Origin: Solibacillus sp. FSL H8-0523
Lineage (GTDB): Bacteria; Bacillota; Bacilli; Bacillales_A; Planococcaceae
Direction of reading: 5' to 3'
NCBI RefSeq assembly: GCF_038051985.1
Contig: NZ_CP150291.1
Span: 3,286,001-3,350,000, forward strand
DNA length: 64,000 bases
Of this stretch, positions 1 to 64,000 are shown piece after piece. The notes beneath the pieces were generated by a model. That model worked only from the letters and a program-made list of their open reading frames with translations, did not search any database and was not told where the DNA came from. Position 1 is the first letter of the stretch; every line of letters begins with the position of its first letter. The translations under genes were made by a program, and so were the position numbers.

Positions 1-153
1 ATCAATTTCACTGTTTGCATGTTGAAAAAGTCTGTTACTTTTGACTTTTCAATGTAACAGCCTTAATTTATATTTAGTTCATTATTTTACGATCCGTATT
101 ATCTTAATCATTAAATTAATCACCTCACATCAAAGTCATTTTTGACAGACCTT

Positions 154-267
154 TTATGGTGTCTGCACCCCTTCATATGGGCTTTCTTTAGGAGATTGTT
201 GCGCTTTAATAAGCGTTTGCCATTTACGCTTAATCTCGTCTTTATTAAATAATTCCTGCAATTTCCA
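154..267 (-). pseudogene. C-terminal remnant of an unknown gene
   Basis: An open stretch of about 37 codons on the minus strand, entered directly from a stop codon and without a usable start. It is rich in Lys, Glu and Trp (residues such as KDEIKRKWQTLIKAQQ) and ends at a TAA near 154. It reads like the tail of a lost gene. No family recognised. The rest of bases 1-400 is AT-rich and I see nothing else in it. Confidence 0.25.
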
Positions 268-401
268 AGCTCATATTTCTCACAAAAAATAATATTTCAT
301 TTTAAGGCTCCCCCTATTTTTAGAAATTCAATCCATTTCACTTCGCTATTCCCTCATTCTTTTTTTTAGAAAACAGCCCTTTCTTTATTAAATTGTGGAC
401 A

Positions 402-441
402 CAAAAAATAGAGTGCCCCAAAAATCAGGGACACTCTATTT
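402..441 (-). terminator. Terminator of gltB-gltD
   Basis: Stem with arms reading AAATAGAGTG and CACTCTATTT, directly after the gltD stop on the minus strand and followed by a T-rich run in that direction. Typical intrinsic terminator. Confidence 0.8.
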
Positions 442-442
442 A

Positions 443-1924
443 TTAAGCGTTGACCGTTTGCTCTTGTAAGTAATAGTGCACACTTGCTGCAACCGCGCGC
501 CCCTCTTTAATCGCCCACACCACTAAGCTTTGACCACGGCGTGCATCACCTGCCGCGAATAAGCCTGGGATACTTGTTTCATAGTCTTTAATCGATGCGC
601 GGATACGGTTGTTTGTAAATTCTACGCCAAAATGCTCTGGTGTTTCTTTTTCTGCGCCTTCAAAGCCAATTGCCACAAACACATGCTGGGCTGGCCATAC
701 TTTTTCTGTGCCTGGGAGCTCCTTAAAGTAGTGGAAGCCATCTTCACCTAAGATTTTTTCCATTTGAATCGTGTGAAGCTCTTTCACGTTGCCTTTTACA
801 TCCTTCACAATTTTTGTCGTTTGAATGCAGTATTCACGTGGATCACGTCCGTATTTTGCATCTGCTTCTGCATACGCATAATCTAACGTATACACATTCG
901 GGTCTTTTGGCCACATCGTATCCTCTGTACGCGTCGTTGCTTGCTGTGGGTGCTTACCGAATTGGTACACCGAGCGGCATTTTTGACGAAGTGCTGTTGC
1001 GACACAGTCTGCACCTGTATCACCACCACCAATGACAATCACGTCCTGACCCGCTACATTTAATGCTTTTTTATCTTTAAATTTTGAATCGAGTAAGCTC
1101 TTTGTCACCTCTGTTAAATAATCCATTGCTAAATGAATATTCCCCGCATCGCTACCTTCCATATGAAGCGTACGCTGCTTTTGTGCACCGGTACATAAAA
1201 TGACGGCATCATACTGCTGCTGCAGCTGTTCTTTTGTAATGTCTTTCCCCACTTCTGTGTTGGCCACAAATTGAATGCCCTCAAGTGATAATAAATTCAC
1301 GCGGCGTTCAATCACTTCTTTTTCAAGCTTCATATTTGGAATGCCGTACATAAGTAAGCCACCAAAGCGGTCAGAACGCTCGTATACGGTTACCGAATGC
1401 CCCATTTGATTTAATTCATCTGCTGCCGCTAAGCCTGCTGGACCTGAACCAACGATGGCTACTTTATAGCCTGAACGTTCCGCTGGGATACGTGGTGTTA
1501 CCCAGCCATTTTCAAAGCCTTTATCAATAATGGTACGTTCAATAGATTTGATGGCTACAGCTGGATCCGTAATCGCTAGCGTACAAGAACCTTCACAAGG
1601 TGCTGGACAAACGCGCCCTGTGAATTCTGGGAAGTTGTTCGTCATGTGTAGACGTTTTAGTGCTTCCTCCCATTGCCCTTTGTACACTAAATCATTCCAC
1701 TCTGGGATGACGTTGTTAATTGGGCATCCTGCTGCTGTGCCACGAATTTCAATTCCCATATGGCAAAACGGTGTCCCACAATCCATACAGCGTGCACCTT
1801 GTGTTTGTAATTTTTCGTCTGGCAGCTTGCTCGTATATTCCTTCCAGCTCGAAATACGCTCTAGTGGTGCTTTTTCTTGAACCTTTTCACGCTTATATTC
1901 CATAAATCCCGTTGGTTTTCCCAT
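443..1924 (-). CDS. gltD: Glutamate synthase [NADPH] small subunit
   Basis: Supplies electrons from NADPH to the large subunit for making two glutamates from glutamine and 2-oxoglutarate. At 493 aa it has the family's usual length. The N-terminal third carries the cysteine clusters for Fe-S binding (CMDCGTPFC near residue 46 and CPAPCEGSC near 107). A GSGPAGLAAA dinucleotide motif near residue 157 binds FAD and VIGGGDTGADC near 297 is the NADPH site. The start follows an AGGAGGGG ribosome binding site. It lies 14 nt downstream of gltB, so the two are one operon, with a terminator just after the stop. Assignment is secure. Confidence 0.97.
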   Translation of the reverse strand: MGKPTGFMEYKREKVQEKAPLERISSWKEYTSKLPDEKLQTQGARCMDCGTPFCHMGIEIRGTAAGCPINNVIPEWNDLVYKGQWEEALKRLHMTNNFPEFTGRVCPAPCEGSCTLAITDPAVAIKSIERTIIDKGFENGWVTPRIPAERSGYKVAIVGSGPAGLAAADELNQMGHSVTVYERSDRFGGLLMYGIPNMKLEKEVIERRVNLLSLEGIQFVANTEVGKDITKEQLQQQYDAVILCTGAQKQRTLHMEGSDAGNIHLAMDYLTEVTKSLLDSKFKDKKALNVAGQDVIVIGGGDTGADCVATALRQKCRSVYQFGKHPQQATTRTEDTMWPKDPNVYTLDYAYAEADAKYGRDPREYCIQTTKIVKDVKGNVKELHTIQMEKILGEDGFHYFKELPGTEKVWPAQHVFVAIGFEGAEKETPEHFGVEFTNNRIRASIKDYETSIPGLFAAGDARRGQSLVVWAIKEGRAVAASVHYYLQEQTVNA

Positions 1925-1938
1925 TAGAACCCCTCCTC

Positions 1939-4900
1939 TTATTTCGAACTCACAAGCTTTTTCTGACTTTCCGTTACTTCCACAAAGGCTTGCATCGCCG
2001 CATTATCATCTGTTAAGCCATTTAATTTATGGCGCTCGATTTTTTCGATAATCACTTTATAATCGGTCGGTACCACTTTGACAAATTTCGGTACCATCAG
2101 CTCCCACTTCGCTAACACATCAAGCGCGTATGAACTATCTGTTTCTTCTAAGTGTTTAATAATTAACTGGCGCACCTGGTCGATTTCTGAGGCATCTTCT
2201 AACTTTTCAAATTGAATCATTTCCATATTACATTGCGCTTTAAAGTATGCTTCGTCGCTCGGTAGGATGTAGCCAATACCACCCGACATCCCTGCACCAA
2301 AGTTTTGACCGACATCGCCTAAGACAATGATTTTACCGCCCGTCATATACTCACAGCCGTGATCACCAATACCTTCTACGACGATATTCGCACCGGAGTT
2401 ACGAACACCAAAGCGGTGACCCGCGCGTCCGTTAATAAACGCTTGCCCGCTCGTCGCACCATATAAGCACACATTGCCCGCAATGACGTTGCTTTCTTGC
2501 TCGCCCTTAATTGGCGCAATGGCAACGACTTTACCACCTGATAAGCCTTTACCAAAGTAGTCATTCACGTCTCCAATAACGCGCATCGCCATACCACGTG
2601 GTGTAAACGCGCCAAAGCTTTGGCCCGCATGACCTGTGAACGTTAACTTGATCGTATTGTCCGGTAGACCAACCTCACCATATTTACGTGAAATTTCACT
2701 CCCTACAATCGTCCCCATAACGCGGTCCGTATTTTTGATTGGATAACTAAGTTCAATCGCTTCTTTATCCGCAATGGCTTTTTCTACTTTTGGTAATAAC
2801 TCACGCACATCAAAGCTTTCTGCGATTTGATGATCTTGCTCAACTTGCTTTGTGCGCACTCCTTGCATCTGGTGCAGCAATGCGGATAAATCCAGCTGAC
2901 TTGCTTTCCAGTGCTTTTTTGAACGCTCGGAAATTTGTAGGACGTCTGTACGACCAACCATTTCTTCTACGGTACGGAAGCCTAAAATGCTCATGTATTC
3001 ACGCATTTCTTCTGCGATAAAGCGCATATAATTGACGACATGATCGGCGTTCCCCATAAACTTCGCACGTAGCTCCGGATTTTGCGTTGCGACCCCAACT
3101 GGACATGTATCTAAGTGACACGCACGCATCATGACACAGCCTAAAACGATTAATGGTGCTGTCGCAAAGCCGTATTCCTCTGCACCAAGTAAGGCTGCCA
3201 TGACAACATCTTTCCCCGTCATGAGCTTCCCATCTGTTTCAAGTACTACGCGGTCACGCAGGCCGTTTAACATTAACGTTTGGTGCGCCTCGGCTAAGCC
3301 TAGCTCCCATGGTAACCCTGTATGTTTAATCGACGTTTTCGGAGATGCCCCTGTACCGCCGTCATAGCCTGAAATAACGATGACGTCTGCTGCACCTTTT
3401 GCAACACCCGCTGCAATTGTCCCAACACCCGCTTTTGCGACAAGCTTTACCGAAATACGCGCATAACGATTCGCATTTTTTAAGTCATGGATTAACTCGG
3501 CCATATCCTCAATCGAATAAATATCATGATGTGGTGGTGGTGAAATTAAGCCTACCCCCGGTGTTGAACCACGTACATCTGCTACCCAAGGATACACCTT
3601 GTTGCCTGGTAATTGACCACCTTCACCTGGCTTTGCTCCCTGCGCCATTTTAATTTGTAATTCATCCGCATTCACAAGATAATGCGATTTCACTCCGAAA
3701 CGGCCTGACGCGATTTGCTTAATACTTGAACGGCGGTTATCACCGTTCGCATCGAGTACAAAGCGAGCTGGATCCTCGCCGCCCTCCCCTGAGTTTGAGC
3801 GTGCTCCTAGCTTATTCATCGCAATCGCCAATGTTTCATGCGCCTCTTTTGATAACGATCCAAATGACATCGCGCCTGATTTAAAGCGTTTCACAATCGA
3901 TTCTACCGATTCAATTTCCTCCATTGGCAAACGACGCTCTGCCTTTTTAAATTCAAATAGATTACGTAAGAAGCCGATACGCTCCTCATTGGCCATTTCT
4001 GCATACATGCGATACAGCCCGTAATCATTTTTACGTGTTGCCCATTGTAGTGTATGGATTGTTTTTGGGTTGAATGCATGATGCTCCCCATCTGCACGCC
4101 ACTGGAATTCTGAGCCTGATTGTAATTCAGCTGACATCGATTCGAGTGCTGCTGTATGGCGACGCTGTGCTTCTTCACCAATTGTTTGTAAATCGATGCC
4201 GTCAATTTGAGACGCTGTTCCTGTGAAGTAATCATCAATCACCACTTTTGAAATACCGACTGCTTCAAATACTTGTGCCCCACGGTAAGATTGGACCGTT
4301 GAAATACCCATTTTCGACATCACTTTCACAACGCCATCTGCCGCACCTTTACGGAATTTTTGAACGGCCTTTTCGAATGATACGTCTAAGTGTTTGTTGT
4401 CAATGGCTTCTGTAATCGTTGCGTACGCTAAGTACGGGTGAATGGCGTCAACACCAAAGCCGATTAAGGCAGCGAAGTGATGGACTTCACGAGTCTCTGC
4501 ACTATTCACAAGAATGCTTGCTTTCGTACGTAAGCCGATGCGTACTAAATATTGATGAATCGCACTTGCTGCAAGCAACACGGGAATTGTCAGCTGTTTC
4601 GCATCTTCTACATAGTCATTTAATACAATGATTGTGCGACCACCAAAAATCGCCGCTTCCGCTTCTGTTTTAATACGGTTTAATTCATTTTCTAAAGATT
4701 CCGTAAATTTTAGTGAGATTTCTGCTACTTCAAAGTCAGCATCCACGTTGTCTAATAGCTTTTCGTACTCGGCTGTCGTTAATACCGGTGTTTCTAAAAT
4801 GATGCGACGTGCGTTACGAGCTGTCGGGTGCAGTAAATCTCCCTCTGCGCCAAGCATTGTCATTGTTGATGTCACAACATGCTCACGAATTGAATCGATT

Positions 4901-6459
4901 GGCGGGTTTGTTACTTGCGCAAAAAGTTGCTTGAAGTAATTAAATAATGACTGCGGGCGATCTGATAATACCGCTAGTGGTGAGTCATTACCCATTGAGC
5001 CCAATGGATCCTTTCCGTCTTTTGCTAATGGTACGATATATTTTTGTACGTCTTCATACGTGTAGCCATGAATTTTTTGACGCAATGTTAAGTCATTTAC
5101 GTGTGCTTGTTGTTCTTCTGTCACATCAAGCTTTACCATATTTTCTTCTAACCACTGTTTATAAGGCTGTGCTGCGGCCATTTCTGCTTTAAGCTCTTCA
5201 TCTGAAATGATTTTTCCTTGCTCTAAATCGATTAACAGCATGCGGCCTGGGCTTAAACGGTCTTTATATAAAATATCTTCCTCTGCGTAATCAACAACGC
5301 CTGTTTCAGAAGAGAAAATCACATGGTCGTCCTTTGTAACGTACAGTCGACCTGGACGTAAGCCATTACGGTCTAAAATGGCCCCAATTTGCTTGCCGTC
5401 TGTGAAACAAATGGCAGTTGGTCCATCCCAAGGCTCCATTAGGCTTGCGTGATATTGATAAAAGTCTTTACGGTCTTCCTCAATGCGCGGATTTTCTGTC
5501 CACGGCTCTGGAATCATCATCATGGCCGTTTCAGCTGGTGTACGACCTGCTAATACGAAAAATTCAAATGCGTTATCCAGCATCGATGAATCGGAGCCAG
5601 TTGTATCGATGATTGGTAGAAGCTTTTCTAAATCATCCCCAAACGCTTCAGAAACGAACTGTTGCTCACGTGCACGCATCCAGTTAATGTTACCGCGCAG
5701 TGTGTTAATCTCCCCGTTATGGATGATGTAGCGGTTTGGATGGGCACGTTTCCAAGACGGGAATGTATTCGTTGAGTAACGTGAGTGTACAAGCGCGAGC
5801 GCCGATACGAAACTTTCATCCTGTAAATCAATATAGAAGTCACTTACTTCCTCAGGCGCTAATAAGCCTTTAAAGACCATTGTCTGACTTGAAAGACTTG
5901 GAATGTATAGCTCGAAGCCTTGCTCGTTCGCCCAGTGCTCTAACTGTTTACGAATGACATATAATTTACGCTCAAAGCTTTTTGAATCCGCTACGTTTGA
6001 CCCAATGAAAACTTGACGAACAACAGGTGCGCTTGATTTTGCGATTTCACTTAAATTTTCTTTATTTATAGGAGCTGTACGCCAGCCGATTAATTGTTGG
6101 CCTCCCTCGGCGATTAGCTCATTCATTTTGTGTTCAATTTGTGAACGTTCGTCTGTATTGTCTGTAAAAAACATTTGACCAACGCCGTAAGTACCTTTTT
6201 CAGGTAAATTTAGTTCCGGACAATTTAATTTGAAGAAAGCATCTGGAATTTGCACCATAAGCCCTGCACCGTCACCTGTCTTACCGTCTCCCCCACGTCC
6301 AGCACGGTGTTCTAAGCGACATAACATCTCTAAACCATTTTTTACGATTTGATGTGAAGGTTTTCCCTTCATATTTGCATACATCCCGATACCACATGCG
6401 TCATGTTCAAACTGCGGATCGTACAAGCCTTGTGCTTTCGGTAACTGGTGAAAATTCAT
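1939..6459 (-). CDS. gltB: Glutamate synthase large subunit
   Basis: Catalytic subunit of glutamate synthase (called gltA in B. subtilis), 1506 aa, full length. The HDACGIG motif puts the class II glutamine amidotransferase nucleophile at Cys22, so a 21-residue propeptide is probably removed. The order is amidotransferase domain (22 to about 430), central domain, FMN-binding synthase barrel (about 800-1180) and the C-terminal GXGXG beta-helix. A 3Fe-4S ligand set (C-x5-C-x4-C, in CVMMRACHLDTC) is at about residues 1105-1118. The start follows GAGGGGGAA. The gene is divergent from a LysR regulator, which in this family commonly controls gltAB. Confidence 0.97.
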   Translation of the reverse strand: MNFHQLPKAQGLYDPQFEHDACGIGMYANMKGKPSHQIVKNGLEMLCRLEHRAGRGGDGKTGDGAGLMVQIPDAFFKLNCPELNLPEKGTYGVGQMFFTDNTDERSQIEHKMNELIAEGGQQLIGWRTAPINKENLSEIAKSSAPVVRQVFIGSNVADSKSFERKLYVIRKQLEHWANEQGFELYIPSLSSQTMVFKGLLAPEEVSDFYIDLQDESFVSALALVHSRYSTNTFPSWKRAHPNRYIIHNGEINTLRGNINWMRAREQQFVSEAFGDDLEKLLPIIDTTGSDSSMLDNAFEFFVLAGRTPAETAMMMIPEPWTENPRIEEDRKDFYQYHASLMEPWDGPTAICFTDGKQIGAILDRNGLRPGRLYVTKDDHVIFSSETGVVDYAEEDILYKDRLSPGRMLLIDLEQGKIISDEELKAEMAAAQPYKQWLEENMVKLDVTEEQQAHVNDLTLRQKIHGYTYEDVQKYIVPLAKDGKDPLGSMGNDSPLAVLSDRPQSLFNYFKQLFAQVTNPPIDSIREHVVTSTMTMLGAEGDLLHPTARNARRIILETPVLTTAEYEKLLDNVDADFEVAEISLKFTESLENELNRIKTEAEAAIFGGRTIIVLNDYVEDAKQLTIPVLLAASAIHQYLVRIGLRTKASILVNSAETREVHHFAALIGFGVDAIHPYLAYATITEAIDNKHLDVSFEKAVQKFRKGAADGVVKVMSKMGISTVQSYRGAQVFEAVGISKVVIDDYFTGTASQIDGIDLQTIGEEAQRRHTAALESMSAELQSGSEFQWRADGEHHAFNPKTIHTLQWATRKNDYGLYRMYAEMANEERIGFLRNLFEFKKAERRLPMEEIESVESIVKRFKSGAMSFGSLSKEAHETLAIAMNKLGARSNSGEGGEDPARFVLDANGDNRRSSIKQIASGRFGVKSHYLVNADELQIKMAQGAKPGEGGQLPGNKVYPWVADVRGSTPGVGLISPPPHHDIYSIEDMAELIHDLKNANRYARISVKLVAKAGVGTIAAGVAKGAADVIVISGYDGGTGASPKTSIKHTGLPWELGLAEAHQTLMLNGLRDRVVLETDGKLMTGKDVVMAALLGAEEYGFATAPLIVLGCVMMRACHLDTCPVGVATQNPELRAKFMGNADHVVNYMRFIAEEMREYMSILGFRTVEEMVGRTDVLQISERSKKHWKASQLDLSALLHQMQGVRTKQVEQDHQIAESFDVRELLPKVEKAIADKEAIELSYPIKNTDRVMGTIVGSEISRKYGEVGLPDNTIKLTFTGHAGQSFGAFTPRGMAMRVIGDVNDYFGKGLSGGKVVAIAPIKGEQESNVIAGNVCLYGATSGQAFINGRAGHRFGVRNSGANIVVEGIGDHGCEYMTGGKIIVLGDVGQNFGAGMSGGIGYILPSDEAYFKAQCNMEMIQFEKLEDASEIDQVRQLIIKHLEETDSSYALDVLAKWELMVPKFVKVVPTDYKVIIEKIERHKLNGLTDDNAAMQAFVEVTESQKKLVSSK

Positions 6460-6576
6460 AATAATTCCCCCTCATTCTTTCACTACGTATTTACATTTTA
6501 AAGTTTTCAAAATAATATAAACAATATATAGTTTGGATAGAAACAATCTACTTTTTAGATGAATGGGGTGGGATTT

Positions 6577-7479
6577 ATGGAATTACGACAATTACGTTAC
6601 TTTGTCGAGGTAGCAGAGCGCGAACATATTTCCGAAGCAGCAGAGCATCTACACGTTGCCCAGTCTGCGATTAGCCGTCAAATCGCCAACCTGGAAGAGG
6701 AGCTCGGAGCGCCACTTTTTGAGCGTGTCGGACGTAACGTCAAACTGACACCGATTGGTAAAACTTTTTTAGAACACAGTATTACCGCACTGAAGGCAAT
6801 TGATTTTGCCGCCAAGCAAGTAGAGGAATATTTAGACCCTCAAAAAGGAACGATTAAAGTTGGCTTCCCAACAAGCTTAGCCAGTTACGTATTACCAACT
6901 GTCATTTCTGCATTTAAAAAAGAGTACCCTGAAATTTCATTCCACTTACGCCAAGGCTCATATAAGTATTTAATTGAGGCCGTAAAAAACCGTGAGCTTA
7001 ATTTGGCATTGCTCGGTCCCTTACCACCAAAAGATGAATCAATCAACACGACCGTGCTGTTTAGCGAAAGCATTCACGCACTACTTCCCGCAACACACGA
7101 ACTCGCAAAGCGTGACTCTATCAATTTAATCGATTTAAAAAATGATAATTTCGTATTATTCCCTGAAGGGTATATTTTACAAAAGGTCGCGATTGATGCA
7201 TGTCGATCAGCAGGCTTTGTGCCATCGATTACTTCTGAGGGCGAGGATATGGATGCACTAAAAGGGTTGGTTGCTGCGGGCATTGGCGTCACACTTTTAC
7301 CTGAAAGCTCCCTGTACGATTCAACACCACGGATGACGGTGAAGATGCCCATTACAAGTCCAGCCATTCGCAGAACAGTCGGCATTATCGCACCAACATC
7401 GCGCGAGCTTGCCCCATCTGAAAAAGTGTTTGTCGATTTTGTGTCTAATTTTTATTCACGGTTATCGAGGTTTCAGTAG
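6577..7479 (+). CDS. gltC: LysR-type regulator of glutamate synthase (GltC-like)
   Basis: A 300-residue LysR-family transcription factor. The N-terminal winged helix is clear (MELRQLRYFVEVAEREHISEA and QSAISRQIANLEEELG), followed by a periplasmic-binding-protein-like effector domain from about residue 90. I chose the ATG at 6577, not the in-frame ATG at 6559, because the GGGGTGGG ribosome binding site lies between them. Its divergent position from gltB fits GltC, the activator of glutamate synthase genes in B. subtilis. The name rests on context and family and not on effector knowledge. The 117-nt intergenic stretch is AT-rich and presumably holds the shared operators. Confidence 0.85.
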   Translation: MELRQLRYFVEVAEREHISEAAEHLHVAQSAISRQIANLEEELGAPLFERVGRNVKLTPIGKTFLEHSITALKAIDFAAKQVEEYLDPQKGTIKVGFPTSLASYVLPTVISAFKKEYPEISFHLRQGSYKYLIEAVKNRELNLALLGPLPPKDESINTTVLFSESIHALLPATHELAKRDSINLIDLKNDNFVLFPEGYILQKVAIDACRSAGFVPSITSEGEDMDALKGLVAAGIGVTLLPESSLYDSTPRMTVKMPITSPAIRRTVGIIAPTSRELAPSEKVFVDFVSNFYSRLSRFQ

Positions 7480-7481
7480 AA

Positions 7482-7523
7482 AAAAGCCATTTCCCGAATT
7501 TAGTCTCGGAAAATGGCTTTTGC
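7482..7523. terminator. Bidirectional terminator between gltC and metQ
   Basis: Stem AAAAGCCATTT / AAATGGCTTTT, with A/T runs on both sides, placed between two convergent genes. It can serve both transcripts. Confidence 0.8.
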
Positions 7524-7540
7524 TTTATAGAGCGATTTAA

Positions 7541-8347
7541 TTATTTACCGTCAACTGGAACGACTGAACCGCCCCATTCTTCAACGATGAAGTCTTGGAT
7601 TTCTTTTGAGTGTAATGCTTCAACTAATGCTTTAATTTCTTTTGAATCCTCATCACCAGATTGAACCGCGATGATATTTACGTATGGTGAATCACCAGAC
7701 TCGATTGCAATTGAATCTTCTAATGGGTTAATGCCGTTGTCGATGGCGAAGTTCGAGTTGATTAATACCGCATCGCCCTCTTCGTTATCGTACATTTGGA
7801 ATAATAATTCTGCTGCTGTATTGTGGTCAAATACGAAGTTTTTCGGATTTTCTACAATATCTTTTAGTTCCGCTGTTGTTTTATCAATACCGTCTGTTAA
7901 TTTGATTAAGCCTTGTGCTTCAAGTAATGACAGCATACGACCGTGGTCTGCTACAGAGTTTGAAAGTAAAATTGTTGCGCCTTCAGGAAGCTCTTCTAAC
8001 GATGCATATTTTTTAGAGTAAATACCGATTGGCTCGATGTGAATGCCACCAGCGTTCGCGAAATCATAGTTGAATTCCGTTTTTTGAGCTTCGAAGTACG
8101 GAATGTGTTGGAAATAGTTCGCATCTAAGTCACCAGACTCTAAGTTTTGGTTTGGTAACACGTAATCTTGGTACGTTTCGATTTCTAGTGTAATGCCTTG
8201 CTCTTCTAAAATTGGTTTTACTTGCTCTAAAATGACCGCGTGTGGTGTGTTTGAAGCACCTACTTTTAATGTCGATTCGTCTTCGCCACATGCTGCTAGC
8301 GCAAGCACTGAAGCACCTAATAATACTGAAGATAATAATTTTTTCAT
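7541..8347 (-). CDS. metQ: Methionine ABC transporter substrate-binding lipoprotein
   Basis: 268 aa NlpA/MetQ-family protein that captures methionine outside the cell and delivers it to MetI-MetN. The signal peptide ends in a lipobox (LALAAC), so Cys19 would be lipidated. The mature part begins with the family's TLKVGASNTPHA stretch. The start follows GAGGGAAAAACG. It is the last gene of metN-metI-metQ. A 143-nt gap separates it from metI; I see no clear hairpin or promoter there. Confidence 0.95.
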   Translation of the reverse strand: MKKLLSSVLLGASVLALAACGEDESTLKVGASNTPHAVILEQVKPILEEQGITLEIETYQDYVLPNQNLESGDLDANYFQHIPYFEAQKTEFNYDFANAGGIHIEPIGIYSKKYASLEELPEGATILLSNSVADHGRMLSLLEAQGLIKLTDGIDKTTAELKDIVENPKNFVFDHNTAAELLFQMYDNEEGDAVLINSNFAIDNGINPLEDSIAIESGDSPYVNIIAVQSGDEDSKEIKALVEALHSKEIQDFIVEEWGGSVVPVDGK

Positions 8348-8490
8348 CGTTTTTCCCTCTATTCTTTGTTTTTAGCACCAAAACTTCATCGAACATTTTT
8401 TATATTCTGGAAATTCACCCTACAGAGGCACCTCTAAGAGATGCATGTCCGAAAAAGCATTGGTTATATAATTACGGCCTAGAAGCCTAA

Positions 8491-9165
8491 CTATCGTTTA
8501 TCCACTTTTGTTGTAATGAAGTCACCGATGTATTGAATGATAAATACAACGATTAAAATAATGACTGTTGCCATTAACGTTACGTCTGTTCGGTTACGTG
8601 AGAAGCCGTCAAGGAAGGCTAAGTTCCCTAAACCACCTGCACCGATAATACCGGCCATCGCTGTATAGCCGACAAGTGCGACTGCTGTTACTGTAATCCC
8701 CGAAATCAAGGCCGGTAAGCTTTCTGGCACTAACACTTTCCAAATAATTGTCGACGTTTTCGCGCCCATTGAACGCGCTGCCTCAATCACACCTTTATCA
8801 ATTTCGCGTAGTGCGATTAATACCATACGCGCATAAAATGGTGCTGCGCCGATAATTAAAGCCGGTAATGCCGCGTTTGCACCACGGATGGTACCGAGTA
8901 AAAACTTCGTGAACGGGATTAATAAAATGATTAACACGATAAACGGAATCGAACGGAAAATATTGACGATTGAACCCGTTAAAAAATTCACAATTTTATT
9001 CGCCCATAGCTGATTGTCACTCGTTAAGAATAAGACAATCCCAATTAATATCCCAAGTACGAATGTCACCGCTGTTGCGATGGTTGTCATATAGAGCGTT
9101 TCATATGTGGCATCCAGCATCTTACCCCAATCGACGTTCGGAAATAACTGATCAATCATGCTCAA
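8491..9165 (-). CDS. metI: Methionine ABC transporter permease
   Basis: 224 aa membrane component with about five hydrophobic segments. The EAA-type coupling loop that docks to the ATPase is visible around residue 120 (EIDKGVIEAARSMGAKT). The start overlaps the end of metN by 14 nt, which indicates translational coupling. Length and motifs are standard for MetI. Confidence 0.95.
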   Translation of the reverse strand: MSMIDQLFPNVDWGKMLDATYETLYMTTIATAVTFVLGILIGIVLFLTSDNQLWANKIVNFLTGSIVNIFRSIPFIVLIILLIPFTKFLLGTIRGANAALPALIIGAAPFYARMVLIALREIDKGVIEAARSMGAKTSTIIWKVLVPESLPALISGITVTAVALVGYTAMAGIIGAGGLGNLAFLDGFSRNRTDVTLMATVIILIVVFIIQYIGDFITTKVDKR

Positions 9166-10180
9166 TCACCTCCGTTTGAATGGCTTGCTTCGTTAAGAAA
9201 TTTAAGGCTTCCGTTACTTGCGCTTTATCCCCATCAATATGGATGAACAGCGTACCAAATGAACCACCTGTTGTATTTGAAATTTTGCCGTGCACAATAT
9301 TGACGACAAGATTAAACTCTTTAATAATTTGCGAGATAACCGGTTGCTCGGTTGTTGCCCCAGTAAATGTTAACTTCACGATTTTTCCTGATGGGTAGCT
9401 CGCTAAAATTTGCTCGAGTGAGTCTTGCATTTCCTGTGTTTCCCCGGAAGCTTGTGACACGAAGTTTTTCGTAATCGGTGCTTGTGGGTTTTGGAATACC
9501 GTTAAAACATCGCCTTGCTCAACCACTTTCCCTGCTTCCATCACAGCGACACGGTTACAAATTTTGCGGATAACGTGCATTTCATGTGTAATGAGCACGA
9601 TCGTTAATCCAATTTGTTTATTAATGTCCAGTAGTAACTCTAAAATCGAGTCCGTTGTTTCCGGATCAAGTGCGGATGTTGCTTCGTCGCAAAGCAATAC
9701 TTCTGGGTTGTTTGCTAACGCGCGGGCAATGCCGACACGCTGCTTTTGACCACCTGATAATTGGGAGGGATACGCTTTACCGCGCCCTTTTAAACCAACT
9801 AGTTCAATCAATTCATCCACACGCTTTTGACGCTTGTCCTTTGCTACACCGGCAATTTCAAGTGGAAACGAGATGTTTTCTTCCACCGTACGTGACCAAA
9901 GTAAATTAAAGTGTTGGAAAATCATACTAATTTTCTGGCGCGCCTCGCGTAGCTGACTACCTGACGCTTTTGCAATATCCTGACCACTTACAATAACGGA
10001 GCCAGTTGTTGGCTTTTCTAAGCCGTTTAATAGACGAATCATCGTACTTTTACCGGCACCACTGTATCCGATAATCCCGAAAATTTCACCTTTAGCAATC
10101 GATAAGTTTACATCGTCCACAGCTGTTAGTTCACCGTTTTTCGTTTTGTACACTTTCGATATATTTTTTATATCAATCAT
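9152..10180 (-). CDS. metN: Methionine ABC transporter ATP-binding protein
   Basis: 342 aa ATPase that drives methionine import. Walker A is GYSGAGKST, the signature is LSGGQKQRVGIARAL and Walker B is VLLCDEATSALD. The C-terminal ~90 residues form the NIL domain, which in the family binds methionine and inhibits transport. I use the ATG at 10180 because AAAGGAG lies 8 nt before it. An upstream in-frame ATG at 10225 has no such site and would fall in the riboswitch expression platform. The gene is controlled by the SAM-I riboswitch just upstream. Confidence 0.95.
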   Translation of the reverse strand: MIDIKNISKVYKTKNGELTAVDDVNLSIAKGEIFGIIGYSGAGKSTMIRLLNGLEKPTTGSVIVSGQDIAKASGSQLREARQKISMIFQHFNLLWSRTVEENISFPLEIAGVAKDKRQKRVDELIELVGLKGRGKAYPSQLSGGQKQRVGIARALANNPEVLLCDEATSALDPETTDSILELLLDINKQIGLTIVLITHEMHVIRKICNRVAVMEAGKVVEQGDVLTVFQNPQAPITKNFVSQASGETQEMQDSLEQILASYPSGKIVKLTFTGATTEQPVISQIIKEFNLVVNIVHGKISNTTGGSFGTLFIHIDGDKAQVTEALNFLTKQAIQTEVIEHD

Positions 10181-10246
10181 TGCGTGAACTCCTTTAGCTT
10201 GAAATAACCTCTTCGTTATGTTCAATTGTTTGCTTGTTTGAACAAT

Positions 10247-10413
10247 AAAAAAACCTTTCTACCTGATGACAAGTAGAAAGGTTTCGCAAATATATACGTA
10301 GAACCGTTCTCTCATCTTTCAAAGTCTTAAACTTTGTGTGAATTGGCACCTTTGCATCGCTGCTGGTTGCCGGGCTTCATAGGGCACTTCCCTCCACCTC
10401 TCTTTATAAGAGT
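10247..10413 (-). promoter_or_regulatory. SAM-I (S-box) riboswitch of metN-metI-metQ
   Basis: Read on the minus strand, the region starts with a CTCTTATAAAGAG helix and shows AGAGGTGGAGGGA, then GAAGCCCGGCAACC, then GGTGCCAATTC, the conserved S-box core. It ends in a strong terminator hairpin (AACCTTTCTAC / GTAGAAAGGTT) followed by a run of T. Known behaviour of the class is that SAM binding lets the terminator form, so transport genes are off when SAM is plentiful. Confidence 0.95.
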
Positions 10414-10451
10414 AACGCTATTAAGTTTGTTGTTTGACTATTATGAATGTT

Positions 10452-10480
10452 ACTTTAACACGCTGAAGCAAAGACGTCAA
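10452..10480 (-). promoter_or_regulatory. Sigma-A-type promoter of the met operon
   Basis: On the minus strand TTGACG (10480-10475), a 17-nt spacer and TAAAGT (10457-10452). It is upstream of the riboswitch and starts right after the yusE stop codon. Confidence 0.55.
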
Positions 10481-10783
10481 TTATTTTTTTAATATTTCGT
10501 ACAAATATGGTACGGATTGAAATGCATAGATTTTTTGTTCGATCTCTCCGTTATTCGAAACGATTAAACAAGGCACACTTTCAATTTTTAGCTCATATGC
10601 TAAATCCCCTAAATAGTTGATATTTGCCATACCTAGGGGCAAATCTGGTAGTAATTGCTCAATCACTCCCAAAAATTTCTTGGCCACATCACATGTGCCA
10701 CAAAGCGGTGTATAAATAAAAAATGCACTTTTCCCTTGTTGCTGTATCGTTTGTTCCCATTCTGGTCTTGTCCATTGTTCCAT
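10481..10783 (-). CDS. yusE: Thioredoxin-like protein (YusE-like)
   Basis: About 100 aa with a thioredoxin fold. The CGTC redox motif follows FFIYTPL near residue 28 and a cis-proline segment (ESVPCLIV) lies near 70. The partner is unknown. It sits 13 nt after the Toprim gene in the same order as yusF-yusE of B. subtilis, which is the basis for the symbol. The ATG at 10783 is used; a TTG at 10786 is also open. Confidence 0.75.
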   Translation of the reverse strand: MEQWTRPEWEQTIQQQGKSAFFIYTPLCGTCDVAKKFLGVIEQLLPDLPLGMANINYLGDLAYELKIESVPCLIVSNNGEIEQKIYAFQSVPYLYEILKK

Positions 10784-10796
10784 CAAGATGTCATTC

Positions 10797-11117
10797 CTAT
10801 CTAACTAAAAATTTCGCCTGCTGTAATAAATCACGCAGGATGGCTGTCGGTGTTTTCTCCACTTCGATATATTGTGCAGGAATCGTATATTGCTTGGCTT
10901 CTGGGTACACTCGGTTCATAAGCTTCCGCAATTTTTCACCATTCTTATCCGCATCAAAAAAAGTTACGATTTCATCATGCTCAAAAGCTTCCAATAAATC
11001 AATTAAATCGACTTCGCTAATTGTGCCGTTTGTACAAAGTATCGTTACTTCCTCTGCTAAGATCGGCACTAAACGCAGTTTGTCTGCCCGTCCTTCTACG
11101 ACAAGACATTTTCTCAT
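10797..11117 (-). CDS. yusF: Toprim-domain protein (YusF-like)
   Basis: 106 aa, essentially one Toprim domain as found in primases and RNase M5-like nucleases. The acidic signature is visible: VVEGRADKLRL at the N-terminus (conserved Glu) and FFDADKNGEKLR near residue 60 (DxD). The start at 11117 lies 8 nt after GGAGG. It is probably co-transcribed with yusE. Substrate unknown; an RNA- or DNA-processing role is only a family-based guess. Confidence 0.75.
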   Translation of the reverse strand: MRKCLVVEGRADKLRLVPILAEEVTILCTNGTISEVDLIDLLEAFEHDEIVTFFDADKNGEKLRKLMNRVYPEAKQYTIPAQYIEVEKTPTAILRDLLQQAKFLVR

Positions 11118-11151
11118 GAATGCCACCTCCTATTCAATGAACATAACCAAA

Positions 11152-11188
11152 AAACGCCAAAACCTAAACATCATAGGCTTTGGCGTTT
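11152..11188 (-). terminator. Terminator after gcvH
   Basis: Stem AAACGCCAAA / TTTGGCGTTT with an additional AGCCTA/TAGGTT-type extension, followed by a T run on the minus strand. It separates gcvH from yusF-yusE. Confidence 0.75.
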
Positions 11189-11193
11189 GAATC

Positions 11194-11574
11194 TTATTGC
11201 TCGATTAATGCTGCGTATGCGTCAACAGCCATTAATTCTTCTAGCTCAGCTTCGTCAGAAAGTTCGATTGTAATCATCCACGCTGTTTCGTATGGAGATT
11301 CATTCACGAACTCTGGGCTATCCGATAATTCATCGTTCACAGCTACTACTTTACCTGACACAGGTGCGTAAAGTTCAGAAACTGTTTTTACTGATTCAAC
11401 ACTACCAAATGGTTGATCTTTAGAAATTTCGTCGCCTACTTCTGGTAGCTCAACGAAAACGATGTCGCCTAATTCAGATTGTGCGAAGTCTGTAATACCG
11501 ATTGTTGCTTTGTTACCTTCAATTTTTACCCACTCGTGTTCTTTTGTATAACGTAAGTCTTTAGGTGTGTTCAT
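11194..11574 (-). CDS. gcvH: Glycine cleavage system H protein
   Basis: 126 aa lipoyl carrier of the glycine cleavage complex. In Bacillus, GcvH also serves as the relay for lipoyl transfer to other complexes. The lipoyl-lysine motif is seen in [16 protein letters not shown] near residue 62. The ATG at 11574 follows GGAGG at good spacing; a longer reading from 11604 is unsupported. It is a stand-alone transcript here, without gcvT or gcvP. Confidence 0.95.
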
Positions 11575-11654
11575 GAGAAAACCTCCAAATAATATGTAGT
11601 ACATTCCACTTCATTTTGCCATAGTTCGTTCGGAAATTCAACGCAATTCGCAGT

Positions 11655-12011
11655 TTATTTCCAAGTTTCTAAGAAGTCAGACTCCTTAAATCCTAATGTT
11701 AATTTTTTACCATCCGTTACAAGTGGTCGTTTGATTAACATGCCATCTGATGCTAAAAGCGATAATTGCTCGTCCTCAGACATTGTTGCTAACTTGTCCT
11801 TTAAACCTAACTCACGGTACTTCACGCCTGATGTGTTAAAGAATTTTTTTAATGGTAAGCCACTTTGTTCATAATATGCTTGTAATTGCTCTTTAGAAGG
11901 CGTTTGCTCCACGATATGGACGCTGTCATACGCGACACCATTGTCGTCTAACCACTTTTGCGCCTTTTTACACGTTGTACATTTCGGATATTGAATAAAT
12001 TGAATTGACAT
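11655..12011 (-). CDS. yusI: ArsC/Spx-family protein (YusI-like)
   Basis: 118 aa with the arsenate-reductase/Spx fold. The CTTC redox motif occurs at KCTTCKKAQKWL near residue 10 and a conserved arginine in LIKRPLVTDG near residue 90. The start at 12011 follows AAAGGGAG; the 53 residues before it in the open frame look non-coding. It lacks arsenic-resistance neighbours, so it is more likely a Spx-like or general redox protein than an arsenate reductase. The neighbourhood matches B. subtilis yusI. Confidence 0.8.
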   Translation of the reverse strand: MSIQFIQYPKCTTCKKAQKWLDDNGVAYDSVHIVEQTPSKEQLQAYYEQSGLPLKKFFNTSGVKYRELGLKDKLATMSEDEQLSLLASDGMLIKRPLVTDGKKLTLGFKESDFLETWK

Positions 12012-12107
12012 TTTTTTGCTCCCTTTGTGTAATGAATTTCCCTTTATTGTAATCGAAATACTTAAACAAATCGAGCAATATTCTATAATAATAAGAAAAG
12101 TGCTAAA

Positions 12108-12278
12108 GCGCCCTCTAAGCCCCGATCGGTCAAAACGCCACATCCATGTGGCATGCCCGAAGTGACTCACATCGTGTGAGCCTCAAGCTTTGTAGGGCCC
12201 GACTAGAAAGTAACGCTTAACCACGCATCTCAAGGCGGGACCTAAAGATGCGAGGGGCTGGCGCTTTAGCCTAGACAC
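12108..12278. repeat. Nested palindromic repeat, long form
   Basis: Outer arms are CTAAAGCGCC near 12108 and GGCGCTTTAG near 12268; inside them AGCCCC pairs with GGGGCT. The core carries further hairpins: GCCACATCCATGTGGC, CTCACATCGTGTGAG, and GCATCT/AGATGC. The same outer arms return at 18947-18999 around a 14-nt core. It probably belongs to a dispersed repeat family and could be transcribed as a structured RNA. Confidence 0.6.
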
Positions 12279-12290
12279 CGAAAAAGAAAA

Positions 12291-12321
12291 AACGAGATGC
12301 AGGGCCCTACATCTCGTTTTA
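12291..12321 (-). terminator. Terminator of fadN-fadA-fadE
   Basis: Stem AAACGAGATG / CATCTCGTTT with a run of T interrupted by one C on the minus strand, just past the fadE stop. Confidence 0.85.
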
Positions 12322-12331
12322 CAGTATCTAA

Positions 12332-14113
12332 TTAAACGACGAATTTTTCAGCTTCGATTAATTTTGCTGAAGCTTCGCGTTTTTTCGGAATTAAATTGTA
12401 TGGGTTGTTACGAGTTAATTTACGTAATGCTGAAAGAATCATACGTGCATCATCGCCTTCTACTGATGCGATTAATGTTTCTTTTGCTTCTTTTTCGATC
12501 TCTGCAAATGCTTCTTGGCAGAAAATTTGTGTGTAAAGAATTTTTTGCGCTGCTTTTTCTTCACCATCACGCGCGATTGCTTTTTGCGTACGGATGACAG
12601 CTGATTCCATTGCGTATAGTTGGTTTGCAATGTTTGCGATGTTTACAAGGATTTCTTGCTCTGCATCTAATTTCGCACCGAAGCGTTGTGCTGCTGCACC
12701 TGCTACAAGTACCGCGATTTTCTTCGCGTTCTTCACTAAATACTTCTCTTGCTCTAATGCTCCTGTACCGATTTCTTCAGGCATTAACATTAATAGCTCG
12801 TTTTGTAACTCTTGTGCCACTTGTAATAGTGGTAACTCACCTTTTAACGCTTTTTTCATGAATGTGCCTGGCACGATCATACGGTTAATTTCGTTTGTTC
12901 CTTCGAAAATACGGTTAATACGAGAGTCGCGGTAAATACGCTCTACTTCGTACTCAGCCATAAAGCCGTAACCACCGTGTAATTGCACAGCTTCGTCAGC
13001 AACGTAATCTAATGTTTCAGAGCCGAATACTTTCGCGATTGAGCACTCGATTGCGTATTCTGCGATGGCACCAGCGATTGCCTTACCGTCTTTTTGTTCT
13101 GCTTCAGATAACTGGTTTAAGCGGTCCTCGAAGTAACCAACTGTACGATAGTTTAATGACTCAGACGCATAAATATGAGACGCCATTGTCGCGATTTTCT
13201 CTTTTGTTAAGTTGAAGTCTGATAGCTTCGTTTTGAATTGTTGACGTTGGTTTGTGTAAGCTACCGCCAGCTCAAATGCACGCTTCGAAGCCCCTACCGT
13301 ACCCACACCTAATTTATAACGACCGATATTTAAGATGTTGAACGCAATCACGTGACCACGGCCAATTTCACCTAATACGTTTTCTACTGGTACTTGTGCA
13401 TCTTCTAAGATTAATGTACGTGTAGAAGATGATTTAATACCCATTTTCTTCTCTTCTGGACCTACAGAAACGCCTGGGAATGAACGCTCAACGATGAAGC
13501 CTGTGAAGTGCTCGCCATCAATTTTCGCGTAAACTACGAATACATCTGCAAAGCCTGCGTTTGTAATCCATTGTTTTTCACCATTTAAGACGTAATGTGT
13601 GCCCGCTTCGTTTAACTTCGCTGTTGTTTTCGCGCCCAGTGCATCTGAACCTGAACCTGGCTCTGTTAATGCATAAGCTGCAATTAATTCACCTGAAGCT
13701 AACTTCGGTAAGTATTGTGTTTTTTGCTCATGGTTACCGAATAATACGATTGGTAAAGAACCAATTCCTACATGTGCACCGTGTGTGATTGAGAAGCCGC
13801 CAGCTGGTGACATTTTTTCAGCGATTAATGCTGAAGAAATTTTGTCTAAGCCAAGACCTTCGTATTCTTCTGGTACGTCAGCTGCTAATAAACCTAGTTC
13901 ACCCGCTTTTTTAAGTAAGCGTACAGAATGCTCGAATTCATGGTGCTCTAAGTTCTCGATTACTGGTACAACTTCTGTTTGCACATAATCTTGTGTCGAT
14001 TGTGCAATCATTTTTTGCTCATCTGTGAAATCCTCTGGCGTAAATACGCGATCGATTTCTACGTCCTCGATTAAGAAGCCGCCGCCTTTAATGATGTTTG
14101 TTGTTTGTTCCAT
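12332..14113 (-). CDS. fadE: Acyl-CoA dehydrogenase
   Basis: 593 aa FAD enzyme for the first step of beta-oxidation, oxidising acyl-CoA to trans-2-enoyl-CoA. The N-terminal ~420 residues are the classical acyl-CoA dehydrogenase fold (YALTEPGSGSDA and HGGYGFMAEYEVERIYRDSR), including the catalytic Glu in FEGTNEINR. The C-terminal ~160-residue extension is typical of the FadE/VLCAD-like branch. The start follows GGAGGAA. Third gene of the fadN-fadA-fadE operon. Confidence 0.95.
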   Translation of the reverse strand: MEQTTNIIKGGGFLIEDVEIDRVFTPEDFTDEQKMIAQSTQDYVQTEVVPVIENLEHHEFEHSVRLLKKAGELGLLAADVPEEYEGLGLDKISSALIAEKMSPAGGFSITHGAHVGIGSLPIVLFGNHEQKTQYLPKLASGELIAAYALTEPGSGSDALGAKTTAKLNEAGTHYVLNGEKQWITNAGFADVFVVYAKIDGEHFTGFIVERSFPGVSVGPEEKKMGIKSSSTRTLILEDAQVPVENVLGEIGRGHVIAFNILNIGRYKLGVGTVGASKRAFELAVAYTNQRQQFKTKLSDFNLTKEKIATMASHIYASESLNYRTVGYFEDRLNQLSEAEQKDGKAIAGAIAEYAIECSIAKVFGSETLDYVADEAVQLHGGYGFMAEYEVERIYRDSRINRIFEGTNEINRMIVPGTFMKKALKGELPLLQVAQELQNELLMLMPEEIGTGALEQEKYLVKNAKKIAVLVAGAAAQRFGAKLDAEQEILVNIANIANQLYAMESAVIRTQKAIARDGEEKAAQKILYTQIFCQEAFAEIEKEAKETLIASVEGDDARMILSALRKLTRNNPYNLIPKKREASAKLIEAEKFVV

Positions 14114-14164
14114 TATGAATTCCTCCCTAGTTTCCCTTTGTGATTAACCCTTTTATTGATTCAC

Positions 14165-15337
14165 TTACAGTACTTCAAACACGCCTGCTGCGCCCATACC
14201 GCCGCCGATACACATTGTTACGACACCGTATTTACCGCCACGACGTTTTAATTCGTTAATTAGCTTGATTGATAGAATGGCACCTGTAGCCCCTAGTGGA
14301 TGCCCTAATGCAATCGCGCCGCCGTTTACGTTTACTTTGTCCATATCAATGCCTAGCTCACGTACAACTTGAATGGATTGTGAAGCAAACGCTTCGTTAA
14401 TTTCCCATAAATCCACTTGGTCTTGTGTAATGCCTGCGATTTCTAACGCTTTTGGTACGGCAACGATTGGACCGATTCCCATTACTTCTGGTGGTACGCC
14501 GCCTACTGCAAAACCTAAGAATTTTGCAAGTGGCTTCATGCCCAGCTTTTCTGCCTCTTCACGGTCCATCACAAGTACTGCTGCTGCACCGTCTGACGTT
14601 TGTGAAGCATTCCCGGCTGTTACTGAACCCTTTACGTTGAATGCTGGGCGTAATTTCGCTAAACCTTCAACCGATGTTCCTGGACGAACGCCTTCATCTG
14701 TATCAAAAATTTTCTTCTTTTCTTTTAATTGATTGTTTTCATCTACATAATATTCGATGACTTCTACTGGTACGATTTCATCTTTGAATTTGCCTTCTTT
14801 AGTTGCTTTTTCAGCTAATTCATGTGAACGTACCGCGAATGCATCTTGATCTTCACGGCTGACGTTGTAGCGATTTGCTACTTCTTCCGCTGTGTGACCC
14901 ATACCGATGTAGTACTGTGGTGCTTCTTCCGCTAATTTCGGATTTAAGCGCACCGTGTTTCCTGTCATCGGAATCATACTCATTGATTCTGTCCCGCCTG
15001 CTACGATTGCTTTCGCATGACCAAGCATAATGCGCTCAGCAGCATAAGCAATTGTTTGTAAGCCTGAAGAACAAAAGCGGTTTACTGTTAAAGCAGGTGT
15101 TGTATCTGGAAGGCCTGCTAACGCACCAACTAAGCGGGCAACGTTCATACCTTGCTCTGCTTCTGGCATTGCACAACCCATAATTAAATCATCAACTGGA
15201 CCTTCATAGCCCGCACGTTTTAACGTTTCTTTTACTACTACTGCACCAAAGTCATCTGGACGAGTGTTCGCAAGTGTTCCTTTTTTTGCTCGACCAATTG
15301 GTGTTCGTGCACCTGCAACGATAACGGCTTCACGCAT
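14165..15337 (-). CDS. fadA: Acetyl-CoA acyltransferase (3-ketoacyl-CoA thiolase)
   Basis: 390 aa thiolase that cleaves 3-ketoacyl-CoA with CoA. The active-site Cys is in [11 protein letters not shown] near residue 88. The GHP motif ([15 protein letters not shown]) near 345 and the C-terminal [13 protein letters not shown] with the second Cys are present. GGGGGAA precedes the ATG. It lies between fadN and fadE in the operon. Confidence 0.96.
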
Positions 15338-15361
15338 AATGATGTTTCCCCCTTGTAATGG

Positions 15362-15384
15362 GCTAGCAAGTGTTTCTTGCTAGC
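15362..15384. repeat. Perfect hairpin in the fadN-fadA gap
   Basis: GCTAGCAAG and its exact complement CTTGCTAGC are separated by TGTTT. There is no T run, so it is probably not a terminator; it may stabilise or separate the messages of fadN and fadA. Confidence 0.55.
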
Positions 15385-15407
15385 AAAGTATTTTCATGAA
15401 CGCTTCA

Positions 15408-17792
15408 TTAGTTACGTAACGGCTTTCCTTTTACAAGCATGTGCTGCATACGCATTTGTGATTTTTGGTCTGCAACAAGCTCTAGGAAGGCTTGTTTTTC
15501 TAAGTTTAATAAGTACTCTTCAGACACTTCTGTTCCGTATGGTACTTTACCGCCTGCGATGACGTACGCAAGCTTTTTCGCGATTTTTAAGTCATGCTCA
15601 GAAATGTAACCTGAGTCAAACATGCCTTGTGCGCCAAGTAGTAATGTCGCATAACCTGGTGCGCCGACTACTTTTACTTTACCTTTTACCGGTGCTGTAT
15701 AGCCTGCGTTCGCAAGTGATAATGCCGCTTGTTTTGCGTCATAAATTAGGTGATCTGGGTTTACAGAGATCCCGTCTGCGAAGTTTAAGAAGTTGTTTTC
15801 ACGCGCTTCTTCACCTGATGTTGAAACTTTTGCCATCGCAACCGTTTCAAACACTTTGTTGGCAATATTTTGATAGTCGATTTCTACGCCATTCGGTAAG
15901 CCTTTAATGAACTTTTGGTAAAGTCCTAAGTTACCTGCACCACCTGGGATTAAGCCAACACCTACTTCAACAAGCCCCATATACGTCTCCGCAGATGCTT
16001 GGATGTGTGCAGCTGGTAAACATACTTCTGCACCTCCACCTAAAGCCATTTGGAATGGTGCTGCCACAACTGGTTTTGTTGAATACTTAATACGACGCAT
16101 CGCTTGTTGGAATGACTTAATGACGAAATCAAGCTCGAAAATATTATCGTCTTGTGCTTCCATTAAAATCATCGCCAGGTTTGCACCTACGCAGAAATTC
16201 TTGCCTTGGTTACCAATAACAAGCCCTTTGTAGTTTTTCTCTACTTCATCAACTGCAAAGTTAATCATTTGTATGATATCTAAGCCGATTGCATTAGATT
16301 TTGAGTGGAATTCAAGAAGTGCAATGCCGTCACCTAAATCGATTAGGCTTGCCCCTGAATTTGACTTAATGACACCATGTTTTTTCTTGTAGCGTTTTAA
16401 GTCGATCGCTTTTTCGTTCACTGGTACTTTTACGTACTCCGTGCCGTTGTAGTAAGTTAAGTCGCCGTCGATTTCAGAGTAGAACGTTGTCAGCCCTTTT
16501 TCTAAAAGTGCTGTTACAAATGCAGGAATTTCGCGGCCTTCCTCTTTCATTTTAGCAACTGATTTTTCTACGCCGATTGCATCCCACATTTCGAATGGAC
16601 CTTGTGCCCAACCGAAGCCCCATTTCATCGCGTTGTCGATTGCTAAAATGTCGTCTGCGATTTCACCTGTAAGCTGTGCCGAGTAGATTAATGTTGGTGC
16701 GAATGAGTTCCATAATAATTCGCCGACACGATCTTTTGCGTAAATTAACGTTTTTAATTTACCGCCTGGACCTCTTGCTTGCTTGGCCATTTCAAGTGAT
16801 GGTGCTGCTAGTTTTTTAACTGGTTCATATTCAAATGTTGATAGGTTCAGCTCTAAAATCGCTTTGCCTTCTTTTTTAAAGAAGCCTTGGCCTGATTTTG
16901 CGCCTAACCAACCGTTTGTAATCATTTTGTTTAAGATTGGTGATTCATCAAATACTTCTTTTTCCTCGCCTGTTGCATGGTCATAGACATTCTTCGCAAC
17001 ATGTGCGAATGTATCAAGTCCGACAACATCTAGTGTACGGAATGTCGCTGATTTCGGGCGACCGATAATTGGACCTGTTACCGAATCTACCTCACCTACT
17101 GAGTAGTTGCGGGCGATCATTTCGTTCATTGTGACGATTAAACCATACGTACCAATGCGGTTTGCAATGAAGTTTGGTGTATCCTTGGCGATTACTACCC
17201 CTTTACCAAGCACGTCTTCACCGAATTCTTGCATAAACGCTACCACTTCTGGCTTTGTTGTGTTTGATGGAATGACTTCTAGTAATTTTAAATAGCGTGG
17301 CGGGTTGAAGAAGTGTGTGCCAAGGAAATGTGCTTGGAAATCTTCCGAGCGCCCTTCTGCCATCGCGTTAATGCTTACCCCTGAAGTATTCGATGATACG
17401 ATTGAGCCTGGTTTACGAACTGCATCAATCTTTTCGAATAACCCTTTTTTAATGTCTAATTTTTCTACGATAACTTCGATGATCCAATCAACATCTTTTA
17501 ACTTGTCTAAATCATCTTCGAAGTTACCTGGTGTAATTAATGCTAGATTTTTTTTCGCTGAAAGTGGTGCTGGCTTCTGCTTTAATAGCTTTTGCACGGC
17601 CGAATTAACAAAACGATTTTTTACCGCCTTTGCATCAAGTGTTAAACCTTTTGCCTCTTCTTCTTTTGTAAGCTCGTTCGGTGCGATATCTAATAATAAT
17701 GTAGGAATACCGATATTTGCTAAATGTGCTGCAATACCTGAACCCATAACCCCTGAACCTAAAACCGCTACTTTTTGAATTTTGTAAGACAC
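15408..17792 (-). CDS. fadN: 3-hydroxyacyl-CoA dehydrogenase / enoyl-CoA hydratase
   Basis: About 794 aa bifunctional enzyme carrying out the hydration and NAD-dependent oxidation steps of beta-oxidation. The N-terminus has the NAD-binding GSGVMGSGIAAHLA motif, then the hydroxyacyl-CoA dehydrogenase domains (to about 400). A crotonase-type domain fills the C-terminal half (NFCVGANLAM and GGGAEVCLPAAH oxyanion loops). I prefer the GTG at 17792, which has AAGGGGGAA at 8-nt spacing. The ATG at 17828 falls inside the FadR-like operator and is unlikely to be used. First gene of fadN-fadA-fadE. Confidence 0.93.
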   Translation of the reverse strand: MSYKIQKVAVLGSGVMGSGIAAHLANIGIPTLLLDIAPNELTKEEEAKGLTLDAKAVKNRFVNSAVQKLLKQKPAPLSAKKNLALITPGNFEDDLDKLKDVDWIIEVIVEKLDIKKGLFEKIDAVRKPGSIVSSNTSGVSINAMAEGRSEDFQAHFLGTHFFNPPRYLKLLEVIPSNTTKPEVVAFMQEFGEDVLGKGVVIAKDTPNFIANRIGTYGLIVTMNEMIARNYSVGEVDSVTGPIIGRPKSATFRTLDVVGLDTFAHVAKNVYDHATGEEKEVFDESPILNKMITNGWLGAKSGQGFFKKEGKAILELNLSTFEYEPVKKLAAPSLEMAKQARGPGGKLKTLIYAKDRVGELLWNSFAPTLIYSAQLTGEIADDILAIDNAMKWGFGWAQGPFEMWDAIGVEKSVAKMKEEGREIPAFVTALLEKGLTTFYSEIDGDLTYYNGTEYVKVPVNEKAIDLKRYKKKHGVIKSNSGASLIDLGDGIALLEFHSKSNAIGLDIIQMINFAVDEVEKNYKGLVIGNQGKNFCVGANLAMILMEAQDDNIFELDFVIKSFQQAMRRIKYSTKPVVAAPFQMALGGGAEVCLPAAHIQASAETYMGLVEVGVGLIPGGAGNLGLYQKFIKGLPNGVEIDYQNIANKVFETVAMAKVSTSGEEARENNFLNFADGISVNPDHLIYDAKQAALSLANAGYTAPVKGKVKVVGAPGYATLLLGAQGMFDSGYISEHDLKIAKKLAYVIAGGKVPYGTEVSEEYLLNLEKQAFLELVADQKSQMRMQHMLVKGKPLRN

Positions 17793-17813
17793 GAGCACTT
17801 CCCCCTTCTCCCT

Positions 17814-17831
17814 TGAATGAACAGTCATTCA
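17814..17831. promoter_or_regulatory. FadR-type operator of the fad operon
   Basis: Perfect palindrome TGAATGA-acag-TCATTCA, the form bound by the TetR-family FadR (YsiA) of Bacillus, which releases DNA on binding long-chain acyl-CoA. It lies 22-39 nt upstream of the proposed GTG start, so a repressor would block the promoter or early elongation. Identification is by sequence resemblance and context. Confidence 0.8.
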
Positions 17832-17964
17832 TTTTGAAATGAAAAAAAAACTTCAAACAGCTTTTCTGTTCTTAGTGTAGATTATTTTGACAATTTACGC
17901 AATAATTTTCTCACAATTTATAACAAATAAATTATTCTTATATTTTAATTAAAATAGTTGTTCC

Positions 17965-18535
17965 ATATATCAAGAGATTGTTTTAGTAATAAGTTTTGCA
18001 ATTTTATTGGTAGGCTACGGCATGACAGCATTATGGCCACGCGGTACGTGTCCATACTACTGTCTTTAATGCCGCGTGTGAGGCCTGCCGATACAAAATA
18101 TTACTCTCTTTACAAATTCAAGTGCGCAAAATCAAGTCGCTTGCGCTATCGCGAGGCGGCGGATGTTGAAAAATTTTTTCTTATTTCCTTTATCATACTT
18201 TTAATCATAATTTTTTACTTTTATCAAGTTATTCAATTAAGTTTAGTATTTCCTTAATTAAAACTAATCTTTTTAAAGGGAATATTATTTCAATTTAAGT
18301 GTTGAATAATTTTATCAAGAAGGCTCACTTTATACCAAAGTGGCGCGGAGCGAAGGCGGCAGACTCCTGCGGGAACAGCGCGTGCGGAAAATCCATTTTT
18401 TGTGCCGCCGTAAGAGGCACAAAAAATTAGTTGGAGCCGTGCCCGCGGAAAGCGTCCGCCGTAGCGTAGCAGAACGGAACCGCATTATAAGGATCATTTT
18501 ATTTTTATTACTTTGTCATCCGTAACTTCGGAGAT
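17965..18535 (+). repeat. Composite dispersed repeat, copy 1
   Basis: Fills the space between fadN and the thioredoxin-like gene. Module A (18006-18092, 87 bp) is a palindrome with arms ATTGGTAGGC / GCCTGCCGAT. A short GC-rich block follows at about 18120-18172. Module B (18341-18478) runs from GGCGCGGAGCGAAGGCGGC to GCGGAAAGCGTCCGCC and has an internal hairpin TTTTTTGTGCC / GGCACAAAAAA. A tail with ACTTTGTCATCC closes it. The same order recurs at 30.98 and 36.7 kb. No protein-coding signal. Confidence 0.85.
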
Positions 18536-18621
18536 TAATAATAATAATAATATAGAAAGTTTAATTACTTTTCGTAATCGACTCGTTTCGTGTACAATGA
18601 GCTTAAAGGAGCGTGATACAC

Positions 18622-18939
18622 ATGCAAGAAATTACAACAATTGAACAATTTACAGAATTAACAGGGACAGACAAAGCGGTCATCGTTAAGTTCTTCGCTG
18701 GCTGGTGCCCAGATTGCACACGTATGGATATGTTCATCGATCCAATTATCGAAGAGTATAGCCAATATGACTGGTACTCTTTAAACCGTGATAACTTCCC
18801 AGATTTAGCTGAGAAGTATCAAGTAATGGGGATTCCTTCACTATTAATCTTCAAAAACGGTGAAAAATTAGCTCACTTACATAGCGCTAATGCAAAATCA
18901 CCTGCACAAGTAGAAGAATTCTTAAACGCACAAGTTTAA
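18622..18939 (+). CDS. ydbP: Thioredoxin-like protein (YdbP-like)
   Basis: 105 aa thioredoxin-fold protein. The redox motif is CPDC (AGWCPDCTRMD near residue 30), with the cis-proline segment MGIPSLLIF near residue 75. It resembles YdbP of Bacillus in my memory of that sequence; its client is unknown. The ATG at 18622 follows AAAGGAG at 11 nt; a GTG at 18613 is too close to it. A TACAAT -10 element at 18594 lies upstream but its -35 is weak. Confidence 0.8.
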   Translation: MQEITTIEQFTELTGTDKAVIVKFFAGWCPDCTRMDMFIDPIIEEYSQYDWYSLNRDNFPDLAEKYQVMGIPSLLIFKNGEKLAHLHSANAKSPAQVEEFLNAQV

Positions 18940-18946
18940 TCAAAAG

Positions 18947-18999
18947 GTAAAGCGCCCGTTTAGCCCCGAGAAACGTTGGAGGGGCTGGCGCTTTAACCT
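18947..18999. repeat. Nested palindromic repeat, short form
   Basis: GGTAAAGCGCC / GGCGCTTTAACC with inner AGCCCC / GGGGCT around a 14-nt core. It shares its arms with the element at 12108-12278. It lies just after the ydbP stop and may end that transcript although no T run follows. The intron's 3' end is 8 nt further on. Confidence 0.6.
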
Positions 19000-19006
19000 A
19001 GCCGTA

Positions 19007-20895
19007 ATCGAGTAGGAGGGAGTGATTAACTCCCGACCTCTCACACCACCGTACGTACGGATCCGTATACGGCGGTTCAATTAAGATGAATAACGCAAAG
19101 TTTCGTAACGAACTTGCAGACTTTTCAGCCCTTGGCTTTCCCAATAGGAATTGCCGAGGGTTCTGTGTAATATGGGGCTATTTGAAATGCGCCAGTACCC
19201 TTTTCGGGTATTTCCCCACTCGTATGCTTTCCCGTAAGGTACTTTTAGACGAATGAGATTTCTGACTCTTGTTCGGGGGTTCTTCCAATTCTTCCACAAA
19301 CACATACGTAATCTTCGTTTAATCCAGCCATCTAATGCTTTAAATATGGAGTACGTATCCGCTAGAGCGAAGTAGCCACACCAACCTATCAGATATTGAT
19401 TCAACTTTTCGATTCTGTATTCGATGGAATAAGGCATCTTTCTTGAGGTAATTTCTCGTATTTTCTTCTTCATTCGTATGAGGCTTGATTTCGCAATGCG
19501 AACTTTCGGTTCTTTATGATGTGTAAAACTGAAGCCTAGGAATTTACGGTTCCACGGACGGTCTACCGCTGATTTCTTTTCATTTACTTTCAGGCGAAGT
19601 TTTCCTTCGATAAATCGCTGTACACTTGCCATTACCCGTATTCCTGCACGCTCTGTTTTCACATAAATATTACAGTCATCTGCGTATCGAACGAATTTAT
19701 GTCCACGTTTCTCTAATTCTTTATCGAGTTCGTCTAAGACGATATTAGAAAGTAAAGGACTTAAAGGACCACCTTGAGGTGTCCCTTCTTCTGTACTTGA
19801 AACTACTCCATTTATCATGACACCCGCTTGGAGGTATTTACGAATCAGTATTAATAATGGTTTATCTGAAATTCGTTTTGCTAATGTTGCCATTAGACGG
19901 TCATGGTTGACCTTATCAAAGAATTTCTCCAAATCCATATCAATCACCCATCGATAGCCCTCTTTTAAATAGCCTTTCGCTTTTCTGACCGCATCATGAG
20001 CGCTTCGATTTGGACGAAAGCCATAACTGTGGTCTGAAAATGTTGGGTCATATTCTTTTGATAAAATCTGCGAGATGGCTTGTTGAATCAAACGGTCTGT
20101 CACGGTTGGTATTCCTAATAAGCGCACACCGCCATCTGGTTTCGGGATTTCGACACGACGGACTGGCTGCGGTTCATAGGTACCATCTAAAATCTGCGAT
20201 TTAATCGTATGCCAATTTTCGAGGATGTGCTGTCGTACGGTTTGTACGGGCATCATGTCTACTCCGTGGCTTCCTTTATTCGCTTCTACTCGCTTTAATG
20301 CTTGTATCATGTTTTGTCGCTCCAAAATTTGATTCAACATCACCATTTCGTTCCTTTCCGTGAATAGCTGTTCTTCTTTTACCCAACTGGACTACACCCT
20401 CCGCAAATACCCTCGTGGAATTCACCACTACTTTCTAAGCGTGAGGTTTCTACTGTTTTCTGTGTTCGTTCATCCTAATTGGAAAGCCAAGGGCTATTCT
20501 CTCCTAATTGTTCAGTCCTTCCAAGTAATTCTAGACTTACTTGTACTATGACCTCTGCTGACTTCTGACAGTTCAGCTACTTGTCACCAAGTAGGTTATG
20601 AAGGGTACTTCACATTACTGTCAGACCTCCCCGGGTAAGCGCATGCACTTTCACACCATCTATCCGCCTCATTTACTTGATATGACCTTCGACAGAAGGG
20701 ACTTTATCTTGTCTTGCAGATTCATCCAATCATACCTAGCCTTCTATGAGATTCGTGTTCCTCGGACCGGTGTTTTGCCGCCAGCTTCCTTCAGATTCCG
20801 CGTCGCCACGGACACCCTTGCTTTTGGCTAACCTCTACTTCTGTCTTCGGGGTTCGGGACTTGCACCCTATAGTTCATGCGCATGCCGGGCGCAC
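19007..20895 (-). mobile_element. Group IIC intron, complete
   Basis: About 1.89 kb on the minus strand. The 5' end reads GTGCGCCCGGCATG, the typical start. The 3' part has a domain V-like hairpin (CCGCCGTATACGG to CCGTACGTACGGTGG, about 19050-19078) and ends near CTACTCGAT. Domain IV encodes the reverse transcriptase; bases 20347-20895 hold RNA domains I-III. It sits 4 nt after the U-tract of the terminator at 20898-20934, the target preference known for group IIC introns. The 3' boundary may be off by a few nt. Confidence 0.9.
19081..20346 (-). CDS. ltrA: Group II intron reverse transcriptase/maturase
   Basis: 421 aa, the usual length of class C intron-encoded proteins, which lack the C-terminal endonuclease domain. 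Reverse-transcriptase blocks are intact: GIPTVTDRLIQQAI, YGFRPNRSAHDAV, TPQGGPLSPLLSNIVLDELD and the catalytic RYADD near residue 220. The maturase X domain follows (about 300-400). It resembles the GsI-IIC type enzyme. Nothing suggests inactivation, so the intron may be mobile. AAAGGAA precedes the start. Confidence 0.95.
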   Translation of the reverse strand: MVMLNQILERQNMIQALKRVEANKGSHGVDMMPVQTVRQHILENWHTIKSQILDGTYEPQPVRRVEIPKPDGGVRLLGIPTVTDRLIQQAISQILSKEYDPTFSDHSYGFRPNRSAHDAVRKAKGYLKEGYRWVIDMDLEKFFDKVNHDRLMATLAKRISDKPLLILIRKYLQAGVMINGVVSSTEEGTPQGGPLSPLLSNIVLDELDKELEKRGHKFVRYADDCNIYVKTERAGIRVMASVQRFIEGKLRLKVNEKKSAVDRPWNRKFLGFSFTHHKEPKVRIAKSSLIRMKKKIREITSRKMPYSIEYRIEKLNQYLIGWCGYFALADTYSIFKALDGWIKRRLRMCLWKNWKNPRTRVRNLIRLKVPYGKAYEWGNTRKGYWRISNSPILHRTLGNSYWESQGLKSLQVRYETLRYSS

Positions 20896-20897
20896 AA

Positions 20898-20935
20898 GCA
20901 AAAACGAAGCCCACAAATGTGAGCTTCGTTTTTTT
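20898..20935 (-). terminator. Terminator of the zinc lipoprotein gene; intron target
   Basis: Stem AAAACGAAGCTCAC / GTGGGCTTCGTTTT with a T run on the minus strand, directly after the stop at 20934. The group IIC intron begins 4 nt beyond the run. Confidence 0.85.
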
Positions 20936-22211
20936 AATGCGCTTGAATCGGAACAATTGCAGTTGGCTCGAAATCGAATTTAACGACTTCATCTGTGTGG
21001 TTGCCGTGTACTTGGTATAATTTTTGATAGCTTGGCATTAATACATAGATATGATGATTCGCTTCAAATAATACCGGTGCCTCTTCATCTAAGCTAAATG
21101 GATTGAATGCCGAAATTGTTAAGCTGATTTTTGCTGTTTTTAAATCAACCGCATATAGATTGCCGTCTTCTGCTAATACATAGGCAGTATCATCCTCTGT
21201 TACAAGTATCGCTGATTTATAAGCACTTGGTAGCTCCACTAATTTTAGTTCGCCTGTTTTGCTGTTGATGACACCAACTTTTGTTTGCGCTTCATTTCCT
21301 ACAGAATAATTCGTGAAGAAATAATCACTGCCGCCTACATGCTTCACTGTCCCGACACGTGCACCTTCATCTGGTAAGACAATATCTGTCACTTTGTTTG
21401 TAGCGACATCATAGACAACGACTTTGCTCATACAGCCAAATGCTAATTTTTCTGCGTCGCCTTTACCGCCATAAGCTGTACCATGTAGACCGGCGCAGCT
21501 ATCTGTAATAACAGCTTGCTCGATGCCGTCTTTATCAACGATTTTCACACCTGTTGGCAATGCATCGCCTTCTTTTTCAACAAATGTTGTTGCTAAGAAG
21601 CCATTCGATAATGGTACGGATGCACCGTGATGTGCGATGCCTTTGTATGTGTAATCCGGTTTTAAGTTATCTGTTGCAAGTAAAGCGTTCGTATAAACAT
21701 CTACTTCACCGTTGCCATCATTAAAGATTGCCGTACGTCCTGCATGACTAATCATATGTGCTGGTTTATCAGCCGCGCGTTCTGTTTTTGCAATTGCTGG
21801 TTCCTCAGTGTAAGGATGTGCATGATCCCCATGGTCTTCTACATAAAGACCTGAATCAATTAATGTATACGAATCTTTATTTGCAGCATCGCGCGCAAAT
21901 ACGTAGCGTCCATCATCGGTTACGTTAAACGCATGCTGACCAATTGCAAAATCTTTAATTTCTGCGTACTTGTCATCTAACACCTTCACACCATCCGCTG
22001 TACTGACAACAAAGCGTAAGTTTGATGCTTCCTCATGCTCGTGCTCATCATGGTGTTCTGTTTCTTTATTATGTCCCGCTTCGTCTTTATGTACATGTGC
22101 CGTTACTTGCTCGGCTGTTTTTTCCTCTTTTACTTCATCTGTATTACATGCTGCTAAACTTAATGTTAATACTGATAATAGTGCAATACTTTTCCAATTT
22201 GATAATTTCAA
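20934..22211 (-). CDS. Histidine-rich zinc-binding lipoprotein, AztD-like
   Basis: About 425 aa. The TTG at 22211 (ribosome site GAGGTGAAGGA) gives a clean lipoprotein signal, KLSNWKSIALLSV then LSLAAC. After the Cys comes a His/Glu-rich linker (HVHKDEAGHNKETEHHDEHEHEE), a likely metal-binding tail. The rest is a repeated beta-strand pattern consistent with a beta-propeller (VVSTADGVKVLDD, DDGRYVFARD, NKVTDIVLPDEG). This matches AztD-type zinc metallochaperones that load zinc into ABC transporters. The two Zur-like boxes at its promoter support zinc control. No zinc transporter genes adjoin it. The ORF also opens from an ATG at 22262. Confidence 0.75.
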   Translation of the reverse strand: MKLSNWKSIALLSVLTLSLAACNTDEVKEEKTAEQVTAHVHKDEAGHNKETEHHDEHEHEEASNLRFVVSTADGVKVLDDKYAEIKDFAIGQHAFNVTDDGRYVFARDAANKDSYTLIDSGLYVEDHGDHAHPYTEEPAIAKTERAADKPAHMISHAGRTAIFNDGNGEVDVYTNALLATDNLKPDYTYKGIAHHGASVPLSNGFLATTFVEKEGDALPTGVKIVDKDGIEQAVITDSCAGLHGTAYGGKGDAEKLAFGCMSKVVVYDVATNKVTDIVLPDEGARVGTVKHVGGSDYFFTNYSVGNEAQTKVGVINSKTGELKLVELPSAYKSAILVTEDDTAYVLAEDGNLYAVDLKTAKISLTISAFNPFSLDEEAPVLFEANHHIYVLMPSYQKLYQVHGNHTDEVVKFDFEPTAIVPIQAH

Positions 22212-22228
22212 TTCCTTCACCTCTAAAT

Positions 22229-22243
22229 AGTAATGTTTACGTT
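22229..22243. promoter_or_regulatory. Zur-like box 2 (downstream of the -10)
   Basis: AGTAATGTTTACGTT, close to the 7-1-7 consensus TCGTAATNATTACGA. It lies between the -10 element and the start of the lipoprotein gene. Confidence 0.5.
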
Positions 22244-22247
22244 TTAT

Positions 22248-22276
22248 AATGTAACGCGCCAAAAATCGCTTGTCAA
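22248..22276 (-). promoter_or_regulatory. Sigma-A promoter of the zinc lipoprotein gene
   Basis: Minus-strand TTGACA (22276-22271), 17-nt spacer, TACATT (22253-22248). The -35 is a perfect consensus. Zur-like boxes flank it on both sides. Confidence 0.75.
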
Positions 22277-22282
22277 TATAAA

Positions 22283-22297
22283 TCGTAACAGTTACGT
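22283..22297. promoter_or_regulatory. Zur-like box 1 (upstream of the -35)
   Basis: TCGTAACAGTTACGT, a 7-1-7 palindrome with CGTAAC/GTTACG arms, very near the Bacillus Zur consensus. It lies between the divergent lipoprotein and MFS genes and could control both. Confidence 0.7.
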
Positions 22298-22374
22298 TTT
22301 GAATGCTATATTTGTATTCACTAGCTTTCCATATTACAATGGTCTAGCCAATTTGTTAGACGAAAGGAATTACA

Positions 22375-23553
22375 ATGACTTCAGATCAACGAAAAAAACT
22401 AGCGCTTCTTATGCTCAATATGTTTATTGCAGTTGGAAGCTTTGGGATTATCATTCCGATTATTCCCGCTTATTTAAAAGAATTAGGCCAAGGCGGAACC
22501 GCTGCCGGGCTGATTATTGCGATTTTTGCATTCGCTCAATTTTTAGTATCACCGATTGGCGGGAAGTGGACCGACAAATATGGTCGCCGTCCGCTTATTA
22601 ATATCGGGCTACTCACATTAGCAATCTCAATGTTTATCTTTTACTTTGCAGATTCTATTGCGTTACTCTATGTATCACGCGCGATTGGTGGGATTGGCTG
22701 TGCCTTTTTAATTCCAGCGATTTATGCATATGTAGCGGATATTACGACAATGGATCAACGTGCAAAGGGTAACAGCTTTATTTCTGCTGCGATGTCATTA
22801 GGGATTGTAATTGGCCCTGGTATTGGTGGATTTTTAGCAGATTTCGGTTTAAAAATGCCGCTACTTGTGTCAGCGATTGTTGGACTTTTAGCGTTTGTGG
22901 TATCATTTTTCACATTAAAGGAAAGCCAGTTAGAGAAAATGGATATGTCGCAGCAACCAGATTCTTCGATGGTGAAAGACATTATCCTTTCGGTAAAAAA
23001 ACCGTTCTTCATCCCACTTATCATTACACTCATTATGAGCTTCGGGTTAATGGCCTATGAAACCGTACTCGGCCTTTATGTAGACGATCAATTCGGTGCG
23101 ACACCGCAGGAAATTGCGTTTATGGTTACTGCAACAGGCTTAGTTGGTGTCATTATGCAGCTGTTTGTTGTGGATTGGATTGTAAAAGCGATGGGCGAAT
23201 TAAATGTGTTACGTTTATTTTTAATGGTAACCGCATTTGGTTTCCTTCTATCGATTATCGCCAACAGCTACAATATATTCTTTGCGATTTCGCTATTAAT
23301 TTTCTTAGCGACATCGATTTTACGCCCAGTATTAACCACACTGATTTCAAAGCTAGCTGGTAATGAACAAGGCTTTGCGATGGGGATGAATAATGCCTAT
23401 ATGAGTATCGGAAATATTTTAGGACCGCTACTCGCCGGAGCATTATATGATATTCGAATTTTGTATCCATTCATTGCTGGGCTTATTATATTAATAGGAA
23501 CAACTATTTTCACATTTATGTGGAAAGGTACGAAAACACAAAAAGCGATATAA
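22375..23553 (+). CDS. MFS transporter, DHA1-type exporter
   Basis: 392 aa with 12 hydrophobic segments. Motif A is GGKWTDKYGRRP after TM2, and the antiporter motif C (GIVIGPGIGG) is in TM5, so drug/proton antiport in the NorA/Bmr style is likely. Substrate unknown. AAAGGAA precedes the ATG. The gene overlaps nothing and is followed 11 nt later by an NAD(P)-binding protein, probably an operon. Its shared upstream region with the zinc lipoprotein holds a Zur-like box; whether that affects this gene cannot be told. Confidence 0.85.
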   Translation: MTSDQRKKLALLMLNMFIAVGSFGIIIPIIPAYLKELGQGGTAAGLIIAIFAFAQFLVSPIGGKWTDKYGRRPLINIGLLTLAISMFIFYFADSIALLYVSRAIGGIGCAFLIPAIYAYVADITTMDQRAKGNSFISAAMSLGIVIGPGIGGFLADFGLKMPLLVSAIVGLLAFVVSFFTLKESQLEKMDMSQQPDSSMVKDIILSVKKPFFIPLIITLIMSFGLMAYETVLGLYVDDQFGATPQEIAFMVTATGLVGVIMQLFVVDWIVKAMGELNVLRLFLMVTAFGFLLSIIANSYNIFFAISLLIFLATSILRPVLTTLISKLAGNEQGFAMGMNNAYMSIGNILGPLLAGALYDIRILYPFIAGLIILIGTTIFTFMWKGTKTQKAI

Positions 23554-23564
23554 GGAGGATTTAT

Positions 23565-24176
23565 ATGAAAGTAATTATTTTTGGGGCAACAGGTGGCGTT
23601 GGTCAACACGTTGTCGAAATGGCAAAAAACGCAGGGCATGAGGTAACAGCATTTGTCCGCACACCTGAAAAATTAAAAACAACAGGCGTAAACGTGATTC
23701 AAGGGGATGCATTTAACGCTGAGCAAGTTGCCGCAGCAATTCCTGGACACGATGCAGTCATTTCTTGTGTTGGTTCTAGCACAGGTGTAAAAAAATCAAA
23801 CGAACTTGAAACAATGGGCAAAAACATTGCAGACGGTATGGAACAAGCGGGCGTGAAACGTTTAGTATACTGTGCATCTGCTGGTGTTGACCGTGAAATC
23901 CCAGGCATTATGGGCAAGATGATGATGAAAATGCTTGCGAATCCATTAGCCGATCACCGTGCTGCCTTAAACTACTACAAATCAAAGGGCGTTACATTTA
24001 CAATCGCGCGTCCAATGGGCTTAAAAGATGAGCCACTTAAAATAGATTACAAAGAATCATTTGATAGCGTGCCAAAAGGGTCTAGCTCGATTCCACGTGC
24101 AAGCGTTGCACACTTTATGGTTAAAGCATTAGATGATGCGAAATATGAAAATGCATCAGTTGGTTTATGCGGCTAA
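23565..24176 (+). CDS. NAD(P)-binding protein, NmrA/SDR-like
   Basis: 203 aa Rossmann-fold protein starting MKVIIFGATGGVGQHVVE (GxxGxxG). Middle residues VKRLVYCASAGVD match atypical short-chain dehydrogenases (NAD(P)H-binding, YhfK/NmrA-like). The canonical YxxxK pair is not apparent, so it may be a sensor or an atypical reductase. The start at 23565 follows AAGGAGG at 6 nt. Co-transcribed with the MFS gene and followed by a terminator. Confidence 0.8.
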   Translation: MKVIIFGATGGVGQHVVEMAKNAGHEVTAFVRTPEKLKTTGVNVIQGDAFNAEQVAAAIPGHDAVISCVGSSTGVKKSNELETMGKNIADGMEQAGVKRLVYCASAGVDREIPGIMGKMMMKMLANPLADHRAALNYYKSKGVTFTIARPMGLKDEPLKIDYKESFDSVPKGSSSIPRASVAHFMVKALDDAKYENASVGLCG

Positions 24177-24183
24177 CAAAGAC

Positions 24184-24216
24184 GAACCCTATCTCTACGT
24201 TGAGATAGGGTTCATC
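24184..24216 (+). terminator. Terminator of the MFS-SDR operon
   Basis: Perfect 12-bp stem GAACCCTATCTC / GAGATAGGGTTC followed by ATCTTTT. It may also serve the convergent anti-sigma gene. Confidence 0.75.
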
Positions 24217-24218
24217 TT

Positions 24219-26000
24219 TTATTTATTGTCGATTTCTTCAAGTCGCTGCAAAAGTTGTCGGAACTCATCGGCTAATGCATTTGGAATACGGAACATCGAA
24301 TACATGTCATCTAATGGATACGGATTTCGTATAATGCTCTCACCTTCTCGTAGCCATAAATCAAACGTGACTTTTTTGCCGTTATTGTACTCAATTTCAA
24401 TTTTTAAATCGGTATTTTCTAGTGTAATCAACTCTTTATTAGGTGTTGCTTCTGTAAACAATTCATTAACACGCGGTAAATCTTCCTCGAGCACATAGGC
24501 ATTCATACCACTACCACCTTGCTCATACAGCCTTAAACTTCGAACGTCATCTTCTAGTACATCTTGTCGCATTTCTTTCAGTTCTTCAAATGCAATCGGC
24601 ACCGTATATTCAATTCCCTTTTCATCCTGCAAGATACGCGGTGCGGTGCGCGTTAATGTCCAACTAAAGCCGTTATCGCCTGTAATGAAATACTGATCAT
24701 CCTTTGTTTCAATTTGAATATTCGTATATGTTTTTTCAACGACGTCCATCGCGGCATTTTCACGCTCACGTGTATGAAGCATGCCATCATTAAAAATATA
24801 AATATATTGGTCCTTATAGCGGTTTTGTAGCCATAAATCTTTGAAATGCTCTGGCTTCGCTTCAAGCATATCCACTTTACTACTATTCATTAACAACTCT
24901 TTTGCCGTAAATTGATAATATGACGAAAGTTGCTTGTCATCTTCTTGATAAATGACTAATAAGTTTGCACCAACCGCTTCTGTACGATATAACAACGGCG
25001 AATTATACAGCTCTACTTGCTCAAAAATATTCGCATAGTGCAGTTGACCATTTTCAATAATAATCGACTTTGGTTCATGACCACCTAGTAATACAACATG
25101 TTCTTCGATAAAGTCAGTCTTATACATTGTTACACCTGGATATTTAAGTTGCCCAGAAACGATTTGATAGTCTGCTCCTTCGTTTCGATAAATAAATACC
25201 ATGTTCATCGTTTCACTATCAATGAAGTAAAAGCGTCCATCTCCTCCATCATGAAAGTATGTTGTTCCTGTACTAGCAATACCTAAATCCAACATCTGAC
25301 CATTAGGCGTTTCCAATACACGTCGTACCCCTTCTGCCTGTTGAATTTGATACAATGTGTGACCACTCAATGTTTGCATCATCGCATTTTTGACATTTAC
25401 CTTCTCATTTTTAATGATTGGTGCTAATGGAGCATCTCGGTAAGTAAATGCGAACTCTTTTGGCAACTCTACATTGTCTACATAATATTTCATAGTTTGT
25501 CGTGCGTCGACTTCAACTTTGTTTGTTTGCTTATTGATAACAAGTGTATCAATTAGCTCTTCACCATCTGGACGCGGTAGCCTTAATAATACTGTTGTCG
25601 AATACGTTTCATCAATTGTACGAAGCACTTGAAGCGGACCAGCTAAATCAAAGCTGCTATAGCGAAAAAATGCTTCCTCCGCATTCGTTATCGCGATTTT
25701 CTTTAAAGTTTTTTCATCTTGCTGTGCAATTGCTGCATAATATTGCCCTATTAATTGCTCTTCACTATCTGTTAAATAGGCCTCATTAATTTCTACCGCT
25801 TGCTTTGTTTCCTGCGGTGTAAAATAAAGCACCGCGCCAATTAGTAGCATCAATATAGCAACGAGTGCTGGCTGGAAAAATGGTACCTGTTTTTTACGTT
25901 TCTTTTTCCCGTCCATTACTTTTTGTACAAACGCCTCGTTCATCAGTGGCTCATTACCAATCGTTTCATCAATAGCTTTTTTCACTTGAGAACTCGTCAT
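24219..26000 (-). CDS. Membrane-anchored putative anti-sigma factor
   Basis: 593 aa, family not recognised. The layout is a short cytoplasmic N-terminus (MTSSQVKKAIDETIGNEPLMNEAF), a KKRKKQ stop, one membrane segment (PALVAILMLLIGAVLYF, about residues 45-62), and a large extracellular part of over 500 residues. The extracellular part has repeated beta-strand stretches (YYFDG-, DGRFYFIDSE-like). It overlaps the upstream sigma factor gene by 32 nt, which points to an anti-sigma role. ATG 26000 has GGAGG at 8 nt; a GTG at 26009 is less likely. No zinc-finger anti-sigma (HxxxCxxC) motif is present. Confidence 0.65.
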   Translation of the reverse strand: MTSSQVKKAIDETIGNEPLMNEAFVQKVMDGKKKRKKQVPFFQPALVAILMLLIGAVLYFTPQETKQAVEINEAYLTDSEEQLIGQYYAAIAQQDEKTLKKIAITNAEEAFFRYSSFDLAGPLQVLRTIDETYSTTVLLRLPRPDGEELIDTLVINKQTNKVEVDARQTMKYYVDNVELPKEFAFTYRDAPLAPIIKNEKVNVKNAMMQTLSGHTLYQIQQAEGVRRVLETPNGQMLDLGIASTGTTYFHDGGDGRFYFIDSETMNMVFIYRNEGADYQIVSGQLKYPGVTMYKTDFIEEHVVLLGGHEPKSIIIENGQLHYANIFEQVELYNSPLLYRTEAVGANLLVIYQEDDKQLSSYYQFTAKELLMNSSKVDMLEAKPEHFKDLWLQNRYKDQYIYIFNDGMLHTRERENAAMDVVEKTYTNIQIETKDDQYFITGDNGFSWTLTRTAPRILQDEKGIEYTVPIAFEELKEMRQDVLEDDVRSLRLYEQGGSGMNAYVLEEDLPRVNELFTEATPNKELITLENTDLKIEIEYNNGKKVTFDLWLREGESIIRNPYPLDDMYSMFRIPNALADEFRQLLQRLEEIDNK

Positions 26001-26496
26001 CCCACGCACCTCCTTCCAACGTTTGCTTTAACTTTTCGCGTCCGCGCCTTAGTCTTGTTTTCACCGTATTGTCTGAACACGATAGCATCTCGGCAATTTC
26101 ATCAATTTTTAGCTCTTTGTAATAATAGAGAATAATGACTTCCCGGTATTTCACGGGCAAGTTGAGCACCGCCTCACCTAAAGTACGATTTTCCGATAGC
26201 ACCAGTACTTCCTGCTCGGCTGACTTTGTTCCTTTAATCAATTTTTGAAATTTTTCAGTTAAAATGGTATTTTTATAGCTCCAGCTGCGTAAATAATCAG
26301 TACTCCGATTAATGGTCATACGATATAAATAGGTGCGATAGCTGGCTTCACCGCGAAATTGGTCGTGCTGCTCAAATGCCTTCAGTAACACATCCTGTAC
26401 GATATCCTCTGCTGCCTCTTTGTTTTTCACATATGTATACGCAAGGCGCAGTAGCTCTTCACCATGTGTTTTTATAAATTGCTCTAGCTGCATCAT
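25969..26496 (-). CDS. ECF-family RNA polymerase sigma factor
   Basis: 175 aa. Region 2 is seen at residues about 10-75 (LLRLAYTYVKNKEAAEDIVQDVLLKAFE then YLYRMTINRSTDYLRS). Region 4 is at about 110-160 (LPVKYREVIILYYYKELKIDEIAEML then NTVKTRLRRGREKL). Two adjacent ATGs (26496, 26493) follow AAAGGTGG. It carries its own ECF-type promoter upstream, so autoregulation is likely. The partner gene overlaps its 3' end. Confidence 0.93.
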   Translation of the reverse strand: MMQLEQFIKTHGEELLRLAYTYVKNKEAAEDIVQDVLLKAFEQHDQFRGEASYRTYLYRMTINRSTDYLRSWSYKNTILTEKFQKLIKGTKSAEQEVLVLSENRTLGEAVLNLPVKYREVIILYYYKELKIDEIAEMLSCSDNTVKTRLRRGREKLKQTLEGGAWDDEFSSEKSY

Positions 26497-26525
26497 GTCA
26501 CCACCTTTTAAATTTAATTTACCGT

Positions 26526-26554
26526 TAGACGGTGCGCACTTTGAAATAGTTTCA
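26526..26554 (-). promoter_or_regulatory. ECF-type promoter of the sigma factor gene
   Basis: Minus-strand TGAAAC (26554-26549), 17-nt spacer, CGTCTA (26531-26526). This is the TGAAAC/CGTC form used by Bacillus ECF sigma factors (SigM/W/X class), 30 nt upstream of the start codon. Confidence 0.8.
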
Positions 26555-26616
26555 AATGGTTGAAAATTTGTTTATTGGGTATATTATAACTTTATAAAGA
26601 CGAGAGGAGTGCTAGT

Positions 26617-27147
26617 ATGCGAGTACTACTAAATGTCAATGGTAGGTCACAATATAGTGCAGATATCCGGCCCGAGCTTCAAAACTCTGCCTGCGGACCA
26701 ACAACTGCTCATGTTATTTTAAATTATTTATGTCGAGAAGATGAAAAAGTCGTAACAAAAGATATTAATGAGCTGTACAAACTACTCGGTGGCACAAAAA
26801 TCGGCCTCTTTAAATGGCGCATGATTCGGAATTTACGCAAGCTTCTAGGAGATGATTGGTGCGTAGAGGAATGTACGCTAACACAAGCAATCGAACAGTT
26901 GCGCGTAGGCAACCCTGTTGCTATGCGTTTTGATGCGTATTTCTCATGGCAGTTTTTCTCAAAAAATAAACCGCTTTATAAATACCACTGGGTACCTCTC
27001 ATTGGCTATGAAGTGAAAGACGATGAATTGTACTTAACGATTCACGATAATGGTGGACGCAACCGCGACAGCCAAGTACGTACATTTAAATACGATGATA
27101 ATCGCAAAGTATTAGACTTTGTGAAAATCGAACCGAAAAAACGCTAA
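26617..27147 (+). CDS. C39-like cysteine-peptidase-family protein
   Basis: 176 aa. The papain-like C39 triad is visible: Cys in NSACGPTTAHVI (near residue 28), His in YHWVPLIGYE (near 128), Asp/Asn in IHDNGG (near 143). Proteins of this family are peptidases or bacteriocin-processing domains, but stand-alone copies are often uncharacterised. There is no signal peptide, so it probably acts in the cytoplasm. GAGAGGAGTG precedes the start. It is monocistronic, ending in a terminator. Confidence 0.8.
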   Translation: MRVLLNVNGRSQYSADIRPELQNSACGPTTAHVILNYLCREDEKVVTKDINELYKLLGGTKIGLFKWRMIRNLRKLLGDDWCVEECTLTQAIEQLRVGNPVAMRFDAYFSWQFFSKNKPLYKYHWVPLIGYEVKDDELYLTIHDNGGRNRDSQVRTFKYDDNRKVLDFVKIEPKKR

Positions 27148-27168
27148 CCTTGTGTTAGCGTTTTTTTG
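27137..27168 (+). terminator. Terminator after the C39-like gene
   Basis: AAACGCTAAC / GTTAGCGTTT with a following run of T; overlaps the end of the gene. Confidence 0.8.
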
Positions 27169-27182
27169 TCTGGCTTTCTACT

Positions 27183-27212
27183 TGTATAACACCCCTAACC
27201 ATTGGCAATACT
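27183..27212 (+). promoter_or_regulatory. Possible sigma-G promoter of the ger operon
   Basis: TGTATA (27183), 17-nt spacer, CAATACT (27206), similar to the forespore consensus TGMATA/CATAMTA. The match to the -10 is imperfect. Location 81 nt before the first ger gene fits a forespore-expressed receptor. Confidence 0.4.
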
Positions 27213-27292
27213 TGGTACTACGAATGCGTCGCTTGCCACTAGCGCATGCGGTTATCATCCCTTATCTAAGAAAAAAGTGCGAGGAATTCTCT

Positions 27293-28390
27293 ATGAAATC
27301 ACTTGGTAAAATTAGTATTCTCCATATTGTTTTTTTATCGATGACAGTCATTGGCTTGAAAAATCACGTGACGATCATTCCTTCTTTACTAAATGGTGCT
27401 GGACGCGATTCTTGGATGTCCATCATTTTGGCGGCGCTCATCACAATTCCGTGGCTTTATGTTTTTTTCCACCTTCAAAAAGGGCTACAGTCAGATTCCG
27501 TTCGTACGCGTCTGCTTACAAACTACCCTAAATTAGGGAATGTATTAATTTATATCATTGTTTTTTATGTATTGGCCATGGCGGCGTTTACAATGCGTGA
27601 AACGATTCAATGGGTATCCACAACCTTCTTAATCGAAACACCCTTTATCCTATTGTTTTTCTTTTTTTCAGTTGTTTGCATTTTATTAGCTACGTCCTCT
27701 GTATTAAGTATTACGATGGCGAATGTCATAGTCCTATTTGGTGTCGTTATATTGGGCTTTTTCGTTGCTTTTGTCAATATACAAGTAAAAGATTATTCAC
27801 TTGTACGGCCATTTTTCGAACATGGCTTTTCACCCATTATTAAAACGACTCTTTATCCTGCTTCTGGCTTTTTTGAAATTCTATTATTTTTGTTTATTCA
27901 ACAGCATTTTAAGAAAAAATTAAAGTTTACACATCTACTCATTATTCTCTTTATTCTTGTGGGCTTAACGCTTGGTCCATTGTTAGGTGCGATTACCGAA
28001 TTTGGGCCTACAGAAGCTGCAAAACAACGCTATCCTGCTTTTGAAGAATGGCGTATCGCAAAAATTGGTGGCTATATTTCACATTTAGATTTCTTTTCGA
28101 TTTATCAATGGTTAACCGGTGCGTTTATACGCGTTGGCTTTTTGTTATTTATCGCGATTGAGCTATTAGGGATCACAGGAAAGACGAAGCAAGTTTGGAA
28201 AACCGTTGCACCCGCCTATATTTTTTTAACATTACCGCTGTTTTTAATGAACGACAGTATATTTATCGAGGTGAAAGGAAAGTATTTTCTAATAAGTACA
28301 ACTTTGTTCTTTTTTATTTTAGCCTTTTTATTACTTTTCCTTTTGCGAAAGAGAACAAAGAATAAGGTGGAAAGCGATGCAGCAAATTGA
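27293..28390 (+). CDS. Spore germinant receptor B subunit (GerAB/GerKB family)
   Basis: 365 aa permease-like inner-membrane protein with about 10 hydrophobic segments, of the endospore germination permease (APC-like) family. In this family it binds the germinant. The start at 27293 follows GAGG, and the start region of the longer frame (27152) overlaps a terminator, so it is rejected. Here the order is B-A-C. Its end overlaps the A gene by 14 nt. The germinant cannot be read from the sequence. Confidence 0.9.
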   Translation: MKSLGKISILHIVFLSMTVIGLKNHVTIIPSLLNGAGRDSWMSIILAALITIPWLYVFFHLQKGLQSDSVRTRLLTNYPKLGNVLIYIIVFYVLAMAAFTMRETIQWVSTTFLIETPFILLFFFFSVVCILLATSSVLSITMANVIVLFGVVILGFFVAFVNIQVKDYSLVRPFFEHGFSPIIKTTLYPASGFFEILLFLFIQQHFKKKLKFTHLLIILFILVGLTLGPLLGAITEFGPTEAAKQRYPAFEEWRIAKIGGYISHLDFFSIYQWLTGAFIRVGFLLFIAIELLGITGKTKQVWKTVAPAYIFLTLPLFLMNDSIFIEVKGKYFLISTTLFFFILAFLLLFLLRKRTKNKVESDAAN

Positions 28391-29810
28391 TACGATTTCG
28401 TTAAAATCGCAATTTAAACATTGTGAGGATGTTCATTTTCAAACGTATTCTTTTCAAGCGAGCAATGTCACGCTCATCACATGCGATGCGATGATTGACA
28501 AGTACTCACTTAATGAAATTATTGTACCAAGGCTTCAGTCCATTTGTAGTGACCCTGATACCCCACTAGATGAAACGATGCTTTTACAAAATTTATACAT
28601 TCCTGATTTACAAAAAATTGATGATTTAAACGATGCAGTGTCCAATGTTTTTGGCGGCTTTGTGCTCATTTATGTGGAAAAGCTTCAAATATTATTATCG
28701 AGTAATATTGAAAAAAAGCCGAATCGAAGTCCAGAAGAAACGAAATTAGAGGTACAAATTAAAGGCCCTAGAGACAATTTTATTGAAGATTTAGCTATTA
28801 ATATTGCGCTCATTCGTAAACGACTACCTACTGATTCTCTTGCTGTTGAAAAGCTATCTATTGGGGAGCGTTCGAAAACAAAGCTTGCGATTCTTTATTT
28901 TCACGATATTGCAAGTTTGTCCATATTAAAAGAACTAAAACAAGATTTGGAATCTGTTAGTACAGATGTTCTTTTAAGCAGTGAATCCCTTATGGAACGA
29001 TTTAATAAACGCTCCTATTTTTTACCGCTAAACGATACGACAGGTCGCCCCGATTTTGCTGTTATGGCATTGTCATCAGGACGCTTTGTCATTTTAGTTG
29101 ATGGCATTTCTTATGCAGTGATTACCCCTGTCGATTTATTTATGCTATTAAAATCAGGTGAGGATCTTGATTATCCAGCGATTACAAGCTCATTAGAACG
29201 CGTATTACGGATTTTTGGTATTCTCATTGCACTTTTATTGCCTGCATTTTGGCTTGCCTTAACGACATTTCACCAAGAACAATTGCCGTTCCCCTTACTT
29301 GCGACAATCGTTCAAGCCAATACGGGATTACCACTTCCCTCCGCGTTAGAAATGCTCGGTATGCTGTTCATGTTTGAGCTCTTTCGAGAAGCTGGGTTAC
29401 GTCTCCCAAGTACACTTAGTGGAACAATTAGTGTAGTTGGCGGACTGATAATTGGAGATGCTGCAATCCGTTCAGGAATCACAAGCCCAGCCATGATTGT
29501 CGTCATTGCGGTTTCAACCATCGCGACCTTTACGCTTGTCAATCAATCGCTCGTTACAGCGGTAAGTGTCGCGCGCGTTTTGTTTATTATCGTAACCTCT
29601 ATTTTCGGTTTATTTGGCTTATTTTTATCGATGTATTTAGTCGTTCTTTATTTGGCAAACGTGCGTGTTTACGGTGTTCCGTACCTTAACTTTACAGCGG
29701 ATCTTTCTTGGTCGAATATAAAATTATCGTTATTCCGCCCACCTAAGAAAGACTATAAAAAACGAACAGCCATTAAAACACTTCAGGATAAAACAAGGGA
29801 GGAAGAATGA
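28377..29810 (+). CDS. Spore germinant receptor A subunit (GerAA/GerKA family)
   Basis: 477 aa. A large hydrophilic N-terminal domain (to about 280) is followed by several membrane segments. The family motifs ILIALLLPAFWLALTTFHQEQLP and FELFREAGLRLPSTLSGTISVVGG are present. In GerA receptors this subunit forms the oligomeric channel-like core. Overlaps both neighbours (14 nt upstream, ATGA 4 nt downstream), indicating translational coupling. Confidence 0.95.
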   Translation: MQQIDTISLKSQFKHCEDVHFQTYSFQASNVTLITCDAMIDKYSLNEIIVPRLQSICSDPDTPLDETMLLQNLYIPDLQKIDDLNDAVSNVFGGFVLIYVEKLQILLSSNIEKKPNRSPEETKLEVQIKGPRDNFIEDLAINIALIRKRLPTDSLAVEKLSIGERSKTKLAILYFHDIASLSILKELKQDLESVSTDVLLSSESLMERFNKRSYFLPLNDTTGRPDFAVMALSSGRFVILVDGISYAVITPVDLFMLLKSGEDLDYPAITSSLERVLRIFGILIALLLPAFWLALTTFHQEQLPFPLLATIVQANTGLPLPSALEMLGMLFMFELFREAGLRLPSTLSGTISVVGGLIIGDAAIRSGITSPAMIVVIAVSTIATFTLVNQSLVTAVSVARVLFIIVTSIFGLFGLFLSMYLVVLYLANVRVYGVPYLNFTADLSWSNIKLSLFRPPKKDYKKRTAIKTLQDKTREEE

Positions 29811-30958
29811 TGAAGAAGCTTCTATTTCTCCCATTCTTTCTTTTACTCGCAGGATGCTGGGATACCAATCAACCTGAGCGAATGTATTATCTGTACGGTA
29901 TTGGTATTGATTTTGAGGATGATGAATATGTCATGTATGCACAAATTATTGATTTTACGAATATCGCGAAATCCGATCAACCCAATCCAGAAGCATCTCA
30001 GGCAGAAGTTGGTGTAGCAAGAGGACGTACATTTGATGAAGTGTTTTTCAACTTATATAAGAGCATGGATGAAAGGCTATTTTTAGGCCAACTTGAATAT
30101 GTCATCTTTTCAGAAGAAGCGGTCAAACAACACAAAGGTAAGGCAATCGTTAACTCGTTTATTCGCTATCGGGAATTGCGCTATACTACATGGACCTACA
30201 TTACCGATGCCCCTTTAGAAGAAGTGATGCTAACGACACCGATTATTAATAAAGCGATTACCTTATCAAAGGTGGCCGACCCAACTAATTCCCTAAAACA
30301 ATCATCGTTGATTCAACCAATCAACTTCCGTGAAATTTTGATTAATCTAGATGAACCGAGCCATTCGGCCATCATCCCTTTTATTGAAATTAGTGAAAAC
30401 TGGTCAACGGATAAAGGACCAGATACCGTCTATTCTATTGAATCGGTTGTCTTAGTTAATTTACAGGATCCGTATAAGGGACATTTAAAAGGTGACGATG
30501 TACGAGGTCTCCAATGGATGACGGAAAAAACGGTGCGTAGTGAAATTACAGTAAAAATGGACGGTTTTGCAGATCCCTATGTAACAAATGTCGTACAATC
30601 CATTAAACCAACGATACGTCCCATCATTAATGAGGATTCGATACACTTTGAGTTAGATGTAAAATGCGTTGTTGAAGGGGTAGAATCCGAGAATCAGGAG
30701 ATTATGGAGAAATTAATAAAAAAAGTTGAAGAGACGATGGAAAAGGAAATTGAAACAACCTATAAAGCCGCATTAAAGATGGACGTCGATGTTTTTCGTC
30801 TATCAGAAACTGTCTATCGAAAACATAATAAAGCATGGAAAAAGATGAATGAAGACGGCGTTATCCCGTTGGACGAAAACTCAATTCGTTCGATTAACGT
30901 TGAAGTCGTTAAAATGAATGGAGAACGGGTTATTTCAAATAGGAAAGATAGTCAATAA
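29807..30958 (+). CDS. Spore germinant receptor C subunit, Ger(x)C lipoprotein
   Basis: 383 aa lipoprotein; the lipobox LLAGC follows a short signal (MMKKLLFLPFFL), so Cys17-18 would be lipidated. The mature protein starts WDTNQPERMYYLYGIGIDF, a typical Ger(x)C opening. It completes the A-B-C receptor. AGGGAGGAAG precedes the ATG. No clear terminator precedes the repeat that follows. Confidence 0.95.
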   Translation: MMKKLLFLPFFLLLAGCWDTNQPERMYYLYGIGIDFEDDEYVMYAQIIDFTNIAKSDQPNPEASQAEVGVARGRTFDEVFFNLYKSMDERLFLGQLEYVIFSEEAVKQHKGKAIVNSFIRYRELRYTTWTYITDAPLEEVMLTTPIINKAITLSKVADPTNSLKQSSLIQPINFREILINLDEPSHSAIIPFIEISENWSTDKGPDTVYSIESVVLVNLQDPYKGHLKGDDVRGLQWMTEKTVRSEITVKMDGFADPYVTNVVQSIKPTIRPIINEDSIHFELDVKCVVEGVESENQEIMEKLIKKVEETMEKEIETTYKAALKMDVDVFRLSETVYRKHNKAWKKMNEDGVIPLDENSIRSINVEVVKMNGERVISNRKDSQ

Positions 30959-30974
30959 CGGCTCATAATTGTAA

Positions 30975-31415
30975 CCTGGGATTGCTTTTCTAATAAAATT
31001 TCACTTGATTCGTGGGCTACGGCATGACAGCATTATGGCCACCAATCATAAAATTTTGCCCTCGTTAAGCTTGCTATTGAAAGGTTCTTTTTTATACCAT
31101 TGATTATAAGTAGTGTGGCGCGGAGCGAAGGGTGAGTTGCAAAAAACACCCGCTTCAACGAAAAGAGTTGGACGGAGTGGAGCGGCGGACTCCTTGGCGA
31201 TTAAGCGTGCGCGGAAAATCCAATGTTCCATGCCGCCGCAAGAGGCATGGAACATTTAGTTGGAGCCACGCCGCCCGGAACGCAGTACAACGGATATGAG
31301 CTTAAAATCATCTCCCATCAATGCTTTTCTCCCGTAGCGCAGCAGAATGGATAAGGTTAAAAGGTCCCCATTTTATTTATCTAAAACTTTGTCATCTCCA
31401 ACTTACGGTGATGAA
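30975..31415 (+). repeat. Composite dispersed repeat, copy 2 (degraded)
   Basis: Same order as the other two copies, between the convergent ger operon and the exonuclease gene. Module A (31009-31047) has lost its centre, the join lying at a GGCCAC where the full copies have GGCCAC and GGCCCAC about 46 nt apart. Module B (31114-31295) has extra sequence after GGAGCGAAGG but keeps CGGAAAATCC, the ATGTTCCATGCC / GGCATGGAACAT hairpin and TTAGTTGGAGCC. The tail ACTTTGTCATC is at 31385. Confidence 0.8.
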
Positions 31416-31424
31416 CCCAAAAAA

Positions 31425-31466
31425 ACACAAACTTTCTCCGCAAAGAGAAAATTTGTGTTTTTGTTT
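31425..31466. terminator. Terminator between ger operon side and exonuclease gene
   Basis: AAACACAAACTTTCTC / GAGAAAATTTGTGTTT stem with A/T tracts on both sides; bidirectional in a convergent setting. Confidence 0.7.
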
Positions 31467-31478
31467 TATCGCAGACTC

Positions 31479-32354
31479 TTATTTTAATGAACGCGCATGC
31501 TTAGCGATTAAACGATAGCCTTTTTGCTCCACTGATTGGAATATTTCAGGCGTGTATCCATCTAAACGTAATGCATCAAGCTCTGCATCTATTTCTGCTT
31601 CACAGTTGATTTTAGCTAACTGATGCGACAAGCGTAACATGTCCTCGTTTTCGCTAATTTTAATACGTTGACCCGGTTTTAATGTTGGTAATGCTTCTAA
31701 CACACCATCAATCGAGCCATGATTTTGAATCAGCTGTAACGCCGTTTTTGGTCCGATTCCTTTAACGCCTGGGTAGCCGTCACCTGAATCGCCCATAAAT
31801 GCTTTTACCTCCGCAAATTGCTTCGGTGCAATGCCGTATTCATCGACAAAGCGTGCTTCTGTGTACACTTCGTATTCTGTGTAGCCCTTTTTTGTGAACG
31901 CAATCGTTGTCGATGGATTCAGTAACTGCAGTAAATCGCGGTCGCCACTAATGACCGTGATTTGCGCGTCGTCCTTCCACTTTTCAATCATCGAACCGAT
32001 TAAATCATCCGCCTCTAATCCTTTTGTGCCGAAGTTTTGCCAGCCGATCATTTTTGATACATTTTTTGCCATATCAAATTGAGGTAGCATTTCTTCTGGT
32101 GGTGCTGGGCGGTTCGCTTTGTAGCCGTCATAGAGCTCATTGCGGAATGTGTGCGCACCCATATCCCAACAAACCGCTAAGTGTGTCGGTTTCATTAAAT
32201 TTTGTGCAGTTAATACGTGACGAGCAAAGCCCTGTACCCCGTTCGACGGCGTGCCATCATCTAAGCGAATAAATTGGTTCATCGCTGCAGATGCGAAAAA
32301 CGAACGGAATAAAAGTGCCATGCCATCTACGATTAATAAGTGTGGTTTTGTCAT
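31479..32354 (-). CDS. 5'-3' exonuclease (YpcP-like)
   Basis: 291 aa stand-alone version of the DNA polymerase I 5'-3' exonuclease domain, used for removing RNA primers and flaps. Acidic metal ligands lie in LLIVDGMALLFR (N-terminus), GLEADDLIGS and ISGDRDLLQL. The helix-3-turn region with GDSGDGYPGVKGIGPKTA is intact. ATG 32354 follows GAGAGGAAG. No polymerase domain is attached, as in YpcP of B. subtilis. Confidence 0.9.
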   Translation of the reverse strand: MTKPHLLIVDGMALLFRSFFASAAMNQFIRLDDGTPSNGVQGFARHVLTAQNLMKPTHLAVCWDMGAHTFRNELYDGYKANRPAPPEEMLPQFDMAKNVSKMIGWQNFGTKGLEADDLIGSMIEKWKDDAQITVISGDRDLLQLLNPSTTIAFTKKGYTEYEVYTEARFVDEYGIAPKQFAEVKAFMGDSGDGYPGVKGIGPKTALQLIQNHGSIDGVLEALPTLKPGQRIKISENEDMLRLSHQLAKINCEAEIDAELDALRLDGYTPEIFQSVEQKGYRLIAKHARSLK

Positions 32355-32425
32355 AATGATACTTCCTCTCAAACTTCTAGACACTCATTATAGCAAAACC
32401 GCCACGTAAAGGCTGTTTGAAGCAC

Positions 32426-33910
32426 TTACTGCTGTGGGAGTAAAAATTCAATAATGCGATTGACGTCTTGACTAAAAACACGATCCTCAGTCATACTTGG
32501 CACGATTTCGCGAATCTGCTCCCACTGTTCACGTAATTTCGGCGACATTTTTTCGACACCGCGGTACTCAACAGCCTGTGCTGCACAAAATGCTTCGATT
32601 GCCAAAACGGTACGTACGTTGGCAATAATCATGCGCGCATGACGAGCTCCGGTTGTGCCCATACTTACGTGATCTTCCTGATTCGCAGACGATGGAATAG
32701 AATCAACCGATGCGGGATGTGCAAGTGTCTTGTTTTCTGACACAAGGCTTGCCGCGCTATATTGTAAAATCATGGCGCCGGATTCAAGTCCAGGGTTCGC
32801 ACTTAAGAACGCTGGCAACCCTTCATTTAACTGTGGATTCACTAAGCGCTCAATACGGCGCTCCGATACATTTGCAAGTTCTGCGATCCCGATTTTTAAA
32901 AAGTCCATCGCAAAGGCAATCGGCTGACCGTGGAAATTGCCTCCAGAAATGACTAAATCCCCATCTTCAAAAATCAACGGATTATCCGTAGCAGCATTCA
33001 TTTCAAGCTCAAGCTTTTCTTTTACATAATTCAATACTTGCCAGCTTGCCCCGTGAATTTGAGGTATGCAGCGCAGCGAATACGGATCTTGTACGCGCTT
33101 GTCGCCTTGATGGGTAATGAGCTCACTGCCCTCTAACCAGTCACGCATACGCGTAGCCACATCAATTTGCTCTTTCATCCCACGCGCCTCGTGAACCGCT
33201 GGGTGAAATGCATCAATAATACCGTAGAGCGATTCCATGGTCATCGCAGCAATCCACTCACTCGCATAGGCTAGCTTTTCTGCCTCAATGTAATTGACAA
33301 TTCCTTGCGCGGTCATTGCCTGCGTCCCGTTTATCAGTGCCAGTCCTTCTTTTGCTTGTAGCTCGATTTTCACAAGCTCCAAACGCTCAATAATTTCTTT
33401 TGATGACTGACGCTCTCCGTTTATAAATACTTCACCCTCGCTAATGAGCGCCAATACTAAATGTGAAAGTGGCGCTAAATCACCAGATGCCCCAAGTGAA
33501 CCCTGCTGTGGGATTACCGGAAGAATGTCCTCATTAATCATGAAACATAATCGCTCTAATACTTCTAATCGAATGCCTGAGAACCCCTTTAACAATGCAT
33601 TCAAACGTAGTACCATCATCGCCTTTGCAACGAGTGGTGGAAATGGCTCACCAAATCCACAGGCATGCGAGCGAATTAAGTTCAACTGTAATTTACTTAC
33701 TTCCTGCTCCGCAATTTTCACATCGCAAAATTTTCCGAAGCCTGTATTAATCCCGTATACCGTTTTATCCTGCTGTACGATGCGTTCGACTGCTGACCGA
33801 CTTTTTTCTACGCGCTTCTTTGCATCATCTGAAATGACTACCTGTTGTTTCCCATATAAAATAGTCTCCATTTGTTCCATAGTTAACTGTTGCCCGTTTA
33901 ATTGAATCAT
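32426..33910 (-). CDS. hutH: Histidine ammonia-lyase
   Basis: 494 aa; converts histidine to urocanate and ammonia. The MIO electrophile is formed from the ASG in [15 protein letters not shown] near residue 140. The start at 33910 follows AAAGGGTGGG; a longer frame from 33988 has no ribosome site. No hutU, hutI or hutG lies in the window, so the pathway genes must be elsewhere or missing. The 249 nt upstream (33911-34159) are AT-rich and hold only the terminator of the next gene. Confidence 0.96.
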
Positions 33911-34123
33911 GTTAGCCCACCCTTTATGATTTTTCGAAACGATAATTGTCTTAAATTTATTATTGTACAAAGAACATTTTATTTCCACCTATTTTTATCT
34001 CAAATGAATATTTATTCTCTAAAAGTCCTATTTTATATGTTTTACGAAGTTTTTTACTTCAACGAGATTTATCTCTAACACACTAATACACTAATTCATT
34101 AGTATTCTACTATATTAACAAAA

Positions 34124-34154
34124 AAAAAAAAGACCCGATTTCTCGAGTCTCCTT
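34124..34154 (-). terminator. Terminator of the ABC1/UbiB-family gene
   Basis: AGACTCG / CGGGTCT stem with a run of 12 T on the minus strand, just after the gene. Confidence 0.85.
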
Positions 34155-34159
34155 CTATA

Positions 34160-36166
34160 TCATTTTGTTCGTTTCATATCACGAATCGCTTGAATCGACA
34201 GACGAACAAGTAAGATGGCACATAAAAATAAACCTAAATAGGCAGCGGTATTTAAATAGACCGCGTAAGCCGTATGCATAAACTGTGAAATTGCGAGTAA
34301 AGCGACGGAAATTATACCAAATGTAATGCCGACAAGTAACAGGACAAAACGTGAAAAAAGCTGTGTGACAAACATCGCATTTGCTTTATCTGAAAAAATA
34401 TCATGATGCAAAATAATCTTACCGCTTTCGGCTTTTTTAATCATTTGATCAATACGGCGCGGAAGTTTACGTATATTTGGCAATAACAGTGCGAGCTCTT
34501 CTTCAATCATTTGCTTCGTCTCTTTTGGTTCCTTAAATGGCTTCATCAAGCTTGCTTTTAAATAATCATTTGAGAAATCTTTAATCTCACTAAAAATAGT
34601 AAAGTTTGGGTCAATCGTTGACAGTGTCCCATCTAACGTGACGATTGCACGTAATGCAACGCTGACAGATGGGTAAAAATGCAAGCCAAAATCTCGTGCC
34701 ACCGAGAAAATGGAATAAATTAATTCGTCCGTTTCGATACGTGTCACATAATTAATCTTCAACAAGATTTGGCTAATGGCCTGCTCCATCTCTTGGCGAT
34801 TCACTTCTTCTGCATTTTCAACTAATAGACTAATGCCGTCTACTACAAGCGCGGCATCATTTTGATGAATCCCTACTAGGAAGTACTTCAGCCCGTCCTG
34901 CTGTTGCACCGCTAGCCGACCCACCGCTCCATAATCGAGCATCGCGACACGCCCGGTACCCTCTTCAATATAAATATTGCCTGGATGTGGATCGGCATGG
35001 AAAATCCCTGAAATGAGCGCTTGTTCTAAAAAGGCATACAGTAGTGTTTGGGCAAAATCATGACGATTCGTTTGCGCGGCCTGCTGTGCAAACAACAGAC
35101 TCCCTACCGTAACGGACTTGCCTTTTACATACTCCATCACGAGCACATTTTCATTACTAAAACTTGTATAAACATTCGGCACTTTGACATCGATATTGCC
35201 ACTTTTCACGATTAGCGCCATTTGCTCCATATTGCGCGCCTCGATATGAAAATCAATTTCCTCACTTAGCGCGAGACTAAAACCTTTTGCTAAATCGTAA
35301 AATCCTAAGTTTTCCGCCCATTGTGATTTACTTGAAATCCAGCTGGCAAATTCCATTAAAATCGCTAAATCATCATGCATAATATGCTTCACTTCAGGAC
35401 GCAAGAGCTTGACGACAACCGGCTCATTTGTGTCCTTTAATACCGCCTTGTGTACCTGACCAATCGATGCGGCAGCTAAAGGCGTTTTACTGAAATAAGA
35501 AAAAATATGCTCCGTGTCATTCTTAAAATTATCTTGTAAAATTTGATTCACTTGCTCTTCTGCTAATGGTTTGACGTGCTGTTGTAGCTTTTCTAATTCC
35601 TCGATAAAAATCGGCGATAGTAGCTCTTTTCGTGTAGATAACACTTGTCCAAATTTAATAAACACGCCACCACACTGCTCCAATGTATCACGCAGTGCCT
35701 TTGCTAATTCGCGTTCGTCCTCGCGAGCACGTGCGTATTTTACGGTGCGTGTGACGCCATTTCTCACAGCGATGCTTACAACCTCGCGCAAACGCTTTTG
35801 ACGCTTCCAGTACGTAATAACTGTTTTAATATACGAACGTTTGCCTACCGGATTCCCGTTTTCATTGAGCTCAATCGGATCAAATAACTCGAAAAATAAA
35901 TACAACAGCATGGAAATCAGTAGCATACTACCAAACCACAGCAACGTAGCACTATTCACGACATTTGACATGAGCCCTTGATCGTAATAGTCTGTCCCAC
36001 GTAAATAGGTGTACCAAAATACAAAGGTTGTTAAAGCGACACTGATTATGACTGATAATAGGCGCTTTACTGTGCTTACTTGCGAGCCTATCAACCGCCC
36101 ACTAATGAAAAAGATTAAAATACCTGCGCCTACTAATTGAATGATTGTTGAAATAACGCTCAACAA
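34160..36166 (-). CDS. ABC1/AarF/UbiB-family atypical kinase
   Basis: 668 aa. Two or three membrane segments occur at the N-terminus (about residues 5-95) and two more at the C-terminus (about 605-660). The UbiB-type kinase-like core lies between: FIKFGQVLSTRKELL (KxGQ motif), AAASIGQVHKAVL (Ala-rich nucleotide loop), then FHADPHPGNIYI and LDYGAVGRL. In other bacteria such proteins support quinone synthesis or lipid handling; in menaquinone-using Bacillales the substrate is unknown. The OsmC gene lies 10 nt upstream and the two are probably co-transcribed. Confidence 0.88.
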   Translation of the reverse strand: MLSVISTIIQLVGAGILIFFISGRLIGSQVSTVKRLLSVIISVALTTFVFWYTYLRGTDYYDQGLMSNVVNSATLLWFGSMLLISMLLYLFFELFDPIELNENGNPVGKRSYIKTVITYWKRQKRLREVVSIAVRNGVTRTVKYARAREDERELAKALRDTLEQCGGVFIKFGQVLSTRKELLSPIFIEELEKLQQHVKPLAEEQVNQILQDNFKNDTEHIFSYFSKTPLAAASIGQVHKAVLKDTNEPVVVKLLRPEVKHIMHDDLAILMEFASWISSKSQWAENLGFYDLAKGFSLALSEEIDFHIEARNMEQMALIVKSGNIDVKVPNVYTSFSNENVLVMEYVKGKSVTVGSLLFAQQAAQTNRHDFAQTLLYAFLEQALISGIFHADPHPGNIYIEEGTGRVAMLDYGAVGRLAVQQQDGLKYFLVGIHQNDAALVVDGISLLVENAEEVNRQEMEQAISQILLKINYVTRIETDELIYSIFSVARDFGLHFYPSVSVALRAIVTLDGTLSTIDPNFTIFSEIKDFSNDYLKASLMKPFKEPKETKQMIEEELALLLPNIRKLPRRIDQMIKKAESGKIILHHDIFSDKANAMFVTQLFSRFVLLLVGITFGIISVALLAISQFMHTAYAVYLNTAAYLGLFLCAILLVRLSIQAIRDMKRTK

Positions 36167-36176
36167 GCTCGCCCCC

Positions 36177-36620
36177 TTAGTTCATCGTAATATGTACCTG
36201 AATGTCTACATTCCCTTTTAACGCTTTACTAATCATACAAGTTTCCTCTGCCTTATATGCATAGCGCTCAGCTAACTTTAGCGTGCGCTCGGACTTCTCG
36301 TTAAGTGTGATCGCGACATGATGATGAATTTCCTTATACGTAAACACACCATTTGTCACATCGACAACGCCCTCAGATTTTAATGTTACATCCGCGTCAA
36401 CTTGACTCCGTTCATACATCGCCGCAAGTGTAATGATATAGCATGTAGCGGCTGCGCCTAGTAGCATCTCATCTGGATTCGTCCCAATGCCCGGACCATC
36501 CATTTCTGGTGGAATTGAAACTTGTGTTTGTAGGCGCTCCGCAGTTAACGCGCCAACCGCATTTCGTCCCTGTGGCCAATCGATGTTTAGTGTAAATGTA
36601 TGCGTTGCCAAAAAATTCAC
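36177..36620 (-). CDS. OsmC/Ohr-family peroxide-reducing protein
   Basis: 147 aa. The two redox cysteines of the family are present (AATCYI near residue 60 and EETCMIS near residue 128), with the central helix GTNPDEMLLGA. Expected to reduce organic hydroperoxides. The start is a GTG at 36620 with a weak ribosome site, so it may lie a few codons further in. It precedes the UbiB-family gene. Confidence 0.85.
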   Translation of the reverse strand: MNFLATHTFTLNIDWPQGRNAVGALTAERLQTQVSIPPEMDGPGIGTNPDEMLLGAAATCYIITLAAMYERSQVDADVTLKSEGVVDVTNGVFTYKEIHHHVAITLNEKSERTLKLAERYAYKAEETCMISKALKGNVDIQVHITMN

Positions 36621-36664
36621 TCATTTCATTTTTCTTCTACTATAACATTTTTAAGAGGTCAAAG

Positions 36665-36703
36665 AAAAAACGCAACCCCCTCGAAAGGAAATTGCGCTTT
36701 TTT
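36665..36703 (-). terminator. Probable original terminator of the ATP-grasp ligase gene
   Basis: Minus-strand stem GCGCAA / TTGCGT with inner CCT/AGG pairing, followed by TTTTTT. It is separated from the ligase gene (37284) by composite repeat copy 3. Confidence 0.65.
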
Positions 36704-36714
36704 GGATCATCACC

Positions 36715-37268
36715 GTAAAACGGAGTTGCTTTTTCTAATAAAATTTCACTTAATTGATTGGTGGGCTTCGGCATGACCGCATTATGGCCACGTGGTACGT
36801 GTCCATACTACTGTCTTTAATGCCGTTTGCGAGGCCCACCAATCCATCATTTTTCCCTCATCATAATAGTTAAGAGCACAAAATTAAGCCGCTTGCGCTT
36901 ACGCTAGGCGGCGGATGGTGAAAAAGTTACTGTTTCTTTATTGAAATTGCTTAAATCAATGATCTGCTGATTGAAAACTCATTTATTAAAAGTTTTTATT
37001 AACGTTGATTATAAGTTGCACTGATTTAAAAGGAACAAGCTTTGTTTTATCATTTTTTAAAGAGCTTCACTTTATACCAAAGTAGAGTGGCGCGGAGCGA
37101 AGGCGGCAGACTCCTGCGGGAACAGCGCGTGCGGAAAATCCATTTTTTTTTGCCGCCGTCAGAGGCACAAAAAATTAGTTGGAGCCGTGCCCGCGGAAAG
37201 CGTCCGCCGTAGCGCAGCAGAACGGATTCAATTAGAAAAGCTTGTTTTTTCTTGCCATCCCTAACTTA
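36715..37268 (+). repeat. Composite dispersed repeat, copy 3
   Basis: Module A (36757-36843, 87 bp, the same length as copy 1) has perfect arms ATTGGTGGGC / GCCCACCAAT. A GC-rich block AAGCCGCTTGCG follows at about 36885. Module B (37088-37226) keeps the GGCGGCAGACTCCTGCGGG / CCCGCGGAAAGCGTCCGCC arms. It sits between the ATP-grasp gene and the OsmC gene. No coding signal. Confidence 0.85.
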
Positions 37269-37283
37269 TGACAAACAACATGT

Positions 37284-38498
37284 TTACCAAACGTTTTCTT
37301 TATACTTCTTGTAATAATTCACCTGGCGCATGAACATGTAGAACTTACGCTTGCAGTGCTTGTCTTGTTTATAAAATAACGGATTGACCATTTTCTTTTC
37401 TTTTAATAAACGGGCAATATCCGCTTTTACAACTGGATCAGCCACGAATTTTTTCAGTACGATTTTTGGCACAACAGAAAACAGCATATCACCTTTTAAG
37501 TACGTGCATGGCTTTTCCTTGCCGTAAATTAAATCATCGACAAAATAACGTGCCATATTGTGCCCCAGTGCCGTTACGTAATAGCTTGAACGACCTTGGC
37601 GAATGTTAACTTCGAATACTTTAAACTTGCCATCGCGTTCATCGTATTTTAAATCGAAGTTCCCGAAACCACGATAATTTAACGCCTCTAAAAAGCCGCG
37701 CAGTTTTGTCATCATTTCTTCGTCATAACGAGTGATTAACGCCGTATAGTTTCCAATCGCCGTTTTCGTATGCTCTTGTAGTACGACCTGTGCATATGAC
37801 ACAAGCTGTGTTTCGCCTTTTGAGCTTACATAGACAACCGAATCCCACATCGCTGTATCTTCACCAGGAATGTAGTCTTGGATAATTAATGTGTCCGCAT
37901 ATCCACTATTTTTAATCATTGTTACTACGCTGTTTAATTCCTCGATATTTTCAACTTTAAAGACTTTTGCTTGTCCTTCAAATGGATTGCGGGTGTATTC
38001 GATGCCGTTACTTGGCTTGATAATGACTGGATACATCATATCCTTTGTAAATTCGCCGTCTGTTTTACAGTTGTAAAACACCGTAGTTGGAATATCGATA
38101 TCATGCTGTTCGCATAATTTATAGAAGTTTTCTTTAAATTGTACTTCGTTCATTAAGTCTTCTTCGATGTAGTTAAACACAAAGTAGTCTTTTAAAAGAG
38201 CTCGGTTTTCAATAATTAAGCGTACATATAAATCATTCGTACCGACTAATAGTAATTTTTCGGCCGCTTCTTCATATTTTTTCGCCACGCTAATTAAAAT
38301 TTTCGCGAATTGTGCTGGATCGCCTAGTTTTTTATCGTACTCAATTGCACGTGGAATCGTACTTAAATTTGTAAATGGCAGTACGCCCTTCCCAACTAGC
38401 ACCGGATGGATTTTATATTCTTCATGGAATGAAATCGCCATGTTGTATGCATTAATATCAGTACCTACAATAATCGGTAAAAAAGGTTGTCGGCTCAT
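37284..38498 (-). CDS. ATP-grasp carboxylate-amine ligase, D-aspartate-ligase-like
   Basis: 404 aa ATP-grasp enzyme. The N-terminus FLPIIVGTDINAYNMAISFHE, the middle YPVIIKPSNGIEY (ATP-binding lysine) and GYADTLIIQDYIPGED are in order. The metal/ATP-binding end is GNFDLKYDERDGKFKVFEVNIRQGRSSYY. This layout resembles AslA, the enterococcal ligase that adds D-Asp to the lysine side chain of peptidoglycan precursors. A role in a Lys-D-Asp or Lys-D-Glu interpeptide bridge is therefore plausible. Specificity is not proven. Monocistronic. Confidence 0.8.
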   Translation of the reverse strand: MSRQPFLPIIVGTDINAYNMAISFHEEYKIHPVLVGKGVLPFTNLSTIPRAIEYDKKLGDPAQFAKILISVAKKYEEAAEKLLLVGTNDLYVRLIIENRALLKDYFVFNYIEEDLMNEVQFKENFYKLCEQHDIDIPTTVFYNCKTDGEFTKDMMYPVIIKPSNGIEYTRNPFEGQAKVFKVENIEELNSVVTMIKNSGYADTLIIQDYIPGEDTAMWDSVVYVSSKGETQLVSYAQVVLQEHTKTAIGNYTALITRYDEEMMTKLRGFLEALNYRGFGNFDLKYDERDGKFKVFEVNIRQGRSSYYVTALGHNMARYFVDDLIYGKEKPCTYLKGDMLFSVVPKIVLKKFVADPVVKADIARLLKEKKMVNPLFYKQDKHCKRKFYMFMRQVNYYKKYKENVW

Positions 38499-38662
38499 TG
38501 CGTTTAGTTCCCCTCAACATTTGTTCGTTTGTTTTTTTACCTATTTATCATACACCACTCACTCGATTTATGCTGTATTTTGCGAACTTAATTTTGACTA
38601 TTCCTAACGCAATTAATGAAACTTCTTCTATTTAGAAACGTACAAATAACTAAGAGGTGAAA

Positions 38663-39592
38663 ATGATGAACGAACAACTACAATTATTTTTCCATAATAT
38701 CGAAAAAATCCGTCTTTATTTCGGCTCCGATTCCACACCATTTGAAAAGGAATTAGCGCTTAAATTAACCGTACGTAATCATGCATTTTACTATGAGGAT
38801 TATGAAAAAGTTATTCAGCAAATTAAGGCCAATACAAAATGGTATAACAGTGCACGTACAAGCCAAAAGATTGCGCACAACTATTATGTACATTTTGCAA
38901 AAACACCAGAGCAGGTCCCTCACACGATACATATGTACAAGCAACTAACAAAACAGTTTAAGCGTAATGAACAAACGTATTTAGCAGCGATGTATTTAAA
39001 AACCGACACCGATTTAGTCAAGATGCAGCAATTGATGCAGGCACTACAACAGCAACCGAGCTTAAAATATTCTGCATTTGCACCACAAACGGTTGCCTTA
39101 CTTGCCACACGTAATCATGACGAGGCAACATTGGCACAAACCTACGAACGCTATTACAATGCCCTTATTTCTCTAGGCTACGAACGTAAAGGGGTTACAA
39201 AAAATAGCGCAGTACTCTTAACGCTCGGCACCGGAACATTTTGTGAACAAACGTTTCAACATGTACAGCAAATTTCCGCAATCATTCAAAAGTCCGATGT
39301 GAAATTGAAACCCTGTCACTACAACACAATCGCACTACTTGCTTTAGCGAAATTCGATGTCGTACAGTTCCCAGCCCTCTATGCTATTCACGATGAAATT
39401 TGTCACGTATTAAAATTAAAAAAACATGACTGCAACACGCTGTCATTAGCCGCGCAAATTTACACATCAAACGAGGCGATTGGCGATTTACCAGAATATG
39501 AGCTCGATTTTAGCGATATGCTGCACATTCATAACGACGCTTCAAGTGATGGGGATAGCGGTGGTTCTGATGGCGGCGGTGGTGGAGATTAA
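38663..39592 (+). CDS. DUF4003-family protein
   Basis: About 309 aa, mostly alpha-helical, cytoplasmic, no recognisable catalytic motif. It resembles the Bacillales DUF4003 family. It ends in a low-complexity Gly/Ser/Asp tail (SSDGDSGGSDGGGGGD). Ribosome site AAGAGGTG; ATGs at 38663 and 38666 are equally possible. Function unknown. Confidence 0.65.
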   Translation: MMNEQLQLFFHNIEKIRLYFGSDSTPFEKELALKLTVRNHAFYYEDYEKVIQQIKANTKWYNSARTSQKIAHNYYVHFAKTPEQVPHTIHMYKQLTKQFKRNEQTYLAAMYLKTDTDLVKMQQLMQALQQQPSLKYSAFAPQTVALLATRNHDEATLAQTYERYYNALISLGYERKGVTKNSAVLLTLGTGTFCEQTFQHVQQISAIIQKSDVKLKPCHYNTIALLALAKFDVVQFPALYAIHDEICHVLKLKKHDCNTLSLAAQIYTSNEAIGDLPEYELDFSDMLHIHNDASSDGDSGGSDGGGGGD

Positions 39593-39623
39593 ACATTAGA
39601 AAAACACATTTCGCGTCAACAAA

Positions 39624-39653
39624 AAGGCATGCCAAGTAACTTCGACATGCCTA
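39624..39653 (-). terminator. Terminator between DUF4003 gene and beta-helix gene
   Basis: AGGCATG / CATGCCT stem followed by TTTTTG on the minus strand. Confidence 0.65.
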
Positions 39654-39658
39654 AACTA

Positions 39659-41035
39659 TTATTTTGTTATAAAATTCTTCGGCTCACAAAGCTCGAACTT
39701 ACCAATCGTGCTTTCTGCGGCACCCTTTGTACTCCCTAATACAACAACCGCCGAATTCACCGCTGCCTTACATTTTGTAAAGGCGTTACCACCTGCATCT
39801 ATTGTACAGTTTAACGTATCAATTGCGGCTCCACCTCCGCGTGAAGAGCAGCTATCGAATGTTGAATTATGAACCAAAATCTCGGCGTCATACGTGTGGA
39901 TTGCGCCTGACATTTCTGCACGGCTTTCTTTAAATTGACAGCCACTCATCACAAGCTTAACCTTTTGGACTTTCCCTGTAATGCGGCTAAAGAAATCGCG
40001 TTTCTTCATGTGACTCGCTTCGGTTCCCGCAATATACATACTACCACCTTTACCAAGCGTTGCATTATGTTCAAAAACGCAGTTGCGTAACACGAAATGG
40101 TCGCTATTCGTAAAGTAAATCGCCCCACCGCGTTCCTCGTCAAAGCATTTTTCAAACGAGCATGTATCAAGCTCGACTTTGGCATTATTCATTTCAATAG
40201 CGCGCACATTGTTTGCCCCAAAGAAGTGAACATCCTGTAATTTCGTTAAGCCTACATTACGTAGAGACAACATCGTTTTATTGGCATCCATTGACGCGAT
40301 AAACTGTGCCCCGTCTGCCTTTAACACACCCCCGTCGACAATAATCGTCGCCTCATTGCCGAACGTTACCTTCATGCCGTTTAAATCCAGCTCCGCACCT
40401 TTACTAACAATCACTTCACCATTTAAATACGTCGCATAGCCAAGTTTTTTCTTTTGCCCACTCAGTAAGGTCATTTGCATTAAGCGCTCCTGGTATTCAA
40501 AGCCTGGTAAAAAGTATGGCAGTTCCGTTAATGGAATTGCTATATTTTGCTCAAATGCCGCTTGTACAACCTTCGTTGCTACTTCTGTATCTTTTTTTAA
40601 CATGGCTAAACGGAAGCCGCGAATGAACTGCACTTCCTCATAGCTTAGCTGCAACAGTTCCTCGAATAATACGAGTAGCTCCTGCTCTTTTTCGGTAATT
40701 TTACGATCCTGTTGTGCGTACTGATATAAATCAAGCATGAAAATATATTGATGACGCGTTTCAGTTAATAATTGTAATAAATTATGTACAGTCTGCGGAT
40801 CAGCCTCTAATGCTGCGGCAATTGCGAGCTTTTTAAAATCCGCCGGTAAATCAACTAGCGTAATTTGCTTTTTTAACGCATCCTTCGCCATCTCACTTGG
40901 ATAGCCATTGACACAAACAAGCATCGCATAACCGATTGCGTAAATTTTACGGAATTGAATCGTTTCATTTGCCAGTGGATGTTTTTCATCGAGTAGTTCG
41001 CGCTTCACCTGGCGTAAATTATCTAAAATTGACAT
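39659..41035 (-). CDS. TerB-like helical domain fused to a right-handed beta-helix
   Basis: 458 aa, no close relative recognised. Residues about 20-185 are helical and include DLYQYAQQDRKITEKEQELLVLFEE, which recalls the TerB/DjlA-type acidic helix pair. From about 205 to the end the protein is a parallel beta-helix: repeated short strands with turns such as VEVDTCSFEKC, FVLRNCVFEHN, LVMSGCQFKES, ILVHNSTFDSC, with stacking Cys, Asn and Phe. It has no signal peptide, so it is probably cytoplasmic. Beta-helices usually bind sugars or form scaffolds; I see no catalytic Asp triad. Flanked by unrelated genes. Confidence 0.6.
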   Translation of the reverse strand: MSILDNLRQVKRELLDEKHPLANETIQFRKIYAIGYAMLVCVNGYPSEMAKDALKKQITLVDLPADFKKLAIAAALEADPQTVHNLLQLLTETRHQYIFMLDLYQYAQQDRKITEKEQELLVLFEELLQLSYEEVQFIRGFRLAMLKKDTEVATKVVQAAFEQNIAIPLTELPYFLPGFEYQERLMQMTLLSGQKKKLGYATYLNGEVIVSKGAELDLNGMKVTFGNEATIIVDGGVLKADGAQFIASMDANKTMLSLRNVGLTKLQDVHFFGANNVRAIEMNNAKVELDTCSFEKCFDEERGGAIYFTNSDHFVLRNCVFEHNATLGKGGSMYIAGTEASHMKKRDFFSRITGKVQKVKLVMSGCQFKESRAEMSGAIHTYDAEILVHNSTFDSCSSRGGGAAIDTLNCTIDAGGNAFTKCKAAVNSAVVVLGSTKGAAESTIGKFELCEPKNFITK

Positions 41036-41140
41036 GTTATTCCCTCCAAAGTCGAATCACTGTAAATCTTTCTCTTTATATAACGGTTATTTTCCAATTA
41101 TTTGTACTTTATTTCCCAAGAAATAATGAATTCCGACAAA

Positions 41141-41173
41141 AAACCACATCACGTCTGTGATGTGGTTTTTGTC
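41141..41173 (-). terminator. Terminator of sstT
   Basis: Perfect stem AAACCACATCAC / GTGATGTGGTTT and an adjoining T tract on the minus strand. Confidence 0.85.
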
Positions 41174-42385
41174 TTATTCTGCTTTACGCTCTTTTGCATA
41201 TTCAGCAGCTGCTGTAAATACAACGTCTGAAGATGAGTTTAATGCTGTTTCACATGAGTCTTGAATTACACCGATGATAAAGCCAATCGCAACAACTTGC
41301 ATCGCTACATCATCTGAAATCCCGAATAAACTACATGCTAACGGAATTAATAATAGTGAACCACCGGCAACACCTGATGCACCAGCAGCTGATACTGCTG
41401 ACAGCACCATTAAAATGACCGCTGTAATAAAGTCAACTTCAATACCTAGCGTATGTGCTGTTGCCATCGTTAATACCGAAATCGTCACAGCAGCACCCGC
41501 CATGTTAATTGTCGCGCCTAATGGAATCGATACAGCGTATGTATCTTTATCCAACTTTAACTTTTCAGCTAACGCCATATTGACTGGAATGTTGGCAGCT
41601 GAGCTTCGTGTGAAGAATGCTGTAATCCCACTTTCTTTTAATGACATGAATACAAGTGGGTATGGGTTACGACGTGCCACGATAAATACCATTAATGGAT
41701 TCACAACTAATGCAACGAAGAACATTGTTCCTACTAAAATTAAAATTAAACGACCATATTCACCTAGCGCTGAAAGACCTGTTGTCGAAATGGCCTCAAA
41801 GATAATCCCCATAATCCCGAATGGTGCTAAGCTAATTACCCATTGTACTACCTTCGTTACTGCATCTGAGATGTTTGAAATGACTGATTTCGTTGTGTCG
41901 TTTGATGCTTTTAGTGCAATCCCTAGCACAATCGCCCATGCTAAAATCCCAAGATAATTTGCATTCATAATTGCAGTTACTGGGTTTGTTGTAATGTTAA
42001 ATAATAATGTTTCAAATACTTCAAAAATACCACTTGGAGGTGTAACATCCTGTGCCGCTGTTTTTAATGTTAGTGTTGTTGGGAAAATGTAGCTTACAAC
42101 TACGGCTACAAAGCCCGCTAAAAACGTACCTGCTAAATATAACGCAATAATCATTTTCATATTTGTCGCCTTACCGCCCACATGTGACGCGATGGCGTTA
42201 ATTACTAGTACAAATACCAGAATTGGTGCAACTGCTTTTAAAGCTGCGATAAATAAAGAACCTAAAATCGTAATGCCGCTTACTTGTTCTGGAATTGTTA
42301 ACGCGAGAATGGCTCCCAGCACAATACCAATAATAATGCGGTTTACTAAATTAATACTATTCCATTTGTTGAACAAACTTTTCAT
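41174..42385 (-). CDS. sstT: Serine/threonine:sodium symporter
   Basis: 403 aa membrane protein of the dicarboxylate/amino acid:cation symporter family, SstT branch. The serine-rich hairpin [23 protein letters not shown] and the [16 protein letters not shown] segment are family signatures. It takes up serine or threonine with Na+. GAGGGAA precedes the ATG. Monocistronic, with a possible attenuator in its leader. Confidence 0.92.
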
Positions 42386-42440
42386 AATTCCCTCCGCTAT
42401 TCTAAGATGTTATTTGCTTCTTTTGTGAAGCGAGTGAAAC

Positions 42441-42478
42441 CTAAAAATCGATATGAAAACAAATTTCACATCGATTTG
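42441..42478 (-). promoter_or_regulatory. Leader hairpin upstream of sstT, possible attenuator
   Basis: Minus-strand arms AAATCGATGTGAAA / TTTCATATCGATTT, 14 bp with one mismatch, followed by TTTTTAGG. This lies about 60 nt before the sstT start and could terminate transcription in the leader. The rest of 42386-42714 is AT-rich and otherwise empty. Confidence 0.45.
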
Positions 42479-42714
42479 AAGCCTCATATAATAACACTTC
42501 ATTTTTCGTTAATTTGCTATACAACAATAATAACTTGTATTTCTAAATAACACAACTGTATTTTCCAGGAGTACATTTGATAAATTAGTTAAAATCACTT
42601 TAAAGATTGCTATACAAGTGTTTTTGGTACTAAAACCAAACAGAACCCGAACGAAATTAATTTTCACCCACCCAAAATTCCATAATACACATACAATTGT
42701 TAATAATAAAAACT

Positions 42715-43638
42715 TTACGTTCGTGTTATTTTGTAAAAAATAGAAGCTAATACTTGTTGAAATAGCATTCCAAAGACAACCGGCATAGCTACTTTTGAAG
42801 GGAAGTATGTTGTTGCGATGACAACCCCAACAGCAATATTGCGCATCCCTCCGTTAAAAATAAATGTCGCTTGATCGGCCTTGGTTTTTAAAAATAGCTT
42901 CCCAAGCACTAACGCTAGTACATAGCCTGATGCTGCTACAAGAAGTACTACCCCAATCACAAATGCGAGTTCGGCATTGATATTTTTCACATACGGTGCA
43001 ATCGCGCTACTATTTATCATGATAATGCCAAATAGAGAGCATTTCGATAGCAATGCAAATGGCTGACTAAAGCGTTGTTGTAACGTTCCCTTCGTCCATT
43101 CCCCCACAATCATCCCTAGAATCGACGGTAATACAATCATCCAAATTAAATCAAAAATAAGTGAAACCGTATCAAGTTGAATCATTTCTCCGACAACAAC
43201 ATGTAAAAGTAACGGCATTAAAATGGGTGCCAGGAGCGTATCAATTAAAATAATGGCTAAACATAATGGAAGATTCCCTTTACTAATTGTTACCCAAATA
43301 ACACTCGTAACACCTGTAGGTACAGCTACCGAAAGTAAAAAGCCGATTGTTAATAAATGATCATCAAAAATAATTTCCGCTAATGTGTACGCCCAAAGCG
43401 GCATTAAAATATGTAAAAATGCGATGACAAATAAAATGGTTCTCGGATAAGTTTTAAACACTTTAATGTCCCTAAATTTTAAGCTTAAACTGCTGATAAA
43501 CGTCATAAGTGCAAATAAAATCGGTACTAAAAATAACAAATGACTCCCTATTTGCTCCATTAGTACGCCGATCACTAAACTTACTGGCGTTAGAATCGGC
43601 ATATACCGCTGCATAAATTGATTAAGTTGTTGAACCAT
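42715..43638 (-). CDS. Bile acid:sodium symporter-family transporter
   Basis: 307 aa with nine or ten membrane segments, of the BASS/SBF superfamily. The segments ILIDTLLAPILMPLLLHV and FNGGMRNIAVGVVIATTY are conserved in YocS-like bacterial members. Substrate unknown (organic acids are common for the family). The ATG at 43638 follows GAGG at 9 nt; earlier in-frame starts to 43686 are unsupported. The 262 nt between here and the HD-GYP gene contain no further gene. Confidence 0.75.
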   Translation of the reverse strand: MVQQLNQFMQRYMPILTPVSLVIGVLMEQIGSHLLFLVPILFALMTFISSLSLKFRDIKVFKTYPRTILFVIAFLHILMPLWAYTLAEIIFDDHLLTIGFLLSVAVPTGVTSVIWVTISKGNLPLCLAIILIDTLLAPILMPLLLHVVVGEMIQLDTVSLIFDLIWMIVLPSILGMIVGEWTKGTLQQRFSQPFALLSKCSLFGIIMINSSAIAPYVKNINAELAFVIGVVLLVAASGYVLALVLGKLFLKTKADQATFIFNGGMRNIAVGVVIATTYFPSKVAMPVVFGMLFQQVLASIFYKITRT

Positions 43639-43900
43639 GACGATTGCCTCGTTTCTCAAGTTTGTTTCCATATGGCATTTTAGCATAGATTTTGTTTACC
43701 AAGATGCGGTCTACTCAACAATTTCCTCCTATTTCACTATCAAGAGGCTATGAAATAGACCCAGGTTCAAAGTAGCACAGACAAAACAATCGCACTAAAA
43801 AAATTTAGAAAAGTAAAATCAATCTGGGTTTTTTAACTTAGTTTTAACCTTCCAGAGGTAAATTAGCACACAATAGGAATTTATTAGGGAGTGTGTTAAA

Positions 43901-45586
43901 ATGCAACAAAACCTTGCAACAAATACGTACAAAACTTGCTTTACTCGCGATTTAAAACCCGGACAAATCGTTTATGAGGACGTATACGTTGAAAACCGCC
44001 GCTTACTCGCTAAAGGGCATGTTTTAACAGAACGTATCATTAGTTTGCTACGAAATCGGAATGTCCAACAAGTACTAATCGAAAGAACAGCAACGAATAT
44101 GGGTGATTCGTTGAAATCCTTTACGAAGGAAGCAACAAATCCAATCTCTACGGATATTCGCCACGATTACTTACGGGCATTAGGCCAGTTAAGCTCAGAA
44201 ACACGTTATGGTAAATTGCTAAATAATGCAGAGGATATTCAATTATTAGCGGGGTTATTTACATCTTATTTAGAAAATCCAACCGTCTATAAACTTTTAT
44301 CGAATTTAAAAAATCATGACGAAGCTACATATTTGCATTCAATTGATGTTTTTACACTGGGTACACTTTTTGCAATCTCAGAAGGCATACTTACTATTGA
44401 AGAAGTTGGCTTAGGTTTCTTGTTTCACGACATAGGTAAACTCTACACTGCGAGCGAATTACTTAAAAAGGTACAAAAATTAACCAAAAATGAATACGCT
44501 GTCATACAGTATCACGCTATGCAAGGCTATGAAATCCTACATCAACATGGCTTGGCTCATATCGCGCATTTTGCAAAATCACATCACGAGCGTGTCGATG
44601 GTTCTGGCTATCCAGAAGGCTTAGAAGCAAGTGAGCTTTCAATTGAATTACAAATTTTACAACTGGTCGATGTCTATTCAGCTTTAACAATGGATCGCCC
44701 CTATCACCCTGGTGATTGTGCAGTCATTGCCCTTGAAAAACTATTTAAAAAAGTTAGCCAGTTTAACGCAGGGTTACTGTACCGCTTCATTGATTTTGTT
44801 GGGATTTATCCTGAAAACGCGATTGTCCTATTATCAGACGGAAGTCAGGCCATTATTCAACAAGTCAATACCCTGTACCCGCTACTGCCAACAGTCAAGA
44901 TTTTCAATACTGGTAACGTGCTACATATGCCAATGGACTTTAGCCTGTCGATTCATAAGCTCATTACATTCCATGTAGATTCACCGCAAGATTTATTTAG
45001 TAAATTCTCGGATTTCTTACTGAACAATGATGTCTTGCAAATGCGTCGTTACTACGAAAAATTAAAGCAACATTATCCGCAAAATGAATGGTTTTCACAT
45101 ATTTATTTACCTGTCTTTCATGTATTTCGTGTCATTGAAAACTATGAGATGGTGCCTGAAAAGCGCTTTAAAGAAGTGAAATCTACCCTTGTCTCCTTAC
45201 TTGAAGATACATTAAAGTTATTCCGAAAAAGTGATCATGCCAAAAAGAAATTCATCCTCCTACTTGGGGATATCAAAAAGCCTGCTGTCATTAAGCTTTT
45301 CGAAGGCTTATTACACAGTCAAAATATTTACTCTTTCATTTCACCAGCAAATCAATCAAAAGAAGCCATTGAAAAACTGGTAAAACTCTGTAGCGTAGAT
45401 AGCTTAATTTTAGTTAGTGAGCAGTTCATTAATATGCCAACGTTAGATATTCAGTATTATCATCTAACCGAATTTCAGCTTGAATCTTTCATGTCTCACT
45501 ATGTATCTACTTCAATTGAACATCAACAATTAATAGATGACTTACAACGCTTTAATAAAACCGAGCACTTACTTTTTATTCAATAA
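43901..45586 (+). CDS. HD-GYP phosphodiesterase with degenerate B12-binding-like domain
   Basis: 561 aa. Residues about 15-65 are a short N-terminal domain common in HD-GYP proteins. The HD-GYP domain (about 115-300) has all main motifs: His145, HD at about 176-177 (LFHDIGKL), a HAMQGY element, and HHERVDGSGYPEG near 233-240. Cleavage of c-di-GMP is expected. The C-terminal ~230 residues look like a four-helix bundle plus a Rossmann-like fold of B12-binding proteins (FSDFLLNNDVLQMRRY, then KFILLLGDIKKPAVIKLFEGLL). The cobalamin DxHxxG motif is absent. The gene starts an operon with the giant kinase (9-15 nt gap). Confidence 0.85.
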   Translation: MQQNLATNTYKTCFTRDLKPGQIVYEDVYVENRRLLAKGHVLTERIISLLRNRNVQQVLIERTATNMGDSLKSFTKEATNPISTDIRHDYLRALGQLSSETRYGKLLNNAEDIQLLAGLFTSYLENPTVYKLLSNLKNHDEATYLHSIDVFTLGTLFAISEGILTIEEVGLGFLFHDIGKLYTASELLKKVQKLTKNEYAVIQYHAMQGYEILHQHGLAHIAHFAKSHHERVDGSGYPEGLEASELSIELQILQLVDVYSALTMDRPYHPGDCAVIALEKLFKKVSQFNAGLLYRFIDFVGIYPENAIVLLSDGSQAIIQQVNTLYPLLPTVKIFNTGNVLHMPMDFSLSIHKLITFHVDSPQDLFSKFSDFLLNNDVLQMRRYYEKLKQHYPQNEWFSHIYLPVFHVFRVIENYEMVPEKRFKEVKSTLVSLLEDTLKLFRKSDHAKKKFILLLGDIKKPAVIKLFEGLLHSQNIYSFISPANQSKEAIEKLVKLCSVDSLILVSEQFINMPTLDIQYYHLTEFQLESFMSHYVSTSIEHQQLIDDLQRFNKTEHLLFIQ

Positions 45587-45595
45587 GGAGAGCTG

Positions 45596-48500
45596 TTGCA
45601 TATGATTACAGAAAATCTTCATTTACCCTCTTTACTAACACGGAAATATGTAGAACGTTTTGAGCGAACAATGCTTCTTCAACCGATGGATTATGTCGTT
45701 TCTGAACAGCAAGCACTGGAGCTACTTCAACAAATTCAATTAAAAACAAAAAATAATCCTTGGCTATTTGAACCGCTAAGCATGACAAGCTTTCAACAAC
45801 AATATGCCTTTGTATATGAAGACTTTTCTGGACAAACGTTGCAACAATATCAAACTAGTAATCACCTGTCATTACACGAAATTATTCAAATCGCCCTAGA
45901 ATTAACGAATGCCAGCATTAGCATTCATCAACAAGGCGATACAATAGAGCATTTTTCACCAAGCTATATTTTCATCCATCCTCAGTCACATAAAATAAAA
46001 TTGCTAGCACCGACAACAATGAAACGTAGTCTTCTAAAAATACAGCCGCAAATAACTGATAAAAATTTACAAGATATAGCTTATTTAGCACCTGAGCAAA
46101 CAGGTCGCGTCGCTACAGAAGCGGATGAACGAACCGACCTCTATGCTATTGGCGCTATTTTATTCGAGCTTGTTACAAACACTAAATTGTTCCATGCAGA
46201 TAATGTCGTGGATTATTTATACTTTGTGCTGACAAAAGAACCTAACAAAGCCTTACTTGAAGCGCACTGTCAACTCGAAATACTTCGTGAAATCATCTTA
46301 AAATTACTAAGCAAGGATAAAGAAGAGCGCTATCAAACCGCGTTTGGATTACGACATGATTTATTAAAAACAATGAATTTACTTGTGGAACACGAATTTA
46401 ACACACAGTTTCATCTTGGAGAGCAGGATATCCCCCTTCAGCCGATGATTTCAACCAAGCTTTACGGCCGTGATACCGAACAAATTTTTTTACAGCGTAT
46501 TTATGAAAAAGTGAAGTTAGGTAGCAAAGAAATCGTTTTTATAAAGGGGATCTCTGGAAGCGGGAAGTCTGCCCTTGCAAAATCAATCAATACACAAGTT
46601 ATTCAAAACCAAGGCTACTTTTTAGAAAGTAAGTTCGACCAATTACAAGAACAGCATTCATTTCAACCAATCGTTGAACCCCTGAGAAAATTACTGCAGC
46701 TAATTTATTTAGAAGGTGAACAATCTATCAAAAGCATTCAAAAAAATATGCGTACTATGGAACTAATCCTTACAGATAGTTTAATCCAACTCATACCTGA
46801 GCTTGAATGGTTTATGAACGAAGATTTTCGGATTGTTCACGAAAGTAAGCAGTATACGCTTCAAGTAAACGCGTTTATTTTCTCATCAATTGAAAAGGTG
46901 CTGCAAATTATTACTTTACAAAAGAAGACGGTCGTCATCTTTATTGATGATTTGCAATGGGCCCAAACCGAAGCGATTCAAATGTTGCAACAAATCTACA
47001 ATCAATATGAAGGCGGTTATTTATTATTAATCATTGCTAGTCGCGAGGAAGTCGAACAGACAAACGAAATACTACTTCTATGGCAAAAAGAATTACCTGC
47101 ATTTAGTACGATTCAAGTTCGTTTACTTTCACAAGCACACATTTTTTCACTCGTTAGTGATGTGTTAAAGTCTCAATGTGAAACCGCACATATTGTCGCA
47201 CAACGTATTTTTCAAATGACGCAAGGAAATCCTCTTTTCGTACATGAAGTATTTCGGATTTTTATTAAGAACAACACGGTCTTCTATCAATTAGAGGAAG
47301 GACGTTGGGATTTAGATACCCAAAAATTACAACAAAGTATAGGTAATACAAATCTTTTTAGTTTTATAGAAAGTCGTATGAATATGCTTTCTGATTCGTC
47401 ATTATCTTTATTGCAAATCGCGTCTTGCTTTGGCCATCATTTTGACTTTTATCTTTTAACAAAACTACAAAATGCACCTTACTACGAAATCCTTTCGAAC
47501 TTAGAAGAATTGATTTCCAATGGCTTTATTCAGCCACTTGATACATTTTTAGATTTTACACACGAATCGATAATTGAAAATAGCCAACACTTACAATCAA
47601 TGAAGTTTCAATTTGTTCATGACCGCATTCAGCAATCTGCCTATGAAATGCTGCCTCATGAGGTACGGCTACAAACACATTTTTCTATTAGCCAGTTATT
47701 ACAACAGGAAGATATCCTTGAAAACCAATTACAAGCGCTTGTTCGTCAACTCAATCATTGTATGGAATTACTTTCTCCTACAGAGCATCAACAATTAGCC
47801 CTTTGGAATTACGAGCTCGGTCTGAAAGCTAAAAACGCGGGTCTTTATAGTAATGCGCGTCAATATTTCAATCAAAGTTTACGCTTCTTACCAGATGAAA
47901 AGTGGTACTCGATGCGGGAAGATACGATTCAAATCTATATGGCAATCGGGGAATGCGAATATTTAGTAGGTAATTATGAACAATCTAAAATTTATATTTT
48001 TGAAGCATTATCTCATGCACAATCGAAACTTGAAAAACTAAAAATTTACCGTTTAATGTCACTCATTTTCATTGAAGAGGAAAACACCGAACTCGTGTTG
48101 AACGCAGGCTTACAAGCTATGGAATTATGTAATCTAAACATTAAAATTGAGCCAAAAACTTGGGAAGTGGCAAAAGAATTTATCTTTGTTAAAATCGCGC
48201 TACGCAATAAAACAAACGAACAGCTAATGAATTTGAAGCCCATTGAAAATGAAGAAATTGATGTTGTCATTCAAATTATGATTAACATCGTCAGTAATTC
48301 GTTCCGTATGAGTCAAAACTTAACAGGCATGATTCTACTACGCTTAATGCGATTGCAATTACAATACGGTGCGCCTACCGAAAGCGCCATTGTCTTTATA
48401 AATTATGCCTTACTACTCATTTCTGGACCTAACGATGTTAAAGAAGCATTACGCTTCGGCAAATTGGCCGTATGGATGGCCGAAGAAACCGAAGATGCTT

Positions 48501-50701
48501 ATATTAAGTCCCGTGTCTATTTTATTTATAGTATTTTCCTTAATCATTGGGAAAATGATTTTGATCGGAGTATCCGCTATATGAGGAACCTCCAACAAAA
48601 TATGGAGCAACTCGGTCTCTATTACACGGTTACTGCCACTTCTTGTTTTTTAAGTAATGCCAAATTGCTTGATGGGCGTTCTTTACAAATAATTTCCGAT
48701 GAACTCAACTTGCAGCAAAAACTTTACGGAAAATATACAAGTGTTTTAGCAATTGATTTTTTAGAAGAGTTTAAACACTGGGTTCGCGTGCTTACATCAC
48801 CTGGTACGGATCTTATTTGGGATTCACATATTACGTTAAAAAATGAAGAAGCTGTGCTAATGATGCATTATACCCTTCGACTTCGTATGGCTTATTTGTT
48901 TAAAAATGAAATACAAATAAAACGATTGCTTCAAGATTTAGCGAAACAATCTGAAGAGGTCTTTTCGTTACCGACAACACCCATTTATCATTTCTTCCGC
49001 ACGCTTTGTTATTTTGATTTCTTAAACGAGGACATGCAGCATCATTTTTCTAGAAAAGAATTAGCAAAAAATATTCGCGCTAGCTTACGACATTTTAAGC
49101 ACTGGGCTAAACACGCCCCGCATCAGTACGAGCATTACTACACAGCGCTTTTAGCTGAGCAATATGCCCATAAAAGGCAATGGAAAAAGGCAACGCGCGC
49201 ATACATTGAAGCGATCCAACTCGCTAAAATTTATCAGTTTCCACATGATGAGGCTGTCCTTCACGAACGGCTCGCAAAGTTGTATGTGAAACAGCTTGAT
49301 GAGACAAAAGCGACCTACCATATTACACAAGGGATTGAAAAACTGCATGAATGGGGTGCGGTGGTCATTGCAAACAACTGGGAGCAGGACTATTCGGACT
49401 ACATTACAACACGCAACATCAAATCACAGCCACTATTATCGTATGACATGATTAATTTATTCGATGCGACCCACCTTTTAGCGAATGAAGAGTTCGATAC
49501 GGAGCAGATGCTACAGCAAATGTTACAGTCGATTTTAAAGCAAGCGAATGCAACGTCTGCCTATTTTATTCGTTACGTGCAGCCAACGTTTTATGTGTTA
49601 GCCAGTGCAGCTAATTCTGATCAATCGCTCTCATTTTCAGTACGTTCGGAATTAACGGAGCCTTCGATGAAAATTTTGCTCGACTATGTTGTTCAACTCG
49701 ATGAACCGCTTGTGATTGGTAATTTAGAAAAGGACCTTGCGTTTACACATATCAAGCGTCCTGCAAAATCGATTCTTTGTATGCCGATTAAGTATAAGGG
49801 CAAAATTCAGGCATTTTTATATTTAGAAAATCAGCTATTATTAAATGCCTTTAGTAATGTACAGCTTGAGTTACTGCGCATTATTTCGACGCAAATGGCG
49901 GTAACATTAGAAAACACTGAAATTTACAATGAGCTCGAAAACCGCGTAAAGGAGCGGACAACCTCACTTGATCAAATGAATGTATCGTTAAAGGATGCTA
50001 ATGAACGACTGGCAATTAATGAGCAGGAACGTAAAAAACTACTGCAAAGCATCTCTCATGAATTGCGCTCCCCTTTAACATCTACTTTAGGTTATATTGA
50101 ATCAATTTTAGATGGTGTTGTACAAAATCCTGAGCAACAGACCTATTATTTACAGCGGAGCCGTGAGCGTTTACTTGCACTGAATCGACTTATACAAGAT
50201 TTATTTGAATTAGCGAAACTTGAGGCTGGTCGTATGGATTTTTCATTCACTAAAGTATCTGTCCAAGATTTTTTCGAAGAATTTGCGTACCGATTTGAAG
50301 CTAATGTACTCGGTGCAAATCTCAGCTATTCGACATCAGGAAACTTGCAACCAAATCAATATGTCCTAGTTGATTTACTACGTATGGAACAGGTCATTTC
50401 CAATTTTATTTCGAATGCCATTAAGTACACAGAAAAGGGCCGCATTTCTCTGAAAATGTATGTTGAGGATGGGGAACTTATTTGCATTGTGGAGGACAGT
50501 GGGATCGGGATTCCTGAACATGAATTACCATTTGTTTTTGATAGCTACTTCCGCGCATCGAATTCGCATGTGTTGAATTCACACGGGATTGGTCTAGCCA
50601 TTTGTAAAGAAATTATTACACAGCATCAAGGGAAAATTTATGTCGATAGCAAGGAGACCGGCTCACGCTTTTACTTTACATTGCCGATTCAATCTACATA
50701 A
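45596..50701 (+). CDS. Giant pseudokinase-AAA-TPR-GAF histidine kinase
   Basis: About 1700 aa and no membrane segment. An N-terminal Ser/Thr-kinase fold (about 40-270) has lost HRDxKxxN (reads IEHFSPSY) and DFG (reads APT) but keeps LAPEQTGRV and DLYAIGAILFEL, so it is a pseudokinase. Then: ATPase (YGRD near 288, Walker A GISGSGKSA near 318, Walker B VVIFIDDLQWAQ near 445), a helical TPR-like region (about 740-1270), GAF (about 1290-1440), HisKA with His about 1486 (SISHELRSPLTS) and HATPase with N, G1 and G2 boxes to the end. Family: trifunctional kinase/AAA/sensor histidine kinase. Start TTG 45596 or ATG 45602. No adjacent response regulator. Confidence 0.88.
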   Translation: MHMITENLHLPSLLTRKYVERFERTMLLQPMDYVVSEQQALELLQQIQLKTKNNPWLFEPLSMTSFQQQYAFVYEDFSGQTLQQYQTSNHLSLHEIIQIALELTNASISIHQQGDTIEHFSPSYIFIHPQSHKIKLLAPTTMKRSLLKIQPQITDKNLQDIAYLAPEQTGRVATEADERTDLYAIGAILFELVTNTKLFHADNVVDYLYFVLTKEPNKALLEAHCQLEILREIILKLLSKDKEERYQTAFGLRHDLLKTMNLLVEHEFNTQFHLGEQDIPLQPMISTKLYGRDTEQIFLQRIYEKVKLGSKEIVFIKGISGSGKSALAKSINTQVIQNQGYFLESKFDQLQEQHSFQPIVEPLRKLLQLIYLEGEQSIKSIQKNMRTMELILTDSLIQLIPELEWFMNEDFRIVHESKQYTLQVNAFIFSSIEKVLQIITLQKKTVVIFIDDLQWAQTEAIQMLQQIYNQYEGGYLLLIIASREEVEQTNEILLLWQKELPAFSTIQVRLLSQAHIFSLVSDVLKSQCETAHIVAQRIFQMTQGNPLFVHEVFRIFIKNNTVFYQLEEGRWDLDTQKLQQSIGNTNLFSFIESRMNMLSDSSLSLLQIASCFGHHFDFYLLTKLQNAPYYEILSNLEELISNGFIQPLDTFLDFTHESIIENSQHLQSMKFQFVHDRIQQSAYEMLPHEVRLQTHFSISQLLQQEDILENQLQALVRQLNHCMELLSPTEHQQLALWNYELGLKAKNAGLYSNARQYFNQSLRFLPDEKWYSMREDTIQIYMAIGECEYLVGNYEQSKIYIFEALSHAQSKLEKLKIYRLMSLIFIEEENTELVLNAGLQAMELCNLNIKIEPKTWEVAKEFIFVKIALRNKTNEQLMNLKPIENEEIDVVIQIMINIVSNSFRMSQNLTGMILLRLMRLQLQYGAPTESAIVFINYALLLISGPNDVKEALRFGKLAVWMAEETEDAYIKSRVYFIYSIFLNHWENDFDRSIRYMRNLQQNMEQLGLYYTVTATSCFLSNAKLLDGRSLQIISDELNLQQKLYGKYTSVLAIDFLEEFKHWVRVLTSPGTDLIWDSHITLKNEEAVLMMHYTLRLRMAYLFKNEIQIKRLLQDLAKQSEEVFSLPTTPIYHFFRTLCYFDFLNEDMQHHFSRKELAKNIRASLRHFKHWAKHAPHQYEHYYTALLAEQYAHKRQWKKATRAYIEAIQLAKIYQFPHDEAVLHERLAKLYVKQLDETKATYHITQGIEKLHEWGAVVIANNWEQDYSDYITTRNIKSQPLLSYDMINLFDATHLLANEEFDTEQMLQQMLQSILKQANATSAYFIRYVQPTFYVLASAANSDQSLSFSVRSELTEPSMKILLDYVVQLDEPLVIGNLEKDLAFTHIKRPAKSILCMPIKYKGKIQAFLYLENQLLLNAFSNVQLELLRIISTQMAVTLENTEIYNELENRVKERTTSLDQMNVSLKDANERLAINEQERKKLLQSISHELRSPLTSTLGYIESILDGVVQNPEQQTYYLQRSRERLLALNRLIQDLFELAKLEAGRMDFSFTKVSVQDFFEEFAYRFEANVLGANLSYSTSGNLQPNQYVLVDLLRMEQVISNFISNAIKYTEKGRISLKMYVEDGELICIVEDSGIGIPEHELPFVFDSYFRASNSHVLNSHGIGLAICKEIITQHQGKIYVDSKETGSRFYFTLPIQST

Positions 50702-50793
50702 ATAGGCACACATTTCGGCTTCTAAAGCTATCAATAGGACATGTGGCATCGTATATGTTATTTTTATGATATAGCATTATAGGAGGCGTTTGT

Positions 50794-51003
50794 ATGTCAC
50801 TTTATAAAAGTGGTTATGTATCATTATTAGTCGGCATTGTTTTATTAGTCGTGTCAATATTCTTTACGAGTGATTGGGGTCTTGGCGCTTGGCTAACTTT
50901 ATTTGTCGCAAGTATTATTATTTGTACCGTTGGAATCATTATGCTGATCGTTCATTTAATCAAACAAATTAAGGCCGATAAAATTCGAAAAATGCAACAA
51001 TAA
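50794..51003 (+). CDS. Small two-TM membrane protein
   Basis: 69 aa with two hydrophobic segments (about residues 8-27 and 33-57) and a positively charged C-terminus (KQIKADKIRKMQQ). Good ribosome site (AGGAGG). Family not recognised. It stands alone, followed by a terminator. Confidence 0.7.
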   Translation: MSLYKSGYVSLLVGIVLLVVSIFFTSDWGLGAWLTLFVASIIICTVGIIMLIVHLIKQIKADKIRKMQQ

Positions 51004-51044
51004 AAACAAGCTGCTACGCGTAGGCATAGCAGCTTGTTTTTTTA
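51003..51044 (+). terminator. Terminator after the small membrane protein gene
   Basis: AAACAAGCTGCTA / TAGCAGCTTGTTT stem followed by T run. Confidence 0.85.
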
Positions 51045-51113
51045 ATGTCTGGCCAGTCACACATTTACGTAGAACACGCGCGAAGAACATTTCTTCCAAG
51101 ACACATTTCACTA

Positions 51114-51272
51114 TCATTTATCTTCTTTCACCGACACAATTTTAACTGCGTCCTCATATTGAACACGTACCGTTTTGCGTGCTAATACAGACGTTCTCGC
51201 TTTTACTGGGACTATTTTTTTGTCCCCATTTAACTCGATTTCTACTAAAAAACACTTTGCCCCACACTGCAC
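51114..51272 (-). CDS. Small basic protein (52 aa), unrecognised
   Basis: A short frame starting with GTG, following AGGAG at 10 nt, giving MQCGAKCFLVEIELNGD then KKIVPVKARTSVLARKTVR and a C-terminal VKIVSVKEDK. The strand pattern (FLVEIELNGDKKIVPV), Lys/Arg-rich helix and full-length stop look like a genuine small protein rather than noise. Similar small proteins with a VKARTPVAARK-like stretch occur in Bacillus as I recall them. Function unknown. A TATAAT at 51299-51294 lies upstream. Confidence 0.55.
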   Translation of the reverse strand: MQCGAKCFLVEIELNGDKKIVPVKARTSVLARKTVRVQYEDAVKIVSVKEDK

Positions 51273-51407
51273 CTGCCTCACACTCCTAAATTCATTATAA
51301 ATTTCATAGCAGGTTTTTGCGAATAATATGCAAAAAGCATCGAATGTAAAATCAGCATTTGGTACACTAAGAGATAGAAAAATGTATTGTGATTTGAGGT
51401 GAAGACA

Positions 51408-52310
51408 ATGAATAAACGAAAACGCGCTTTATGGGGCTTTATCATTGGCGATGCTTATGGCGTGCCAATGGAATTTATGGATCGAGATACATTTAACGTA
51501 CGCGATATGATTGGCTATGGTTGCTGGGATGTACCGGCTGGAACATGGTCTGATGATAGTGCGATGACGCTCATTACAATCGAGCATTTAATTAACGACA
51601 CATCACTTGCTGATTTAAAGCGTGAATTTTGTAACTGGGCGTTTCGTGGCTACTGGACTTATAATGACGAGCCTTCATTTGATGTTGGCTTAACAATTGC
51701 TGAAGTGCTTAACCGCTGGGAACAAAACGGGATTTTTGAACAGGCAAAAAGCGATGAAAAAAGTAATGGGAATGGCGCGTTAATGCGCATTTTACCGATT
51801 GCCTTTTATAGCTACAAACGCTCGATTGAAGAACGCTATGTGAAAGATTACGCAACCTTAACACACGGCCATATCCGCTCAACACTTTGTTGTATGCACT
51901 ATACATATGTTGTGCACAGTTTGATGGACGGCTTGTCGATTGAAGCGAGTCTACAAGCAGCAAATCAGTTACTAGATCCCTTGTTAAGAGATTATCCTGA
52001 AGAGCGTCCGCATTTTGAGCGCATTTATAACATTACGCGCCTAACACGTGATGACATTAATAGTAATGGCTATGTCATTCACACGTTGGAGGCTGTATAT
52101 TGGAGCTTGCTACATAGTTCAAGTTATTTTGAGACGATTTATAATGCAGTTCATTTAGGTAGTGATACCGATACCGTTGCGGCAATTGCAGGTGGCCTAG
52201 CTGGGATTTACTACGAGGAACTCGATATTCCACAAGACTGGATGGGGCTCATTCCAAAACGTGAGGAAATTGACACACTGCTAAATCGTTTCGTAAAAGT
52301 TATTTTTTAA
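51408..52310 (+). CDS. ADP-ribosylglycohydrolase-family protein
   Basis: 300 aa of the DraG/ARH family that removes ADP-ribose from proteins or small molecules. Metal-binding motifs are present: AGTWSDDSAMTL near residue 45 and GSDTDTVAAIAGGLAG near residue 255. The start at 51408 follows GAGGTG. No ADP-ribosyltransferase gene lies nearby, so the substrate is unknown. Confidence 0.88.
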   Translation: MNKRKRALWGFIIGDAYGVPMEFMDRDTFNVRDMIGYGCWDVPAGTWSDDSAMTLITIEHLINDTSLADLKREFCNWAFRGYWTYNDEPSFDVGLTIAEVLNRWEQNGIFEQAKSDEKSNGNGALMRILPIAFYSYKRSIEERYVKDYATLTHGHIRSTLCCMHYTYVVHSLMDGLSIEASLQAANQLLDPLLRDYPEERPHFERIYNITRLTRDDINSNGYVIHTLEAVYWSLLHSSSYFETIYNAVHLGSDTDTVAAIAGGLAGIYYEELDIPQDWMGLIPKREEIDTLLNRFVKVIF

Positions 52311-52404
52311 TAAACTATATGAAATGGATACATTATTGCGTGTGCAACGTTTGAAAAAACACAATTTGATACTAGCATTCAATTCAAATTAAATAAATAA
52401 AAAT

Positions 52405-52440
52405 AAGCAGTGCCCCTTTTTACGGGAGCACTGCTTTTAT
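52405..52440 (-). terminator. Terminator of the CNNM gene pair
   Basis: AAGCAGTGC / GCACTGCTT with an inner CCC/GGG, followed by T-rich sequence on the minus strand. Confidence 0.75.
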
Positions 52441-53504
52441 GTTGTGGCCATTAAATCGCTGTCTTTGTCTTCATCTTCAATTTCGCCAACGATTTCTGTT
52501 AAAATATCTTCCATTGTCACAAGCCCTATCGTTTTCCCTTTTTCGTCTGTTACAAGCGCCATATGGTTACGCGTTAGCTGCATTTTTTTAAATACACCTT
52601 TAATGGCAGCTGACTCTTTGTAGCGTGGGATTTCACGAATAAATGTATCCATTGTACTCATACGACCTGCTGCAATATCTGTCAGCATTTCTTTTGTGTT
52701 AATAAAGCCAACAATTACGGCCGTGCTTTTACTGCTATCCATTACCGGGTAACGTGTATATTCGTATTCATCGATGACCGCTAATGTTTGTTCAAGCGTA
52801 AATGATTTTTCGAGCGTAATCATGTCATTGCGCGGAATCATCACTTCACGTAATTCGCGTGTGTCGAATTCGAAAATGTTTTCTAAATACGCAAGCTCCG
52901 TTTGGTTAATTTCGCCGCCCTCATAACTTTGCGTAACAATCATTTTTAATTCTTCCTCTGAATACACCGTGTCATGTCCGGCTGGCTTCACACCAAAGCC
53001 TTTTAATAACAAGCGTGCTGAACCGTTTAATACCGAGATAAATGGTGCTGTTACTTTACCGAACCAATAAAGGATTGGTGCGAGTATCAGAGTCATTTTT
53101 TCAGCATACTGAATCGCTAATGTTTTTGGCATTAATTCGCCAAGTACAACGTGTAAGAACGTTACGATTGATAATGCGATAACGTATGACAATGCAGTTG
53201 CCATCGCTGCTGGTACGTTAAAATATTCAAATACTGGCTGTAGCATTTTTTCAACAGTAGGCTCACCTAGCGCACCTAAAATTAAGGCCGTGATGGTAAT
53301 ACCTAGCTGACATGCAGATAAATAGTAATCTAGATTTTCTGTTACTTTTTTTGCAGTAATAGCTTTTTTATTACCTTCTGAAATCAACTGATCGATACGT
53401 GACGTACGCACCTTTAAAATCGAAAACTCTGCACCTACGAAAAACGCAGTAAGTGCAATGAAAAGCGCGATTAATAATAAATTAATAATGATTATACTGT
53501 CCAA
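52437..53504 (-). CDS. CNNM-type transporter, CBS pair, short form
   Basis: 355 aa. An N-terminal DUF21/CNNM transmembrane domain (about 1-190, with ALTAFFVGAEFSILKVR and SACQLGITITALILGALGEP) is followed by a CBS pair (about 215-340). In its relatives (CorC/HlyC and MpfA types) this is a Mg2+ exporter module. It stops before the C-terminal CorC/HlyC domain found in the neighbour, so it is a shortened paralogue. The TTG start follows GGGGGAG. Leader hairpin discussed separately. Confidence 0.85.
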   Translation of the reverse strand: MDSIIIINLLLIALFIALTAFFVGAEFSILKVRTSRIDQLISEGNKKAITAKKVTENLDYYLSACQLGITITALILGALGEPTVEKMLQPVFEYFNVPAAMATALSYVIALSIVTFLHVVLGELMPKTLAIQYAEKMTLILAPILYWFGKVTAPFISVLNGSARLLLKGFGVKPAGHDTVYSEEELKMIVTQSYEGGEINQTELAYLENIFEFDTRELREVMIPRNDMITLEKSFTLEQTLAVIDEYEYTRYPVMDSSKSTAVIVGFINTKEMLTDIAAGRMSTMDTFIREIPRYKESAAIKGVFKKMQLTRNHMALVTDEKGKTIGLVTMEDILTEIVGEIEDEDKDSDLMATT

Positions 53505-53540
53505 TTAGCTCCCCCATCTTGAGGGATTCACCTCCGGAAT

Positions 53541-54869
53541 TTATTGTTCGAATTCATATTGTTTTAGTAAGACTTCTTTAATATGCAAATGATCCATATC
53601 TTTTACAATCCAAGCATGATCTGCGGATTTGATGGTATCGCCTATTTTTAAATCGTCCCCGTTTTTCATTGCTTCGATATTCATATGCTGCATCCAACCA
53701 CCGATTGTGTCGATGTCTTCACTATCTTCAAACTCAATGCCGAAACGATCCGTTAATTCGACTAACGGTACACGTGCATTAATAGTATATTCGTTTTCTC
53801 CTGTTTTTCGTATTTCATCCACTTCGTCTTCATCGAATTCGTCACGAATTTCACCAACGATTTCTTCTAAGATATCTTCCATCGTCAAGATGCCCGCTGT
53901 ACCACCGAATTCGTCTAATACAACCGTCATGTGCACTTTTGCTTGTTGCATTTTTAGCAGTGCATCTTGAATTGGCGTGGCTTCTAAAACGTAAGGAATG
54001 TTGCGTACGAATTGCTCTAACTGGAAATCACGTTTTGATACGATATAGCTCAATAATTTATTAGCATTTACATAGCCGATAATATGGTCTTTATCATTAT
54101 TTTCAATAATTGGGTAGCGCGTGTAATTCGATTCATCTAAGATGGCAATAATCCCCTCAGGGCTCATATTTTTATCCAGTGTCACTAAATCTGTACGTGG
54201 CACCATAATGTCTTTTGCTCTGCGCTCATCAAAAGCGAATACATTTTCTAAATAGCCAAGCTCTTGCTGGTCAATTTGCCCACCTTGGAAGCTTTGCACC
54301 ATAATAATTTTTAATTCTTCTTCTGAATACGCTTGATCTTCACCTGCTGATTTTACACCAACTGCTCTTAATAAGATGCGAGATGTTCCATTTAATGCTT
54401 GAATAAATGGATACATGACTTTACCAAAATAGTAAAGTGGTGGTGCTAATAATAGCGTCACTTTTTCTGAAAACTGAATCGCTAATGTTTTCGGAGCCAT
54501 TTCCCCAATGACGACGTGCAAGTAGCTGACAATCGCTAAAGCGATCACATAAGAAGCTGCAGATGCTACAACGTCTGACACGTTGAAATAGTCGAATACC
54601 GGTAATAGTAACTGCTTTACATAAGGCTTAGTAAATGCTCCTAAACCAATGGCTGTAACGGTGATACCTAACTGACAGGCTGATAAATAATAATCTAAAT
54701 CACTAACAACTTTTTTTGCGATAATCGCTTTGGTATTGCCTTCTGCGGCCAAGTGGTCAATGCGTGATTTACGAATTTTTACGACCGCAAACTCTGCTGC
54801 CACGAAAAATCCAGTTAACCCTAAAAAGATGATTAATAAAACGATGTTTATAATGGTGTTTATGTCCAA
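53541..54869 (-). CDS. CNNM/CorC-type transporter, full form
   Basis: 442 aa: DUF21 membrane domain (about 1-195), CBS pair (about 215-340) and the C-terminal CorC/HlyC transporter-associated domain (about 350-442, NEYTINARVPLVELTDRF). Likely Mg2+/Co2+ efflux by family. The TTG start follows GAGGGAAG. It shares strong sequence similarity and the same leader motif with the downstream copy, so a tandem duplication is likely. 36 nt separate the genes. Confidence 0.88.
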   Translation of the reverse strand: MDINTIINIVLLIIFLGLTGFFVAAEFAVVKIRKSRIDHLAAEGNTKAIIAKKVVSDLDYYLSACQLGITVTAIGLGAFTKPYVKQLLLPVFDYFNVSDVVASAASYVIALAIVSYLHVVIGEMAPKTLAIQFSEKVTLLLAPPLYYFGKVMYPFIQALNGTSRILLRAVGVKSAGEDQAYSEEELKIIMVQSFQGGQIDQQELGYLENVFAFDERRAKDIMVPRTDLVTLDKNMSPEGIIAILDESNYTRYPIIENNDKDHIIGYVNANKLLSYIVSKRDFQLEQFVRNIPYVLEATPIQDALLKMQQAKVHMTVVLDEFGGTAGILTMEDILEEIVGEIRDEFDEDEVDEIRKTGENEYTINARVPLVELTDRFGIEFEDSEDIDTIGGWMQHMNIEAMKNGDDLKIGDTIKSADHAWIVKDMDHLHIKEVLLKQYEFEQ

Positions 54870-55097
54870 TTACTTCCCTCAATGAAGAGGGATTCACCTC
54901 CAAATAATTTTGTTTGCTGCTACATATTTACCCTTCTTTTTGCGATTCATTCTCTCAGATTGAAAATATGTATGTACTTCATAAGCTCTTAAAAGTAATA
55001 CGTGATACTTCACGAAAAGGTTTCACTTATTTTAAAAAACCTTAAAACCGTAACGTTACAGTTTCATTGAGTATAAACGTTTCATGTAGCAAATGCA

Positions 55098-55140
55098 AAA
55101 AAACAGGTAGCCGCGATTTTATGGCCTACCTGTTTTTTTG
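55098..55140 (-). terminator. Terminator of the small lipoprotein gene
   Basis: AAACAGGTAG / CTACCTGTTT with flanking T tract on the minus strand. Confidence 0.8.
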
Positions 55141-55141
55141 A

Positions 55142-55618
55142 TTATTTTTCTACTTCTGTTGACGATTTAATAATATTTCCGTTATATAATTGTACTTTTT
55201 CGTACTCTTTTTTATCGACTTGTAATACAAATGTATGTGGTACGCCTTCTTCATCACATTTGTCCCCACCGATATCAAATAATTGAACTGCTAAATAATT
55301 TTTGTAATCATATACACCATCCACTGCGATTCCACAGCTATCCGAATAGGTAACAACAAAGGCTGCCATGTACTTTTCTAGATCAATGTCAAAGCCATCC
55401 ACTTGGAAACGTGCTTTTAACTCTTCTAGCTGACCTTCTGTGTTTGCATAAGCAATATGTGGTACGAGTGACTCATAAATTGGCGCAATTTTTTCTTCAT
55501 ATTTCACAATTTCAAAGGGTACCGCCTGTTTTTCACTAAACATTGGCCCTTTTTCTTCCTTGCTACTACATGCTGCTAATACTAGCAGTGTCATGATTAA
55601 TAATACGTATTTTTTCAT
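55142..55618 (-). CDS. Small lipoprotein, unknown function
   Basis: 158 aa, with a lipobox (LLVLAACSS) at about residue 17. After it comes EEKGPMFSEKQAVPFEI and a body with two conserved-looking cysteines (DSCGIAVD and GGDKCDEEG) that may form a disulfide. Family not recognised. Monocistronic with its own terminator. Confidence 0.7.
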   Translation of the reverse strand: MKKYVLLIMTLLVLAACSSKEEKGPMFSEKQAVPFEIVKYEEKIAPIYESLVPHIAYANTEGQLEELKARFQVDGFDIDLEKYMAAFVVTYSDSCGIAVDGVYDYKNYLAVQLFDIGGDKCDEEGVPHTFVLQVDKKEYEKVQLYNGNIIKSSTEVEK

Positions 55619-55746
55619 GGAGCTAATTCCCTTCTATATATACTCTTCTTTGTGATTTTAGTAAAATTCAGCGGTATTATCAAATTTCTGCATTTATATT
55701 AAAGAAAAAAGCACTTATGAACAATTTCGTTCATAAATGCCCTTAA

Positions 55747-56184
55747 TTATGCGTTCGCTTTTGCGCGCTGGCTTTGATGCAATTTTTTCATAGCAAAGCG
55801 TGCAATTGGTTGTGCGATTAATAGCTCAATCCAAAAGGCAATCGCAAAGTTACGCGGCCAGATATAGAAGAGGTTTTGAATCGGCTTAAGAGAAATTTTC
55901 CCTTCACCAACCCAGCTTCCGATAATTGATAAACAGATTGATAATATCGTTACATTTAATACGGTATTTAATAGAACGCGTGCATTAAAGCCGTCCGTTT
56001 GACCAACAAACTTCGGCATAATTTTCCCCACAAGTGGGTCAGCAACAAGGCGGACTAATAATACTACAATTACCCACATAATAGGTAATAGTTTTAATGT
56101 GTCGAAGTAAACTTCTTTCGAAAAACCACGTTCAAATCCGATGATGAGCGGTGCGATTGTATTTACAGAAACAAAAATATAATT
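55747..56184 (-). pseudogene. DUF2798-like membrane protein, 5'-truncated
   Basis: The frame stays open from a TAA at 56185-56187 down to the stop at 55747, but no start or ribosome site lies before the Met at 56079. Upstream residues (NTIAPLIIGFERGFSKEVYFDT) continue the protein logically, so the true 5' end is missing. The family normally has a further ~20-30 N-terminal residues. Hydrophobic pattern and the ending IELLIAQPIARFAMKK fit DUF2798. The break point meets a chemoreceptor-like remnant on the other strand. Confidence 0.65.
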
Positions 56185-56189
56185 TTACG

Positions 56190-56339
56190 ATAAGTCATTC
56201 AGCAGAACAGTTAACGATTAAAGCACAAGGCAATTTACAGGCAACCGAAGAAGTAGCAACAGCCTCAGAGGAAGTACTTGCTTCAATGGAAGAAATGGCT
56301 ACTTCTGCAGAATCCTTAAGAAAACACCGTTCGAATTAA
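56190..56339 (+). pseudogene. Chemoreceptor (MCP) C-terminal remnant
   Basis: About 49 residues beginning ISHSAEQLTIKAQ and continuing EEVATASEEVLASMEEM, the typical C-terminal helix of a methyl-accepting chemotaxis protein. The 5' part is missing and the frame joins the truncated DUF2798 gene near 56170-56190. A deletion or rearrangement probably brought the two together. Confidence 0.65.
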
Positions 56340-56358
56340 ACTCTCGAACGGTGTTTTT
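56323..56358. terminator. Terminator of speE
   Basis: ACACCGTTCGA / TCGAACGGTGT stem with T/A tracts on both sides, just after the speE stop on the minus strand and at the end of the MCP remnant on the plus strand. Confidence 0.8.
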
Positions 56359-56362
56359 CTCT

Positions 56363-57217
56363 TTACTCTTCGTTTGCTAATTTTTCTTTAACAAATGTCG
56401 GTAGCATAAATGCGCCAACATGTAAGTCGGTATTATAATACTTCGTTTTTAAGCCGAAATTGTTCCACTCCGTAGGCTTCACATCTTGAATTGGATCAAA
56501 TGTTTTTGAGGCAAAACCGAATAACCAATGACCTGATGGATAGGTCGGCATATGGAATTGATACACGCTTGCAATTGGGAAAATATTTTTGATTTTCTTA
56601 TGCGCTTTTCTCATATTTTCCGCATATTCCGCGAAATATGGCGATTCATGCTGGTTAATTAAAATTCCGTCATCAGTTAATACTCGGTAACATTCCTTAT
56701 AAAATGCAGTTGTAAATAAGCCTTCACCCACTGAAATCGGATCGGTTGAATCCACTAAAATTAAATCAAATGACTTGTCCTGAGCATTTTTTACATATGC
56801 TAACCCGTCATCAAAAATCATCGTCATGCGCGGGTCTTCTTCTACCCCTGCCGCTGTTAATGGTAAATATTTTTGACTTAAACGGAATACTAATTCGTCA
56901 ATTTCTACCATAACTACTTTTTCAACTGATTTGTAGCGTAGTACTTCACGCGCTGTACCTCCGTCGCCACCACCAATAATTAATACATTTTTAATATTCG
57001 GATTTGTAGCAAACGCTGGGTGTGTGATCATATCGTGATAAACAAATTCATCTTTTTCATTGACCATCATCAGTCCGTCTAGTGTAAAAAATGTACCGAA
57101 ATCGTCGCCTTTATAAAAATCAATTTGCTGGAATGGTGATGCTTCACTGTGTAGTTGCTCGTTGTAGCGTAGTGAAAATCGGCAATCATCACTCCATTGT
57201 TCTGTATACCATTTCAT
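56363..57217 (-). CDS. speE: Spermidine synthase
   Basis: 284 aa aminopropyltransferase that makes spermidine from putrescine and decarboxylated SAM. N-terminal WYTEQWSDDCRFSLRYNEQL, SAM-type VLIIGGGDGGTAREVLRY and LILVDSTDPISVGEGLFT are the characteristic motifs. Its start codon overlaps or touches the speD stop (57217), so translation is coupled. Last gene of metK-speA-speD-speE. Confidence 0.95.
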   Translation of the reverse strand: MKWYTEQWSDDCRFSLRYNEQLHSEASPFQQIDFYKGDDFGTFFTLDGLMMVNEKDEFVYHDMITHPAFATNPNIKNVLIIGGGDGGTAREVLRYKSVEKVVMVEIDELVFRLSQKYLPLTAAGVEEDPRMTMIFDDGLAYVKNAQDKSFDLILVDSTDPISVGEGLFTTAFYKECYRVLTDDGILINQHESPYFAEYAENMRKAHKKIKNIFPIASVYQFHMPTYPSGHWLFGFASKTFDPIQDVKPTEWNNFGLKTKYYNTDLHVGAFMLPTFVKEKLANEE

Positions 57218-57651
57218 TACATCGCTGCCTCCACAACTTCTTGTTTTACAGAAATTTGCTCAATTTCTTGCTCTGCGAATTGGCGGATTTTATCAGCCAT
57301 GCCACGTGGAACTTCGAATGATTCTGTCTTTTTCGCTTGTAATTTCTGTTCTAAATATTCGGCTGCCTTCCATGGGCTCACTGAATCACCACATGTGTAC
57401 ACGTCTACTGAAGCAAAGCCGTATTCTGGCCAAGTATGGATTGTTAAATGTGATTCCGCAATAATTACCGCGCCTGAAACGCCGTATGGGTTGAAGTGGT
57501 GGAAACAAGATTCTACAATTGTTGCACCAGAATAATCCGCTGCCTCGTTCATAAATTGCTCAATTAATTTGTTTTGCTCAATAATTTCTGCTGGGCAACC
57601 ATAAAATTCGATTAATACGTGTCTTCCTAATGTTGATAATTCAATGCTCAT
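57217..57651 (-). CDS. speD: S-adenosylmethionine decarboxylase proenzyme
   Basis: 144 aa, the short prokaryotic class. The autocatalytic cleavage site is in AESHLTIHTWPE, Ser becoming the pyruvoyl group; YTCGDSVSPWKAA follows. It makes the aminopropyl donor for speE. The length exceeds the core enzyme by a C-terminal Glu-rich tail (about residues 115-144). B. subtilis calls it speH. It touches speA upstream. Confidence 0.95.
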   Translation of the reverse strand: MSIELSTLGRHVLIEFYGCPAEIIEQNKLIEQFMNEAADYSGATIVESCFHHFNPYGVSGAVIIAESHLTIHTWPEYGFASVDVYTCGDSVSPWKAAEYLEQKLQAKKTESFEVPRGMADKIRQFAEQEIEQISVKQEVVEAAM

Positions 57652-59142
57652 TTATCTATCTCCCTTAAGTACTAAAATTTGATGTTTTTCTTGTGTTTCC
57701 ACCAGAACATTGCCAATATTGCGACTATAGAAGTCATAAACCTGCAAGACGCGGGGTGAAATAACCTCACCCGGAATCACAAGTGGAATGCCTGGCGGAT
57801 AAATCATAATAGAATCGGCACTTATTCGGCCAATTGCTTCATATATATTGATCGTTTCATGCAACTGCTGACTTGCCTGCTGTGGTGTCATGGCAAGTTC
57901 ATTCATTTTCTCATTTAAAACATTTGGCAAATGGATCGGCTGTTGTTTGGCAAAACGTTGTTCAATATCCTTTAATGCATGGACTAACTTCGTCAGGGAT
58001 TGTTCACTGTCCTTATAGCTAATGACACACATCACGACATAACCTTCCGCAAGTTCAGCTTGGATACCATAGTGTTTTTTTAATAATGTATACACTTCAA
58101 AGCCTGTTAGCCCTAAGTCATTTACGCGAATGACTAGCTTTGTCCAGTCATACCCTTGCTTGAACTTTTTGTTAACATAATCTGACTTTAATACTTCGTA
58201 GCGTGAATTTATTTCAAGTATTTCAATCGCCTGCATGACAACTGGCTTCAATGCTTCAAAGCGTTCGCGGCCAAATAATGCGAGTTCTTTTCTTGCGACA
58301 TCGAGTGAGCTCATTAATAAATAGCTGGCACTTGTTGTTTGCAACATATTTATAACTTTTTGCATATGATTACTAGGAATTAAAGTTGTCTTTTGCAGCA
58401 AAAGCGAGCTTTGTGTAAGGGAGCCCCCTGTTTTATGCATGCTAAGTACAACCAAATCCGCGCCCGCTTTAATCGCATCAAGTGCTTCTGGCAATACAGT
58501 TAAATGCGCGCCATGTGCACTATCAACTAATACAATTGTATTTTGTTCATGCGCTAATTCACAAATTTTCTTAAGTCCATTCATCGCCCCAAAATACGTT
58601 GGGTAGGTGACTAAAATCGCTTTTGCGTGTGGATTTTCCACGAGCGCTTTTTTGGCACTGTCGACAGAAATACCATGTGCAATGCCGAACTTTTCATCGA
58701 TTTCGGGCTGAATAAATACCGGCTTGGCGCCACTTAGCAAAATACCGTTCATGACGGATTTATGGCAGTTACGTGGAACGAGTATTGTGTCGTTTTGCTT
58801 ACACGTTGCTAAAATCATGGCCAAAATTCCAACTGTCGTACCGTTCACTAAAAAATACGCTTCATCTGCATCAAAGGCCTGTGCCGCTAAGCGATGAGCT
58901 TCTTTAATAACACTTTCAGGATGGCTCAATAAATCGAGCTCCTGCATGGAATTGGCGTCCATTCGCAATGTCATTTCACCAAGCGTATCGTTTAGTGGAT
59001 GATCATCGATTCCGCGCTTATGGCCGGGTACGTCAAATGGGGTAATGTCTTTTTTTGCATAGCTTACGAGTGCGTCGTAAAGCGGTGTGCGCTGCTGTGT
59101 AGTGACGAATTCATCCGCCACTACACGCTCTACAACTAGCAT
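57652..59142 (-). CDS. speA: PLP-dependent basic amino acid decarboxylase, arginine-decarboxylase-like
   Basis: 496 aa, fold type I Orn/Lys/Arg decarboxylase (FDVPGHKRGIDDHPL, VLVDSAHGAHL and the PLP lysine in SMHKTGGSLTQSS). In the SpeA/YaaO family from Bacillus it makes agmatine from arginine. The polyamine context supports this. No agmatinase (speB) is in the window, so a direct ornithine or lysine decarboxylase role cannot be excluded. Start overlaps the metK stop by one base. Confidence 0.85.
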   Translation of the reverse strand: MLVVERVVADEFVTTQQRTPLYDALVSYAKKDITPFDVPGHKRGIDDHPLNDTLGEMTLRMDANSMQELDLLSHPESVIKEAHRLAAQAFDADEAYFLVNGTTVGILAMILATCKQNDTILVPRNCHKSVMNGILLSGAKPVFIQPEIDEKFGIAHGISVDSAKKALVENPHAKAILVTYPTYFGAMNGLKKICELAHEQNTIVLVDSAHGAHLTVLPEALDAIKAGADLVVLSMHKTGGSLTQSSLLLQKTTLIPSNHMQKVINMLQTTSASYLLMSSLDVARKELALFGRERFEALKPVVMQAIEILEINSRYEVLKSDYVNKKFKQGYDWTKLVIRVNDLGLTGFEVYTLLKKHYGIQAELAEGYVVMCVISYKDSEQSLTKLVHALKDIEQRFAKQQPIHLPNVLNEKMNELAMTPQQASQQLHETINIYEAIGRISADSIMIYPPGIPLVIPGEVISPRVLQVYDFYSRNIGNVLVETQEKHQILVLKGDR

Positions 59143-60311
59143 TATTGTACCTTTACTAAAAGCTGGTGTTTTAAGTCGCTTACTTTATCTGTTCTTTCCC
59201 AAGGGACATCTAGTTCGGTACGTCCAAAATGACCATACGCAGCAACTTGTTTGTATTGCGGTTTACGTAAATCGAGCATGTTAATAATGCCGTTTGGTGT
59301 TAAGTCAAAAATTTGACGAATCGCACGAATGATTTCCTGTGTTGAAACCTTTTCGGTACCGAATGTTTCAACGGCGATACTAATTGGTTCACTTACCCCA
59401 ATGGCATACGAAAGCTGAATTTCACATTTATCAGCTAAGCCTGCTGCGACAATATTCTTTGCCACATAGCGCGCTGCATATGCTGCAGAACGATCTACTT
59501 TTGTGCAGTCTTTACCTGAAAATGCTCCGCCGCCGTGACGAGCTGCCCCGCCGTACGTATCAACAATGATTTTACGTCCTGTTAAACCAGCATCTCCGTG
59601 AGGTCCGCCTACAACGAAGCGTCCTGTTGGATTAATTAAAATGCGGAAGTCATCATTCATCGCAAATTCACGCGCAGTTTGTTTAATAATGTGCTCAGCT
59701 ACGTAAGACTTAAACGCCTCTTCTTCAAAGTCATCATCATGCTGAATTGACATTAATACGGTATCTACCTTCGGGGTAACTGATGTGTAATCAATTGTCA
59801 CTTGTGATTTCATATCGGGACGAGCCCACTTAAATTCACCTGACTTACGTAATTTGCTTGCACGCTTCACAAGTGCGTGTGCCATCTCAATTGCAAGTGG
59901 CATATAGTTTTGCGTTTCATTTGTCGCAAAGCCAAACATAATGCCTTGGTCACCGGCACCAACCTCTTGCGTATCACTTGAAGCATCTACACCCATTGCG
60001 ATATCTGGAGATTGTGTGTGTACCAGTACTTGTACGTTACAGTTGTTACCGTCAATGCCAAATTTGTCATCTGTGTAACCAATATCAGTTAACGTTTGAC
60101 GGGCGATTGCCTCAAAATCAATTACGGCTTTTGTCGTAATCTCTCCACCAACAATCACGGTATTCGTTGTTGTAAATACTTCACAAGCAACGCGTGATAG
60201 TGGATCTTGTGCTAACGCTGCATCTAGCACTGCATCTGAAATTTGGTCTGCGATTTTATCTGGATGCCCTTCCGATACGGACTCCGATGTAAATAATACT
60301 TTTTCTAACAA
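59142..60311 (-). CDS. metK: S-adenosylmethionine synthetase
   Basis: 389 aa; makes SAM from methionine and ATP. Motifs [33 protein letters not shown] and [18 protein letters not shown] are conserved and intact. AGGAGAAGTGACA precedes the start. First gene of an operon that also holds the SAM-consuming spermidine genes, an arrangement that links SAM production to polyamine demand. Leader and promoter are listed separately. Confidence 0.97.
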
Positions 60312-60353
60312 TTGTCACTTCTCCTAACATTCATCATATTTACTTGAATTTAG

Positions 60354-60551
60354 GCACAAAAAAAGCTCACCCAATTTTTAAGGAAAGCTTCGAAAAGTAT
60401 CATCTGCTGTTCCTCTTATTGTTCACAAAATAATTTTTGTGCTCAGGTTCGGCCCACAGGATTCTACCCTGCTTGAATAAAATTGTTTGGCCACCACATC
60501 TTCGACCCCTCGTCTCAGTGGTTATTAATAAGAGCTATATTCTTTATGCTG
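60354..60551 (-). promoter_or_regulatory. Structured metK leader RNA, class unassigned
   Basis: Minus-strand leader of about 200 nt. It has a perfect 8-bp closing helix CTCTTATT (60534-60527) / AATAAGAG (60420-60413). Three hairpins lie inside: ACCAC/GTGGT with a GAC/GTC tip, CAGG/CCTG within GGCC/GGCC, and CACAAAA/TTTTGTG. A second fold pairs GCACAAAAA (60442-60434) with TTTTTGTGC (60362-60354), which would exclude the third hairpin. A weak AAGCTTTCC / GGGTGAGCTT hairpin with T7 lies near 60361-60395. No S-box signature (GGAGGGA, GGCAACC) and no T-box signature. Confidence 0.6.
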
Positions 60552-60557
60552 AGACTC

Positions 60558-60586
60558 ATACTAAGTTATAAAGATTTTAAAGTCAA
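60558..60586 (-). promoter_or_regulatory. Sigma-A promoter of metK-speA-speD-speE
   Basis: TTGACT (60586-60581), 17-nt spacer, TAGTAT (60563-60558) on the minus strand. It leaves a leader of about 240 nt before metK. Bases 60587-60930 are AT-rich; I see no gene or clear RNA there. Confidence 0.65.
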
Positions 60587-60924
60587 CAGTATTTTTGATA
60601 AATTTTTAGGATTGATATGCTAGAAAATGGATCCCTATTGCTAGAATACTACTCAATATGCAAAATAATAAAGGTTTTTTATGATTGTATTTTAATGCAA
60701 TATTACTCATAAATATAAATTCAAAGGTTTTCCATTAGTAATAGAAGAAACTCCTATATTATTTGGTACTAATTGTGTTACGAAAACAAAAAGCCATTTA
60801 AAGAATGACACTTTTCAAGCAGGAATTTTCCATACAATTGAATACTGAAAATACGCTTCAACACACTAAAGTTCTAAAATTCATAATATATAGACATTTA
60901 ATTTGCAACCGAATCAAGTCAAAA

Positions 60925-60975
60925 AAACACTAAAAAGACCATCACCTCACACCTGTGAAATGATGGCCTATTTTA
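60925..60975 (-). terminator. Terminator of the chemoreceptor gene
   Basis: GGCCATCA / TGATGGTC stem with a loop of about 16 nt and TTTTTAG after it on the minus strand. Confidence 0.65.
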
Positions 60976-61007
60976 AACTTATACTTTAAACTTATACTTT
61001 AAACTTT
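60972..61007 (-). repeat. 13-bp tandem repeat at the chemoreceptor stop codon
   Basis: The unit TTTAAAGTATAAG, which encodes the last codons and the stop (Phe-Lys-Val-stop), is present 2.6 times. The extra copies lie after the first stop, so the protein is unaffected. Confidence 0.7.
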
Positions 61008-62680
61008 CCAATTTCCTGCTGTAATTCTGCCGCGCTATCAACTAACGCTAGGGCAATGCCACTTACTTCTTGCATCGTTGCCGACTGCTCCTCCATCGCT
61101 GCTGCAATGGAATCGACGCTTTGTGAAGCTGCATCTGCCCCAATAGCAATTTCATTGACCGATGCCGAAACTTCTTCAGCACTTGCTGATAGCTGCTCCG
61201 CTGTTGCTGAAATGTCTTGGATTTGATTTGTCATGACACTTACAGCACCAACGATTTCATGGAATGATTCTCCGGCATTTCCGATAATCTTTACACCTTC
61301 TTTTACAGAGCCTAACGCACTCGATACCGCCTGTTCAACGTTTGCTGTATCACGCTGGATTTCCACTGTTAACCCAACAATTGAGTTTGCCGATTGCTTC
61401 GAGCTTTCCGCTAAGTGACGGACTTCATCTGCCACAACCGCGAAGCCTTTCCCGTGCTCTCCTGCACGTGCTGCTTCGATTGCTGCGTTGAGAGCAAGTA
61501 AATTTGTTTGATCGGTAATATCGGTAATCACTTTTGTCATATGCTCAATTTCAATCGTTTGCTGAGCTAGTTTTTGCACTAATTCATTTACCGTTGCCGT
61601 TGAATCGTTAATTGTCGTCATCTGGACTTTTGCTTGTTCAATTGTGTCGACACCCTTTGAAGCGGTTTGACTAGCATCCAACGCTGAATTATGCAGAACT
61701 TGTGATGATTCTGCGATACGCTGAACACCTTGAGCCGTTTCTTCCATCGCACGTGCACTTTCACTTGATGCGGATGCCGATGCTTGAGCTGAATCTGAAG
61801 TTGCCTCTAATTGCTTTGTGACATCTTCTGTTGTTGCCGTAATTTCTTCCGTACTTGCCGATAGTTCCTCAGATGCTGCCGTTAACTGCTGGGCATTTCC
61901 CTGTACAGATTGAATCAGCTGATGCAAGTTATCCTTCATTTTATTGAAAATCATACCAAGTTGGCCGATTTCATCTTTTGAAATCACTTTAATGTCTTGC
62001 TGTGTTAAATCGCCATCCGCAATGAATTCTGCCGCATGCATTAATCGACTAAGTGGATGAATGATTGTACGGCGGATAAAAATAATTAAAACAATTGCTA
62101 CTACAATTGCTAATACAACACTTACTAATGACACAATTCTTGTATAGCTAATCGCCTTTTCTGATTCCTCTTTTATTTTTACCAGCTGTTGTTCTTGATA
62201 ACTAACCATCTCAGTTGCCGCTTCTAAAATCCCTTCATTAGCTACAACAAGATCTGAATTGACAATGTTAAAACTCACCATAATATCATCATTACGATCT
62301 AATGAAGCGAGTAATTTTTCTACACCTTCATTAAAGGTAGCATTATGTACTTTAATTTCAGCAATTAAGCCTTTCATTAATTCTGAGCTAACCATGCCCT
62401 CTAACGTATGAATATTTTCATCAAGTGCCGCTGCGTGCGTTGTTAGTAAATCACGGTTTCCCTGTGAATCTTCTAAAATTAATGCACGTGAATAAGCACC
62501 TTGAAAAGCTAAATTTGCACGAATATCATCGACAATCCCAATTTGCTCCACACGATTATCTAAAGCATCTGATTGTTTGTTTTCTACTGTCGATAAGTTT
62601 ATAAAAACAAGGATTGTTGTCAAAATCATCAAACCGATGATGGTATAAAACGATAAATTCAACTTTAAACCGACCTTCAT
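60992..62680 (-). CDS. Methyl-accepting chemotaxis protein
   Basis: 562 aa transmembrane chemoreceptor. TM1 is about residues 7-29, the extracellular 4-helix-bundle-type domain about 30-185, TM2 about 187-209, HAMP about 210-262. The cytoplasmic signalling helices contain the hairpin tip [22 protein letters not shown] near residue 400. Ligand unknown. The ATG follows GGGGG. No chemotaxis genes adjoin, as is usual for orphan receptors. Confidence 0.93.
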
Positions 62681-62906
62681 AATTAATCCCCCATTTTACT
62701 ATATTTTTATTTTAATAGTAGCATTGATTAATAGTATTTCAGTTGAAATTTATGAACATTTTTAGTTTTTTAGTTCTATAACGAACTGTCTAAAAATTAA
62801 AGACACAAATCATTAATCCAAATCGGGTGTGCCCCTTTCTTCTATCTTTTCTAGTTGTTCTATTCCCGTTTTCTTCTATAATGAAAAGGAAAAAGGAGTG
62901 ATTCGA

Positions 62907-63641
62907 TTGTTCGAGCAAAAAACAGTCATTATTACCGGCGCGGCACAAGGTATGGGGCGCGCGATTGCTAAACATTTTGCAAAAGCGAAAGCAAATGTTG
63001 TGGTGGCAGACATCGAAGAAAACGGACAGACTTTAGTAAATCAACTAATTGAGGAGGGCTACTCCGCCATTTTTGTAAAAACGGATGTACGCAGTGAACA
63101 GCAAATCAAACAGTTGATCCATACTGCAGCAACTCAATTTAATGGCCTTCATGTCATCATTAATAATGCAGGTAAAGGTAATTGGCAATCACCACTAACA
63201 CTCTCTTTGGACGAATGGGATGATGTCGTAAACACGAATTTACGTAGCGTATTTTTATGCGCGCGTGAAGCGGTCCATTATATGAAGGAAGGTGGGGCGA
63301 TTATTAATATGGCTTCCACACGCGCCTTTATGTCAGAGCCCCATTCTGAAAGCTATGCTGCGACAAAGGCTGGCATCATCGGCTTAACTCATGCACTTGC
63401 CAGTTCACTAAGTGCATACAACATTACAGTCAATGCCATTTCACCGGGATGGATTGAAACCGGCGACTACAGTGAATTACGCGACATCGATCATAAGCAA
63501 CACTTTTCAAATCGAGTTGGGACACCGGATGATATTGCGCGCGCATGCTTTTACCTAGCGAATCCGCTCAACAATTTCGTAACGGGCACGAATTTAACAA
63601 TTGATGGTGGTATGACAAAGAAAATGCTATACGAGGAATGA
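62907..63641 (+). CDS. SDR-family oxidoreductase
   Basis: 244 aa classical short-chain dehydrogenase. TGAAQGMG (NAD(P)-binding), NNAG near residue 88, the catalytic Ser in MASTRA and the YxxxK motif (ESYAATKAGI) are all in place. The C-terminus GTNLTIDGGMTKKM fits beta-ketoacyl or glucose dehydrogenase-like members. The TTG at 62907 follows AAAGGAG at 8 nt, and it gives a normal N-terminus (FEQKTVIITGAA); earlier starts would add an unsupported leader. Substrate unknown. Confidence 0.87.
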   Translation: MFEQKTVIITGAAQGMGRAIAKHFAKAKANVVVADIEENGQTLVNQLIEEGYSAIFVKTDVRSEQQIKQLIHTAATQFNGLHVIINNAGKGNWQSPLTLSLDEWDDVVNTNLRSVFLCAREAVHYMKEGGAIINMASTRAFMSEPHSESYAATKAGIIGLTHALASSLSAYNITVNAISPGWIETGDYSELRDIDHKQHFSNRVGTPDDIARACFYLANPLNNFVTGTNLTIDGGMTKKMLYEE

Positions 63642-63646
63642 AAAAA

Positions 63647-63680
63647 AGCGAACGCTCCTATTACTTAGCGTTCGCTTTCT
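63647..63680 (+). terminator. Terminator of the SDR gene
   Basis: AAGCGAACGCT / AGCGTTCGCTT stem followed by TCTTCATT. Confidence 0.8.
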
Positions 63681-63683
63681 TCA

Positions 63684-63778
63684 TTATTTTAAAAGCTTTT
63701 GTAAATATTCAATTTCGGCATCTAGTACGCCGTGCCCACCATCGAGTAACTTCATCGTTGTATTTAGGAATGTTTGCT
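63684..63778 (-). pseudogene. Gene remnant (C-terminal 30 codons)
   Basis: On the minus strand, a 30-codon frame opens straight from a TAG and reads QTFLNTTMKLLDGGHGV then LDAEIEYLQKLLK and stop. It has no start of its own with a ribosome site. It looks like the tail of a deleted gene, family not recognised. Confidence 0.35.
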
Positions 63779-63789
63779 AGATAAATAGA

Positions 63790-63824
63790 CAAAAAGCTGT
63801 GCCTTTTTTGGCTCAGCTTTTTGC
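63790..63824 (-). terminator. Terminator of the DsbA-family gene
   Basis: AAAAAGCTG / CAGCTTTTT stem with inner GCC/GGC and a T run on the minus strand. Confidence 0.75.
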
Positions 63825-63835
63825 TTATTCTCTAA

Positions 63836-64000
63836 CTATTTTGCTTTAGCAAATGTTTGTAAAAACAGCTCGATTGGCTGTACACCTGTAATCATGTATT
63901 TATCATCAATAACAAACACAGGCACACTACGAATCCCTTCGTGCCCAGCTTCCATACGGTCTTGGTCAACCGCATCTGCATACTCTCCATTGACAAGCAC
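63836..64000 (-). CDS. DsbA-family oxidoreductase (FrnE-like), partial
   Basis: Only the C-terminal 54 residues are in the window; the gene continues past the right edge. Residues GIRSVPVFVIDDKYMITGVQP contain the cis-Pro (VPVF) of the thioredoxin-like fold, and ELFLQTFAKAK ends the protein. This ending is typical of FrnE/2-hydroxychromene-2-carboxylate isomerase-like proteins. Confidence 0.75.
   Translation of the reverse strand: MLVNGEYADAVDQDRMEAGHEGIRSVPVFVIDDKYMITGVQPIELFLQTFAKAK

Follow-up and report, generated by a model that had tools for sequence, protein, structure and literature searches.

A probable spermidine riboswitch of the SAM-I-variant type upstream of the metK2 polyamine operon in Solibacillus sp. 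FSL H8-0523

The DNA analysed, here called the window, is a stretch of 64,000 nucleotides from Solibacillus sp. FSL H8-0523 (contig NZ_CP150291.1, positions 3,286,001 to 3,350,000). On its minus strand four genes, metK2, an OKR-type decarboxylase gene, speD and speE, directly abut, preceded by a leader (positions are those of the window):

59142..60311 (-): metK2, second SAM synthetase, TTG start (TIGR01034, 570.7 bits)
57652..59142 (-): PLP amino-acid decarboxylase, OKR_DC_1 family, Ldc/SpeA type, of ambiguous substrate; below every curated cut-off
57217..57651 (-): speD, SAM decarboxylase; the only match in the genome
56363..57217 (-): speE, spermidine synthase; the only match in the genome and among 16 genomes of the genus

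This gene content agrees with the initial annotation, in which the operon was said to make and spend SAM and a polyamine signal was considered plausible. An agmatinase is encoded elsewhere in the genome and putrescine and spermidine are therefore plausibly makeable, and the other SAM synthetase gene, metK1, stands under a SAM-I riboswitch of its own (75.3 bits). By eye, the polyamine operon lies between a long chemoreceptor-like ORF (60992-62680, minus strand) and a short ORF resembling a chemoreceptor fragment (56151-56339, plus strand), flanks that are possibly the mark of an insertion.

The leader is made up of the following elements:

60558..60586 (-): sigma-A-like promoter TTGACT-17-TAGTAT, 9/12 matches; start predicted near A60550
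60550-60354 (-): whole leader, real and structured
60540..60550 (-): predicted 5' terminus of the mRNA, AGCAUAAAGAA, able to pair with 60363-60354, the terminator U-run and the GUGC after it
60413..60534 (-): putative spermidine-riboswitch aptamer (SAM-I variant), P1 to P1', identified by covariance model R1 (118.3 bits) and relatives
60527..60534 / 60420-60413 (-): P1, the 8-bp closing helix CUCUUAUU / AAUAAGAG, from alignment pair counts
60523..60526 (-): J1/2, AAUA; in SAM-I A-A-G-A, the G being the methionine contact (PMC3764141)
60493..60522 (-): P2a ACCAC/GUGGU (two pairs changed on both sides), kink-turn UGA..GA, P2b GAC/GUC and L2 GAGGG
60451..60492 (-): P3 with pocket loop, GGCC-AA-ACA / UGU-G-GGCC, from folds and the pocket tally
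60442..60450 (-): J3/4, GAACCUGAG; CC 60447-60446 is taken to pair with GG of L2, a pseudoknot predicted from SAM-I
60424..60441 (-): P4 CACAAAA/UUUUGUG, 100% paired in 45 rows, three pairs changed on both sides
60380..60415 (-): antiterminator GAGGAA-c-AGC / GCU-UUCCUU, having 60415-60413 in common with P1; seven core pairs invariant in 45 rows
60358..60390 (-): putative intrinsic terminator AAGCUUUCC..GGGUGAGCUU then UUUUUUU, from forced folds; its 5' arm is in common with the antiterminator

The promoter proposed in the initial annotation is a weak signal alone, as three sites at 9/12 occur in the region against 1.8 in shuffles, and similar boxes are seen by eye (uncounted) before the relatives. 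The closing helix and the three inner hairpins described there are all in the sequence, with AAC as J4/1, and the fold of the 247-nt stretch is modestly more stable than those of shuffled versions (-58.7 against a mean of -50.5 kcal/mol; z -1.9; 8 of 200 shuffles as good). The terminator-like hairpin is present, by eye and in forced folds, as a stem of eight pairs, one of them G-U, that contains a single U-U mismatch and runs into seven U, although a strict terminator scan of the region found none.

When running Rfam 15 on window positions 60200-60750, a check proposed with the initial annotation, no family was found at E up to 5, the SAM-I (S-box) model RF00162 included. On the leaders of Trichococcus ilyis and Oceanobacillus damuensis, the species assayed in the description of spermidine riboswitches by Salvail, Balaji, Roth and Breaker in 2023 (PMC10853860), nothing beyond the SAM model appeared at E up to 1, and that model gave 44.0 and 40.5 bits, both just below its cut-off of 44.4. 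Because no family reaches its cut-off on the window or the two assayed leaders, leaving the class uncovered by Rfam at that level, the window leader looked like an orphan. Among ten relatives tried with RF00162, five scored 38.9-44.6 bits while at E up to 5 there was no match for three loci of the window's subgroup (L020, L021, L024) nor for L032 and L035; as the model misses the window and three other members of its subgroup, the link to SAM-I runs through intermediate sequences. One relative (L033, 1556-1676, minus strand, J1/2 AAAA) reaches 44.6 bits, above the cut-off, and would be annotated as a SAM riboswitch.

The statement in the initial annotation that the S-box core is absent from this leader holds for the canonical letters only, since the architecture of P1-P4, kink-turn and L2-J3/4 pseudoknot is present in mutated form; with the canonical letters changed the relation is easily missed by eye. 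The leader shares with SAM-I riboswitches this architecture and the transcription-termination logic, but differs in the loss of the methionine-contact G11, in an altered P3 internal loop and in the missing RF00162 match. The S-box noted elsewhere in the window is a canonical SAM-I riboswitch at 10309-10412 (minus strand). It and the metK1 S-box (L018) have the ancestral fold in common with the leader, but with RF00162 they score 87.9 and 75.3 bits and with the spermidine-type model 33.2 (10309-10413) and 40.1. The window also contains pieces of a group II intron at 19007-20812 (minus strand; RF02001, RF01998 and RF00029).

A DNA search with the leader among 200 genomes of the family matched 24 at 25 places, and in 22 of these genomes (its own included) the match comprised most of the aptamer and platform, the other two showing only ~50 nt at the terminator. 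The 22 long leaders, the window among them, were used to build alignment A1 and the covariance model R1, the matches L042-L044 (34-54 nt around the terminator) being excluded. Over 261 genomes of the order R1 matched 89, with 29 at 102 bits or more and all others at 54.8 or less; among the latter, the alignments of L074 and L089 show the canonical S-box core, and L018 and window 10309-10412 are RF00162 hits. A pattern derived from the alignment found 42 places in a named genome collection (84,980 species), 41 of them matching R1 at 102.7-128.4 bits; the pattern hit that R1 did not match, in a Nitrospirae bin (L103), was taken as chance. R1 over 398 genomes of the class gave no match at 100 bits outside the family, the named members from outside having come via the pattern scan, and in plasmid and phage collections the leader was unmatched at E 1e-5.

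R1 scores the window at 118.3 bits, the leader of T. ilyis at 112 (in an assembly different from that in PMC10853860) and that of O. damuensis at 120, so that a single pattern and a single model gather all three. The aptamer of the window is, with gaps counted as differences, 71% identical to that of O. damuensis and 62% to that of T. ilyis. According to the available text of PMC10853860, 13 variants of SAM-I riboswitches reject SAM and sense spermidine, whose binding leads to transcription termination, an OFF mechanism demonstrated for T. ilyis; according to its Figure 1 legend, J1/2 and the internal loop of P3 depart from those of SAM-I. Judged by this sequence comparison the window leader is a homologue of these SAM-I/S-box variants, a new example of a kind of switch already known. 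The remark in the initial annotation that it could be a known class gone unrecognised was to the point, and the description of the leader as unassigned and unrelated to the S-box has to be given up.

Seven of the 13 loci of PMC10853860 were recovered at the coordinates published there: O. damuensis (43206-43328, inside the published 43200-43335), C. (Bacillus) thermoamylovorans, O. massiliensis N'diop, V. arvi (679805-679928, inside 679798-679934), Sporosarcina sp. D27, Ornithinibacillus californiensis and O. contaminans. The leaders of T. ilyis and T. flocculiformis were recovered under accessions other than those in the available text of that paper, and its loci from R. stabekisii, Trichococcus sp. 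ES5, Lysinibacillus sp. BF-4 and an environmental record are absent from the 41 pattern matches. A literature search on "spermidine riboswitch" gave PMC10853860 as the sole report on the class, judged by titles and abstract openings.

The features reported for the class are found in the window leader as a SAM-I four-stem fold with an L2/J3-4 pseudoknot (its pairs invariant), AAUA for AAGA in J1/2, a P3 loop AA/G with a C-G pair, a position before polyamine genes, metK being among the class targets, and, by sequence and energy and with the negative terminator scan, a P1/antiterminator/terminator platform of the OFF type. The leader differs from the described class in being distinct from those members listed in the available text of PMC10853860 that were compared, in its C-G pocket pair in P3, in a ligand assigned by homology, and in belonging to a genus where 15 of the 16 genomes examined are without the riboswitch. 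None of the other 15 shows a riboswitch match reaching 100 bits, a metK of the metK2 type or a match to speE, and the metK2 unit was therefore either gained here or lost from the other members of the genus. In another genome of the genus (G014, L019) there is also a second metK, which belongs to a different type and shares 47% identity with that of the window.

The order metK2-decarboxylase-speD-speE is complete in 21 of 44 loci examined and a further 11 begin with metK2 on DNA too short for the rest (in L099 with only 39% identity over 109 aa), while the decarboxylase gene comes first in 10 (seven Trichococcus, two Rummeliibacillus-type and a Sedimentibacter record) and two have too little DNA to show the order. 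Two metK genes occur in 26 of the 29 riboswitch-bearing genomes of the family, the riboswitch-linked one being 76-85% identical to that of the window and the other 56-61%; by coordinates the former type lies directly behind the riboswitch in 26 of 26, and three riboswitch-bearing genomes of one genus have only the 56-61% type.

Several individual relatives show features of their own. In the operon of Kurthia gibsonii (L109), speD is 97%, speE 88% and metK2 82% similar to the window but the decarboxylase only 65%, an unevenness that suggests gene replacement within the operon. In Oceanobacillus massiliensis (L106) metK2 consists of two ORFs (207 + 153 aa matched) and may be broken or contain a sequencing error, Sedimentibacter sp. 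SX930 (L130) carries a Trichococcus-type leader and decarboxylase, by transfer or in a mixed assembly, and a preQ1 riboswitch (RF00522, 43.8 bits, cut-off 39) is situated near a Lysinibacillus operon (L129, 815-861, minus strand).

Covariation of the helices, another check proposed earlier, was analysed in a structure alignment (A3) of 46 leaders with 45 distinct rows. P1-P4 and the pseudoknot are paired with standard pairs at 98.8%, five pairs are changed on both sides (58 cells) against 3.7 pairs and 16.9 cells in shuffles, and the covariation score is 0.201 against 0.119 for shuffled columns and 0.034-0.087 for slid partners. The changed pairs lie in P2a and P4, and the window is the only row with a change from G-C to A-U in P2a. 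Further pair types were not above shuffles (15 against 16.8, and 11 against 11.8 in the 22-leader alignment, where the structure statistics were otherwise similar). Many pairs in P1, P2b and the pseudoknot never vary and are uninformative for covariation, and for the 40 named rows the search pattern itself dictated the letters that it fixed, those of J1/2 included, so that their conservation there is built in. All 45 rows carry the antiterminator core AGGA..AGC/GCU.UCCU unchanged, and covariation therefore says nothing about it.

In the window the antiterminator takes up 60415-60413, of the outer P1 strand, and 60388-60380, overlapping the 5' arm of the terminator, so that the helices are mutually exclusive. 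Before the 3' arm of the terminator is made, the fold with the antiterminator has -39.7 and that with P1 -38.8 kcal/mol, a gap of 0.9 and a near balance as a switch needs. Once the U-run is complete, the fold with P1 and terminator and the one with the antiterminator lie within 0.2 kcal/mol of each other. At low spermidine the segment GAGGAAcAGC on the 3' side of the aptamer would pair with GCUUUCCUU and, as an antiterminator, occupy three nucleotides of P1 together with the 5' arm of the terminator, letting transcription continue into metK2-decarboxylase-speD-speE. When plentiful, spermidine would bind the four-stem aptamer, keep P1 closed and block the antiterminator, and the terminator would then halt RNA polymerase upstream of metK2. 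What is proposed here about the ligand, about the way control runs and about termination itself is carried over from the assayed homologues, the OFF mechanism from T. ilyis.

Ahead of a metK gene a diverged SAM-I riboswitch that still senses SAM would be expected, and the SAM-I architecture and the near-cut-off RF00162 scores of five of the ten relatives are in line with this. SAM-I riboswitches, however, conserve A45 and U57 and use G11 of J1/2, together with C44 and G58, to recognise the methionine part of the ligand (PMC3764141), and when positions are mapped through the RF00162 alignments of relatives G11 is U and A45-U57 is C-G in the window. The G11 position is U in 21 and A in one of the 22 leaders from the DNA search, and U in 45 of 46 overall, the pattern itself having required U in the 40 named rows. 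Given also that RF00162 does not match the window, that the assayed homologues reject SAM (PMC10853860) and that the other metK of the genome has a full SAM-I riboswitch, SAM as the ligand is very unlikely. Within the spermidine class, a subgroup tuned by its altered P3 pocket to another polyamine, such as spermine or aminopropylcadaverine, would fit a decarboxylase that may make cadaverine. The pocket pair is C-G in the window (C60489, G60454), A-U in T. ilyis and A.G in O. damuensis, and eight of 46 sequences (the window, K. gibsonii and six Lysinibacillus) combine C-G with A-U instead of C-G in the next stem pair; this subtype is absent from the seven loci of PMC10853860 that were examined and from T. 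ilyis and T. flocculiformis (L122 compared by eye). In a tally of the 46 rows, picking the better-pairing of two registers for each, the AA/G-type loops have A-U in 14 rows (T. ilyis included), C-G in eight (the window subgroup) and an unpaired A.C in three, O. bengalensis has C-G with a GA/G loop, and in the other 20 rows the 3' loop base is absent and the pocket is A.G, A.C or, once, A-U. A radically shifted P3 pocket was rejected, the closer tally revealing the AA/G loop of T. ilyis with changed flanking pairs; in the six Lysinibacillus rows A faces A, a mismatch, at the third pair of the P3 stem. As the changes preserve that loop, the operon is the same as that of the other metK-linked subgroups and the agmatinase makes putrescine and spermidine plausible, a different polyamine is improbable.

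The initial annotation had proposed two pairings of GCACAAAAA (60442-60434), which as a switch would point to a new riboswitch class, and both complements exist, UUUUGUG locally (60430-60424) and UUUUUGUGC distally (60362-60354). Over the 45 rows the distal pairing is found in 79.3% of cells against 78.5% in shuffles (5 of 500 as high) and has one pair changed on both sides, but the eight rows concerned are all Trichococcus-type leaders and stand for at most one inherited event. The inner C-G pair of this helix is lost in 18 of the 45 rows and its three final pairs in 9, 10 and 43 rows, respectively, whereas the local P4 is kept in 45/45, and in minimum-energy folds the partner of UUUUUGUGC is GCAUAAAGAA at the 5' end rather than GCACAAAAA. 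The distal pairing was rejected as a conserved switch and a new class built on it has next to no probability; by the alignment the conserved switch is P1/antiterminator/terminator.

The distal segment is better matched by the transcript's 5' end, GCAUAAA facing UUURUGC. These columns are 93-100% conserved except for one A/G-switching column on each side (61% with six gaps; 54% with one U), and conservation falls to 41-80% in the outer flanks, 5' of the first patch and 3' of the second, the columns directly after the first patch being at 80-89%. In 38 of 46 rows the duplex outdoes those formed by shuffled 5' leaders (at most 10 of 200 mononucleotide shuffles as strong; 6 of 200 for the window), the test failing in L033, L124 and the six Lysinibacillus rows that belong to the subgroup of the window. 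In the 45 rows none of the pairs of this helix is changed on both sides, the helix does not exceed column shuffles and covariation is absent; the eighth pair is broken in 40 of these rows. It is a doubtful proposal that GCAUAAA pairs with the U-run and RUGC past the terminator as an additional long-range element, so that read-through transcripts alone would close a 5' clamp. Such a clamp goes beyond what the available text of PMC10853860 describes and could, if true, lock the ON state and shield the mRNA 5' end, as a layer of memory or stability.

The reading preferred here, at a probability of about 0.9, is that the leader is a riboswitch of the spermidine class that turns off transcription of the metK2 operon, with spermidine as a ligand that homology and gene context support well. 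New are this member, the compensated P3-pocket subtype common to Lysinibacillus and Kurthia gibsonii, the complementarity between the 5' end and the region after the terminator, and a wider census, in which 32 of the 41 named leaders carry species names missing from the list in the available text of PMC10853860, enlarging a class defined on 13. An apparent orphan is hereby placed in a rare and recent class whose members genome annotation tends to miss or mislabel, as the assayed ones stay below the cut-off of every Rfam 15 family. For the organism this points to a design where one SAM synthetase is under SAM control and the second, together with speD and speE, is probably under end-product control by spermidine.
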